Shown here piece by piece: positions 1-44,491 of a stretch of 44,491 nt of DNA. Below the pieces are notes generated by a model. The model searched no databases and was not told the DNA's origin. It saw only the letters and a list, made by a program, of their open reading frames with translations. The first letter of the stretch is position 1, and each line of letters opens with the position of its first letter. This DNA is from a virus. The translations under genes and the position numbers were made by a program. Location: the IMG/VR virus record IMGVR_UViG_3300025010_000107, positions 1 through 44,491 of that record. One strand, written 5' to 3'.

Positions 1-6
1 CCCATT

Positions 7-27
7 CCCATAAAATTTTTGGGTTTT
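7..27 (+). terminator. Weak terminator-like hairpin at left end
   Basis: CCCA at 7-10 can pair with TGGG at 20-23 around an A/T-rich centre, and a TTTT run follows at 24-27. If the genome is circular this would sit just after the HNH gene at the right end and before the small terminase gene. The stem is short and AT-rich, so this is only a possibility. Confidence 0.25.
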
Positions 28-76
28 CTGAACATTATTCAAAACGAGGTCGGCAAAAAGTTCAAAGGAGAACACC

Positions 77-421
77 ATGCCAAGAGGTGGCTACAGGCCA
101 AATTCAGGACCGAAGAAGGGCACCAAATACAAAAAGAGCACCGGCAAGCAGACCCGCAGGCCGAAGATCAGCGCCGACATTATAGCGGACGCCAAGGCCG
201 AGCGCCTGGACCCGCTGACCTACATGCTCAATGTGATGAACGACCCCTCCGCCGAGAAGGAACGCCGCGACAGGATGGCGATGGCCGCGGCCCCCTTCGT
301 CCACGCGCGGCAGGCGGACGCCGGCAAAGGCAAAAAGGACGAAAAGAACGACAAGGCTAAAGCGGCCGGATCTGGCAGGTTTGCGCCATCGGCGCCACCA
401 CAACTTAAAGCGGTCAAATGA
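77..421 (+). CDS. terS: Putative terminase small subunit
   Basis: A 114-residue basic, hydrophilic protein that probably recognises phage DNA and recruits the large terminase subunit. It starts with an Arg/Gly/Lys-rich segment (MPRGGYRPNSGPKKG). A central segment around residues 45-75 (LDPLTYMLNVMNDPSA, then RRDRMAMAAAPFVHAR) is typical of small terminase proteins of HK97-like phages. A low-complexity Lys/Ala tail follows. AAAGGAG at 63-69 sits 7 bases before the ATG. The large subunit gene lies 245 bases downstream, separated by an AT-rich helix-turn-helix gene. The assignment rests on this segment and on position; the protein has no obvious helix-turn-helix of its own, so a packaging role for the next gene cannot be excluded. 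Confidence 0.65.
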   Translation: MPRGGYRPNSGPKKGTKYKKSTGKQTRRPKISADIIADAKAERLDPLTYMLNVMNDPSAEKERRDRMAMAAAPFVHARQADAGKGKKDEKNDKAKAAGSGRFAPSAPPQLKAVK

Positions 422-432
422 TTGGAGTTATT

Positions 433-669
433 ATGGAGCATGAATCTTATAAATTAAATAGCTTAGACCGTAAAGACGAAGATATCGAACGCTTTTTAAA
501 AGAGGGTAAAACACGAAAAGAAATAGCTGAAATTTATGGAGTAACAAGAGATACGGTCGGAAGATGGATTAAGTTGATCGAAAAAAGAGCGGGGAGATAC
601 AGGCCGACAAAAAACGAGATAGAAAAGGCAAAAAAACTTCTAAGAAGTGTAGGGTATGAAATAATATGA
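433..669 (+). CDS. Helix-turn-helix DNA-binding protein
   Basis: A 78-residue protein with a helix-turn-helix of the resolvase/transposase/sigma-4 type at about residues 18-50 (EGKTRKEIAEIYGVTRDTVG, followed by RWIK). It is predicted to bind DNA, either as a regulator or as a packaging accessory. The ATG at 433 was chosen over the ATG at 418 because GGAG at 424-427 lies 5 bases before it, whereas 418 has no ribosome-binding site. Its stop overlaps the large terminase start (ATGA). The gene is clearly more AT-rich than both neighbours, which suggests later insertion into the terminase operon. It could also be a true small terminase module; no fuller function is visible. Confidence 0.7.
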   Translation: MEHESYKLNSLDRKDEDIERFLKEGKTRKEIAEIYGVTRDTVGRWIKLIEKRAGRYRPTKNEIEKAKKLLRSVGYEII

Positions 670-2381
670 ACTGGACAACCGCCTGCCCCGATTGGGAGCG
701 CCGCATCCTGGCAAAAGAGAGCCTGATCGCCCTCCCGCCGCTATTCCCGGCCGAAGCAGACTCAGCCCTCGATGTATTCAAGGCCCTGCAGCTCGTCGAT
801 GTCCTTGGTCGGCCCACCTTCGGCGCCATCGGTCGCCAGTGGGTTTTTGACTTCGTGGGGGCCATCTTCGGTGCTTACGATCCGGAAGAGGGCCGGCGCC
901 TGATCTCCGAGTTTTTCCTGTTCGTCTCCAAAAAGAACAGCAAAAGCACCTTGGCGGCCGGCATCATGCTGACCGCCCTAATTCGCAACTGGCGCGACTC
1001 CGCCGAATTTCTGATCCTGGCCCCCACCGTGGAGATCGCCAACAACTCGTTTTACCCGGCCCGCGACATGGTGAAGGCCGACGAAGAGCTTTCGGCCCTG
1101 CTCCACATCCAGGAGCACTATCGGCAGATCACCCACCGGGGAAACGGGGCCACCCTCAAAATCGTGGCGGCCGACAACGAAACCGTAGGCGGCAAGAAGG
1201 CAACTGGCATCCTGGTGGATGAACTCTGGCTATTCGGCAAGCGCCAGAACGCCGAAAACATGCTGCGAGAGGCTTGCGGAGGCCTTGCCAGCCGTCCGGA
1301 GGGATTCGTCATATACCTTTCGACGCAATCCGACGAGGCGCCGGCGGGGGTCTTTAAGCAGAAGCTGGATTATGCCCGCGGGGTTCGCGACGGCCGCATA
1401 GACGACAACCGGTTTTTGCCAGTCCTGTACGAATTTCCAGAATCGATCTTGAAAGACAAGTCCCACCTCGACCCGGCAAACTTCTACATCACCAACCCGA
1501 ACATGGGCGCGTCGGTAGATGAAGAGTTTTTAAAGCGTGAGCACCTCAAGGCCCAGGAGGCCGGCGAAGAGTCGGTCCAAGGTTTTCTTGCCAAGCACCT
1601 AAACGTCGAAATGGGCCTCGCCCTCAAATCTAAGCGCTGGAGCGGTGCCGATTTCTGGATGCAAGCGGCCGGAGCGGTCACCCTGGACGACATCTTGACC
1701 CGATGCGAAGTGGTAGTTGTCGGAATTGATGGCGGCGGCCTGGACGATCTCTTGGGGCTTGCCGTTATCGGGCGCGAGATCGACACAGGGCACTGGCTTT
1801 TATGGACCCGGGCATGGGCGTCGGCCATCGCCCTGGATCGTCGGAAGTCGGAAGTGTCGAAATACCGTGACTTCGAAAAGGACGGCGACTTGATAATTGT
1901 CGATGAGGTCGGCCAGGACATCGAGCAGATCGGTGAGATCATCGAGCAGATTGAATCCGCTGGCCTACTGGACCGGATCGGGGTGGACCCGGCCGGAATC
2001 GGTGACATCGTGGACGAGATAGTGCTGGTCCGCGAGATAGAGCATGATCGAGTTGTGGGCATCCCACAGGGATGGCGCCTTATGGGGGCCATAAAGACCA
2101 CGGAGCGCAAGCTGGCCGGAAAGCCGGACGCCCAAGATGAGGGCCGCGGCCGAAAACTGATCCATGGAGGCCAGTCGCTCATGGCTTGGTGTGTCGGAAA
2201 TGCCAGAGTCGAGCCCAAGGGCAACGCCATTTTGATCACAAAACAGGCCAGCGGCACCGGAAAGATAGACCCGCTCATGGCCACCTTTAACGCCGTGGCG
2301 CTCATGGCGATGAATCCAGAAGCCCGCCAAGGCGGCAGTATATCGAAAAACCCCTTTGTTGACGTGGAGATTGACCGATGA
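666..2381 (+). CDS. terL: Terminase large subunit
   Basis: The 571-residue packaging motor of the Terminase_1 type. Its ATPase pumps DNA into the prohead and its nuclease cuts the concatemer. The N-terminal ATPase has a Walker A-like segment SKKNSKST at residues 88-95 (many large terminases have R/K-KNGKS here), followed by the coupling region ILAPTVEIANNSFYPARDMV. A Walker B, ILVDELWLFG, lies near residue 182. The C-terminal RNase H-like nuclease begins near residue 350 with VVGIDGGGLDDLLGLAVIG, where the first Asp is the expected metal ligand. Length is normal for the family. The start overlaps the upstream stop and the 3' end overlaps the next gene by 4 bases, so translation is probably coupled. 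Confidence 0.96.
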   Translation: MNWTTACPDWERRILAKESLIALPPLFPAEADSALDVFKALQLVDVLGRPTFGAIGRQWVFDFVGAIFGAYDPEEGRRLISEFFLFVSKKNSKSTLAAGIMLTALIRNWRDSAEFLILAPTVEIANNSFYPARDMVKADEELSALLHIQEHYRQITHRGNGATLKIVAADNETVGGKKATGILVDELWLFGKRQNAENMLREACGGLASRPEGFVIYLSTQSDEAPAGVFKQKLDYARGVRDGRIDDNRFLPVLYEFPESILKDKSHLDPANFYITNPNMGASVDEEFLKREHLKAQEAGEESVQGFLAKHLNVEMGLALKSKRWSGADFWMQAAGAVTLDDILTRCEVVVVGIDGGGLDDLLGLAVIGREIDTGHWLLWTRAWASAIALDRRKSEVSKYRDFEKDGDLIIVDEVGQDIEQIGEIIEQIESAGLLDRIGVDPAGIGDIVDEIVLVREIEHDRVVGIPQGWRLMGAIKTTERKLAGKPDAQDEGRGRKLIHGGQSLMAWCVGNARVEPKGNAILITKQASGTGKIDPLMATFNAVALMAMNPEARQGGSISKNPFVDVEIDR

Positions 2382-2578
2382 AGTGCCCAAAATGCGGTAT
2401 GGACGGCAGAAGTTCTGTGATTCGCACCCTGAAATGCGCCGATGGCGTCATTCGGTGGCGATTGTGCGGCGAGTGCAATAGGGTTTCCAGTTCGACAGAA
2501 GCTTTCGACGAAGAATCAGTGCAAAATCTAAGTACCACCTCAAAACAGACGGATATTTTGCTAAATAGCGCTATTTAG
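2378..2578 (+). CDS. Small zinc ribbon protein
   Basis: A 66-residue protein with two Cys pairs, CPKCG at residues 3-7 and CGEC near residue 31, separated by about 25 residues. The arrangement resembles the N-terminal zinc ribbon of NrdR and phage Com-like proteins, and it probably binds one zinc ion and nucleic acid. It overlaps the large terminase by 4 bases. Its last codons run into a perfect palindrome (2559-2580), so the C-terminal residues and stop codon are part of that element. The role is unknown. Confidence 0.7.
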   Translation: MKCPKCGMDGRSSVIRTLKCADGVIRWRLCGECNRVSSSTEAFDEESVQNLSTTSKQTDILLNSAI

Positions 2579-2622
2579 CATTAACCGAGTTGCGGGCCCA
2601 CAACATGTAGCGCTATCCAGCA
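2559..2622. promoter_or_regulatory. 22-bp perfect palindrome plus partial second copy
   Basis: Positions 2559-2580 form a perfect 22-bp palindrome centred on TAGCGCTA. A second, imperfect copy of its right part, TAGCGCTATCCAGCA at 2608-2622, matches 13 of 15 bases of 2566-2580. The element lies between the zinc ribbon gene and the portal gene. No T-tract follows, so a terminator is unlikely. Dimeric protein binding (operator) is the better reading, and recombination or packaging recognition are alternatives. Confidence 0.5.
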
Positions 2623-2659
2623 ATCATTATCGGTATCTTTAGCCGAAGGTGGTAGCTGG

Positions 2660-3934
2660 ATGAAGATTTGGCCGTTTGGCCGCAAAAAGCCGGAAATCAA
2701 AGCCTCTTACAGTGGAGAAATATCCACCGAAGCGGCTATTAAGCTGATTTCCGAGGAGCTTGGCCGCATGGTTGGCGGCCGATCCGGCGCCGGCCAGCTC
2801 GTAAATGAGCAAACGGCCATGCAGTTTTCCGCCGTTTACGCCTGCGTCTCCCTCCTTTCGGGCACCATAGCCAGCCTATCATGTGAAGTTTTCAAGCGCG
2901 TAGGCGAAGACGAGCGCGAGTTGGCGCCAGATCATCCGGCCTTCCCACTACTCCACGACGAACCCAATCCCACCATGAGCGCCTACGTCTTTTGGGAGAC
3001 CGAAGGCGCGGACTGCTATTTGGCCGGGAACGCCTATGCCATTATTGCACGCAAGAAAAGCGGTCGGCCCGTCGGCCTGTATTGGGCTCCGGCGTCGCGC
3101 GTGACTCCGAAACTTAGCCAGGATTATTCCCGCATCATCTACCAGATCACATTTGACGGTCGCCAGACTAAGAGCTTCGACCAGGACGACATCCTACACT
3201 TTCCCTGCATCGGATGGGATGGCCTCAAGGGCCGCAGTCCCATCGCCGACGCCCGGGAGTCAATAGGCCTTGGCCTTGCCGGCGAGCAATTCAACGCCAA
3301 GTACTTTTCAAACGCCATAACCTCGGACGTCTCCATCTCTTTCGATAAGCCCATGAAAGAGGAGGCGATGAAGCAGTTCAGGGCGTCGCTTCAAAAGCGC
3401 TACGGCAACGCCGAGGGCTCATCGAATATGCGGTTGCCGCTGGTTCTTACCGACGGCGCCAAAGTCACCAGCCTTCGGATGAACGCCGACGATGCCCAAA
3501 TGATGCTTTCACGGCGATTCCAGATCGAGGACATCTGTCGTTTCTACGGCGTGCCCCTCCACCTCGTTTCGAGCACCGAAAAAAGCACCTCGTGGGGTAC
3601 CGGCATCGAAGAGCAGACCATCGGCTTCGTCAAATTCGTTTTGCGCCGCCGGCTCAAGATGATGGAGCAAGAAGTCAACCGCAAGTTGATCGACGATCCG
3701 CGCTATTTTTGCAAATTCAACATGGATGACATCCTGCGCGGAGACATCAAGACCCGCGCCGAGTTCTATAAGATTGCCATAGGCGGCAATCAGGTTCCCG
3801 GCTTTATGACGCCGAACGAAATCCGAAAACTCGAAAACAGAAGGCCGCTCGAAGGCGAAAAGTACAACAAGCCCTATGACCCGGCCGAAGCGAATAAGGG
3901 AGCGCCAGATGCTGGTCAACCTGATGCGAAATAG
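2660..3934 (+). CDS. Portal protein (HK97 family)
   Basis: A 424-residue protein forming the dodecameric ring at the head vertex through which DNA passes. The sequence follows the HK97 portal pattern: an N-terminal segment with AVYACVSLLSGTIASLSCEV, then HPAFPLLHDEPNP near residue 95, then a conserved middle with FPCIGWDGLKGRSPIADARE. The region ending VSSTEKSTSWGTGIEEQTIG is typical of the stem and wing area. The C-terminus is hydrophilic with Pro and Gly, as usual. GAAGGTGG at 2645-2652 provides the ribosome-binding site. The gene is followed by the head protease and capsid genes in the standard order. Confidence 0.95.
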   Translation: MKIWPFGRKKPEIKASYSGEISTEAAIKLISEELGRMVGGRSGAGQLVNEQTAMQFSAVYACVSLLSGTIASLSCEVFKRVGEDERELAPDHPAFPLLHDEPNPTMSAYVFWETEGADCYLAGNAYAIIARKKSGRPVGLYWAPASRVTPKLSQDYSRIIYQITFDGRQTKSFDQDDILHFPCIGWDGLKGRSPIADARESIGLGLAGEQFNAKYFSNAITSDVSISFDKPMKEEAMKQFRASLQKRYGNAEGSSNMRLPLVLTDGAKVTSLRMNADDAQMMLSRRFQIEDICRFYGVPLHLVSSTEKSTSWGTGIEEQTIGFVKFVLRRRLKMMEQEVNRKLIDDPRYFCKFNMDDILRGDIKTRAEFYKIAIGGNQVPGFMTPNEIRKLENRRPLEGEKYNKPYDPAEANKGAPDAGQPDAK

Positions 3935-4652
3935 GCCCGAAAAGGTGGCCACGGACAACCCCAAAGCGGTTATCGACGCTTCGAAAAAGGAAGCTACGGT
4001 CTACGTTTATGATGAAATTTGGAATTACGGCATCAACGCCAAGGATTTTGTCAAAGAGATAAATAATCTTGACGTAGACACTATCCATCTCCGGATTGAC
4101 TCTCCCGGTGGAGATGTTTTTGCGGCCAGGGCTATGCAAACGGCCTTGAAGCAGCACAAGGCCAAGGTGATCGCCCACATCGATGGTTGCGCCGCTTCGG
4201 CCGCCACGTTTTTAGCTATGGGGGCCGACGAAATAGAGATCGTGGAAGGCGGTTTTTTCATGATCCACAAGGCCGCCATGGTCATCGATATCCTTGGATA
4301 CTACAACGAAGATAATCTGGTGAAGTTGATTGACGAAGTAGGTAAGCAAGTAGAGTTTTTGCGAAAAGTTGACGATTCAATCGTCACTGACTACGCCCAA
4401 AAAACAGGCAAGAGCGCCGACGAAATCAAGGCCTGGATGACCGAAACCAAGTGGTTTTCGGCCCAAGAGGCGCTGGACGCCGGTTTCGTTGACCGAATCT
4501 ATGAAGGTAAGCCGGTAGAGAACCGCTTCGACCTTTCATTTTTCAGCAACGCCCCCAAAGAGCTTATCGGGCGGCCGCAGCCCAGGGAAGAGCCCAAAAC
4601 CACAGACACGGCGGCGCTGTTACGGCGTCTTGAACTCGAAATCGCCCAATAA
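3909..4652 (+). CDS. ClpP-like head maturation protease
   Basis: A 247-residue serine protease of the S14 (ClpP) family that cleaves the scaffold-like part of the capsid protein during prohead maturation. The oxyanion-hole segment SPGGD is at residues 65-69. The nucleophile Ser is in GCAASAAT (residue 97) and the catalytic His in FFMIHKA (residue 120). The C-terminal 40 residues are hydrophilic. ATG 3909 is preferred because AAGGGAG at 3896-3902 lies 6 bases upstream; an upstream in-frame ATG at 3876 lacks such a site. The gene overlaps the 3' end of the portal gene by 26 bases. Confidence 0.93.
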   Translation: MLVNLMRNRPEKVATDNPKAVIDASKKEATVYVYDEIWNYGINAKDFVKEINNLDVDTIHLRIDSPGGDVFAARAMQTALKQHKAKVIAHIDGCAASAATFLAMGADEIEIVEGGFFMIHKAAMVIDILGYYNEDNLVKLIDEVGKQVEFLRKVDDSIVTDYAQKTGKSADEIKAWMTETKWFSAQEALDAGFVDRIYEGKPVENRFDLSFFSNAPKELIGRPQPREEPKTTDTAALLRRLELEIAQ

Positions 4653-4670
4653 AAAGGAGATCGAAAGAAA

Positions 4671-5996
4671 ATGAAAAGTATTCAGAAACTTCGCAAACAG
4701 AAGGCCGAACTCGCTGCCAAGGCCAAGAAACTGATCGAGGATAACGGCGGCGACAAGTGGACCGATGCCCATCAAGCCGACTACGACGGCACCATGGCGC
4801 AGATTAAGGCGGTGAACTCCGAAATCGAGCGTCACCAGGCCCTGATCGCCGATGCCGGCGACATTCTGGACGTCGAAAACGAAGACATCGATGCCGCGTC
4901 CGTTGCCGGCCGGGCCGCAAACTCCCACATCCAGGTCCAGGCCAAGCGCGTTTATCGCAACATCGGCGAGCAGATGCAGGATGTTCAGGCCATGACCCAG
5001 GACACCTCCGAAGCGCCCCGGGCCCGCGATCGCTTCCAGAAGGTCGTCAACGCCTCCGGCGCCTCCACGGGAATCGATTCCGATGGTGGGTACCTGGTGG
5101 AGACCGACAAGGCCACCGACATCATGCAGACCGCCGTTGAAACCGGCGCCCTCTCTTCGCGCTGCACGCGCCAACCCATCGGCGCCAACTCCGACAGCTT
5201 CGAGTACCTGGCCTTCAAGGACCGTGACCGCAGCGCCGGCACGATGCTTGGCGGCATCCAGGTTTACCGCAAGGCCGAATCCTCCCTGATGGCCTCCAGC
5301 GGCAAAGCTGTGCTGGAGCCGCGCGAGCTGCGCCTCGAAGATATGTATGGCCTGATCTACGTCACCAACCGCATGCTGCGCGATGCCGTAGCTATGGCCA
5401 ACTACACGAAGCAGGGATTGCGCAACCAGCTCTCTTGGAAGTTGGACCTTGAAATCTGGCAGGGCACCGGCTCGGGACAGTGTCTCGGTATCACCAATAG
5501 CGATCTGCTGGTATCCGTGGCCGCGGAAAACGCGCAAACCACCGACACCATCAACGCCGCCAACCTGGTGAAGATGCTGGCCCGCTTCAAGGGCAACCTG
5601 CAGAAAGCCGCCTGGTTCACCAACCAAGACTGCTTGCCCCAATTCCCGCTGCTGACCATGCCCGGCAGCACGGCCGGCGTTCCGATCTTCTTGCCCGGCG
5701 GCTCGCTGTCTGGCGCCCCCCTGGGAACCCTGCTCGGCATCCCCATCGTGCCCATCGAGTTCGCCTCCACCATCGGCGATGTTTACGACATCATGCTGGC
5801 CGATTTCAGCGAGTATATGCTGATCGAAAAAGGTGGCGTCGAAGAAAGCGAAAGCATGCATGTCCGTTACCTCTACGACGAAATGTGCTTCCGTTTCATC
5901 GCGCGCAACAACGGCCAGCCCATGCACGAAAGCCCGATCACGCCGTACAAGGGCAGCAACACCTTGAGCCCCTTCGTGACCTTGGCGACCCGGTAA
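4671..5996 (+). CDS. Major capsid protein (HK97 fold)
   Basis: A 441-residue capsid protein. The first roughly 100 residues are charged and helical (IQKLRKQKAELAAKAKKLIE) like the HK97 delta domain, which acts as internal scaffold and is removed by the protease encoded just upstream. The mature part begins around residues 110-135, before SGIDSDGG-type sequence (here ASTGIDSDGGYLV), and then shows the usual E-loop and P-domain patterns, ending in a core with VRYLYDEMCFRFIARNNGQP. AAGGAG precedes the ATG by about 12 bases. There is no separate scaffold gene, as expected for this family. A GC hairpin follows the stop. Confidence 0.95.
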   Translation: MKSIQKLRKQKAELAAKAKKLIEDNGGDKWTDAHQADYDGTMAQIKAVNSEIERHQALIADAGDILDVENEDIDAASVAGRAANSHIQVQAKRVYRNIGEQMQDVQAMTQDTSEAPRARDRFQKVVNASGASTGIDSDGGYLVETDKATDIMQTAVETGALSSRCTRQPIGANSDSFEYLAFKDRDRSAGTMLGGIQVYRKAESSLMASSGKAVLEPRELRLEDMYGLIYVTNRMLRDAVAMANYTKQGLRNQLSWKLDLEIWQGTGSGQCLGITNSDLLVSVAAENAQTTDTINAANLVKMLARFKGNLQKAAWFTNQDCLPQFPLLTMPGSTAGVPIFLPGGSLSGAPLGTLLGIPIVPIEFASTIGDVYDIMLADFSEYMLIEKGGVEESESMHVRYLYDEMCFRFIARNNGQPMHESPITPYKGSNTLSPFVTLATR

Positions 5997-6016
5997 CCAA
6001 AATTTAAATCAATGAT

Positions 6017-6035
6017 GGGCGGCATTGCGCCGCCC
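6017..6035 (+). terminator. GC hairpin after capsid gene
   Basis: GGGCGGC (6017-6023) and GCCGCCC (6029-6035) form a perfect 7-bp stem with a 5-base loop, 20 bases after the capsid stop. There is no U-tract, so it is not a standard intrinsic terminator. It may protect the 3' end of capsid mRNA or partly block read-through so that capsid is made in excess. Confidence 0.45.
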
Positions 6036-6058
6036 CGTTGAAAGGAGAAAACAGCACA

Positions 6059-6532
6059 ATGAAGACCATCGAGCATATGCCCATCATCGAGGCCTTGACC
6101 CCCGGGACGACCGGCGCCGCCGACAGAACTGGCGACTATATGAGCCTGAAAAACTGCCCCAACGGCGTAGCCGTCTATGTCCACATGAACCAGGCCAATG
6201 CCGCCTCGGCCGAAATCAGCCTTTTGCAGGCAACAGCGGTGGCCGGTACCGGCGCTAAGGCCGTTACAGCACTCGTGCCGATCTGGTCCAACCTGGACTG
6301 CGCCGCAAGCGATATCATGGTGAAGCGCGATGCGGCAGCGTCCTATGAGACGGATGCCGGCGTGAAGCACAAGATCGTCAAGCTGGTTGTCAAGCCCGAA
6401 GACCTGGACGTATCCGGGGGCTTCGATTGTCTGGCCGTTTTTATCGCCAGCAGCGACGTTGCCAACATCATCGGCGCATTTTACCAGCCCCTCGGCCGGC
6501 GCTATGCCAATGAATCCATGATCGCCGACTAA
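6059..6532 (+). CDS. Probable head-associated protein
   Basis: A 157-residue protein of unknown fold, directly downstream of the capsid gene where many phages encode head decoration or head-fibre proteins. The sequence is rich in Ala, Val and Gly with alternating hydrophobic residues (VAVYVHMNQANAASAEISLL), suggesting a beta-rich structure. The ATG at 6059 has AAAGGAG at 6041-6047; an in-frame TTG at 6038 lies upstream of that site and is unlikely. No catalytic motif is visible. Assignment to the virion is from position only. Confidence 0.6.
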   Translation: MKTIEHMPIIEALTPGTTGAADRTGDYMSLKNCPNGVAVYVHMNQANAASAEISLLQATAVAGTGAKAVTALVPIWSNLDCAASDIMVKRDAAASYETDAGVKHKIVKLVVKPEDLDVSGGFDCLAVFIASSDVANIIGAFYQPLGRRYANESMIAD

Positions 6533-6565
6533 GAAGGGCGGACGCCCACCATGGGAGAAGAAATC

Positions 6566-6760
6566 ATGAGAGTAAGATTGACCGGAAGGTGGGGCTCTCG
6601 GCTACCTGGAAGCATCATCAGCGTTTCCGAAGCGCGGGCCTTCTACCTGCAAAACGAATTGAAGATCGGCAAGATCATCGACCCGATGCCGGAACGGCCG
6701 ACAGTGGCCCAGGCGAAGGCGAAAGAAGTTGACAGGGCCAAGGCGAAAAAAGGCGAATAA
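6566..6760 (+). CDS. Small hypothetical head-region protein
   Basis: A 64-residue basic protein starting MRVRLTGRWGSRLPGSIISV and ending in an Ala/Lys-rich tail. GGGAG at 6553-6557 is 8 bases before the ATG at 6566; the alternative ATG at 6551 has no good site. The N-terminal part resembles small SH3-like or beta-barrel proteins found between capsid and connector genes, but no family can be named from sequence alone. Stop and next start are immediately adjacent. Confidence 0.6.
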   Translation: MRVRLTGRWGSRLPGSIISVSEARAFYLQNELKIGKIIDPMPERPTVAQAKAKEVDRAKAKKGE

Positions 6761-7336
6761 ATGCCGCTCATGTACTTTTCAGATCTTGATCTGATCAAGA
6801 CGCAATGCAACCTCGACGATTCTTTTGTCGCGGATGATACCCTTCTTTTGACCCTGTTCGAAAATGAAGCGGTCGTCCATGCTCAAAACAGAACGCGGAG
6901 ATACCTCACGGCTACGGCCCTGACCGAGGAACTGGACGAGTTCCCGGTCGGGGCCATTCCGCTCGCGGCCAACCTGAACAGCGTCACGTCGATCAAGTAT
7001 TTCACCGATGCTTCGGCATCCGAGCAGACCTTGGCAACCGATCAATATGAAGTCAAAACCAAGCCGATGGTCGGGCTCGTCCGGCCAGCGCGCTATTGCT
7101 ACTGGCCCGCGGGGGCCTACAAGATCACCATCGCTTACAACGCTGGCTACGGGACTGACGCCGGGCAAACTCCGGTCCCGGCCCCGATCCAGGTTTGGCT
7201 TTTGGCCGCCATCGCCACGAAGTACGCCAACAGAGAAATCGCCACGATCGGCCAGGGGCAAGCGCAGGCCGTCGAGCTGCCATCGAAGATTTTTGACGAT
7301 CTGCTGGATATGTACGCCGTCCCGGTGGTGCCATGA
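6761..7336 (+). CDS. Head-tail connector protein (gp6-like)
   Basis: A 191-residue protein of the HK97 gp6/SPP1 gp15 adaptor type, which forms a ring under the portal. The N-terminal helix pattern DLDLIKTQCNLDDSFVADDT followed by an acidic helix LLTLFENEAV is characteristic. A middle segment with the pattern SVTSIKYF..., a VGLVRPARYCYWP stretch and a C-terminal helix (IQVWLLAAIATKYANRE) complete the family pattern. It is located between head and tail genes and overlaps the next gene by 4 bases. Confidence 0.85.
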   Translation: MPLMYFSDLDLIKTQCNLDDSFVADDTLLLTLFENEAVVHAQNRTRRYLTATALTEELDEFPVGAIPLAANLNSVTSIKYFTDASASEQTLATDQYEVKTKPMVGLVRPARYCYWPAGAYKITIAYNAGYGTDAGQTPVPAPIQVWLLAAIATKYANREIATIGQGQAQAVELPSKIFDDLLDMYAVPVVP

Positions 7337-7665
7337 AGGCAGGGGCGCTTCGCCATATCTTGGTTTTCCAGACCAAGACCGAAACCAGCGATGGCATGGG
7401 CCCGGGCGGCGCAGAATCATGGGCCGACACGCTGACGGCGAGGGCCGAACGCTGGCACATCTCCGGCGCCGAACGAGTAGAGGCCGCCCGCACCAAGCAA
7501 AACAGCATGGTCCGATGGCACTGCCGCCACAACGCCGCGATAGTGCCGACGATGCGCATCAAATGGGTGAACGCCGGGGTGACGCACTACCAAGAGATCC
7601 TGGCCGTCAACCCGCTCGACCAGCAGAACCGGGAAATTGAGATTTTGGCGGAAGAAAAGATATGA
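7333..7665 (+). CDS. Head closure protein (head-tail joining)
   Basis: A 110-residue protein of the Phage_H_T_join type (SPP1 gp16 / HK97 gp7-9 neighbourhood). It is expected to form the ring that closes the head exit after packaging. Typical features are the N-terminal GALRHILVFQTKTET, the central WADTLTARAERWHISGAER, the RWHCRHNAAIVPTMRIKW beta segment and the ending LDQQNREIEILAEE. Overlaps of 4 bases with both neighbours indicate coupled translation within the connector operon. Confidence 0.88.
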   Translation: MKAGALRHILVFQTKTETSDGMGPGGAESWADTLTARAERWHISGAERVEAARTKQNSMVRWHCRHNAAIVPTMRIKWVNAGVTHYQEILAVNPLDQQNREIEILAEEKI

Positions 7666-8087
7666 GCCTCGCGCAAATAAAAATCGATTGGGACGCAAGA
7701 CCTTTCACGGCCGAAGTGCGCAGAGGCATGGAAGAGATCGTTCAGAAAACTGCCGCCTACGTCGAGGAAGAGGCCAAGAAAAACCTTGAGCGCTCTGCGC
7801 CCGACTCCACCGGCACCCTGGCCAGCGAAATCGACATCATGACCAGCAAATACAAGGACGGCGGATATCTTGTCACGGCGCAGGCCAACCGCGCGCGCGA
7901 TGTGAGCCCCGAAACGGTCTCAAGTTACGACGAGTTGAAGTGGAAAAGCGGCGACCCGTATGCTTCTTTCGTTGAGCTTGGAACCAAGAACATGCAGGGG
8001 CTTTCCTACATGCGAAAGGCCTTGCGGCGCGGCAAGTATAAGGCGCGCGCCCTCATGAAGCAGATGTTCGGAGAGTTGCGCGGATGA
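7662..8087 (+). CDS. Tail completion protein (HK97 gp10-like)
   Basis: A 141-residue neck protein of the HK97 gp10 family that joins the head closure ring to the tail. The pattern is a helical N-terminus (AYVEEEAKKNLERSAPDSTG), a beta region, and a conserved YASFVELGTKNMQGLSYMRKA segment before a final basic helix. That FVELGT...PFMR-like segment is the family signature. It overlaps both neighbouring genes by 4 bases. Confidence 0.88.
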   Translation: MSLAQIKIDWDARPFTAEVRRGMEEIVQKTAAYVEEEAKKNLERSAPDSTGTLASEIDIMTSKYKDGGYLVTAQANRARDVSPETVSSYDELKWKSGDPYASFVELGTKNMQGLSYMRKALRRGKYKARALMKQMFGELRG

Positions 8088-8479
8088 AAGAACTTATCGA
8101 ATCCATCTATAGCCACTTCGCCACCGGCACCAACAGCCTCAAGACGGCCACCAGTGGCCGCTTAGAGTACGGTAAGGGCGTTCCTTCATGGGCCGACAAC
8201 TTTTGCACCTATCAGGCCAACAGCGCGAATGCCGACGATGCTTTTCGGCTTTCCATGGATGAAACCTACTGGCAGATCAACTGCTTTTCGTCCGTGCGCG
8301 AGACCTGCTTTGACCTGCTGGCCTACGCCGCATCACTTTTCGACAACGTGACCTTGACCGTGGCGAGCCACTACCCGGTTTTGATCCATAAGGAATCAGT
8401 CGTTCCGCCGATCTGGAACGAGCAAGACAATCTTTGGCAGGCCACCATCGAATTCCGATGCCGGCTGCAACACACGTAA
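8084..8479 (+). CDS. Tail terminator protein
   Basis: A 131-residue protein in the position of lambda gpU or DUF3168-type tail terminators, which cap the tail tube and stop its growth. It shows the family-like order: N-terminal helix (KELIESIYSHF), a short basic loop, a beta strand (ETYWQINCFS), a helix (CFDLLAYAASLF) and a final strand ending in an arm (LWQATIEFRCRLQ). Identification rests on this pattern and on location immediately before the tail tube gene. Confidence 0.75.
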   Translation: MKELIESIYSHFATGTNSLKTATSGRLEYGKGVPSWADNFCTYQANSANADDAFRLSMDETYWQINCFSSVRETCFDLLAYAASLFDNVTLTVASHYPVLIHKESVVPPIWNEQDNLWQATIEFRCRLQHT

Positions 8480-8491
8480 AGGAGTAACCAC

Positions 8492-9211
8492 ATGACCTTA
8501 TCTTACCAAGAGGCGGCAAATGTTGCGGTCGTTCTGAACTACGGGGCCGGCACGCAGGCCATCGTCGCCGGCCTGAACAGCCTGAAGCTGCCCGGCGGCC
8601 AGCGCAACATCATCGAAGTCAAGCAGTTCCGAGAAACCTCCCGGCAGTTCGCCGGCCAAGCGAGCCGCACCAACCTGGAGTTCGGCGGCAGCGCAGTTTT
8701 CAATGACCCTGGCCAGCAGCAGTTAAAAACCTACTTCGACGCGAACACCAAGTTCGGCCCGGTCAATCATGCCGGCGGTGAGTGCCGCATCTACCTGAAC
8801 GGCACCTCGGCCACGCTGCTTTCGTCCGACTTTATGGCGCCGGACACCGCCAACGACTCCGAATCCGTCTATCAGGTCACGGCCTACGACTTCCCGAGTG
8901 TGGATTCGGAAGGAATCTTCCCGTTCACTTCGGGCCTCTCTGTTGGCGGACGGTACGCCTTTTTTACTGTTCACATGACCGCGGCCACCATCGCTTTCGT
9001 GGCCTCTTCCAAGACCATCACCGACAGCGGCAACGGCCTTGTTGATGCTGGCTTCGAAGCCGGGCAGACCTTGATCGTCGAAGGCTCCACCAGCAATGAC
9101 GGCATTTACATCATCAGCACCGTCGAGGCTGGCGTTATCACGCTGACCAGCGCCGCAACCCTGGTTGACGAAGCGGCCGCAGCCGGTCGCACACTCCACG
9201 GCGGCAAGTAG
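8492..9211 (+). CDS. Major tail tube protein
   Basis: A 239-residue tube subunit. Residues 1-150 match the pattern of a siphophage tube protein: a conserved opening with a SLKLPGGQRNIIEVKQFRETSRQ segment and a GG...NLEFGGSAVF beta region. Residues from about 155 to 239 form a separate beta-rich add-on (ATIAFVASSKTITDSGN, then GQTLIVEGSTSNDGIYIIST), which resembles small surface domains often attached to tube proteins. AAGGAG precedes the ATG. A strong GC hairpin follows the stop, as is common after tail tube genes. Confidence 0.85.
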   Translation: MTLSYQEAANVAVVLNYGAGTQAIVAGLNSLKLPGGQRNIIEVKQFRETSRQFAGQASRTNLEFGGSAVFNDPGQQQLKTYFDANTKFGPVNHAGGECRIYLNGTSATLLSSDFMAPDTANDSESVYQVTAYDFPSVDSEGIFPFTSGLSVGGRYAFFTVHMTAATIAFVASSKTITDSGNGLVDAGFEAGQTLIVEGSTSNDGIYIISTVEAGVITLTSAATLVDEAAAAGRTLHGGK

Positions 9212-9235
9212 TCCAGGCCCTGCTTGCGCGCCAAC

Positions 9236-9270
9236 GGCCGGCCCTGGCCTCCTCCCCGGGGCCGGCCTTT
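9236..9270 (+). terminator. Strong GC hairpin after tail tube gene
   Basis: GGCCGGCCC (9236-9244) and GGGCCGGCC (9259-9267) form a perfect 9-bp stem, extendable by one G-U pair, with a 12-base loop and TTT after it. It lies in the 97-base gap between the tail tube and the chaperone gene. The U-tract is short, so partial termination or mRNA 3'-end protection is likely rather than full termination. Confidence 0.55.
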
Positions 9271-9308
9271 CCACAAAATAACGGGGGAGATGGCAAAGGA
9301 GGAGCGCA

Positions 9309-9674
9309 GTGCCAAGAATCCAAAAAGAAACCGAGGCATGGTTCGACTACCCGAACGATCCGGACGGTGGCCGGGCCCTGATCCGGCTGCTAAAAGACGG
9401 CAAGCAAGACCTGATCAAGTCCAAGTGCCGCGAGATGGTCATGACCGAAACCGGCGAGCCCGGCTTTCGCACCGATGCCCGCCTGGAGATCATCATCGAA
9501 TCGGTGGTCGATTGGAAAAACTTTATAGGCGCCGACGGCCAGCAGCTTAAATGCACCCGGGCCAACATCTCTCTGATGTGCGCCGAAGACGGCTTTATGA
9601 AGTGGGTTGACGAGTGCATCGCGGAACTCGAAAAGCGCAAGGCAGAGCAGGTCAAGGCCGAAGTAAAAAACTGA
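9309..9674 (+). CDS. Tail assembly chaperone, short form (gpG-like)
   Basis: A 121-residue helical protein that coats the tape measure protein while the tail tube polymerises; it is not expected in mature virions. It starts with GTG, with AAAGGAGGAG at 9296-9304 just upstream. The sequence has the usual acidic/basic helical character (WFDYPNDPDGGRALIRLL, and MKWVDECIAELEKRKAEQ). The last sense codons AAA AAC immediately precede the TGA and form a slippery sequence. Position between tail tube and tape measure genes is the standard location. Confidence 0.85.
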   Translation: MPRIQKETEAWFDYPNDPDGGRALIRLLKDGKQDLIKSKCREMVMTETGEPGFRTDARLEIIIESVVDWKNFIGADGQQLKCTRANISLMCAEDGFMKWVDECIAELEKRKAEQVKAEVKN

Positions 9675-10108
9675 TCGAGCTGGCCGAGTGGCTGGCCGAA
9701 GCCGGTCGGCTCGATTGCGAGGCCTGCAAAGCAAAATACAAAATTGGGCCATGGGACAACGGCCCGCTACTCGAAGCAAAAAAGAAGGGTCCGCCATGCG
9801 GGGAGTGCGTCAAAGGGCAAATGCCAGGCGTCGAACCGGCAAACGAAGCGACCTTCTTTTTGTTCCAGCGCACCGGTGGCGAGGATGGATTGTCGCCCCA
9901 GGACCTGGAAGCCAATATGCGGATCTACGGCATCCGCGCGCGTGACAGGGCAGACACCGCTGAGCGCGTGACTATCATGGCCGGGCGATACATGAAGCGG
10001 GCCAGGACGATACGGGAAGAGGAACGAATCAATGCCCAAGGTGGGGACGGCATACGTAAGTATCAGAGCGCGCCTGGATCAACTCGAAAAGGATCTGGCC
10101 GCCGCTAA
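9309..10108 (+). CDS. Tail assembly chaperone, -1 frameshift fusion (gpGT-like)
   Basis: A -1 slip on A AAA AAC (9665-9671) would let ribosomes continue from CTG 9671 to the stop at 10106-10108, giving 121 + 145 = about 266 residues. The extension reads ...VKN-LIELAEWLAEAG and carries two Cys pairs (CEAC and CGEC, about 30 residues apart) that look like a zinc-binding knuckle. It ends in a basic tail (SAPGSTRKGSGRR). In lambda the equivalent T domain binds the growing tail tube. The extension overlaps the tape measure start by 77 bases and has no ribosome-binding site of its own, which supports synthesis by frameshifting. Confidence 0.85.
9665..9715 (+). promoter_or_regulatory. Programmed -1 ribosomal frameshift site
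   Basis: The heptamer A AAA AAC (9665-9671) is in the correct zero frame (codons GTA AAA AAC TGA). Two bases later begins a stem of 13 pairs: 9674-9686 with 9703-9715, including two G-U pairs, around a 16-base loop. The zero-frame stop TGA at 9672-9674 directly follows the slip site. Slippery heptamer, stop and nearby stem together are the classic layout for tail chaperone frameshifting. The spacer is short, so the outer A-U pairs probably open during slipping. Confidence 0.85.
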
Positions 10109-12032
10109 ATCGACGACCATCAAGCGGGCCAACGAGACATCGAACGTTGTCTCTAAGGCTTTCGGCAAAATAACCGACAGCTACAAAAACATGCTCATCG
10201 GGATGGCGGCAGGCTTCACGCTTTCGGCGACCGTGCGCGGCTTCAATGTTGTGACCAAGGCCGCGAGCGACATGAAGGAAACCATCAGCAAGGTAAATAC
10301 CTTGTTTGGCGGCACAGAAGGTGCCCTGCTGGAAGATTGGGCAAGCGGCGCGGCAGCATCTATGGGCCTTGCAAAGCAGGCCGCATTGGATGCCACCGGT
10401 GACATCGGAGATATGTTTTTAAAATTGGGCGCCAACAGTCCGAAGGCGGCCCAGGTCTCCAAGTCTCTGGTTGAGCTTTCGGCCGACATCGCCTCATTTA
10501 AAAACGTCGCCGGCGGGGCATCTTCTGTGCTGGACTCCATGCAATCCGCCTTTCGCGGAGAGTACGACGCATTGCAGAAGTACATTCCGACGATCAAGGC
10601 CGCCTCAGTTGAGCAGCGCGCGCTTGCCGACACAGGCAAGAAAACCGCCAAGGAATTAACAGATCTGGACAAGGCGATGGCGGCTTATCGCATAATTGTC
10701 GAAGATGCTGGCGCAGCAACTGGAGATTTTCAGCGAACAAGCGGAGGGCTTGCGAACCAACAGAGAATACTTGAAGGTCACTTCAAAAACATACAGGCAA
10801 GTTTAGGCGAAGGTATTATCCCGGGGTACGCCGACACCCTGAAGATAACCAACGATTGGATAGAATCCAACAACGAGTTTTCCGGACAAATAGACACTAT
10901 TTCTACTGGTTTGCGCGCCATAGGCGATGGCGTAGAGTTTATTGCAAGAAATGCCGATAAAGTAATTGGTCTTTTTAATGTAATGACCTTGAACAGCCTG
11001 GGGCCGCTAAAAGACGCAATAAAGTTATATGGCGCGATGAACGACACCGGCAAAGATGAACGCTTCGGGCCGCGTACAATCAAGATCGGCGCCAATACTC
11101 CGGCGGTCAACCCGAACACCTCAAAAAATCCACCTCCCGGCGGCGGTGGCGGGTCAAGGGATACTATTGAGGATTGGGAAAAGAGAAACACAGCTCTTGC
11201 GAAGCAATACAAGTACCACTTCGAAGACCTTGACCGTGAATCCGGCATCATGATGGACAACTATCTTGCCAATGTAAAAAAGTCCGATGATGCCACTAAG
11301 GATTTCTTCGACGACCTGGACAAGTACGAAAAGGGGATTAGGTACGTCAGTGTAGATAACGCCCTCGCTTTTGACTTCGAAGACCTTGACCGCCAAAAGG
11401 AAAAGATTACAGAGAGCGCCAAAGACCTCAAGGAGTCGATGACCAGCGCCTTCGAAGGCTGGGGGGCCTCGTACTCGAGCGAACTTACCGAAATGGTATT
11501 CGGCTCCAAGCTGGCCTTTGACGAGATCGGACTATCGTTTGCGAAGATGATCACCCAAATGATCATCCAGCAGCGCATCATGGGGCCGCTCATGCAGGGC
11601 ATTGGCAACCTTTGGCCATCTGGTTCCACGCCTGCCGCAGCCTCCTCCTACATCGTACCAGCCTACGGCGCAGACGGTGCCATCGCCTCCTTGGCGAGCC
11701 TCAAAAGCCGAGAGAATACCATCCTGACCAGGCCGACGCACTTCTTCGCATCCGGCGGGCTCGTGGCTGGCGAAGCCGGCGCCGAAGCCATCATGCCCTT
11801 AAAAAAGATCGGCAATAAGCTGGGCGTGGCCTCCGATGGTTCGCGCACAGTCGTCAACGTGATCAACAACAGCGGCGCCCAGGTCGAAACCAAGCGCCGG
11901 CAGACCCAGCAGGGTGAAGAGATTGACGTGATCATCGGCGCGCTGGTCGCCAACCAGATGATGACCCCCGGCACGGCCCCCAACCGAGCGATGCGCCAAA
12001 GCGGGGCGCGGCGCCAACTGACGGCGAGGTAG
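10032..12032 (+). CDS. Tail tape measure protein
   Basis: A 666-residue protein that sets tail length. At about 0.15 nm per residue (a general rule for tape measures) it predicts a tail near 100 nm. The N-terminus is helical (ARLDQLEKDLAAAKSTTIKR). A hydrophobic segment near residues 54-75 (MLIGMAAGFTLSATVRGF) could insert in the host membrane during DNA entry. A Pro/Gly-rich hinge is near residue 365 (NPPPGGGGGS). From about residue 465 a lambda-type tape measure C-terminal region appears (AFEGWGASYSSELTEMVFG). The start lies inside the end of the chaperone extension, as is usual. Confidence 0.93.
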   Translation: MPKVGTAYVSIRARLDQLEKDLAAAKSTTIKRANETSNVVSKAFGKITDSYKNMLIGMAAGFTLSATVRGFNVVTKAASDMKETISKVNTLFGGTEGALLEDWASGAAASMGLAKQAALDATGDIGDMFLKLGANSPKAAQVSKSLVELSADIASFKNVAGGASSVLDSMQSAFRGEYDALQKYIPTIKAASVEQRALADTGKKTAKELTDLDKAMAAYRIIVEDAGAATGDFQRTSGGLANQQRILEGHFKNIQASLGEGIIPGYADTLKITNDWIESNNEFSGQIDTISTGLRAIGDGVEFIARNADKVIGLFNVMTLNSLGPLKDAIKLYGAMNDTGKDERFGPRTIKIGANTPAVNPNTSKNPPPGGGGGSRDTIEDWEKRNTALAKQYKYHFEDLDRESGIMMDNYLANVKKSDDATKDFFDDLDKYEKGIRYVSVDNALAFDFEDLDRQKEKITESAKDLKESMTSAFEGWGASYSSELTEMVFGSKLAFDEIGLSFAKMITQMIIQQRIMGPLMQGIGNLWPSGSTPAAASSYIVPAYGADGAIASLASLKSRENTILTRPTHFFASGGLVAGEAGAEAIMPLKKIGNKLGVASDGSRTVVNVINNSGAQVETKRRQTQQGEEIDVIIGALVANQMMTPGTAPNRAMRQSGARRQLTAR

Positions 12033-12035
12033 AAA

Positions 12036-12398
12036 ATGGCTTCGATCACATGGCCGGCGACACTGCCGCAAGAGATGATGACCGAAGGCTACAGCCAATC
12101 GGCCGCCGACGTCGCCATGCGCACCGAAATGGGTGCCGGCCCGGCCAAGGTGCGGCGCCGCTACTCTGCTGGCCCAAAGCCGGTAAAGGGCAAGATCTTT
12201 GTGACGGCCGCCCAGCTGGTCACCTTCAAAACGTTTTGCACCACCACGGCCATCGGCGGAACCCTGCGCTTTAACTGGCACGATCCGGACGACGGCACGA
12301 CCGCCGCAGAGATGCGCTTTGTGTCGCCGCCGTCGTGGGCCCCATCGGACAATGAAGACAATTGGGAAGTCAACCTTGACTTGGAGATCATGCCGTAA
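12036..12398 (+). CDS. Minor tail protein, lambda M-like position
   Basis: A 120-residue protein directly after the tape measure gene, where lambda encodes gpM. It is beta-rich with the pattern MRTEMGAGPAKVRRRYSAGP near residues 29-48, then a segment around TLRFNWHDPDD and a C-terminal VNLDLEIMP. This matches the small tail-tip proteins that precede DUF1833 proteins in many proteobacterial siphophages. It probably joins the tube to the tip complex. Confidence 0.78.
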   Translation: MASITWPATLPQEMMTEGYSQSAADVAMRTEMGAGPAKVRRRYSAGPKPVKGKIFVTAAQLVTFKTFCTTTAIGGTLRFNWHDPDDGTTAAEMRFVSPPSWAPSDNEDNWEVNLDLEIMP

Positions 12399-12913
12399 TG
12401 GCTGAACTATCCCTCGCATTCCGACAAAGCGCTTACGCCCAGGAGACCGGAGACTTTCCGATCTGCCTGATCACCGTGGCGCACGAAAGCCTTGCCGAGC
12501 CGATCATGATCAGCACGGACCCGACGCAGCGGCTTGTGGAGACTGCTTCGGATATCGTTTATGGGACCATCTCAAGGGGAGGGTACTTCTACTTTTTCCC
12601 CTGCACCTTAAAGCTGCCGGACGAAACCGAAGAAGGTCTCGGGCAGATCAAGCTCGAGTTCGACAACACGAACCGGGAGTATGTTTCGGCCATCCGCTCC
12701 ATCGTCGGCCGGCCCGAGGTAACCGTGGAAATGGTCATGGCCAGTGACCCCGATTCGGTCGTTGCCATCTGGCCGCAGTTCCTTGTAACGCGCATCCAAT
12801 ACGGCCCGACCGTATCGCTCACGATGGAAATGGAGCTGATGGTGGCCGAGCCCTTCCCCTGTATCACTTTCACGCCGGGGCGCTTCCCGGCCATGTTCGC
12901 AGGCGGCCTATGA
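12398..12913 (+). CDS. DUF1833 tail tip protein (lambda L-like position)
   Basis: A 171-residue protein of the DUF1833 type found in tail operons between M-like and NlpC-like genes. The sequence has the expected layout: an N-terminal ELSLAFRQSAYAQETGDFPI, a middle strand region (LPDETEEGLGQIKLEFDNTN), and a C-terminal LTMEMELMVAEPFPCITFTP. It is expected to build the distal tail ring in the role of lambda gpL, although it lacks the L-type Cys cluster for an iron-sulphur site. The start overlaps the upstream TAA by one base and the end overlaps the next gene by 4 bases. Confidence 0.82.
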   Translation: MAELSLAFRQSAYAQETGDFPICLITVAHESLAEPIMISTDPTQRLVETASDIVYGTISRGGYFYFFPCTLKLPDETEEGLGQIKLEFDNTNREYVSAIRSIVGRPEVTVEMVMASDPDSVVAIWPQFLVTRIQYGPTVSLTMEMELMVAEPFPCITFTPGRFPAMFAGGL

Positions 12914-13302
12914 AGCCCTGGACTGACGAATACATAGAGATCCCCTTCGTGTGTGACGGCCGCGACCGCTCCGGCTGCGATTGCTGGGGACTCGTTCGCC
13001 TGGTCTACGCGGAACGGCTGGGGATCAACCTGCCATCGTTTCCCGGCACACTCAAAGACGGTTCGGTCGCGTCACTCAAGAGGGCCGCACGGCTGGCCGA
13101 GCAGCAGCAGCAGATGTGGGTCAAGGTCGCGGACCCGCAACCCTTTGACGTGATCCTCTTCGGCGCCCACGTCGGGCTTTATGTTTCCCAAACGGAAATG
13201 CTCCACATCGAGATCGGCAAAAACTCATGCGTCCAGGACCACAACGGCCTGGAATTTAAAAGCATAAAAACCGGATACTTTCGGCATGCCAAAAGAGTGT
13301 AA
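12910..13302 (+). CDS. NlpC/P60-family tail peptidase (lambda K-like)
   Basis: A 130-residue cysteine peptidase domain. The catalytic Cys is in SGCDCWGLVRLVY (residue 25), and the His is in FGAHVGLYV (residue 87), with another His at 99. The order Cys-His and the CWGL motif are diagnostic of NlpC/P60. In lambda gpK this domain is joined to a JAB metallopeptidase domain; here only the NlpC half is present. Likely roles are local peptidoglycan cutting during infection or processing in tail assembly. The gene overlaps the giant tip protein by 17 bases. Confidence 0.9.
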   Translation: MKPWTDEYIEIPFVCDGRDRSGCDCWGLVRLVYAERLGINLPSFPGTLKDGSVASLKRAARLAEQQQQMWVKVADPQPFDVILFGAHVGLYVSQTEMLHIEIGKNSCVQDHNGLEFKSIKTGYFRHAKRV

Positions 13303-16300
13303 AGACATACAGGTCACCACGCGGCCGCTTGCTTTTTCAGAGCCAAAGCTCTCCAGCGTGCCCGGCGGCATGACCATTGCCGAAGTGGTCCGCGATCATA
13401 TGCCGGGCGTCGTGGGGGTCGTCGTCCAACTCAACGGCGAAGTGGTTCCGGCCATCGCCTGGGGCGAAGTGAAGCCGATACCCGGCGACCATCTTTTGAT
13501 TTACACGGCCTTGCGCGGCGGCAGAGGCAAGAATCCGGTTGCCATGCTGCTCCAGATGGTCGTGGTGGTGGCGGCCACGGTTTACGGAGGGCCCCTCGGC
13601 GGCGCGGCTTTCGGCGCAATGAACGCGACCACGGCCGCCATCGGCTCGGCGGTTATCATGACGGCCGGCACCTTCCTTGTCCAAGCCATTGCCCCGACCA
13701 GGCCGCAGAGCAACAAGACCTATTCTTACGAGGACAGTCAAACATACTCCCTTTCAGCCTCACGCAACACCATGGACGCGTGGGGGCCTATCCCGGTCAT
13801 CTTGGGGCGACATCTTGTCTTTCCGAAGCTGGGGGCGCCGACCTATACCGAGATCGTCGGACAAGACGAATACCTGCGCATCCTCGTTATATGGGGCATC
13901 GGGCCGCTTAAAATCTCCAATATCAAGATCGGCGACACGCCGATAAACAACTTCGACGATGTGGAGATCGAGACCCGCTACGGCTGGCCGGACGACACGC
14001 CGCTGACGCTTTTTCCATCGCAGGTGCGCCAAGATCAATACGGCATTGAAATCAGCCAGGCCTCTGGCTGGATAACTCGCTCGGCCATGGCCAACGTGGA
14101 CGAATTAACGGTCGGAATCTACTTTAACGCCTTGGTGGAGATCAATCGGAAGACTGCCCAGCGAATGAGTAGGACCGTCAATCTTGAGATCAGGTATCGA
14201 GAGGTTGGCGCGTCAACTTGGACGCCACTCAACGGCACAGTAGACTACGCCGCGGGCTCGATATCCATCACAGACCCCTATATGCTCGGGGCGGACGGCC
14301 AGGGAAGTATTTACGCATTCGCCAATGGCGCGGTCGGAAACTTCGCCTTCGGCACCATCGGCATGCTAAAGATTGCGACCTATACTTATGAGGTAGGCGA
14401 CTTCATGGAGGGCTCGCAGCTTAGCTTTTCAATTACCAGCGTCACCAATCTGCCGAACTCAACCAAAACCGGGCTCGAGTGCTCGCTTTCCGGCAATACC
14501 ATCAGCTACACCGCTGGGCATATAGTCTATCCGTCCATTTACTACACGGCCGCCACCCCAGAGGCCCGCAGGTTTGCTTACAACTGGAAGGTAGACCGCA
14601 CGAAAGCCTATGAAGTATCGGTGCGGCGCGTGACCGCCGATAGCACCAGCGACTACATTGTGGACAAATGCTATTTGGGCAGCATCACCAGTATTAAATG
14701 CGAAAACCCGCTCAATGTCGAAGTGCCGGTGGCATGCAGCGCGATCAGGATCAGGGCAACCGGGCAGCTTTCCGGTGTGGTCGATGAGATCAACGGCATC
14801 TGCTCCTCATACTGCCCGCGCTGGAACGGGTCCGCATGGACAACCGGGCTATCGGTGCAGCGCAACCCGGCCGCGCTTTTCCGGCATGTGCTCATGTCCT
14901 CGGCCAACGCCAAGCACCGAACTGCCGCGCAGATCCATGGCGCAGAGCTCGGCCAGGCTTACGCTCATTGCGTAACCGAGGGCTGGACCTTCGATCAGGT
15001 CCGCGATTTTACGGCAAGCGTGCCCGATACCCTAATGGATATCGCCGCAGCAATGCGCAGCTCCATTGCCATCTCAGACGGCCTCTGGTCGATGATTTGG
15101 GACCGGGCCGACCGGCCGATAGCGCAGCACATCACGCCGCGCAACTCCTGGGGATTTTCTTCGGAGAAGGTGCTGATTGATCATCCGCATGCGTTCCGCG
15201 TCAAATTTAAAAACGAGCTGAATAATTGGGCCTGGGACGAACGGATCGTCTACGCCGACGGCTACAACGCATCGAACGCCACGCTTTTTGAATCCATCGA
15301 GTTCCCAGGCGTCACGCATCCGGACCTGATTTACAAGCATGCGCGGTTCCACCAGGCCCAGGCGCTGCTCCGGCCGGAGTTCCCATCGGTCTATATGGAC
15401 TTCGAATCTTTGGCCTGCAAAAGAGGCTCGAAGGTCGTTCTTTCGTACGATATGATGCTTATCGGAAGCGGCGCCACGGCGGGCCGGGTGAAATCTTTGA
15501 CGCTGGGCACCGGAGATGACGACGGCCGGACGCTCGGCTTTGTCTCGGACGAGCTTTTCGTCATGGAGGTCGGCAAAACGTATTGCTGCCGGTTCCGGCT
15601 TGCGGACGAATCCGGATCGAGTCTTTTGCTCACGGTCTCCACGGTAGCCGGGGAAACCGACACCTTTACCTTTGTGCTCGATCCTCCGATTCTGACCACG
15701 GTAGGTCCGCAGGCCGGCGATCTTTTCAGCTTCGGCGAGGCCGGCAGCGAGACCTCCGCGTATCTCGTCCACAGCGTAAACGCTCAAAATGAGTACGTCA
15801 GAAAAATCAACCTTGTGGACGAAGCCGAAGCGATTTACAGCGCCGACACCGGGACGATCCCGGCATATGATCCCAATATCACGGCGCCCATCGATCTGAC
15901 GAAACTCAAGCCCGCAGCCCCGACCATCTCCAAGATCGAATCAGGCGAAAAGGCCTTGGAGGTCTCCAACGGCGTGGCCCGGGCCCGCATCTTTGTGACC
16001 ATCGCGCCGCGCTCCGGCAACATCCGCGTGCAGACCTACCGGATACGATACCGCAAGCTGGGCGAAGCGGCATGGGCGCAGGTGGATATCGAGGCAGAAT
16101 CGACATCCACGGCGGTAATCAATGGCGTGGAAGAAGGCTACCATTATCAGATCCAGGCGGCGGCCATCTCCTATTATGGCGTGCGCTCGCTCTGGAGTTC
16201 GGTGATTTCCGAACTGGTCATCGGGCAGACCGAGCCGCCCGATGACGTGGAAGACTTCGCGGTCAACATCATCGGCACCGACGCCCATCTATCATGGTCG

Positions 16301-17344
16301 CCGGTCGAAAATTACGACCTGTCGCATTACCGTATCCGCTGGAGCCCATCTCTTTCCGGCGCGACCTGGGGAACCAGCGTCGATATTATCAAGCGCGTAG
16401 GTAAGCCGGCCACCTCTAAAACTGCTCCGGCGCTGGTTGGCACCTACATGATCAAGGCCGTGGACTTTGCCGGCAACGAGAGCGACAGCGCCGACGCGGT
16501 ATCCACCAGCATCGCGCGGATTACCGGGCTCAACGTCGTGGAAACCTTCGAACAGACGCACCCGGCATGGTCCGGCACTCCGGATGGCACCGAAGAGTCA
16601 TCCGAATACGGCGGCATCACCATCGCGGCGATCACCTCGGCGGGCTACACCGGGGCGGCCACGGTCCACGATGACAGCTCCGTGGAGTTCTCCGACGAGG
16701 GCGGCACGGCCTTTGACAGCGCAGACCCCACGGAGACCTCGATTGAGGTAGCCAGCGGATATTATGAGTTCGCCAGCTATGTTGACCTGCTGGGCGTTTT
16801 CACAAGCCGGCTCTCCGCATCGCTCACAATCAGCGGACAGGACATTACGGCCGACTTGTACGCCATGGGCGACCTCTATGCTGCCGGCAACCTTTACGGC
16901 GCACAGGACGGCCAATACTCGGTCTCGCTGGAGGTGGCGACGACCAGCGACGACCCGGCAGGCACTCCGACGTGGAGCGCATGGAAAGGCTTTCTTGTCG
17001 GCGACTATACCGCCCGGGCCTACAAATTCAGAGCGAAGCTTGTCAGTTATGAACCGAACATAACGCCCATTCTGGAGGGCTTTTCGGTGTCGATCGATAT
17101 GCCCGATAGGCTGGTAAGGTTCGCCGCAGAAGTCGGCACCAGCGGCGCGAGAGTCGCTTTCAGCCCCGCTTTTTACATCACGCCGGAAGTCGGCTTGAGC
17201 GTGCTCGATGGTGAAGAGGGCGACGCCTACACAATGACAAATTGGGACGAAACCGGATTTGATATTGCTTTCACCAACGGCGGCAGCGCCGTGGCGCGGG
17301 AGATTTCCGGCATCGCCCAAGCATATGGAGAACAGGAAACATGA
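13286..17344 (+). CDS. Giant tail tip protein: ubiquitin-like I domain fused to J
   Basis: A 1352-residue host-recognition protein. Residues about 28-79 look like a beta-grasp (ThiS/ubiquitin-like) domain, VVVQLNGEVVPAIAWGEV, then PGDHLLIYTALRGG, ending in a Gly-Gly at 78-79. Two hydrophobic segments follow at about 86-135. This is the layout of lambda tail protein I. From about 145 the J-type region begins (NTMDAWGPIPVILGRHLVFP). Two fibronectin type III-like domains occupy about 874-1075, and a beta-rich C-terminal part follows. The start has no strong ribosome-binding site and overlaps the peptidase gene, so it is probably translationally coupled. Confidence 0.9.
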   Translation: MPKECKDIQVTTRPLAFSEPKLSSVPGGMTIAEVVRDHMPGVVGVVVQLNGEVVPAIAWGEVKPIPGDHLLIYTALRGGRGKNPVAMLLQMVVVVAATVYGGPLGGAAFGAMNATTAAIGSAVIMTAGTFLVQAIAPTRPQSNKTYSYEDSQTYSLSASRNTMDAWGPIPVILGRHLVFPKLGAPTYTEIVGQDEYLRILVIWGIGPLKISNIKIGDTPINNFDDVEIETRYGWPDDTPLTLFPSQVRQDQYGIEISQASGWITRSAMANVDELTVGIYFNALVEINRKTAQRMSRTVNLEIRYREVGASTWTPLNGTVDYAAGSISITDPYMLGADGQGSIYAFANGAVGNFAFGTIGMLKIATYTYEVGDFMEGSQLSFSITSVTNLPNSTKTGLECSLSGNTISYTAGHIVYPSIYYTAATPEARRFAYNWKVDRTKAYEVSVRRVTADSTSDYIVDKCYLGSITSIKCENPLNVEVPVACSAIRIRATGQLSGVVDEINGICSSYCPRWNGSAWTTGLSVQRNPAALFRHVLMSSANAKHRTAAQIHGAELGQAYAHCVTEGWTFDQVRDFTASVPDTLMDIAAAMRSSIAISDGLWSMIWDRADRPIAQHITPRNSWGFSSEKVLIDHPHAFRVKFKNELNNWAWDERIVYADGYNASNATLFESIEFPGVTHPDLIYKHARFHQAQALLRPEFPSVYMDFESLACKRGSKVVLSYDMMLIGSGATAGRVKSLTLGTGDDDGRTLGFVSDELFVMEVGKTYCCRFRLADESGSSLLLTVSTVAGETDTFTFVLDPPILTTVGPQAGDLFSFGEAGSETSAYLVHSVNAQNEYVRKINLVDEAEAIYSADTGTIPAYDPNITAPIDLTKLKPAAPTISKIESGEKALEVSNGVARARIFVTIAPRSGNIRVQTYRIRYRKLGEAAWAQVDIEAESTSTAVINGVEEGYHYQIQAAAISYYGVRSLWSSVISELVIGQTEPPDDVEDFAVNIIGTDAHLSWSPVENYDLSHYRIRWSPSLSGATWGTSVDIIKRVGKPATSKTAPALVGTYMIKAVDFAGNESDSADAVSTSIARITGLNVVETFEQTHPAWSGTPDGTEESSEYGGITIAAITSAGYTGAATVHDDSSVEFSDEGGTAFDSADPTETSIEVASGYYEFASYVDLLGVFTSRLSASLTISGQDITADLYAMGDLYAAGNLYGAQDGQYSVSLEVATTSDDPAGTPTWSAWKGFLVGDYTARAYKFRAKLVSYEPNITPILEGFSVSIDMPDRLVRFAAEVGTSGARVAFSPAFYITPEVGLSVLDGEEGDAYTMTNWDETGFDIAFTNGGSAVAREISGIAQAYGEQET

Positions 17345-18321
17345 GCCAAGTAACAGCCTATACCATATCACCGGCACCGCTTGAGATGGCGCAACTCGCC
17401 ACCGAACTCGAAAACCTCTTTGCGGCCGTCGGCAGCGCGAACCGGGGCGGCACGGCGCCGGCAAATCCATTTGACGGCATGCTCTGGTGGGATACATCGC
17501 TCGACCCCGTGGAGTACTTGCAGCGCTATTCCACGACGGCCGGGTGGGTGTCTTTGCTTTCGATCAACACCACAACAGGCGCGATAACCTTTCAAGGTGC
17601 CGTGGCGGCCGACTTTGCAAAGCTGGTGGCCGTCGCCGGGACCGCGATTGTGGACACCACGACCGCGCAGAACATCGCCGGGCCGAAGACTTTTACCGAT
17701 GGCCTGGTGGTCGAAGGTGGCCCGCTAAAGATATCTTCCACTTCTTCGGTGGCTCAAATTACAGGCAAAAACACGGCCAACACCGTGACGGCTATTTATG
17801 CTGGTGGCTACACCTCCGCCGGCGATTCAGGGCTTATTCAGATTTACTCCAAAGATCACGCCACGCAGGCCGGAAAAATTAGACTTTACGGCACTGACGG
17901 TTCGACGTACGCCCTTGGCGCAGAGGTGCTCACAGACGGAAAAGTCAATCTCCCGGTCGGCTTGCAGATCGATGGGGTTGATATGCCTGCACCGCCCACC
18001 TATACGTCGTTTAGCCCTGGAGGAGATTTAGCAGGGACGGTTCATATAGCAAAATATGGCAGATTAGTCACCATGACCTGGTATAGCTTGACGCACGCGA
18101 GCAGCTATACTGCTGGGTCTGCTGCTGCCGTCATACCTGCTGCATACCGACCTCATGATTGGTTTACAAATTGCTATTCTGGATCGGGCGGGGTTAATAG
18201 GCAAATAATCATATACGACTCTGGCCTATTTACATTCGCATATTACGACACGACCGATGGTGGCGGACATGCGGATACAAATACAGGCAATGGTTCTGTT
18301 TCTTGGGTATCCGCAAGCTAA
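17341..18321 (+). CDS. Tail fibre protein
   Basis: A 326-residue fibre-like protein, directly after the tip gene and overlapping it by 4 bases. The N-terminal 90 residues include FDGMLWWDTSLDPVEYLQRY and GWVSLLSINTTTGAITFQG, a pattern typical of fibre attachment regions. The middle carries repetitive beta segments (TTAQNIAGPKTFTDGLVVEG). The last 110 residues (from about nt 18000) are a compact Gly/Tyr/Ser-rich domain with many aromatic residues, probably receptor-binding. That last part is visibly more AT-rich than the first two thirds, suggesting domain exchange. It has no signal peptide, unlike the six genes that follow. Confidence 0.8.
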   Translation: MSQVTAYTISPAPLEMAQLATELENLFAAVGSANRGGTAPANPFDGMLWWDTSLDPVEYLQRYSTTAGWVSLLSINTTTGAITFQGAVAADFAKLVAVAGTAIVDTTTAQNIAGPKTFTDGLVVEGGPLKISSTSSVAQITGKNTANTVTAIYAGGYTSAGDSGLIQIYSKDHATQAGKIRLYGTDGSTYALGAEVLTDGKVNLPVGLQIDGVDMPAPPTYTSFSPGGDLAGTVHIAKYGRLVTMTWYSLTHASSYTAGSAAAVIPAAYRPHDWFTNCYSGSGGVNRQIIIYDSGLFTFAYYDTTDGGGHADTNTGNGSVSWVSAS

Positions 18322-18346
18322 AATAATAAACCGAAAAGGTGGCAAA

Positions 18347-18811
18347 ATGAAAAAAGCAATCACTCTTCTTCTGGCCCTGGCCCTTCTTCCCGGCATGGCT
18401 TTTGCCGCCGGATCTTCTCCGGCTACGCAATACATGCTTTCCGCCGATAAAAACCAGCTTGTGATTAAGCTGGCGTGCGTCGGAGATGCCGACAATGGGT
18501 CTATCCCTGCCAAGACGATAAATGAGGCGGCCATCAGCGCTGGTCTGCCGAAAGAGTATCAGGCGATGGGGTTTTATCTGACCGGCGTGCATGTGGTGGT
18601 CGGGACGACCGCCCCCGATGCCGCAGACATCGCCATCACCGATGCCTTGGGAGTTACCCTTTACTCTCAGGCCAGTATTATCCCGACGAGCGGCACAGCC
18701 AAGGGCACGGTGCCGAAAGCGGAGCCGGTGAACTCGGTGCTCACGGTGACGGTGGCGAATCAGGCGACGGCGAGCGCGACCTATGACATCTACATCAAAT
18801 TGGGCCGGTAA
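18347..18811 (+). CDS. Exported small beta-rich protein
   Basis: A 154-residue protein beginning with a classic Sec signal peptide: MKK, a hydrophobic core ITLLLALALLPG, and a cleavage site after AFA (residue 20). The mature part is Ala/Thr/Val-rich and beta-like (MGFYLTGVHVVVGTTAPDAA). The ATG at 18347 was chosen because AAAAGGTGG lies just upstream; an earlier in-frame start at 18257 overlaps the fibre gene and would bury the signal peptide. It is the first of six consecutive genes with signal peptides. No enzyme motif is visible; it may be a virion-like immunoglobulin-type domain or a periplasmic protein. Confidence 0.75.
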   Translation: MKKAITLLLALALLPGMAFAAGSSPATQYMLSADKNQLVIKLACVGDADNGSIPAKTINEAAISAGLPKEYQAMGFYLTGVHVVVGTTAPDAADIAITDALGVTLYSQASIIPTSGTAKGTVPKAEPVNSVLTVTVANQATASATYDIYIKLGR

Positions 18812-18820
18812 GAGGTGACC

Positions 18821-20935
18821 ATGAAAAGACTGATCTTTGTTTTCGCAATTCTGGCGGCTTGCTTCGGGCAGGCCTTCGCGCTGCCTCCTGATGGGACCGG
18901 CGGGTGGGCGGATGATGGGACCACGACGAGCACGGATAGGGCCGTAGTTATAGGGCAAACGGGGTCTATCTCAGAAGAAACCAACACCATGACGCTGGAT
19001 GACGGCGACGGCCTGCCGATTACGTTGCAAGAAATCCGCAGCGCTACAGGCGGGGCCGATACCGCAGCTATCCACGACAACCAGGCCAGTGAGATCAGTG
19101 CGATCACGGCCAAGCCTACGCCCGCCGATGCTGACTACCTGCTGATTGAGAGCGCGGCCAACTCAAACGCCAAGCGCAGCCTTACGCTTACCAACCTTTG
19201 GGCGAATTTGTTCAAAGGTAAGGCTGATGCACTCTACGAACCGGACATAACATCTTCCACCGACCTGACCGTTGGCAGCTTGACGGCATCCGGGGCTGGC
19301 GGTCTGGCCATCGGCGCTGCCGGAACTACGCTCGGCACGGCGCGCTGGTACACAAATGTTGCCGAAAACGTCTACCGCTTTGACCTCTTCGCTTCTGATT
19401 TTACACAGAATTGGGGTATTAGGTGGCAGACCGGCTATCCGCTCGAAAACGGCGGGCTTTTTACAGTCGACACCACCGGGACAGGCACTTGGAGTTACCA
19501 AGGCGTTGATCCTGGCGACCTGCTACTACTGCCCGCTGATCCCGCTGCTCATACGCTTTTCGGCTTCGACAATACGACGAACACTTACAAGCCATTTGCT
19601 ATCGGCACCGGGCTTTCCTTCGACCAGGCTACCGGGACGCTTTCTTCGACGGGTGGGGTTGGCGATGACCTGGGCAGCGCGGCCTACTCCGATGTCGTGG
19701 CGCTCTGGACAACCTGCTCAAGCGGGTTTTTGAAGTATGACGGAACATGCGAAACGCCAACTGGCGCAGCACATGACGCCCTGACGCTCGGGTCCACGCT
19801 TTCCTCGATATTTAGCCTGACCGGCCAAGAACTTGGTCTGACGGCATGGCCCACGTTCAACCAGAACACGACCGGAACCGCAGCGGGGCTTACCGCGCAG
19901 TATATCGATTGGAACGCTGCCTCTGGTGGAAACAGCATAGCGAATAAGCCGACCCTGCTGGTTATTGACAACACGCCGGACAACGGTGGGGCCGATGCTG
20001 CTGGTGAAGATTGGGCATACGATCACGTTGCAGCCGCTGACCCCCACACCGGCTATATGCTCGAAAGCAACATCGGATTTGGGGCAAGCAATTATCTACA
20101 GTTGGCGGCATCCCCTGGCACTCCTGACGGAACGAAGTTTTTAAGAGATGACGGCACCTGGCAGGCTACCGCAGGCACCGACACCATCGGGTGGGACTAC
20201 ACGGCGCTTACCGCCGCCCCTGCATCGCCAGTTACCGGAAAAGTCTATCGAGCCGACAATGACACCTGGGACCCAATCACCTATGACGGGACCACGGACT
20301 ACTTCGTCCTTTATACCGGCTCGGCTTACATCGGGATCGTGGACCTGGCCGGAAACCTACTGATTGAGGGCGTTCCTCTTGCGTCGATAGACGGTCTTGG
20401 AACCGGCATCGCAACCGCTCTTGCCGTAAACGCTGGCACGGCTGGTGCTCCAGTGATAAACGGCGGCGCTCTCGGCACGCCCTCAAGCGGCACGCTGACG
20501 AACGCCACAGGGCTTCCGTTATCTGGCCTGGTAGATTCCACATCTACGGCTATCGGCGTGGGATCGGTAAACGTCGGCCATGCCAGCGACACCACCCTTG
20601 CGAGGGCGTCTGCTGGAGTTCTTACCGTCGAGGGCGTAACTCTCACCCGCACCATCGCCAGCGGGACTTCAGCCCTCGGCACCGCAGAAATCGCAAGCGG
20701 TGCTTGTGCTACGGTTGTAACCACAGCGGCAAGTGGGGTAGCTACCACGGACGCGATCATGTGGGGATGGAATACCCGGCCAAGCCAAATCACAGGGTAC
20801 GGCTATACTACGTCAGGGGCGCTTCGTATCGACGCTTACCCGACTGCGAACAACATTAACTTCGAAGTGTGCAACCAGACGGCGGGCGCAATCACTCCCG
20901 GCGCGGTGACGCTGAATTGGAGGGTTGTGCGATGA
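18821..20935 (+). CDS. Exported or lipid-anchored fibre-like protein
   Basis: A 704-residue protein. The N-terminus has MKR, a hydrophobic core LIFVFAI and either a lipobox LAAC (residues 11-14) or a Sec cleavage site after AFA (residue 20). The remainder is typical phage fibre sequence: FGFDNTTNTYKPFAIGTG, GLSFDQATGTLSSTGG, then PGTPDGTKFLRDDGTWQAT, and Gly/Ala/Thr-rich repeats to the end. The ATG at 18821 follows GAGGTGA; a GTG at 18815 is within that site. Fibre-like sequence behind an export signal is unexpected because tail fibres normally assemble in the cytoplasm. Confidence 0.8.
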   Translation: MKRLIFVFAILAACFGQAFALPPDGTGGWADDGTTTSTDRAVVIGQTGSISEETNTMTLDDGDGLPITLQEIRSATGGADTAAIHDNQASEISAITAKPTPADADYLLIESAANSNAKRSLTLTNLWANLFKGKADALYEPDITSSTDLTVGSLTASGAGGLAIGAAGTTLGTARWYTNVAENVYRFDLFASDFTQNWGIRWQTGYPLENGGLFTVDTTGTGTWSYQGVDPGDLLLLPADPAAHTLFGFDNTTNTYKPFAIGTGLSFDQATGTLSSTGGVGDDLGSAAYSDVVALWTTCSSGFLKYDGTCETPTGAAHDALTLGSTLSSIFSLTGQELGLTAWPTFNQNTTGTAAGLTAQYIDWNAASGGNSIANKPTLLVIDNTPDNGGADAAGEDWAYDHVAAADPHTGYMLESNIGFGASNYLQLAASPGTPDGTKFLRDDGTWQATAGTDTIGWDYTALTAAPASPVTGKVYRADNDTWDPITYDGTTDYFVLYTGSAYIGIVDLAGNLLIEGVPLASIDGLGTGIATALAVNAGTAGAPVINGGALGTPSSGTLTNATGLPLSGLVDSTSTAIGVGSVNVGHASDTTLARASAGVLTVEGVTLTRTIASGTSALGTAEIASGACATVVTTAASGVATTDAIMWGWNTRPSQITGYGYTTSGALRIDAYPTANNINFEVCNQTAGAITPGAVTLNWRVVR

Positions 20936-21708
20936 AAAAGATAATCCCTTTCATCGTCGCCTTGGTTGCGCTGGCTGCTATTGCGTTCGCCAATCAGGGT
21001 TCATGGCCGGTACCTGGGCCTGGTGGGACATTCGCATCTTCTTCTTCCTCCTCCTCTTCGTCGAGCAGCTCGGGCGGAGGCCCGATAGCCTTCCCTGTTG
21101 CAGCGACCAGCGACTATACAACAAGCACATCTGATACCGCCTTGAGCGTTCCGGTTCCAACAGACACCGCAAGCGGAGATTGTCTAATTTTCTTCGGTGG
21201 AGAAGTTGGCGGGAGGTCGCTATCTCCCCCGGCAGGAGTAACGCAAATTGCAACCGCAACCGCGAACAGCAACGCCTATGTGTGGTACAAAAAAGCAGGT
21301 GCGAGTGAGTCAGCGTTCGCATTTACCGCCTCTGGCAACTATGCATATGCGTCAGTAATGGCCCTTCGTGTAACGGGCGCGGTTTGTGATTCAACCTCTG
21401 ATTTCACCGTCACGGTTGGGGGTAGCGGATCAAGCTCAAATGTTGCGGTTTGCCCGAACATAACAACCCCGCAAGATACCATGGCGGTGCTATGGATGGA
21501 AATCTCGGAACCAGGATCAACCAGCGACAGTAACAGCCGTGGCGGGGCCACCGAACTCTATGACATGACGGGTTCTACTACCGGGGCGCATCTGAGTTTG
21601 TGGTCTGAAGCGATAGCGACCGCAGCCACACTAACTGGCGCGCAAATAACAAAGTCAGCGTGGAGCGGTTATAACTCATTTTCTTTAGGGATAAAGACGC
21701 AGCCATGA
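20932..21708 (+). CDS. Exported protein with poly-Ser linker and beta-sandwich
   Basis: A 258-residue protein with signal peptide MKKIIPFIVALVALAAIAFA cleaved after residue 20. A run of about 13 Ser residues follows near residue 36, forming a flexible linker before a Gly-rich hinge. The remaining 200 residues have strand-rich sequence found in fibre accessory domains (ANSNAYVWYKKAGASESAFA, then ASVMALRVTGAVC). Three or four Cys in the mature part could form disulphides, which fits an oxidising periplasmic or outside location. GGAGGG precedes the ATG by 7 bases, and the start overlaps the previous stop. Confidence 0.75.
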   Translation: MKKIIPFIVALVALAAIAFANQGSWPVPGPGGTFASSSSSSSSSSSSGGGPIAFPVAATSDYTTSTSDTALSVPVPTDTASGDCLIFFGGEVGGRSLSPPAGVTQIATATANSNAYVWYKKAGASESAFAFTASGNYAYASVMALRVTGAVCDSTSDFTVTVGGSGSSSNVAVCPNITTPQDTMAVLWMEISEPGSTSDSNSRGGATELYDMTGSTTGAHLSLWSEAIATAATLTGAQITKSAWSGYNSFSLGIKTQP

Positions 21709-23471
21709 TTAAATACCTGCTTGCGCTATTGCTAATATTTCCGGCTATGGGCCTTGCCGATACTCATTATGTTGGCAAAACCAATGCGGCGAATACCGGC
21801 ACTTGCACCAACCAGGCGACGCCATGCGCTACCATCGCTTACGGCATATCACAGATGGCCGGGGGCGACACTCTTATTGTCGGAAACGGCACCTATACCA
21901 CGACAAATGATGTTATCCGTGATCCACCGAATGGAAGTGCCGGTGCCTATACTACCGTGCAAGCCGAAACAGATTTTGGAGTATTACTGGACGGAACATC
22001 CTGGGGTAACAGTTCGTGGGTTTACGGACTACGCCTGGATGGAAGAAGTTATGTCAAAATCCAGGGGTTTCGCATAAATGCAGCCCAGAACGATACAGGC
22101 GGGCCATCGTTCATCGGAAGCGGCTCTCATCACATAAAAATCATTAAATGCGGCTTCTGGAATGGTCCCGTTGACGGCAACGGAGAAATCACAGGAGTGG
22201 GAGACAGCAGCGGAAGCGACGCAAACTACATCTTATTTGAGGACTGCTATGCTTTCGGTGGCAGCCGAGCCGGTTTCACTGCATACTGGTCGAACCATGT
22301 AATTTTCAGGCGGTGCATAGCACGGCCGGATTATTACCATTTCGATCTTCAAACATCTGGGTTTTGCAACTACGATAGCGAAGCGACTGTCTACCAAAAC
22401 AACATTGTTGTTGACATGGCAGGCGGGTCTGCGACCAGCCCATCATTACAAGTCTATTCTCCTTTTTTCTTTGAAAACAAAAGCGACCATGAACCAAACA
22501 CTTCGATAGAAATGCATGGCAATATAGTCATAAATAACAGTTCCTATTACGGCGCTGTTTATGATCAAGTTCCGGCAGACACAAGGGTATTCCGTGACAA
22601 TATTCTTTGGGGCAATTCAGGAGGGTTTCAGGCCGGTGATTATCAAAACGGGGAAACATTCTACCCCCCGACCTATGATATTCAGCGATTGACCAGTGGG
22701 GCAAATAATCGTCCATACGATCATTGGAACGATAACTTTGACCATAACGCCACATATGCGGGCGGTGACGGACTTGCTGGCGCTGGAACCGGGATGTCTA
22801 TCATCCTGAATCGGACTAACACCGTGACAAATTCGCTGTTTTACGGCAATCAATCCTATGGAGCAGCGGACTATATAACCAGCAATTACAATGCCTTCTA
22901 CGGTAACGGTGCCAATTTCGGCGGACTCCATACCTCTTCTGCCGGTGCAAATGATATTACTACCCACAACATTTTGTACCACCCGACGACAAACCCGACC
23001 GGAAGTCTAAAGTACCTCCCACGCGGTGCCGAAGATGGATCAACTCTGGCCACCGCTGGCTCATCTGGCGGTCGTGTAGGTGCTCAAGTTTTATGGAAGA
23101 TCGGCGTTGACGGCACACTCTACGGTGAAACCGGATGGGACACTGTTAGATCACCTGAAAACGGGTATGGCGGGGCAGAAGATAGACTCTGGCCCTTCCC
23201 CAACGAAGCTCAGATCAAATCCGATATGGCAAGCTATAGCGGCGCTGGACTTTCCGGCGCGAGAGGCTTTGCGGCCAGCGGGACGCAGCTTGACGGGACA
23301 AGCCAAATTACTTTGAGCAGCTACATTTGGGAGTACTTGGGAAATCAGATGCCGGATGATCTTTACGGAGATGCGGAACCTCCAGCGCCAGGTAACCTTA
23401 TGCAGCCTGTTCGTCAAACCGGGGGCACAGGCGTGTCGCGGATCAGCGGCGGGATGACGGTCGGGCAGTAG
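21705..23471 (+). CDS. Exported right-handed beta-helix protein
   Basis: A 588-residue protein with signal peptide MIKYLLALLLIFPAMGLA cleaved after residue 18. The mature start (THYVGKTNAANTGTC, then PCATIAYGISQMAGGDTLIV, then GNGTYT) is the standard opening of pectate-lyase-like parallel beta-helix proteins. Many strand repeats follow (YVKIQGFRINA, HHIKIIKCGFWNG, NYILFEDCYAFGG, HVIFRRCIARPD, TSIEMHGNIVINNSS). The fold is used by polysaccharide-degrading tailspikes and by cell-surface lyases. No catalytic residues can be assigned by eye. A plausible role is binding or cutting host or competitor surface glycans. The gene is more AT-rich than the head genes, suggesting acquisition. Confidence 0.82.
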   Translation: MIKYLLALLLIFPAMGLADTHYVGKTNAANTGTCTNQATPCATIAYGISQMAGGDTLIVGNGTYTTTNDVIRDPPNGSAGAYTTVQAETDFGVLLDGTSWGNSSWVYGLRLDGRSYVKIQGFRINAAQNDTGGPSFIGSGSHHIKIIKCGFWNGPVDGNGEITGVGDSSGSDANYILFEDCYAFGGSRAGFTAYWSNHVIFRRCIARPDYYHFDLQTSGFCNYDSEATVYQNNIVVDMAGGSATSPSLQVYSPFFFENKSDHEPNTSIEMHGNIVINNSSYYGAVYDQVPADTRVFRDNILWGNSGGFQAGDYQNGETFYPPTYDIQRLTSGANNRPYDHWNDNFDHNATYAGGDGLAGAGTGMSIILNRTNTVTNSLFYGNQSYGAADYITSNYNAFYGNGANFGGLHTSSAGANDITTHNILYHPTTNPTGSLKYLPRGAEDGSTLATAGSSGGRVGAQVLWKIGVDGTLYGETGWDTVRSPENGYGGAEDRLWPFPNEAQIKSDMASYSGAGLSGARGFAASGTQLDGTSQITLSSYIWEYLGNQMPDDLYGDAEPPAPGNLMQPVRQTGGTGVSRISGGMTVGQ

Positions 23472-23514
23472 GGCCGCAATGAACTGGATTACGCACCTTG
23501 AGAAGGGAAAAGAT

Positions 23515-24867
23515 ATGAAAAGACTGACCACAACCATCTGCGCCATTCTGCTCTCGGCCATCGCCGTCTCGGCAGCCATGGCCGCCTACTACTCCAAGCC
23601 CATCAAATACGCCTGCTCCTCTCTCACGGGCGGCGCCACCGGCTCGCTCGACAGCCTGGCGATAGCCGGCGGATCGCCGAACCTCTACGAACTCGCGGAC
23701 GGCGACAGCGCAACGGTTACGATCATCTCGGGCACCTCGGCCACCACTTATGAGTACGCCTTCGACGCCGACGGCACGTCCGCGGAATCATCCCCGACCG
23801 TCATCAGGCCGAACGATTACGCCACGGCCGGAGTGTGGCGCCTATCCCTGTTTGACTACCGGGCGATCCCCGACCTCAGTTCTTCTTACGACCCTGCCGG
23901 AACCTCTGCCGCAGGCGTGGCCGCCCACGCTGCTGACACCGACCTGCACAATGGCACCTGTACGCCGGCAAGCGGCGACTGCGGCGCAGAGCTTACCTGC
24001 AACACCCTGGCCGTGGCATCCTGGCCGGACCCGACCATGGACGGCGAGATCCGATGCTTTACCAGTGGCGGCGAAGTCACATACTACCGCTGGAACGGCG
24101 AAGATTGGATAGAGTTGGCATCCGGCTCGTTCGCCTTTGATCCCTACCCGGCCTATGAGGATTCAACATACTCCTCTGGCATCGCGGCCAATGCGACGAC
24201 CTTGGCGATTTACAGCGTGGCGGAATCCAAGTGGCTGACCGCAGCGCTCACGGACTCACTGGGCCCCGAACCGACTGCAACGCCAACGCCCACGCCAACC
24301 CCGACGCCCACGCCGTCTTTCGCGGCTTCGGACGATTTCAACCGGGCAGATTCCAACACGCTCGGGGCGCTCTCTGGCGGCACCTACACATGGACCGAAG
24401 TCTTTGGCGATATCGACATTGAGACGAACCGGGGCGGCCTGGGCACTGCTGGGGCGGCTGGCGCGGTGATCGGTGTGGACAGGGCCACCGGCTGGCTTCA
24501 ATCGACAGTGCGCGCCGAAGGGTCCGCTTTTTCCAACCCGGGCTTGATGTTTTGGGAGGTCGATTCGTCCAACTATTGGTACGCAGCTCTTGACCCTGAT
24601 GACCCAGGCGGCAATGACATCGAACTGCATCAGGTCGTGGCGGGAGTTGACACAGAGTTGGCCGACGCTTCTTTTTATACCGGCATCGATACGGCCTACA
24701 CGCTAAAGGTGACCTTCGGCGCATCGTCGGTTGTCGTTCAGATCGGCGGGACGACCTACATCACGCATAGCGGCAGCTTCGGCAGCAATACCGGCGACCT
24801 TGGTATCTACCAAAGCAGAGGCGGCGGGGCCACCGGCTGGAACGATGACTTTGCGGCGGGAGAATAA
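23515..24867 (+). CDS. Exported protein with Pro-Thr linker and lectin-like domain
   Basis: A 450-residue protein with signal peptide MKRLTTTICAILLSAIAVSA, probably cleaved after AMA (residue 23). The first 230 residues are beta-rich fibre-like sequence. A (Pro-Thr) linker at about residues 253-267 (TATPTPTPTPTPTPS) leads to a C-terminal domain of about 180 residues resembling concanavalin A-like lectins or glucanases (SFAASDDFNRADSNTLGALS, ending GDLGIYQSRGGG). The ATG 23515 is preceded by AAGGGA; the ATG at 23479 is not. Its first 14 bases match those of the gene at 18821. Pro-Thr linkers are typical of secreted carbohydrate-binding proteins. Confidence 0.8.
   Translation: MKRLTTTICAILLSAIAVSAAMAAYYSKPIKYACSSLTGGATGSLDSLAIAGGSPNLYELADGDSATVTIISGTSATTYEYAFDADGTSAESSPTVIRPNDYATAGVWRLSLFDYRAIPDLSSSYDPAGTSAAGVAAHAADTDLHNGTCTPASGDCGAELTCNTLAVASWPDPTMDGEIRCFTSGGEVTYYRWNGEDWIELASGSFAFDPYPAYEDSTYSSGIAANATTLAIYSVAESKWLTAALTDSLGPEPTATPTPTPTPTPTPSFAASDDFNRADSNTLGALSGGTYTWTEVFGDIDIETNRGGLGTAGAAGAVIGVDRATGWLQSTVRAEGSAFSNPGLMFWEVDSSNYWYAALDPDDPGGNDIELHQVVAGVDTELADASFYTGIDTAYTLKVTFGASSVVVQIGGTTYITHSGSFGSNTGDLGIYQSRGGGATGWNDDFAAGE
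24271..24315 (+). repeat. Pro-Thr codon repeat in lectin-like gene
   Basis: Fifteen codons alternating CCN and ACN (with one GCA) encode the Pro-Thr linker. The pattern is nearly the same as at 25955-26035 in the next gene and could support recombination between the two. Confidence 0.85.
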
Positions 24868-24868
24868 T

Positions 24869-26077
24869 ATGAAGCGAATAGCAATCGCACTCGCGGTCCT
24901 TCTCTTTGCCGCCAACGCACTCGCGGCCCCGAGCATTACGGGCGTCACCGGAGATCCATCGAACGGACAACCCGTCGTGATCTATGGCGCGGACTTTGGC
25001 ACCGGGAGCACCGTCATTTCTTGGGATGACTTCGAAGCGCATACTGTTGGCGCCACTATTGAATATAAAACGCCGATTGTAGGCCCAGCCTGGACGCTGT
25101 TCCGTCTTGCCCCCGAAACCGACTTTGTGAATGTTGAAGACGATTATGCCCACTCAGGAGAAAAATCTGTAAAAATCGAGTGGACCGACGAAACCATAAA
25201 CTCGTTCGGTTGGGCTGGACGCGGGCCATACACTCAACTGTATTACACTTTCTGGCACAGAGAGGTTTTCCCTGGAAGCATTACATCTGCAAACCGCAAG
25301 CTGGTTTTTACATATGGAAATGTAGCATCTTGCGGAGAAACAACAAACGCCCCAAATGGCATCCCCTTAATTCCAGAAGGCAATAACGTATGGGGATTCT
25401 ACCCCAACAACAGCACACAGCAGCCAAATTGGTCGGGCATGAACAATATGTCCAGCAATACCACCTATGGCACCGGAAACACGCTATATTACAGCCAGAC
25501 GCTGAACCGTTGGGGGCGATGGGAATACTACCAGCAGTTAAATGACCCGTATAACTGTACGGTTAATGTTAACTGCAACGGAGTGCTTGAGTACTACTAT
25601 GACGGCGTAAAGCGTTATTACCGGGACGACTATAAACACACGTTTTGCGATGGGGAATACACCGATATCCGCTTTGGACAGATGTTCCAAGGTCACGTTG
25701 ACAATCAAACTTTCGCCTGGTTTGATGACGTTTGCATTCTATCATCAAGGGCCCGAGTGGAACTCGGCAACGCTCCGACCTGGGCCGCATGCACCCGCCG
25801 TGAAATCCAGCGCCACACCGCTTGGGGCGCGACCATCGCCGTGACGGTCAACACCGGGGCCTTTGCCGATGGTGCAACCGCCTACCTCTACGTGGTAGAT
25901 TCAAACGGCGTGCCGAACGCGGGAGGATACCCGGTTACCATCGGGACCGGATTCCCCACGCCGACGCCCACGGCAACCCCTACACCTACGCCAACACCCA
26001 CGCCGACACCATCACCGACCCCGACCCCCGGGCCGGCGACGAAATCGCACTTTAACGGCGGAAAGGCTTTGAGATGA
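24869..26077 (+). CDS. Exported TIG-like/lectin-like protein with Pro-Thr tail
   Basis: A 402-residue protein with signal peptide MKRIAIALAVLLFAANALA cleaved after residue 19. A short IPT/TIG-like opening follows (APSITGVTGDPSNGQPVVIY). The central 250 residues look like a jelly-roll lectin or polysaccharide-lyase-like domain (SGEKSVKIEWTDETINSFGW and QLYYTFWHREVF). A second short beta domain (VTVNTGAFADGATAYLYVVD) precedes a Pro-Thr stretch of about 27 residues and the charged end KSHFNGGKALR. GGGAG is just upstream of the ATG. The central part is AT-rich. It is the last of the six exported proteins and overlaps the next gene by 4 bases. Confidence 0.78.
   Translation: MKRIAIALAVLLFAANALAAPSITGVTGDPSNGQPVVIYGADFGTGSTVISWDDFEAHTVGATIEYKTPIVGPAWTLFRLAPETDFVNVEDDYAHSGEKSVKIEWTDETINSFGWAGRGPYTQLYYTFWHREVFPGSITSANRKLVFTYGNVASCGETTNAPNGIPLIPEGNNVWGFYPNNSTQQPNWSGMNNMSSNTTYGTGNTLYYSQTLNRWGRWEYYQQLNDPYNCTVNVNCNGVLEYYYDGVKRYYRDDYKHTFCDGEYTDIRFGQMFQGHVDNQTFAWFDDVCILSSRARVELGNAPTWAACTRREIQRHTAWGATIAVTVNTGAFADGATAYLYVVDSNGVPNAGGYPVTIGTGFPTPTPTATPTPTPTPTPTPSPTPTPGPATKSHFNGGKALR
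25955..26035 (+). repeat. Pro-Thr codon repeat near end of last exported gene
   Basis: About 27 codons, mostly alternating CCN and ACN, encode a Pro-Thr/Ser stretch. It sits close to the C-terminus, so it connects only a short charged tail; the gene may have lost a C-terminal domain that followed this linker. Confidence 0.85.
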
Positions 26078-26346
26078 CCGACCTCGTGGAAGCACTCGGA
26101 AAGCTGCTCGGACTGCTGCTGGCCTTTTTCGGCATCACCAAATGGGTCAACCATGCCCTGGAAAAGCGCGTCACGGCCCTTGAAGCCAGCCCGCCAAAAA
26201 GAGAAGTGGCCGAGTGCCAGCGGCTGCAAAACTCTTGCTCTGTGGCCGTGCGCCTGGGCGCCGTGGAAAAGCAGAGCGACGGCCTCACTGATTGGCTCAA
26301 GCGAATAGAAGCGAAGCTGGACAGGCTGATTGAGAAAGGTGATTGA
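26074..26346 (+). CDS. Small membrane protein with coiled coil
   Basis: A 90-residue protein with a hydrophobic N-terminal helix (residues 8-22, LGKLLGLLLAFFGIT) followed by a charged helical region and a final amphipathic helix (WLKRIEAKLDRLIEKGD). This layout is seen in lysis accessory proteins and XhlA-like or spanin-like proteins. Two Cys lie in the middle (ECQRLQNSC). The position after the fibre genes fits a lysis or membrane role, but no family can be assigned. It overlaps the previous gene by 4 bases. Confidence 0.6.
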   Translation: MTDLVEALGKLLGLLLAFFGITKWVNHALEKRVTALEASPPKREVAECQRLQNSCSVAVRLGAVEKQSDGLTDWLKRIEAKLDRLIEKGD

Positions 26347-26348
26347 CC

Positions 26349-26549
26349 ATGGACCAGGCCCGCACCGACCGCGTCAAAACGCTCCGTGAAGTGCTGGCCG
26401 ACATCGAGGCCAAGTGCGCGGCCTGCCCGATACCGAGTACAGTCTTTTGTAATGAGGGGTGCCTTCTGCCGGCCGCCCGGGTTGTGGCCGAAACCGAATT
26501 AAGAGATTGCGGGGAGTACGTCCATGCTCTGGATAAAACCAACCTGTAA
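26349..26549 (+). CDS. Small Cys-rich protein
   Basis: A 66-residue protein with a Cys cluster KCAACPIPSTVFCNEGC (residues about 23-39), probably a zinc site. The rest is helical. The ATG at 26349 follows AAAGGTGA; a TTG at 26343 overlaps the previous stop and is less likely. It overlaps the next small zinc protein. Function unknown. Confidence 0.6.
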   Translation: MDQARTDRVKTLREVLADIEAKCAACPIPSTVFCNEGCLLPAARVVAETELRDCGEYVHALDKTNL

Positions 26550-26700
26550 ATGCTGCGGGCGCAAGATGAAATTCAAGGCCGATACCTGCCCGGTTTGCAC
26601 GGCGCTGTGCGGGATCGAAAAGAAGGTGCCGGGGATACTTCAAAAGGTACTCGAATACCTGGAAAAGAATATCGGGAGACGCGATAATGCCAAAATTTAG
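26524..26700 (+). CDS. 58-residue zinc ribbon protein
   Basis: A short gene beginning MLWIKPTCKCCGRKMKFKAD with a second Cys pair CPVC and a further Cys, followed by an amphipathic helix (GILQKVLEYLEKNIGR). GGGGAG at 26511-26516 lies 7 bases before the ATG, giving good support for translation. The two Cys pairs are 12-15 residues apart, as in small zinc ribbons. It overlaps both neighbours in other frames. Confidence 0.6.
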   Translation: MLWIKPTCKCCGRKMKFKADTCPVCTALCGIEKKVPGILQKVLEYLEKNIGRRDNAKI

Positions 26701-26989
26701 CGCGGTTGAACTCAGCAAGATCGAAGACAGGAAGGGCATGGCCTTTCAATGCCCAGGATGCGGCTGCGCCCACTTCGTGCAGATCAATCCGAAGTTTAGC
26801 CCCTGCTGGCAGTTTAACGGAGACGTTGAGCGACCAACGGTATCCCCAAGCATCTTGGTTAAAACCAGATGGGCCGACGAGCACAAGGTTTGTCATTCTT
26901 TCGTTAAGGATGGCCAGATTCAATTCCTGGGCGATTGCACGCACGCCCTGGCTGGCAAGACAGTGGAAATACCGGATTGGGAAGACTAA
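26687..26989 (+). CDS. DUF6527-like zinc-binding phage protein
   Basis: A 100-residue conserved phage protein. The pattern is FQCPGCGCAHFV near residue 20, then CWQFNGDVERPTVSPSILVK, a CHSFVKDGQIQFLGDC stretch and a final THALAGKTVEIPDW. These Cys and His residues are expected to bind zinc. Members of this family are widespread near lysis and tail genes, with no established function. Confidence 0.75.
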   Translation: MPKFSAVELSKIEDRKGMAFQCPGCGCAHFVQINPKFSPCWQFNGDVERPTVSPSILVKTRWADEHKVCHSFVKDGQIQFLGDCTHALAGKTVEIPDWED

Positions 26990-27017
26990 GTGGCCACAGG
27001 GCCGGAAAGGTAGAATT

Positions 27018-27680
27018 ATGATTTCAGGATGGAAAACCAAATGGGGATTGATCATCGGCACGATCGGCGGCGGACTCATGGCCGGGGCAATGGTGGCCCC
27101 CTCGCCGGATCTTGAAAAGTGGTGCATGTTCATCGGGATCATCATGGCCACCATCGGCGGCGGCGGCGTGGGCCTGGGGGTTGCGCACAAGGTGGAGAAG
27201 TCAAGCTCTGCCCCGGCAACGATCAAGGAGCCGCCCTCCATCCTGGGGAATTCAGGCGCAGCGGCGCAGTCTGTTATGGTACAATTGTTTGTATGGGTGC
27301 TTCTTGCCCTGGTTACCGCATTCTGGTGCGTTGTTGTTTTCAACGGCTGCGCTCCCCACAGGCCCGCCACGCAGCAGATCGCCGCGCAAACGAGCAACCC
27401 CTACCACCTCGCGCAAGCGGTCTACCTTGACGCCCTGACGGCCTACAACGAGAGCTTGAAGGTATATCTGCCCTATCGGGACCTTGCCGAAAAAAGCAAT
27501 CCGGCGGCCGCGGCACGCATCAAGGAGGCCTTCGCCATGGCCGACGGCATGCTGGCCGATTTCAAGGGCTTGGCGGCGCTCGGAAAATACCGGGAGATGG
27601 ACGCGGATACATTCCGGGCGCTGCTGCGCGACATCAGCATTGAGGTGGCCATGGCCATCGATTCGAAAGGGGGCAAGTGA
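27018..27680 (+). CDS. Three-helix membrane protein with lipoprotein-like domain (possible holin fusion)
   Basis: A 220-residue protein. Hydrophobic helices lie at about residues 10-27 (LIIGTIGGGLMAGAMV), 35-55 (CMFIGIIMATIGGGGVGLGV) and 87-108 (MVQLFVWVLLALVTAFWCVV). After the third helix comes FNGCAPH, similar to but not a perfect lipobox, then a soluble helical domain resembling small phage lipoproteins (NPYHLAQAVYLDALTAYNES). The first two helices resemble holins. The ATG at 27018 follows AAAGG. It may be a holin fused to an outer spanin-like module, but this is inference. An internal ATG at 27276 could start a second, shorter product. Confidence 0.6.
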   Translation: MISGWKTKWGLIIGTIGGGLMAGAMVAPSPDLEKWCMFIGIIMATIGGGGVGLGVAHKVEKSSSAPATIKEPPSILGNSGAAAQSVMVQLFVWVLLALVTAFWCVVVFNGCAPHRPATQQIAAQTSNPYHLAQAVYLDALTAYNESLKVYLPYRDLAEKSNPAAAARIKEAFAMADGMLADFKGLAALGKYREMDADTFRALLRDISIEVAMAIDSKGGK

Positions 27681-27850
27681 TGGGCGAGAAAATCAGCGTA
27701 TTGGATGCGGTCATCGCGGTCAACATCCTGGCGGATATCATCCTCCGGTTCCGATCCGCCGGCGTCGAAGTCAACCTGGACAACCTGGCGCAGAAGGTCG
27801 CGGAAAAAGAGGCCGAGAAGGACCGGCTCAACGCCGAGCTGAACGGGTGA
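27680..27850 (+). CDS. 56-residue helical protein
   Basis: A short gene reading MGEKISVLDAVIAVNILADI and then a charged helix rich in Glu, Lys and Asn. AAAGGGGG at 27666-27672 is a good ribosome-binding site, and the ATG overlaps the previous TGA by one base. The protein is probably a small amphipathic or coiled-coil partner of the membrane protein encoded upstream. Unknown family. Confidence 0.55.
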   Translation: MGEKISVLDAVIAVNILADIILRFRSAGVEVNLDNLAQKVAEKEAEKDRLNAELNG

Positions 27851-27854
27851 CCCC

Positions 27855-28073
27855 ATGGCCGACATCTGCGACGACGCAACCAAATCGGACGAAGAGTGGG
27901 TGGCGATAAAGATCAAAGAGGCCCGCCGCGCGCTGGACCGGCCATCGGCTACCCACTGCGACGATTGCGGGGATGAGATCCCCGAGGAGCGGCGGGCCTT
28001 GGTTCCCGGTTGTCGGACTTGCATCGGATGCCAGGTGGAGCGGGAAAACGGGCGGGCTTATCGGGCGAGGTGA
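27855..28073 (+). CDS. DksA/TraR-type zinc finger protein
   Basis: A 72-residue protein of the TraR/YbiI group. The C4 zinc finger is CDDCGDEIPEERR followed about 13 residues later by GCRTCIGCQ. These short phage proteins are thought to bind RNA polymerase through the secondary channel, as TraR does, and may change late or host transcription. It is the last gene before a strong terminator, so it belongs to the late operon. Confidence 0.85.
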   Translation: MADICDDATKSDEEWVAIKIKEARRALDRPSATHCDDCGDEIPEERRALVPGCRTCIGCQVERENGRAYRAR

Positions 28074-28101
28074 GTTGGTACATCTTTGCACCAAAACCCA
28101 C

Positions 28102-28140
28102 AAAAAAAGCGGGGATTCCATTTTTGGAATCCCCTTTTTT
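28102..28140 (+). terminator. Strong intrinsic terminator, likely bidirectional
   Basis: GGGGATTCCA (28111-28120), loop TTTT, TGGAATCCCC (28125-28134) form a perfect 10-bp stem followed by TTTTTT. Seven A bases at 28102-28108 upstream give a U-tract on the opposite strand too. This ends the structural and lysis-region transcript, just before a promoter for the early genes. Confidence 0.95.
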
Positions 28141-28168
28141 ATTACCAACCCACCTTAGTATGAACCCA

Positions 28169-28182
28169 AAACTTTTAAGTTT
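28169..28182. promoter_or_regulatory. Possible operator dyad
   Basis: AAACTT and AAGTTT arms, separated by TT, form a 14-base dyad 29 bases upstream of the -35 box at 28211. It may bind the Cro-like regulator encoded downstream. The AT-rich sequence makes chance symmetry likely, so confidence is low. Confidence 0.3.
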
Positions 28183-28210
28183 GCCCACAAAAATAATTTT
28201 AAAAATATAC

Positions 28211-28239
28211 TTGACATCCACCATGCTGTAGTACATAAC
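28211..28239 (+). promoter_or_regulatory. Sigma-70-like promoter for early genes
   Basis: TTGACA at 28211-28216 is a perfect -35 box. CATAAC at 28234-28239 is a 4/6 match to the -10 box at 17-base spacing. An AT-rich stretch lies upstream like an UP element. It lies just after the terminator and 25 bases before the Cro-like gene, whose GGAGG site is at about 28249-28253. Confidence 0.7.
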
Positions 28240-28263
28240 ACCTAAAACGGAGGACGAAACTAC

Positions 28264-28491
28264 ATGCAGACGACACTACATATCCCCTACGGCGCGTTGC
28301 AAAGGCTGGCCGACGTGACAGGGTGCAAGGCCAGCCTTTTGAGCGATTATGCCGCCGGAAGAAAGCGACCGGGGCGCGACCGGGCCGTGGACCTGGAGGT
28401 TGCGACCGGGATTAATCGGCACCTTTGGCTTTACGGGACTCCCGACGAACTCAAGCCCGCAATTATCGAAGCTGCCAAGCTGGCCGCATAA
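28264..28491 (+). CDS. Cro-like helix-turn-helix regulator
   Basis: A 75-residue DNA-binding protein. Its pattern (YGALQRLADVTGCKASLLSD, then YAAGRKRPGRDRA) matches a short Cro/CI-type helix-turn-helix with the recognition helix at about residues 18-32. It is the first gene after the only clear promoter, so it probably controls its own promoter and the early operon. No divergent repressor gene is present next to it, which is unlike the usual CI/Cro pair. Confidence 0.8.
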   Translation: MQTTLHIPYGALQRLADVTGCKASLLSDYAAGRKRPGRDRAVDLEVATGINRHLWLYGTPDELKPAIIEAAKLAA

Positions 28492-28513
28492 AAATTTTAA
28501 AGGAGCAAAATCC

Positions 28514-29242
28514 ATGGGCAAAGAAATCGTTCCGGTAAACTTCGACTTCAACGGCTCCAACATCTCAACGATCATCGACGGCGGCGGCGACCCATGGTGG
28601 ATCGCCAAGGAGGTTTGCGACGTTCTTGGCCTGACAAACCCGACCGAGGCGTTAAGGTCTCTGGATGACGATGAAAAAAATACCCTAAGGATTACTGAGG
28701 GTATTCAGGGCAACCCCAACAAGGCCATTATCTCCGAATCCGGCCTCTATTCTCTGATCCTCCGCTCCCGCAAACCAGAAGCCAAAGCGTTCAAAAAGTG
28801 GATCACCTCCGAAGTGCTGCCGACGATCCGCAAGACCGGGGCATACGCTGCCGACGAAGCTTCGCGCCTCAAAGCCCTGAACGACCCCTCCAGCCTGCGC
28901 GGCCTGCTGCTGGTCTACACCGAGAAGGTTTTAGAACTGCAACCCAAAGCCGACGCCTTCGACAAGATCGCCAACGCCGATGGCTCAGTAAACGGGACCG
29001 AAGCCGCCAAGGCCCTCCAGGTGCGCCCGAACGATCTATTTAAATGGATGAGCGAAAACAAATGGATTTACCGGCGCCCGGGTGGAAAGCAATGGCTTGG
29101 ATACCAGGACAAGGTGCAGCAAGGGCTCATCACTCATAAGGTCCACACCGTGTTGCAGCCCGACGGAACGGACAAGATTTATGAGCGCGTTCTGATTACT
29201 CCTAAGGGAGTCACCAAAATGGCGGCGCTCCTGAAAAACTAA
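28514..29242 (+). CDS. Phage antirepressor (BRO-N plus KilAC)
   Basis: A 242-residue two-domain protein. Residues 1-105 form a BRO N-terminal DNA-binding domain (VNFDFNGSNISTIID, DPWWIAKEVCDVLGLTNPTE, SESGLYSLILRSRKPEAKAF, KKWITSEVLPTIRKTG). Residues about 125-242 form a KilAC-type domain (LQPKADAFDKIANADGSVNG, WLGYQDKVQQGLITHKVHTV). Such proteins counter repressors or alter host gene expression. The ATG at 28514 follows AAAGGAG; longer in-frame starts overlap the Cro-like gene. Confidence 0.93.
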   Translation: MGKEIVPVNFDFNGSNISTIIDGGGDPWWIAKEVCDVLGLTNPTEALRSLDDDEKNTLRITEGIQGNPNKAIISESGLYSLILRSRKPEAKAFKKWITSEVLPTIRKTGAYAADEASRLKALNDPSSLRGLLLVYTEKVLELQPKADAFDKIANADGSVNGTEAAKALQVRPNDLFKWMSENKWIYRRPGGKQWLGYQDKVQQGLITHKVHTVLQPDGTDKIYERVLITPKGVTKMAALLKN

Positions 29243-29252
29243 GGGGGTCACA

Positions 29253-29393
29253 ATGCTCCACCGAATCAATAACAAAGTCGTAATTGCCAGAAAGCTCGGC
29301 GAAACGCCCTACACGCCATGGGAGCTGATTCGCATGGCCCTGGGCCTCGCGGTTTTCTTCGCCGTCATCGGCGGCATCTATATCGTAATTTAA
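29253..29393 (+). CDS. 46-residue single-pass membrane protein
   Basis: A short gene (MLHRINNKVVIARKLGETPY, then a Trp-Glu and a membrane helix MALGLAVFFAVIGGIYIVI to the end). AAGGGGGT after the previous stop is a good ribosome-binding site. The charged N-terminus and C-terminal helix suggest a tail-anchored inner membrane protein. It could act in superinfection exclusion or lysis control; no family is recognised. Confidence 0.6.
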   Translation: MLHRINNKVVIARKLGETPYTPWELIRMALGLAVFFAVIGGIYIVI

Positions 29394-29408
29394 AAGGAGG
29401 GCAAGGCC

Positions 29409-29885
29409 GTGATAGACAGAAAAGAACTCGAAGAAATCTTGGCTCAGCATAAACTGTGGATGCAAAGTAATGGTGGTAGCCGGGCCGACCTGCGCCGGGC
29501 CGACCTGCGCCGGGCCGACCTGCGCTGGGCCGACCTGCGCCGGGCCGACCTGCGCTGGGCCGACCTGAGCGGGGCCGACCTGCGCTGGGCCGACCTGAGC
29601 GGGGCCGACCTGCGCTGGGCCGACCTGACCGATGCCGACCTGCGCGGGGCCGACCTGAGCCGGGCCGACCTGAGCGGGGCCGACCTGATTGTCATGCAGC
29701 TAAATCAATATCAGGTGTTTGTACAAAAAGAATTTACGCGCATCGGCTGCGAATACCACAAAAACGAGGAATGGCAGAAATGGGGGCCTACCGACGTAAA
29801 ACATATGGCGCACGATGCCGAAGCATTTTGGACGCCGTACAAGCCTGTCGTATGCGCGGCTATCGCGGCTTTGGCGCAAAAATAA
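29409..29885 (+). CDS. Pentapeptide repeat protein
   Basis: A 158-residue protein starting with GTG, with AAGGAGG 8 bases upstream. An N-terminal helix ([13 protein letters not shown]-like) precedes 14 uninterrupted pentapeptide repeats of the form (R/W/G)ADL(R/S) at residues 25-94, which would form a right-handed quadrilateral beta-helix. The remaining 64 residues are a non-repeat domain ([20 protein letters not shown]). Some pentapeptide proteins mimic DNA and bind gyrase, but most phage members have no known role. The repeats are almost identical at DNA level, suggesting recent expansion. Confidence 0.9.
29481..29690 (+). repeat. 14 x 15-bp tandem repeat
   Basis: Fourteen 15-base units based on CGGGCCGACCTGCGC encode the pentapeptide repeats. 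A 30-base higher-order unit alternates TGG/GGG-starting repeats. The units keep the reading frame, so copy number can change without breaking the gene. Confidence 0.95.
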
Positions 29886-29899
29886 AAGGAGGTGAGAAC

Positions 29900-30571
29900 G
29901 TGAGTGTGCATAAACTGAAAGATGAAGGACAAGAGTTTTCTTCCAAGGAGCTGGATCTACTGATTCGTTATGATGAGATTTTCAGGAATGCGGATGCCCC
30001 GCTCTGCCCCAAATGCGAGCGCGAAAAAAGCCCCATGCCCGGCCCTTCCGGCGGCATCGGTGGCGGCCCCTGCCTCTATTGCATCGAAGAGGCACTCCGG
30101 ACCAAAAAGCCGATCCTGATTAAGCACCTGCCCGAGCGCTGGCCGGCGGACGCGCACCTTATCCAGATGGCCCACGATCTCATTAAACGCTTCCATCCGG
30201 ACGCCGCGCGCGCCTCCATCGCCTACTTGATGAAGGCCAAGCACGGCGAAACCAACGGCAAGATAGTGCTCGGTTCGTGCGCCAAGCAGAGCCCCAAGAA
30301 CAAGATGCTCCACGGCTGGGACTACATCATCGAAATCGCCTGGGACATGTGGGCGATGTTCCGACAAGAGCAGCGCGAAGCCCTGCTGCTGCATGAGATT
30401 TGCCACATCTGTAAGGACGGCGGCCAGTGGAAGCTTGAGAGCCACACCGTGGAAGAGCATGTGCGCGTTATCGAGGCTTACGGCCTTTGGAAGCCTGATC
30501 TGCAAGCGTTCGCTGAGGCCATCAGATCGTCCGAAGAACAGGAAGAAGATAAGCAACTCAAGTTGGTTTAG
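29900..30571 (+). CDS. Putative phage metallopeptidase with N-terminal zinc finger
   Basis: A 223-residue protein of the putative phage metallopeptidase type. It has the zinc-protease motif HEICH at residues 165-169, in ALLLHEICHICKDGG, followed by SHTVEEHVRVIEAYGLW, with His and Glu that could complete the site. An N-terminal CPKC...CLYC pair (about 36-60) suggests a structural zinc finger. GTG 29900 is chosen because AAGGAGGTGA lies immediately before it. The family is thought to be intracellular; its target is unknown. Confidence 0.8.
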   Translation: MSVHKLKDEGQEFSSKELDLLIRYDEIFRNADAPLCPKCEREKSPMPGPSGGIGGGPCLYCIEEALRTKKPILIKHLPERWPADAHLIQMAHDLIKRFHPDAARASIAYLMKAKHGETNGKIVLGSCAKQSPKNKMLHGWDYIIEIAWDMWAMFRQEQREALLLHEICHICKDGGQWKLESHTVEEHVRVIEAYGLWKPDLQAFAEAIRSSEEQEEDKQLKLV

Positions 30572-30588
30572 GGGAAGATGATACGGCC

Positions 30589-30695
30589 GGCGGCCCGATG
30601 CCGCCAACGACAAGGTGAAAGGATAATGGGATGAACTACTAAAAGCCGACCGATTACGGATTGATTACGCCCCTCTCTCGCCGTTGAGAGGGGCG
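30589..30695 (+). other. Intergenic region with two hairpins
   Basis: In the 153-base gap 30572-30724, GGCGGC (30589-30594) pairs with GCCGCC (30600-30605), and CGCCCCTCTC (30668-30677) pairs perfectly with GAGAGGGGCG (30686-30695) around an 8-base loop. No U-tract follows either. GATTACG occurs twice at about 30650-30668. A minimal ORF ATG AAC TAC TAA lies between the hairpins. These may be RNA processing sites or a structured leader for the next gene. Confidence 0.5.
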
Positions 30696-30724
30696 ACGTG
30701 AACCCGCAATCACAAGGAGACGGT

Positions 30725-30892
30725 ATGCAGCTTGTTATTGAAATCAGCGAGAAGGCATTCGACTACCTGCGCAAAGGCATAGCAAAGCCCGAATTTATGG
30801 CGGCGGCCATAATCGAATCCAGAGTGGAACGGTTCGGAGATCTTAGGCAAGAATATGTTCCTTCCTTTTTAGACGGACGAAAGTCCGCATAG
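30725..30892 (+). CDS. 55-residue hypothetical protein
   Basis: Begins MQLVIEISEKAFDYLRKGIA. An acidic strand followed by helices, as in small antitoxin-like or DNA-associated proteins, but no family is assigned. CAAGGAGA precedes the ATG at 30725; the GTG at 30698 lies in the hairpin flank and is less likely. Confidence 0.55.
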   Translation: MQLVIEISEKAFDYLRKGIAKPEFMAAAIIESRVERFGDLRQEYVPSFLDGRKSA

Positions 30893-30900
30893 GAGGCCCC

Positions 30901-31557
30901 ATGTACGCGGAGAACATCAAAGAGCGAGCGATTGAGCGTGAACTACAGAAGGAAAGGCGCACCGTGCCCTATCCGAAGTGCACCGAAATTTGCAGCGTGA
31001 CAGAGGTTTGGGGCGAGGATGAGTGCCGCCTGATCTGTCCGCAGAAATTTTGCAACGGTGTCGCCCGGCTTGTCGTCGCGCTCATGGTGGCCGGACTTCT
31101 CTTTGGGTGCGCCGGCTGGACCTACAACGGCATAACCCGCGAAGACCTCCAGGGCGGCGACTTTATATCGGTATCCGCCGGCTTTGGCGCATCCTACCTC
31201 GTCCACACGGCAAGCCATATCGTGGCCGCTGAGATCGCTGGCGAGCCGTGGCACTACGATGGCCTATCCGAGATCGTTGACGGCGACCTATCGCCCTCCG
31301 AGGCGCGCTGGTTCGCTCGGGCCGGATTCCTGGGGCAACTTGCGGTGGGGTGGACGATGAAGGCTTGCGGTGCCGATGGGCCGTTCGCTCGGGGGTACTA
31401 CACCGGGGCGATGTTTGAGGTTGCCACCTATCCGGCGCTGGTGGGGCTGTCTGGAGACGGAAACGATATTGAGATGATCGAGGACAACGGCGGACATGGG
31501 TATGCCGAATGGGCGGCTTACTCTGCTGCGGCTGTTGGGTTGGTTTTTAGTAGGTAA
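30901..31557 (+). CDS. Membrane protein with internal lipobox-like segment
   Basis: A 218-residue protein. The first 60 residues are charged and contain several Cys (KCTEICSVTEVWGEDECRLI, CPQKFC). A hydrophobic segment at about 54-71 (VARLVVALMVAGLLFGCAG) resembles a lipoprotein signal with LFGC. The remaining 145 residues are Gly/Ala-rich with further hydrophobic stretches (SAGFGASYLVHTASHIVAAE and AAYSAAAVGLVFSR). AGGAGG 4 bases before ATG 30901 is strong, so the long N-terminus is probably real and the lipobox internal. A membrane role is likely; function unknown. Confidence 0.6.
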   Translation: MYAENIKERAIERELQKERRTVPYPKCTEICSVTEVWGEDECRLICPQKFCNGVARLVVALMVAGLLFGCAGWTYNGITREDLQGGDFISVSAGFGASYLVHTASHIVAAEIAGEPWHYDGLSEIVDGDLSPSEARWFARAGFLGQLAVGWTMKACGADGPFARGYYTGAMFEVATYPALVGLSGDGNDIEMIEDNGGHGYAEWAAYSAAAVGLVFSR

Positions 31558-31578
31558 GGATAGGGGGGAGCGTGGCTT

Positions 31579-31884
31579 ATGAAAGAGATAAACGAGGATG
31601 ACGTTTTGGCTTACGACCCGTTTGAGGGAGACTTTGGCGACACTGGCGACCGCACCTTGAAAGACAAGATGGTAACAGCCCGCAAGGGCGGTGAGTGCCA
31701 TATGTGCGCCGGAAATATCGTGCCGGGTGAGCGCATCCGCTCAAGGTCAGACATTTTCGATGGGCAGATGATGTATTTCAGGTGGTGCAACGCTTGCTGC
31801 CGGGCGATGGCTGACAGTTGGGAAGATGGGGGCCTCGCGCTTGAAGAAAGAACATCAATGGGCAGCGAGATGCGCTCAAAATGA
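31579..31884 (+). CDS. Zinc-binding hypothetical protein
   Basis: A 101-residue protein with CHMC (near residue 40) and CNACC (near residue 70), spaced as in a single zinc finger. The N-terminus is acidic (INEDDVLAYDPFEGDFGD). GGGGGGAG 8 bases before the ATG supports this start. Similar short proteins are common in early phage regions. Function unknown. Confidence 0.65.
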   Translation: MKEINEDDVLAYDPFEGDFGDTGDRTLKDKMVTARKGGECHMCAGNIVPGERIRSRSDIFDGQMMYFRWCNACCRAMADSWEDGGLALEERTSMGSEMRSK

Positions 31885-31979
31885 CCAGCAAGCCGCAACC
31901 AAATAACGCCGCCCGGCCAGAGGCGCAAGGAGCCCGTAATGGGGCTGTGCAGCAAAACAAGCGTCTCCCCGGTTCGTGA
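31881..31979 (+). CDS. Possible 32-residue ORF
   Basis: The ATG overlaps the previous stop (ATGA). It encodes a Pro/Asn/Arg-rich sequence ending LPGS. A hairpin (CCCCGG 31967-31972 with CCGGGG 31983-31988) covers its end. It may be a translational coupling ORF or leader rather than a functional protein. Confidence 0.25.
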   Translation: MTSKPQPNNAARPEAQGARNGAVQQNKRLPGS

Positions 31980-32016
31980 AAGCCGGGGCGGGTGGCAAAA
32001 AAATAAGGGGGAGAAA

Positions 32017-32286
32017 ATGCATCAATCGTTTGGGTATATGGCAAGAAAAGTAAGGATTGTGCTCGATGATGAGCAGGAAAACGCAATTCAAAGCTTTTTC
32101 CCTGACGACGAGGAGTTCAAGGTGTGGCCATTTAACGGGCTTGCGGGTGCCTCTATCTGCCAAGTCATGGGGCCTTACTTCGTTGGCTCGTATGTTTCCA
32201 ACAGGTATTTTTTGGAGATCTATAAAGTGATTGAGCGGTGGGAATACATGGTGTGTTACCAACCATATCGGCACATGTGGAGATAG
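32017..32286 (+). CDS. 89-residue hypothetical protein
   Basis: Begins MHQSFGYMARKVRIVLDDEQ and contains a central segment FNGLAGASICQVMGPYFVGS and aromatic-rich end. AAGGGGGAG is just upstream of ATG 32017. No recognisable motif. It precedes the recombination module. Confidence 0.55.
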   Translation: MHQSFGYMARKVRIVLDDEQENAIQSFFPDDEEFKVWPFNGLAGASICQVMGPYFVGSYVSNRYFLEIYKVIERWEYMVCYQPYRHMWR

Positions 32287-32290
32287 TGAA

Positions 32291-32854
32291 ATGGCCTACT
32301 CCAACACCACAGGAAAGCCAGCGCCCAGCGACATTTTGCGGCCCTGGATACAATCGGACTACTTCACAGACGAGTCCAAGGCGCGTGGCAACGCCGTCCA
32401 CGAAGCATGCGCGGTTCATCTTATGGGAGAGTTCGCCTGGATGGAAAACAAGGCTTGGCGCGGATACCTCGATTCGTTCCTGATTTGGGCCGACCAGGAA
32501 AAGCCCAAGCCCCTGCAAGTCAACGGCCAGACCCTCATCGAGCGCCGCCTGGTAAGCGAGTTCTACAGCTACAGCGGCCAGCCGGACATTCCATGTTACA
32601 TCGCAACGCGGGGCGGGGCAGGGGTGGTGGACATCAAGACATCGGTGGCCCTGGGTAAGTCTTGGCCCCTGCAAATCGCGGCCTACCGCAAGCTGGTGGC
32701 CGGCGAAACCGGATTGCCGATCATGTGGGGTTGCTCCGTGCGCCTCCAAGAAAACGGCGACCCGCCAAAGGTAAAATTTTACGATGATTGGGAGCGCGAC
32801 TTCAATTTGTTCTTGTCCGCGCTGAACTTACACCGGCACTTCGCCGGAAAATAA
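32291..32854 (+). CDS. PD-(D/E)XK exonuclease (Cas4/RecB-like)
   Basis: A 187-residue nuclease. The active-site pattern is GQPDIPCYIA (PD), then VVDIKTSVALGK (D-x-K), followed by WPLQIAAYRKL, the QxxxY-like helix of RecB-type nucleases. An early Glu/His (GNAVHEACAVHLMG) fits the family N-terminus. It has no Cys cluster, so it is unlike true Cas4. With the coiled-coil protein and RecT downstream it probably makes single strands at DNA ends for annealing recombination. Start ATG 32291 follows GGAG. Confidence 0.85.
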   Translation: MAYSNTTGKPAPSDILRPWIQSDYFTDESKARGNAVHEACAVHLMGEFAWMENKAWRGYLDSFLIWADQEKPKPLQVNGQTLIERRLVSEFYSYSGQPDIPCYIATRGGAGVVDIKTSVALGKSWPLQIAAYRKLVAGETGLPIMWGCSVRLQENGDPPKVKFYDDWERDFNLFLSALNLHRHFAGK

Positions 32855-32865
32855 GGAGGAGAAAA

Positions 32866-33105
32866 GTGGAAAGAAAATACCCGTGCGAAGCAGTAGTGGC
32901 CAACGTCAAAAATCTTAAATTTGCCGTTCTAAAAACCCCGCTTATTGTCACTGTCCTGGAACCGGCGAAGATTTTGAGTTGCGCTTGCGGGGGCCGGAAG
33001 GTTCACCCGATAGAGTTGCCGGATGGCTACCCTGACCCGCCTGGAAAGTGCGGTTTTTGGACGGCTCTTCCTGAGCAACTGGAATTTTTGGAGGTGCCTC
33101 AATGA
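32866..33105 (+). CDS. 79-residue protein between nuclease and coiled-coil genes
   Basis: Starts with GTG, with AAGGAGGAGA directly upstream. Contains SCACGGRKVHPIELPDGYPD then a further Cys (KCGFW), possibly a half zinc site. It overlaps the next gene by 4 bases, so it belongs to the recombination operon. No family recognised. Confidence 0.55.
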   Translation: MERKYPCEAVVANVKNLKFAVLKTPLIVTVLEPAKILSCACGGRKVHPIELPDGYPDPPGKCGFWTALPEQLEFLEVPQ

Positions 33106-33974
33106 TCAATTGGGACGCAATATCACCGATGAACGATGCCGGCGCATCGGTCCGGGCCGCAACAAATGGACTCACACCGGAGCTTCCGAGATCATGCCGC
33201 GACATGGATGTCGAGGCCGACATGGCGGCCGTCTCCTACAAATTGCCGGCTCCGGCAACGCGCCACGACCCCCTGGACCCGGCCCCCCTGCTGTCCACCT
33301 TCGCCCACTACGAACCGCAGATCACCGAAATGGAATCCGAAGTAAAGGCCGTCAAAGTCACCGATGAGCCCACGGCCGCCCGCGCCGTCTCCATGGCCGG
33401 CCAGACACGCAAGCTGCGCAACGAGATCAAAAAGGCGGTCGATGCCGCCTTCCGGCCGGTCAACGACTACAAGAACGCAATCTCCGATGTCACCGGCAAG
33501 CTCATCAAGCGCCTGGAGGCCATGACCAGCGCCCTGGAAAGCGCCAACCGGGCCTTCCTTGTCGCGGAAGATACCAAACGCCGCGAAGCCGCCCGCAAGG
33601 CCGAAGAAGAGGCCCGCAAGGTCCGCATGGCCGCCGAAGCCGCAGCTCGGGCAGAGGCCGAAAAGCAAGCCGAAGCCCTCCAGGTGCCCGTTGAGCAGAT
33701 CCACGTGGAGCCGGTCTTCGTGCCCGCCGTGGTCATGCCGCCGACCGAAACGAAGATCACGACGGCCGAGGGCTCCATGAAGATCGAATATGAGATGGTG
33801 CCGGAGATCGTGGACTTCCGCAAGCTGCCGGATGAGTGCTTGCAGGCCCGGGTTAAGGAGATCACGGCGGCGGTTATGCCGTGGATTCGCAAGCGCGGGG
33901 CTGCTGGCATCCACAACGATCCTGGGATCATCTGGACGCGGCAACCTAAGACTCAGACGCGGGTGGGGAGGTAG
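33102..33974 (+). CDS. Coiled-coil recombination-associated protein
   Basis: A 290-residue protein with a long charged coiled coil at about residues 75-200 (TRKLRNEIKKAVDAAFRPVN, ISDVTGKLIKRLEAMTSALE, KAEEEARKVRMAAEAAARAE). The C-terminal 80 residues form a compact end (IEYEMVPEIVDFRKLPDECL). Proteins of this pattern sit between the exonuclease and RecT genes in many phages and are thought to aid annealing recombination. The order here (exonuclease, this protein, RecT) matches. Direct function unknown. Confidence 0.7.
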   Translation: MINWDAISPMNDAGASVRAATNGLTPELPRSCRDMDVEADMAAVSYKLPAPATRHDPLDPAPLLSTFAHYEPQITEMESEVKAVKVTDEPTAARAVSMAGQTRKLRNEIKKAVDAAFRPVNDYKNAISDVTGKLIKRLEAMTSALESANRAFLVAEDTKRREAARKAEEEARKVRMAAEAAARAEAEKQAEALQVPVEQIHVEPVFVPAVVMPPTETKITTAEGSMKIEYEMVPEIVDFRKLPDECLQARVKEITAAVMPWIRKRGAAGIHNDPGIIWTRQPKTQTRVGR

Positions 33975-33978
33975 CGCC

Positions 33979-34203
33979 ATGAAGCTCTTCTTAATGCGCC
34001 TCTTCGCCATGCGCGGGACCTGGGAGTGGGCCTTGCGGCAGATGGGTAGGGGGAAGATCGTGCGGATGCGCAGCGGCAAGTTCAAATATAAGATGAAGGC
34101 TTGCGGATTGATGTGCACATATCTCGACGATTCTTTAAATTGGGTAGGTGCCGTCATGGGTGGGAAGTTTGAAAGGGCAACCGATTGGGAGGTGATTCGA
34201 TGA
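33979..34203 (+). CDS. 74-residue basic hypothetical protein
   Basis: Begins MKLFLMRLFAMRGTWEWALR and is rich in Lys/Arg and Met. GGGGAGGT lies 7 bases before the ATG at 33979. No motif recognised; the basic character fits nucleic acid binding. Confidence 0.5.
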   Translation: MKLFLMRLFAMRGTWEWALRQMGRGKIVRMRSGKFKYKMKACGLMCTYLDDSLNWVGAVMGGKFERATDWEVIR

Positions 34204-34436
34204 AGGGCAAAATAGATTGCAAAGGGTTCTTAAAGCTGATGCGCGGCAAAGATTTAAAGCAGCAGGTTTGCCCGTTTAGCAATGGAGGGGCCTGGTGCTC
34301 AGATGATTGCCCGCTATTTGGAGAGCCAAGAGCGGGCCTCATGGGGCCCGGCCGGGTGTGCCTGGATATTTGCCAGGGCCGGACCTTGGTTTTTGGCGAC
34401 GGAGATTTTGTGGACGAACGAAACAAGGAGGATTAG
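34200..34436 (+). CDS. 78-residue Cys-rich protein
   Basis: Begins MKGKIDCKGFLKLMRGKDLK. A cluster CPFSNGGAWCSDDCPLFGEP and a later CLDIC probably bind zinc or form a metal cluster. The start overlaps the previous stop by ATGA and has GGGAGGTGA upstream. Similar small phage proteins lie near RecT genes; role unknown. Confidence 0.6.
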   Translation: MKGKIDCKGFLKLMRGKDLKQQVCPFSNGGAWCSDDCPLFGEPRAGLMGPGRVCLDICQGRTLVFGDGDFVDERNKED

Positions 34437-34441
34437 CGCAA

Positions 34442-34669
34442 ATGAACCGCATCATGGGCATCCACAAATTAGGCATGCTGGCCCTGCAAAAGAGATCGGT
34501 GCACGCGCCTGGGACATGGCTCCGCGAACCAAAGCCGGCCGCCGTGGTCATGAACTTTCAGGGCCACCTGATACTTCGGCTGATCGACCAGGGCCTGTAC
34601 GTTTACGAGGCGAAAAATAAGAAGGATAAACCGTTCAATTTCAGAAACAAGGAGGATGAAAGCAAATGA
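34442..34669 (+). CDS. 75-residue hypothetical protein
   Basis: Begins MNRIMGIHKLGMLALQKRSV; a segment AAVVMNFQGHLILRLIDQGL suggests a small beta structure, followed by a Lys-rich tail. AAGGAGGA is upstream and the stop overlaps RecT by 4 bases. No family recognised. Confidence 0.55.
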   Translation: MNRIMGIHKLGMLALQKRSVHAPGTWLREPKPAAVVMNFQGHLILRLIDQGLYVYEAKNKKDKPFNFRNKEDESK

Positions 34670-36144
34670 CCGAAACAAAAGAGATGGTAGCAACCAAGTC
34701 CCAAGTCCCCATCGTCGATGGCATCATCAAGCCCGTTGACTTCGACGGCATGTGGCGCATCGCCAACATGTACGCCGGCAGCGGCATGGTGCCCAAGAAC
34801 TACATCAACAACCCGGCCGCCATCGTCGTCGCGGGCCAATTCGGCGCCGAGCTCGGCCTTTCCTTGATGCCCTCGCTCCAGAACATTACCGTGATAAATG
34901 GGAATCCCACGGTATGGGGCGACATCATGCTGGGCATCGTCCGCAGCAGCAACACCTTGGAAGTCTTCGTGGAGTTCTACACCGGCAACCGTGGCGCCGA
35001 CGATTACACAGCCGTCTGCATCGCCAAGCGCACCGGCATCGGTGACAAGTACGACCCGGCCGACGACCTGGACACCATGCGGCGCAAGCAGCTTTTTGTG
35101 AACGAATACTCCATGGCAGACGCTCGCCAAGCCAACCTGCTCACCAAGGACAACTGGAAAAACAACCCGCGCCGCATGCTCAAAATGCGCGCCAGGTCCT
35201 TCACCCTGCGCGACGGCTGGCCCGACAAGCTGAAGGGCATGCACAGCGCCGAAGAGATGGCCGACGCCGTGGAAGTCGTGCAGATGAAGGCCGTGCAGCA
35301 ATCGGACGACACGACGCAATACACCGTATCGGTCAACCCCATGCTTACCGACGCCGACCTGGCCAAGCAGTTTGACGAGCAGGTCAAGCCGGATGCGGCC
35401 ATGGACAACTGGATCGGCATTATGATCGGCCAGCGCCAAGGCTTGACGCTGGAGCAGTGCAAGGCCGAGATCGTCCGGAGCAACGACGTGCAGCGGTGCC
35501 AGGACGCCTACAAGCAGCACTTGGCCCGGGAGGCAGAGAAGGCCAAGACCGCGCAACAGGAAGCGCCCAAAGAGGCCGAGAAGGCCGACGCCGAACCGAA
35601 AAAGGACGAACCCCAATGGGACCCACTCACCTCCGACATCCAGCAACGCTACCAGACCGACAAGGCCGCCATTCTGAGAGCCAAAGCCGAAGAGATGGGC
35701 ATCGACGTGACCTGCAAACTTGGCCGCCAGGTGCATCAGGAGATCATTGCGGCAGCCCAAGGTATCACGAAGGAAGACGTGGCCCAGCTTGGTGGACAGA
35801 CGACCGAGGCTGGTCCGGCGACTTCGGAGAATAAAGGCACCTGGACCGCTGGCGGCGATGGGGTCTACGAGGGCACCGAAACCGAGATCATGCTTCGGGA
35901 GAAATACAACCAGGCCCGCACCATGAACAAGCTCGGATCGGCGGCGGCCAACGCTGACCGCAAGACCGGCAAGAAACCCGAGACGGCCAGCGAGTTGCAG
36001 ACCTGGCTGAACTACTTTGAAGCTTTTGCGAAAACCATGCTCGGCACAGCCGTGCAGTGGGACCGGCCCGAAGCCCATCAGCGGCGGGACGCTATCGATG
36101 TTGAGGATGATACGCCGGGATTTTTGGAAGATGAGAAGATGTAG
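34666..36144 (+). CDS. recT: RecT-family annealing protein with long C-terminal extension
   Basis: A 492-residue protein. Residues 1-225 match RecT: AAIVVAGQFGAELGLSLMPS, LQNITVINGNPTVWGDIMLG, then NNPRRMLKMRARSFTLRDGW and PDKLKGMHSAEEMAD. RecT anneals single strands at homologous sequences. Usual RecT proteins have about 270-330 residues. Here a Glu/Lys/Ala linker (about residues 285-315) is followed by a further 175 residues with no clear fold, including TWLNYFEAFAKTMLGTAVQW. The extension may carry protein-binding or regulatory functions. Confidence 0.88.
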   Translation: MTETKEMVATKSQVPIVDGIIKPVDFDGMWRIANMYAGSGMVPKNYINNPAAIVVAGQFGAELGLSLMPSLQNITVINGNPTVWGDIMLGIVRSSNTLEVFVEFYTGNRGADDYTAVCIAKRTGIGDKYDPADDLDTMRRKQLFVNEYSMADARQANLLTKDNWKNNPRRMLKMRARSFTLRDGWPDKLKGMHSAEEMADAVEVVQMKAVQQSDDTTQYTVSVNPMLTDADLAKQFDEQVKPDAAMDNWIGIMIGQRQGLTLEQCKAEIVRSNDVQRCQDAYKQHLAREAEKAKTAQQEAPKEAEKADAEPKKDEPQWDPLTSDIQQRYQTDKAAILRAKAEEMGIDVTCKLGRQVHQEIIAAAQGITKEDVAQLGGQTTEAGPATSENKGTWTAGGDGVYEGTETEIMLREKYNQARTMNKLGSAAANADRKTGKKPETASELQTWLNYFEAFAKTMLGTAVQWDRPEAHQRRDAIDVEDDTPGFLEDEKM

Positions 36145-36155
36145 GGAGGTGCACT

Positions 36156-36365
36156 ATGGATCTATTCTTTCTTGTTTGGAATAGCAGCAAAGCGGTTTCT
36201 TCTTCCAATTATCGGCACGAAAGCAGAAAAAGCGCCGAACAAGAAGCGGAGCGCTTGGCGTCCGCTAATCCCGGTGAGTATTTCTATGTTCTTGCAGCGA
36301 TTGGTATGTGCCACGCGAGAACTGTTGATTGGGACCGCGTTCCATCAGGCGAAATACCGTTCTGA
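36156..36365 (+). CDS. 69-residue hypothetical protein
   Basis: Begins MDLFFLVWNSSKAVSSSNYR. A segment RKSAEQEAERLASANPGEYF followed by VLAAIG is typical of small conserved phage proteins found near replication genes. GGGAGGT precedes the ATG. No role known. Confidence 0.6.
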   Translation: MDLFFLVWNSSKAVSSSNYRHESRKSAEQEAERLASANPGEYFYVLAAIGMCHARTVDWDRVPSGEIPF

Positions 36366-36372
36366 TGCTGAC

Positions 36373-36435
36373 CGGGCCAGCAAAGCCCGAAATGGATAGG
36401 ATAACGGCCCGCCGTGGCTCATCGCGGGGCGGGCC
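36373..36435 (+). other. Two tandem hairpins between early genes
   Basis: CGGGC (36373-36377) pairs with GCCCG (36385-36389), and GGCCCGCC (36406-36413) pairs with GGCGGGCC (36428-36435). They fill the 80-base gap before the next gene. No U-tract follows. They may act as mRNA stabilisers. Confidence 0.4.
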
Positions 36436-36445
36436 TGGGAGTGAC

Positions 36446-36748
36446 ATGAATCAGGAATGCGAAAAAAGACTGAGGGAATTGGCTCGATCGATGATTGTCG
36501 GAGCAGATATCAGCGCCGTACTGCATGAAATCGACATGCTGCGACATGGATTAAAATCGGCCAACAAGATCGTCCACAACCTAACCGTGGCAATGCAGGC
36601 GGCCCTGATTGACGCCCATCATAACGGGCCGCAAGCCGCGATTGTGTGGATAGAGAACACGCTCGATGGCCCTGGGCTTTTGCCTGATAAAGCAGATGGA
36701 CTTTTAGGCGCTCAGGCCTTTTTTGACGCCAATATGATAGGTCCGTAA
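36446..36748 (+). CDS. 100-residue hypothetical protein
   Basis: Begins MNQECEKRLRELARSMIVGA and is all-helical in character (EIDMLRHGLKSANKIVHNLT). GGGAG lies upstream of ATG 36446; a longer in-frame start runs through the hairpins and is unlikely. No motif recognised. Confidence 0.55.
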   Translation: MNQECEKRLRELARSMIVGADISAVLHEIDMLRHGLKSANKIVHNLTVAMQAALIDAHHNGPQAAIVWIENTLDGPGLLPDKADGLLGAQAFFDANMIGP

Positions 36749-36766
36749 CGATAGGGAGAACGGACC

Positions 36767-37054
36767 ATGATTAAACGAATTTTTAAGTATGAAATATTGG
36801 CGGCCGATTCGTTCGTCTTAGAAATGCCTAAGGGGGCGGAGCTACTGACCGTGCAAGAACGGTACGGAAAGCCGCAATTATGGGCGCTGGTTGATCCAGA
36901 TGCCAAAAAAGAAAGCAGATATTTTTTATTGCGCGGCACTGGCCACCCGATACGGTACGCCCCCGGGACCGATTACAAATACATCAACTCTTTTCAGTTG
37001 CATGAAGGGGCGCTTGTCTTTCATCTGTTCGAGGATTTAAGGGGGAAAATATGA
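36767..37054 (+). CDS. DUF7352-like conserved phage protein
   Basis: A 95-residue protein. The pattern FKYEILAADSFVLEMPKGAE, then LTVQERYGKPQLWALVDPDA and ending GALVFHLFEDLRG matches a small beta-rich phage family of unknown function. AGGGAG is upstream, and the stop overlaps the next start. Confidence 0.7.
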   Translation: MIKRIFKYEILAADSFVLEMPKGAELLTVQERYGKPQLWALVDPDAKKESRYFLLRGTGHPIRYAPGTDYKYINSFQLHEGALVFHLFEDLRGKI

Positions 37055-37314
37055 TTACCAAAAAAGTTCTTGTTACTCAGGAAATTGAAGTGACCGTAGA
37101 TGAAACGAAGTTCAGCGAAAAGTTTATGCAGGAATTTCGAGAGAGCTTCTATCAATTCGATGACTTAGACGCCCATATCAAGCACCTGGCACAATTAGAA
37201 GCAAGGGGTTTTGTGCCATTCGACAACTCGTTTATCGAGGGGTACGGATGGTCAAAAGATATGGGGATCTCATTCAAAAATGAAGGAATTGAAGAAGAAA
37301 TTCAAGGCTCGTAA
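37051..37314 (+). CDS. 87-residue acidic hypothetical protein
   Basis: Begins MITKKVLVTQEIEVTVDETK, followed by helices (FSEKFMQEFRESFYQFDDLD, HIKHLAQLEARG). Overlaps the previous gene by 4 bases. Resembles small early phage proteins of unknown function. Confidence 0.55.
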   Translation: MITKKVLVTQEIEVTVDETKFSEKFMQEFRESFYQFDDLDAHIKHLAQLEARGFVPFDNSFIEGYGWSKDMGISFKNEGIEEEIQGS

Positions 37315-37334
37315 TGACCAGGAGATAAGCCCCA

Positions 37335-37538
37335 ATGAATTTTTGCGGCACCTGTCACCACCACAGCTTCCTCGGCATCGAGAACTGCTGCAAAGCCCAT
37401 CTCAAAGACGGCAAGCCGGTGATCATCCCGAGGGCCAAGTGGGACGCGAAAAAGGAAGACGGGGGCATGGTGTGCTCTTGTGGGAAGTGGGTGGATTGGA
37501 TGGGCCATGATAAGAAGGAGGAGAAGTGCCAGGACTAA
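37335..37538 (+). CDS. 67-residue Cys-rich protein
   Basis: Begins MNFCGTCHHHSFLGIENCCK and later has CSCGKW, so two Cys pairs could hold zinc. AGGAGATAAG precedes the ATG. It overlaps the helicase-methyltransferase gene by 13 bases. Function unknown. Confidence 0.6.
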   Translation: MNFCGTCHHHSFLGIENCCKAHLKDGKPVIIPRAKWDAKKEDGGMVCSCGKWVDWMGHDKKEEKCQD

Positions 37539-40042
37539 TTGAACGATACCGGCAGTTCGTCCGCGACAAGATAAAACTCGATCATCGCATGGGTTTCGAG
37601 GTCGCGCCGGAAGAAATAAACCAGATACTAAAGCCGCATCAGTGCGATGCTGTAAGATGGGCGCTGCGACTCGGAAGGGCCGCGCTATTCGAACGTTTTG
37701 GCCTGGGCAAGACTTTCCAGCAGCTTGAAATCTTGCGTATCATCCAGGGGCGCGAAGGTGGCCGGCAACTCGAGATTTGTCCGCTGGGCGTGCGCCATGA
37801 GTTTATGGTGGACGCGGCCAAACTCGGCATTGAGATTAAGTTCGTCCGCTTTTCTCATGAGGTCGGCGGCGACGGAATTTACATCACAAACTATGAGTCG
37901 GTGCGCGATGGCCGGCTTGATATAAACCTGTTCAACGCGGTTTCCCTGGACGAAGCATCATGTCTTCGCTCTTACGGTTCGCTTACTTTCCAGACCTTTT
38001 TAACCTTATTCAGATCGATCAAATACCGCTTTGTGGCGACCGCTACGCCGAGCCCGAACCGATACAAGGAGTTGATCCACTATGCCGGGTTCCTGGGGAT
38101 CATGGACACCGGGCAAGCCTTGACGCGGTTCTTCAGCCGAGACAGCACGAAAGCAAACCAACTCACGCTCTATCCGCACAAGGAAAAAGAGTTTTGGCTT
38201 TGGATTTCATCCTGGGCGCTCTTTCTGCAGCGGCCGTCTGACCTGGGGTATTCCGATGAGGGCTACGACCTGCCGCCGCTTAAAATCTTTTACCACGAAG
38301 TCGCCATAACCGATCCCGAACCGGCCTATGACCGCGATGGACAGATGCAGATTTGTGGCGATGCAAGTATGTCGCTTAAGGCGGCCAGTAAAGAGAAGCG
38401 GGAAAGCATCCAGGAGCGGATCGACAAGATGGTCGATATCCTGATGGACGACCCAGAAAGCCATTACATCATATGGCACGACCAAGAAGCAGAGCGCCAA
38501 GCGATCAAAAAGGCCGTGCCGGTTGCCGTCGAGGTCTATGGTTCGCAGGACCTGGAAGTGCGCGAAGGTCGGATAGCCGGGTTTTCCGATGGCAAGTTCA
38601 AGTATCTGGCGACCAAGCCGGTATTGAGCGGGTCCGGTTGCAACTTCCAGCGGCATTGTCACAAGTCGATATTCCTTGGCATCGGTTTTAAGTTCAACGA
38701 CTTCATTCAGGCTATTCACCGAATCTACCGCTTCCTACAGGCGCATGAATGCGAAATCCATATCATCTACGCCGAAACCGAGCGCGGTATTCTCGAAATC
38801 CTAAAACAAAAATGGAAACAACACGACATCATGGTGGAGAAAATGAGCGAAATCATAAAGAAATACGGACTATCGCACAAGCAAATGGAAGAGGAATTGC
38901 GCCGGTCAATCGGAGTTGAGCGCGTCGAGGTGACCGGCAAGCGCTTTGTGGCGGTGCTGAATGATTCCGTCGAAGAGTGCGCCATCATGGAAGAAAACAG
39001 CGTCGGGCTTATCCATACCTCAATCCCGTTCGCGAATCATTACGAGTACACGCCGAGTTTTAACGACTTCGGCCACACCTCTGGCAATGCTCATTTTTGG
39101 GAGCAGATGGACTTTTTGACGCCAAATCTGTTCCGCATCTTAAAACCGGGGCGCATCGCGGCGATCCACGTCAAGGACCGAATCAACTTCGGCAATGTGA
39201 CCGGGCTTGGTTTCCCGACGTGCGACAACATGCTGGAAGAAACATCGATGCACTTCCAAAAGCACGGCTTTAAAAAGATGGGGATCATTACCATCGTCAC
39301 CGATGTCGTGCGCGAGAATAACCAAACCTATCGCCTTGGCTGGACCGAGCAGTGCAAGGACGGATCGAAGATGGGTGTTGGGTGTCCCGAGTATGTGGTG
39401 CTCCTACGCAAGCCGCAGAGCGATTTAACGCGGGGATATGCCGACGACCCGGTGACCAAAAACAAGCAAGAGTACACCAGGGCCCGGTGGCAGACCGACG
39501 CTCACGCATTTTGGCGATCATCCGGCAACCGCTTTTTGTCGGCCGAAGAACTGGTCAGCTACGGCCCTGATCGCCTTGCAACGCTGTTCACGCAAAGCAC
39601 GCTCGAATCAATTTACAGCCACGAAACCCACGTCAAGATCGGAGAAGGCCTTGAATTAAAGGGCGCGCTCCCGGCCAAATTCATGGCCATCGCCCCGGGC
39701 TCCTGGGACACGCAAGTATGGCACGACGTGAACCGGATGCTTTCGTTTAACGGTTCGCAGGCCCGCCGCAAGCTGACGCTCCATATCTGCCCTCTCCAGT
39801 TTGACATAGTTGACCGCATCGTTCGCCGCTACTCCAACGAGGGCGACCTTGTTTTTGACCCCTTCGGTGGCCTTGGCACGGTGCCGGCGCGCGCCATTAA
39901 GCTCGGGCGCTTGGGCCGGTGCTGCGAATTGAATCCGGAGAGTTTCCGAGACTCCATCGCCTACCTGAAGGGCGCGGAGATTGAAGTTGAATCACCAACG
40001 CTTTTTGACATGGAGGATTTGAAGCAATGCGCGAACGGATGA
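37526..40042 (+). CDS. Helicase-DNA methyltransferase fusion
   Basis: An 838-residue protein starting with GTG, with AAGGAGGAG just upstream. Residues 1-460 form a superfamily 2 (SNF2-like) helicase: GLGKT at 59-63 (Walker A), DEAS at 142-145 (Walker B), TATPSPN at 172-178, and a C-terminal lobe with FNDFIQAIHRIYRFLQAHEC. Residues about 485-838 form a beta-class DNA amino-methyltransferase: motif IV reads TSIPF at about 498-502 where SPP(Y/F) is usual, and motif I, DPFGGLGTVPARAI, is near 778. The enzyme may modify phage DNA against host restriction or act in replication. Confidence 0.85.
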   Translation: MPGLIERYRQFVRDKIKLDHRMGFEVAPEEINQILKPHQCDAVRWALRLGRAALFERFGLGKTFQQLEILRIIQGREGGRQLEICPLGVRHEFMVDAAKLGIEIKFVRFSHEVGGDGIYITNYESVRDGRLDINLFNAVSLDEASCLRSYGSLTFQTFLTLFRSIKYRFVATATPSPNRYKELIHYAGFLGIMDTGQALTRFFSRDSTKANQLTLYPHKEKEFWLWISSWALFLQRPSDLGYSDEGYDLPPLKIFYHEVAITDPEPAYDRDGQMQICGDASMSLKAASKEKRESIQERIDKMVDILMDDPESHYIIWHDQEAERQAIKKAVPVAVEVYGSQDLEVREGRIAGFSDGKFKYLATKPVLSGSGCNFQRHCHKSIFLGIGFKFNDFIQAIHRIYRFLQAHECEIHIIYAETERGILEILKQKWKQHDIMVEKMSEIIKKYGLSHKQMEEELRRSIGVERVEVTGKRFVAVLNDSVEECAIMEENSVGLIHTSIPFANHYEYTPSFNDFGHTSGNAHFWEQMDFLTPNLFRILKPGRIAAIHVKDRINFGNVTGLGFPTCDNMLEETSMHFQKHGFKKMGIITIVTDVVRENNQTYRLGWTEQCKDGSKMGVGCPEYVVLLRKPQSDLTRGYADDPVTKNKQEYTRARWQTDAHAFWRSSGNRFLSAEELVSYGPDRLATLFTQSTLESIYSHETHVKIGEGLELKGALPAKFMAIAPGSWDTQVWHDVNRMLSFNGSQARRKLTLHICPLQFDIVDRIVRRYSNEGDLVFDPFGGLGTVPARAIKLGRLGRCCELNPESFRDSIAYLKGAEIEVESPTLFDMEDLKQCANG

Positions 40043-40380
40043 AGGTAGCCTATATCGCTGGCCCATACCGGGACGCAACAGTCGCCGGCATAGTCGCCAA
40101 CATCAGGGCAGCGGAGAAGGTCGCCGCCGCCTACTGGCTCAAAGGCTATGCCGTGATATGCCCGCACAAAAACACGGCCCTTTTTGACGGCCTCGCACCC
40201 GATAGCGTGTGGCTGGAGGGCGACCTGGAACTGCTGCGGCGCTCGGATGCCATCGTCATGGTACCAGGGTGGGAAAATTCCAGCGGCGCCAAGGCGGAGT
40301 TGGCCGAGGCGGTGCGGCTTGGACTTGAGGTGATCATGGAGGGTGTTTTATGCGATGCCCAAACTGCGAAAAATTTATGA
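40027..40380 (+). CDS. DUF4406 / nucleoside deoxyribosyltransferase-like protein
   Basis: A 117-residue Rossmann-like protein. Key segments are VAYIAGPYRDATVAGIVANI at the start, the middle DSVWLEGDLELLRRSDAIVM and VPGWENSSGAKAELAEAVRL. These match DUF4406, related to nucleoside 2-deoxyribosyltransferases. It probably acts on nucleotide pools. ATG 40027 has GGAGG at 40012-40016; ATG 40039 (overlapping the previous stop) is an alternative. Confidence 0.85.
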   Translation: MRERMKVAYIAGPYRDATVAGIVANIRAAEKVAAAYWLKGYAVICPHKNTALFDGLAPDSVWLEGDLELLRRSDAIVMVPGWENSSGAKAELAEAVRLGLEVIMEGVLCDAQTAKNL

Positions 40381-40562
40381 GAACAGAGCCGTGCACCTAC
40401 GCGAAAACGCAAGGTGGCCTCGGAGATGCAGCAATACACTACTGCGATGATTGCGGCTATCAAGTTGAGGTTAGGCGCGGAAAACGGTTTATGGTTTTTG
40501 AAGGGGTGCGGGAAATTGACATGGTTATCAAGGGAGGAGATCCGAATGCAAATCAGATTTAA
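40350..40562 (+). CDS. 70-residue zinc ribbon protein
   Basis: Begins MRCPNCEKFMRTEPCTYAKT and has a second pair CDDCGYQVEVRRGKRF. This is a classic C4 zinc ribbon. GGAGGGTG precedes the ATG. It overlaps the end of the DUF4406 gene and the start of the dUTPase remnant. Confidence 0.7.
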   Translation: MRCPNCEKFMRTEPCTYAKTQGGLGDAAIHYCDDCGYQVEVRRGKRFMVFEGVREIDMVIKGGDPNANQI

Positions 40563-40659
40563 AAAACTGCGCCCAGGCGCCATCATCCCAAAGTACGCCA
40601 CGGCCGGCTCCAGCGGTTTCGACCTGGCGGCGGCTGAAGAGCATCTTCCAGGTTGTTAG
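40546..40659 (+). pseudogene. dut: Truncated dUTPase (N-terminal remnant)
   Basis: A 37-codon ORF, with GGGAGGAGA just upstream, reads MQIRFKKLRPGAIIPKYATA then GSSGFDLAAAEEH. This is the start of a trimeric dUTPase, including motif 1 (A-GSxGxDL), but the sequence then stops after LPGC. The rest (motifs 2-5, about 110 residues) is absent, and the bases downstream do not encode it in any frame. A deletion near 40645 is likely. The good ribosome-binding site suggests the loss is recent. Confidence 0.75.
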
Positions 40660-40705
40660 CAGCCACCTATCTGTGCCGCCTTTTGTATTTTTGAAGGAGC
40701 TTATT

Positions 40706-40840
40706 ATGAAAAAGAAGCTTACCGAACGCGAGAAATGGGCGCTTTACGAGTCCGAAAAAAAGAAACTCCAAAACATCGGTTTGACCCCGCGAGAATATAT
40801 GGACGCAATTCGCGCCCTATGCGACCGCATCGGGTATTGA
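40706..40840 (+). CDS. 44-residue hypothetical protein
   Basis: Reads MKKKLTEREKWALYESEKKK then LQNIGLTPREYMDAIRALCD. GAAGGAG 6 bases before the ATG is strong. A helical, basic to neutral protein ending just before the DnaB gene. No family is known; it may be a helicase partner. Confidence 0.6.
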   Translation: MKKKLTEREKWALYESEKKKLQNIGLTPREYMDAIRALCDRIGY

Positions 40841-40843
40841 GCC

Positions 40844-42190
40844 ATGCAGCCACAAAACCGAATCCAGCCGCACTCAACCGAGATAGAGCAAGAGGTTTTA
40901 TCCGCTTGCCTGCAAGGTGAATCAACTTCAGTTGTCGGCATCTTATCGCCTTCCGATTTTTACACGACAAGTCATCAAAAGATCTACCAAGCCATCGAAT
41001 CGCTTTCTAAACGCATGGCTCCGGTGGACGTTCTGAGCGTCGTGGATGTTCTGAGATCAATCAATGAACTTGATGCTTGTGGTGGGGCCTCATATATCTC
41101 CAGCGTCATGAACAACGTGCCGATGGCCATCAATCTTGACCACTATTGCAAGGTTCTGAAGGACAAATCGGCAAAGCGCCGCATGATCCAGCGATGCGCC
41201 GAGCTCGCCATTTCCTGTTATCAAGACGAGGAAATAGGAGACATTTACGAGCGGTCAAAGCAGATCGTGACCGCCGCCGACCTGCCTTCTATCGACCGCA
41301 AAAGGGCCGTCGATATTTCCAATGTCTACCCTGCTGACAAGATGCTCGAAGAATACCGGGCCTATGTATCCGGCATGAAGAACAACCGCTTTGTAACCGG
41401 AATCCATGAAATCGACAAGCGCATCCGTGGGGTGGGTGGCGGGGAAACATTGTTTATCATCGCCAGGGCCGGCGCCTACAAGACCGCTTTACTCCAAAAC
41501 CTCATGCGTAATTACGTCAACGCCTCGTCCTGGGGCGCTGTATTCTTTTCCCTTGAAATGCCGGTCCCCAACATCACCGAACGCTTTTTGCAAAACTTCG
41601 ACAGGTCCAGCGGGAAAGAGATTGAGGATTTTTATTCCCACAACCTGACCGAGTGCATCGACCCCATAGAGACAAAGTTCAAGCAGCAACTCAAACGCTT
41701 CTATGTGGTCCCTACCAAGTGCAGCCTTTCGGACATGGAAAGATATGTCCGACTCATCGAAGATCACCACAAGGTCCATATCGGGCTTATCGGAGTGGAT
41801 TACATGGGACTCGTCAACCAAACCGGAAAATCCGAATATGACAAGGTTTCTGAGATTGCCAGGGGAAGCAAAGACCTTGCGAAATTCTTGAATATCCCGG
41901 TTGTCGTTTTGTCTCAAATCAACCGCTCTGGAGAGGATGGATCAGTAGAGGTCAACATCCAAATGGGCCGCGGGTCTGGAGCCATTGAAGAGGCCGCCGA
42001 CTTCATGCTTGGGCTCTGGAAAGAGGATGACAACCTGATCGCAAAGATCCTCAAAAACCGGAAGGGCGCACCTGGGTCAAAGTGGATTCTTGAACTTGAT
42101 TCGAGCTGCTTTTTCATCGGGCCGAACGCAATAGAATACAACCCTGTTCAACATCCCGCGAGAAGAAGAAGGGCCGATAAAGAGGGGTAA
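40844..42190 (+). CDS. dnaB: Replicative DnaB-like helicase
   Basis: A 448-residue helicase. The N-terminal DnaB domain (STEIEQEVLSACLQGE, DFYTTSHQKIYQAIESL, GGASYISSVMNNVP) recruits primase-like partners. The RecA-like C-terminal domain has a Walker A segment IIARAGAYKTALL, where canonical DnaB has GRPxxGKT, so the last Gly is replaced by Tyr. Walker B is HIGLIGVDYMGLVN, and the later VVVLSQINRSGE plus GRGSGAIEEAADFMLGLW match DnaB motifs. It unwinds the replication fork. The next gene encodes the loader/organiser. Confidence 0.92.
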   Translation: MQPQNRIQPHSTEIEQEVLSACLQGESTSVVGILSPSDFYTTSHQKIYQAIESLSKRMAPVDVLSVVDVLRSINELDACGGASYISSVMNNVPMAINLDHYCKVLKDKSAKRRMIQRCAELAISCYQDEEIGDIYERSKQIVTAADLPSIDRKRAVDISNVYPADKMLEEYRAYVSGMKNNRFVTGIHEIDKRIRGVGGGETLFIIARAGAYKTALLQNLMRNYVNASSWGAVFFSLEMPVPNITERFLQNFDRSSGKEIEDFYSHNLTECIDPIETKFKQQLKRFYVVPTKCSLSDMERYVRLIEDHHKVHIGLIGVDYMGLVNQTGKSEYDKVSEIARGSKDLAKFLNIPVVVLSQINRSGEDGSVEVNIQMGRGSGAIEEAADFMLGLWKEDDNLIAKILKNRKGAPGSKWILELDSSCFFIGPNAIEYNPVQHPARRRRADKEG

Positions 42191-42192
42191 AA

Positions 42193-42945
42193 ATGAGGTC
42201 ACGAAACATAAAGCCTGGGTTTTTCAAAAACGAGATCCTTGGGGAATGTTCACCCTTAACGCGGATATTGTTTGCCGGCATATGGTGTATGGCCGACCGC
42301 GAAGGAAGGCTTGAAGACCGGCCGAAAAGAATCAAAGTCGAAATTGTCCCTTATGACGATATCGACGTAGACGAGGCGCTGAATTGTCTCCATGAAAACG
42401 GTTTCATAATCAGGTATTCTGTACAAAATCAGAGATATATTCAAATTGCAAACTGGAAGAAGCACCAGACTCCACACATGAAAGAAGCCCCTTCTGTGAT
42501 ACCAGAATTAGTTGAGCACAAGTCAAGCACTGTGCAAGCACCGTGCGAGACTGATATTGGCACAAGTGCAGCCCATCTGATTCCTGATTCCTTGTTACTG
42601 ATTCCTGATTCCAATAAAACTACATTGTCGGGCAAGCCCGACGAGGAGGCCGGTAAGGATGAAAAAATCCCATCATCGACCATCCAAGAAATAGTCGAAT
42701 ACCTCAACGAAGCAGCAGATAAAGATTTCCGCTGGCAATCCAAGCCTACCCAAATCATGATTAAGGCCCGCTTAAAGGAAGGGTTTGAGGTCGAGGACTT
42801 CAAGCTTGTGATCGACCACAAGGTTAAAAATTGGAAACATTCCGTATCGAGTGATGGTCGGCCCATGTACGGGTTTTTGAGGCCTCAGACTTTGTTCGGG
42901 ACAAAATTCGAGGCATACCTGAACGAGATACCGATAACAAAGTGA
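42193..42945 (+). CDS. Replisome organiser protein (phage DnaD-like C-terminal)
   Basis: A 250-residue protein. The N-terminal 95 residues resemble phage replisome organisers (NIKPGFFKNEILGECSPLTR and ENGFIIRYSVQNQRYIQIAN, NWKKHQTPH). A low-complexity linker at about 110-150 follows. The C-terminal domain (IVEYLNEAADKDFRWQSKPT then MIKARLKEGFEVEDFKLVID and MYGFLRPQTLFGTKFEAYLN) matches the conserved phage C-terminal domain PF09524. Such proteins bind the origin and load DnaB. Repeats in the linker codons look like the origin itself. Confidence 0.9.
   Translation: MRSRNIKPGFFKNEILGECSPLTRILFAGIWCMADREGRLEDRPKRIKVEIVPYDDIDVDEALNCLHENGFIIRYSVQNQRYIQIANWKKHQTPHMKEAPSVIPELVEHKSSTVQAPCETDIGTSAAHLIPDSLLLIPDSNKTTLSGKPDEEAGKDEKIPSSTIQEIVEYLNEAADKDFRWQSKPTQIMIKARLKEGFEVEDFKLVIDHKVKNWKHSVSSDGRPMYGFLRPQTLFGTKFEAYLNEIPITK
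42527..42612. other. Putative replication origin repeats
   Basis: Three short dyads occur: GCACTGTGC (42527-42535), GCACCGTGC (42538-42546) and GCACAAGTGC (42560-42569), all of form GCAC-n-GTGC. They are followed by two copies of CTGATTCCTGATTCC (42577-42591 and 42598-42612), giving four TGATTCC units. These lie within the linker region of the replisome organiser gene, as in lambda, where the origin lies inside gene O. An AT-rich stretch follows at about 42612-42627. Confidence 0.65.
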
Positions 42946-43103
42946 TGCGCGGCAATTATTTGACCATGGCAAAGACGAGATTTCCGCAACCAAGGAAAGC
43001 GGCAAGGCGACGGTAGCGATTTCGGATGTTGGTGGCATGCATCCTATGGGCTGATCTTAGATCGTCGAAATTTGAGGCTCTCAGAGAGTCGGAAAGGAAA
43101 CGA
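42946..43103 (+). other. 158-base gap without a confident gene
   Basis: A 23-codon basic ORF (42945-43016, MRGNYLTMAKTRFPQPRKAA) overlaps the previous stop. No strong ribosome-binding site, promoter or hairpin is seen. A longer reading of the next gene could start at 43026 but has no supporting site. This may be the remnant of a lost gene. Confidence 0.4.
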
Positions 43104-43550
43104 ATGAACCACGTTTTTATCCCCGGCAACGTCCCAAGCTCCAAAAACAGCAAAATAGCCACCTCAAAGGGCGTTTTTCACTCAAAGACCGTGGCCCACT
43201 ACCTCAAAGACCTGGGCGTCAAGGGCTACAACCTGCGGTACCGCACCGTGGATGAATACCGCCAGCGCGTCAACATTTTCCGGCAATCGTGCGGCACGCT
43301 CTTTAATGGCATCCAATACCCGGCGATCATCGGCTTTCACTTCGTGAGGGATTCGCGCCGGCAGTTCGATTTCCACAACGCTTGCCAGATCATCGCGGAC
43401 CTGCTGGTGGCCCACGGCATGATCGAAGACGACAACATGGCGTGCATGATCCCGGTGCCGTACCAAGTGAGCGGCCGCTGGTACACGGTGGATAAGGCTT
43501 GCCCGGGGGTTTTCCTTCGGGTTTTTAAGGACATTCAGATGGCGGCTTGA
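43104..43550 (+). CDS. RusA-like Holliday junction resolvase
   Basis: A 148-residue nuclease. The N-terminal segment VFIPGNVPSSKNSKIATSKG and the later acidic motif SRRQFDFHNACQIIADLLVA then GMIEDDN fit RusA, where the Asp residues in DxDN and the DD pair bind metal. The first Asp-Asn motif reads FDFHN. The enzyme would resolve branched DNA before packaging. ATG 43104 follows AAAGGAAA; the longer frame from 43026 is unlikely. Confidence 0.85.
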   Translation: MNHVFIPGNVPSSKNSKIATSKGVFHSKTVAHYLKDLGVKGYNLRYRTVDEYRQRVNIFRQSCGTLFNGIQYPAIIGFHFVRDSRRQFDFHNACQIIADLLVAHGMIEDDNMACMIPVPYQVSGRWYTVDKACPGVFLRVFKDIQMAA

Positions 43551-43577
43551 TGAGGGCCGTGAGGATAGGGAGAACAT

Positions 43578-43760
43578 ATGTACTTTTGGGTGTTCAACAA
43601 TATCAAGAATGGTCATATCAAAATTAACCTAATGGGGATGATCCAATTCGCCAAGTCTGCTAAAAAGCATATAATCAGAGGCAACCCTTCATGGATGTGG
43701 ATGGCGCAAATTAGGGGATTTTTTATGTGCTTTCGGCAGTTACTTACAGGCCCGCAATGA
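43578..43760 (+). CDS. 60-residue hypothetical protein
   Basis: Begins MYFWVFNNIKNGHIKINLMG and is rich in aromatic and basic residues. AGGGAGAAC lies upstream; the same 12 bases GATAGGGAGAAC occur before the gene at 36767. More AT-rich than neighbours. Function unknown. Confidence 0.5.
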   Translation: MYFWVFNNIKNGHIKINLMGMIQFAKSAKKHIIRGNPSWMWMAQIRGFFMCFRQLLTGPQ

Positions 43761-43782
43761 CCACCAGAAAGGACGCCACCAA

Positions 43783-44166
43783 ATGCTCGGATTAATCCCA
43801 TTGCAAGAGATCACCGTGGATGCCGATGGAATTTATGCGGATTACACATGGTGGGGTGGAGGTTATAAGCCGTTGAAAAAGAAAGCGCCGCAGTATTGCA
43901 AGCACTGTGGCCATCGGTTGGCAGAGTGCAATAATACCGGGGAGTGTCTTCGGAAGTGTAAGCCGGCCAAGGTGGAATGGGATAGGCCCAAGCCCGGCAA
44001 GGGCGAATCGAGAAGGGAGACCGGCAACCCGGCGACGTACCATGGCAAGCCGTGCAGGACGTGTCGTGGGACCGAGCGGTACATTAGGGGTAGTGTTTGT
44101 AAGGCTTGCAGTTCGAGGATTAGGGCGGAGCGGTATCGAGCGAATAAGGAGAAGGGGAACACATGA
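43783..44166 (+). CDS. Double zinc-ribbon protein
   Basis: A 127-residue protein with two Cys clusters: YCKHCGHRLAECNNTGEC (about residues 38-55) and CRTCRGTERYIRGSVCKAC (about 92-110). The second is a zinc ribbon often found next to HNH nucleases in phages. The C-terminus is basic. AAAGGA precedes the ATG, and it overlaps the HNH gene by 4 bases, suggesting joint function. Confidence 0.75.
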   Translation: MLGLIPLQEITVDADGIYADYTWWGGGYKPLKKKAPQYCKHCGHRLAECNNTGECLRKCKPAKVEWDRPKPGKGESRRETGNPATYHGKPCRTCRGTERYIRGSVCKACSSRIRAERYRANKEKGNT

Positions 44167-44477
44167 AGCTATTAAGCCTAAAGCGCAGGGTGCCTACCAT
44201 CAGCACAGACATCGCCGGGCCAGCATCCACCAAGCGCATCGAGGGGCGAGAGGCCCAAAGAATAAGGAGGCGCATTGCTTTGCGCGATGGGTTTGCTTGC
44301 CGGTCTTGTGGTATGGTGGTGATTAGGTTCGAGATCGATCATGTGGTGCCGTTGCATTTAGGTGGGGCGGAGAGTGATGAGAACAGGCAATTGCTTTGCG
44401 TGCCATGTCATAAGGCTAAGACGGCGAGCGAAGAAGCGGCAAGGGGTGGGGGGCATCAAATCTCGAAAAGCGGCTGA
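44163..44477 (+). CDS. HNH endonuclease
   Basis: A 104-residue nuclease. The pattern CRSCGMVVIRFEIDHVVPLH then LGGAESDENRQLLCVPCHKA contains the first Cys pair, the catalytic IDHVVPL His, the Asn in DENRQLLC and the final CxxCH zinc pair. Small HNH proteins of this size next to terminase genes take part in DNA packaging in HK97-like phages. If the genome is circular, the small terminase gene starts about 90 bases downstream. Complete at both ends. Confidence 0.93.
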   Translation: MKLLSLKRRVPTISTDIAGPASTKRIEGREAQRIRRRIALRDGFACRSCGMVVIRFEIDHVVPLHLGGAESDENRQLLCVPCHKAKTASEEAARGGGHQISKSG

Positions 44478-44491
44478 ACATGGAAGCAACG

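Follow-up and report, generated by a model that had tools for sequence, protein, structure and literature searches.

A two-part repeat array within a phage replisome organiser gene as a probable replication origin

The stretch of viral DNA analysed here (IMG/VR record IMGVR_UViG_3300025010_000107, positions 1 to 44,491; hereafter called the window) very probably carries a phage replication origin at positions 42516-42612, nested in the linker-coding part of the phage's own initiator gene. Judged from sequence, it is best read as an intragenic origin of the lambda/pSK41 type with a signature of its own. Comparison of relatives establishes a two-part, polar DNA element which goes with the N-terminal domain of the initiator and is located inside the gene, just 3' of it, or 2-4 kb away. 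From these analyses we infer that replication starts at the array and that the N-terminal domain binds its repeats. Origins inside initiator genes are already known from lambda, Stx phages, SPP1 and pSK41.

The initiator gene (Table 1) is located directly 3' of the DnaB helicase gene. Its product had been named a replisome organiser in an initial annotation made from the sequence alone, and this identity is borne out by matches of the N-terminus to phrog_16167 and phrog_12556 ('replication initiation protein') and of the C-terminus to the Pfam family Phg_2220_C (PF09524; 81.4 bits, gathering cut-off 27). The structure model comprises a winged-helix-like N-terminal domain (block-mean pLDDT mostly 91-98 over residues 11-100), a predicted disordered stretch at about residues 110-158, and a helical C-terminal domain. 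The disordered linker of the model coincides with the repeats, in agreement with the earlier placement of the array in the linker-coding part between two domains. The N-terminal domain has neither a Pfam family nor a sequence-detectable relative of solved structure. RepA_N is absent from the Pfam matches of the initiator and of family members, and Phage_rep_org_N (PF09681) stayed below the gathering score, the best of 33 family members having E = 0.18. Fold comparison of the domain gave clear matches to many viral replisome organisers and weak PDB matches to winged-helix proteins, the first being 4pt7 ('Structure of initiator', E = 0.05), which we take to be a RepA-type initiator.

Table 1. 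Features of the initiator gene, its putative origin and the neighbouring helicase gene in the window.
Feature	Position	Strand	Evidence
DnaB-like replicative helicase gene, likely partner	40844..42190	+	domain matches
Replisome organiser / replication initiator gene, 250 aa, holds the array	42193..42945	+	phrog_16167, 12556, 17247; Pfam Phg_2220_C
N-terminal winged-helix-like domain, residues 1-105, putatively iteron-binding	42193..42507	+	model, fold matches, A1 profile
Iteron slot 1, 11 bp, GCACAAGTCAA	42516..42526	+	register and weight matrix
Iteron slot 2, 11 bp, GCACTGTGCAA, palindromic GCACTGTGC	42527..42537	+	register, Tandem Repeats Finder
Iteron slot 3, 11 bp, GCACCGTGCGA, palindromic GCACCGTGC	42538..42548	+	register, Tandem Repeats Finder
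Slot 4, 11 bp, GACTGATATTG, degenerate	42549..42559	+	register
Iteron slot 5, 11 bp, GCACAAGTGCA	42560..42570	+	register
7-bp box GCCCATC, iteron-heptad joint; family consensus about GYCCKGC	42571..42577	+	
Heptads TGATTCC TGATTCC TTGTTAC TGATTCC TGATTCC; putative opening / one-strand recognition tract	42578..42612	+	
C-terminal domain Phg_2220_C, residues 167-244, putatively helicase-recruiting	42691..42924	+	E = 4.9e-23, model

The array forms a single register of five contiguous 11-bp slots (42516-42570), the 7-bp box and five 7-bp slots. Three dyads and four TGATTCC units had been reported before, and all of them were found where they had been placed (GCACtGTGC at 42527-42535, GCACcGTGC at 42538-42546 and GCACaaGTGC at 42560-42569; TGATTCC starting at 42578, 42585, 42599 and 42606), but the start of the array has to be moved from 42527 to 42516, 11 bases upstream. 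The dyads are parts of the 11-bp slots, the fourth of which is less palindromic in the family consensus too, and the four TGATTCC units fall strictly into a 7-nt register whose five slots include TTGTTAC as the third. Tandem Repeats Finder detected an 11-bp pair at 42524-42546 and a 7-bp array at 42577-42612 with 5.1 copies.

For a scan of both strands of the window, a position weight matrix was built with homologues alone as the source. Its score was 83.2 at 42578; no other position of the 44.5 kb exceeded -8.0 on either strand, and shuffled windows stayed at or below -9.3. With an iteron-only matrix, the array reached 40.8, compared with 14.7 for the best match elsewhere and at most 14.4 in shuffles; an out-of-register match to the same array, one 11-bp slot off, scored 23.4. 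Taken singly, TGATTCC heptads and sequences close to GCACNNGTGC are no rarity in the window; it is the ordered array which is unique within it. The heptads show 40-43% GC and 67-70% pyrimidine (versus about 41% pyrimidine upstream) and represent the least stable stretch of the region, the dip being small (-1.29 versus about -1.4 kcal/mol per step). A check of GC skew along the contig, as proposed in the initial annotation, gave no clear switch at the array and was uninformative.

Relatives were gathered with a profile of the N-terminal domain alone (A1), in which the repeats were not used, and the scan yielded at least 577 of them. Two or more TGATTCC units are present in the linker of 51 of 59 viral genes and 53 of 71 genes from bacterial genomes (distinct, full-length), in a sample which may be tilted by the origin of most A1 members from repeat-bearing loci. 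A two-unit TGATTCC array is absent in 23 of 96 non-redundant relatives; several relatives without the array carry the one-base variants TGACTCC, TGAATCC or TGATACC. At the loci of genes found with A1, no multi-copy array was seen apart from that of the linker. A scan of IMG/VR for TGATTCCTGATTCC revealed at least 75 arrays located 0-600 nt 3' of the N-domain on the same strand. Genomic carriers include isolates of Pseudomonadota and Bacillota as well as MAGs labelled Holophagaceae, Dehalococcoidia and Vampirovibrionales, labels which are subject to binning caution. The family consensus reads GCACCAGACAA GCACCGTGCAA GCACAGTGCAA GAACCAGACAA GCACAGTACTA GTCCTGC TGATTCC CTTAACC TGATTCC TGATTCC, and the register of the window is identical. 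Co-variation between iterons and residues of the N-terminal domain gave a weak signal, confounded by phylogeny, with column 64 on top and column 63 in addition, both near a predicted helix (59-68). Six loci (L168, L172, L175, L187, L202, L283) have a long linker in which the heptads start about 290-340 nt past the N-terminal domain. By eye, the extra part resembles an HNH nuclease domain (CNYCGSTHDLEIDHI in L168, for example) and may represent an insertion of the homing type beside the putative origin.

Three perfect heptads produce a stop in every frame. Runs of TGATTCC inside the gene are therefore limited to two units, with the third slot replaced, sometimes by a single base (GGATTCC), and the altered third heptad of the window has the same reason; outside the gene, runs consist of 3-9 perfect units. 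At two loci (L325, L332), a perfect array with three or five units begins shortly after the end of the N-domain gene. Intergenic arrays are found at a distance of 2-4 kb from the N-domain gene, beside an immunity repressor gene and in either orientation to the N-domain gene. They are perfect, comprise mostly 5-9 units, and usually follow an 11-bp register of the same kind and GCCCGGC. In 23 of 24 full-length genes beside 21-mer arrays, a heptad of their own is absent. The intergenic array of L080 shows DNA-level homology to the coding linker of the Pseudomonas phages Aurca01 and psageB2; thus, the same DNA occurs both as coding and as non-coding sequence. TGATTCC arrays of at least three units were also seen at six loci (L316, L293, L306, L329, L290, L317) with no detectable N-domain gene and no GCCCGGC box, and these are either unrelated minisatellites or a further class. 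An element acting at the mRNA level is ruled out by arrays in both orientations and at untranslated positions.

The intergenic copies adjoin the immunity repressor gene, and plasmid iterons also serve copy control. The initiator, or a regulator of the phage, could therefore bind the array to a different end: as a means of autoregulation, as operator or partition site, or as a replication-limiting sink (incompatibility-type iterons). We regard such a role as unlikely, since the array is mostly found deep inside the gene and not at a promoter, occurs singly at each locus, accompanies the initiator domain at the place of lambda O, and combines two repeat classes of fixed polarity, as an origin would.

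The C-terminal domains vary widely across the family while the N-terminal domain, iterons and heptads stay together, so that N-terminal domain and DNA element behave as one module. Such very different domains behind the same N-domain and array would also be expected of a recombination boundary for the swapping of C-terminal domains, and lambdoid phages are known to carry conserved boundary sequences. As the function of the array this is highly improbable, because arrays are also kept away from domain boundaries, 3' of the gene or between genes, and because a boundary leaves the iterons and the fixed register unexplained; domain swapping may be a side effect.

Sequence evidence strongly supports that the repeats are selected as DNA and not as peptide. 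The peptide LIPDS occurs 96 times in 96 non-redundant genes in seven spellings; 76 of the 96 use CTGATTCCTGATTCC, where 0.2 would be expected from the genes' own codon usage. In contrast, control peptides from the conserved N-terminal domain of the same genes show dozens of spellings (RNIKP, 62 in 84 occurrences), and shared ancestry is thereby ruled out as the cause of the codon uniformity. An 11-bp period was measured 5' of the heptads (0.482 versus 0.356 under synonymous-codon shuffling, z = 20.6), together with periods of 22 bp (z = 18.8) and 33 bp (z = 12.2). Neither 11 nor 7 is divisible by three, and one-base variant heptads alter the peptide (LNPES, LTPDS) yet keep the repeat. Codon uniformity, the 11-bp period and the non-coding arrays thus give strong support to the earlier suggestion that the repetitive linker is a by-product of the DNA. 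Selection on the protein could also be considered, with LIPDS as a motif that functions in the linker and the repeat in the DNA as a consequence of the peptide or of replication slippage; the peptide is frequent among family members, and steps of 21 bp preserve the reading frame. This reading has a negligible probability in view of the above findings, the stops in perfect non-coding arrays and the predicted disorder of the linker.

The intragenic origin proposed here has a close counterpart in lambda. In lambda and Stx phages, the initiator gene has an iteron origin at its middle, between the parts for DNA binding and partner binding (PMC7466680). The relative place of the array had been likened to that of the lambda origin, and the coordinates are similar (nt 324-420 of the initiator gene and nt 349-433 of O, comprising the four lambda iterons). 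Both show the same order of iterons followed by a second element, but the lambda iterons measure 18 bp instead of 11 bp, and ori-lambda contains a plain AT-rich tract where the window phage has TGATTCC heptads with a small dip in stability. The gene order in lambda is cII, O with the iterons, P and ren, and that in coliphage HK639 is CI-like, repressor, CII-like, gp53, gp54, P-like and Ren-like. The family member in HK639 is gp54 (L336:2495-3358, annotated as hypothetical), which occupies the lambda O slot beside the P-like and ren-like genes and shares 57% identity with the C-terminal tail of O over 28 positions of its own tail. Sequence comparison of the N-terminal domain with lambda O gave no direct match; the two share a match to the N-terminal part of phrog_5810. 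In phage F10, the family gene is located 5' of DnaC-like and DnaB-like genes.

Similar arrangements are known from other replicons. In Rep of pSK41, the N-terminal domain binds Rep boxes central in the rep gene, the origin encodes the linker, and the C-terminal domain is DnaD-like (PMC5703833). The window family resembles this type in having an origin-encoded linker between an origin-binding N-terminal domain, as proposed here, and a C-terminal domain; it differs in its phage setting with an own DnaB, in its repeats, and in having no RepA_N sequence match. SPP1 has oriL within gene 38 and an intergenic oriR, each with direct repeats and an opening tract (PMC6316719). Its gp38 is likewise described as a phage replisome organiser with an in-gene origin. 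SPP1 carries both origins in one genome, whereas in the window family the array is either inside or outside the gene and the heptad array would serve as the opening tract. In the unwinding region of Bacillus subtilis oriC, DnaD recognises paired 5'-TnnT-3' on one strand (PMC10201434). The TGATTCC junctions contain TGAT and TCCT, and TnnT is present at each heptad junction of the window array. The resemblance is loose, and oriC of B. subtilis is unwound by DnaA, not by DnaD. Within the open-licence literature searched, no published description of the signature, its breadth or its placement inside and outside the gene was found, nor any relevant paper containing the repeat sequence.

For the mechanism, we propose that winged-helix N-domain dimers bind the 11-bp iterons of the GCAC-N-GTGC type, about one per helical turn. 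The 11-bp spacing would place roughly palindromic sites on one face of the helix and would suit a row of such dimers, which may assemble an O-some-like complex. This complex would open the adjoining heptad array. Off helix phase, pyrimidine-rich on one strand and slightly less stable, the heptads seem suited to opening and one-strand recognition, and the 7-nt repeats are probably read on one strand. The C-terminal domain would then deliver the DnaB encoded by the phage to the opened strand, a step for which relatives may employ P-like or DnaC-like loaders, and the LIPDSLLLIPDS peptide would be a tolerated by-product in the disordered linker. More tentatively, and with somewhat less than even probability in our estimate, the TGATTCC array may represent a new type of origin element: a strand-specific recognition and unwinding tract of 7-nt period with a role like that of the DnaA-trio, common to phages of different bacterial phyla with diverged iterons and helicase-loading domains, travelling with the N-terminal domain as one replicon module and able to leave the gene.

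The array would allow origins to be read from sequence in a very common group of temperate phages, for which they appear not to have been mapped. The occurrence of the same element inside, just after and far from genes is a natural experiment which separates DNA function from coding. In addition, the fixed register of 11-bp iterons and 7-nt array suggests a specific opening mechanism that is testable in coliphage HK639.

Plasmid matches were considered as evidence of autonomous replication and rejected. The circular 39,448-bp record L341 (NZ_CP081786.1), which was submitted as a plasmid of E. coli, is a P22-like prophage genome by gene content, in which the initiator family gene is located beside a CII-family gene and a gene for an ATP-binding protein. 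Elsewhere in the window, a 15-bp unit is repeated about 14 times in a 158-aa ORF (29409-29885) and encodes repeats of the A-D-L-R-x type, which are pentapeptide-repeat-like, and an 838-aa ORF (37526-40042) fuses a SNF2-type helicase part with an N6/N4 DNA methyltransferase part.
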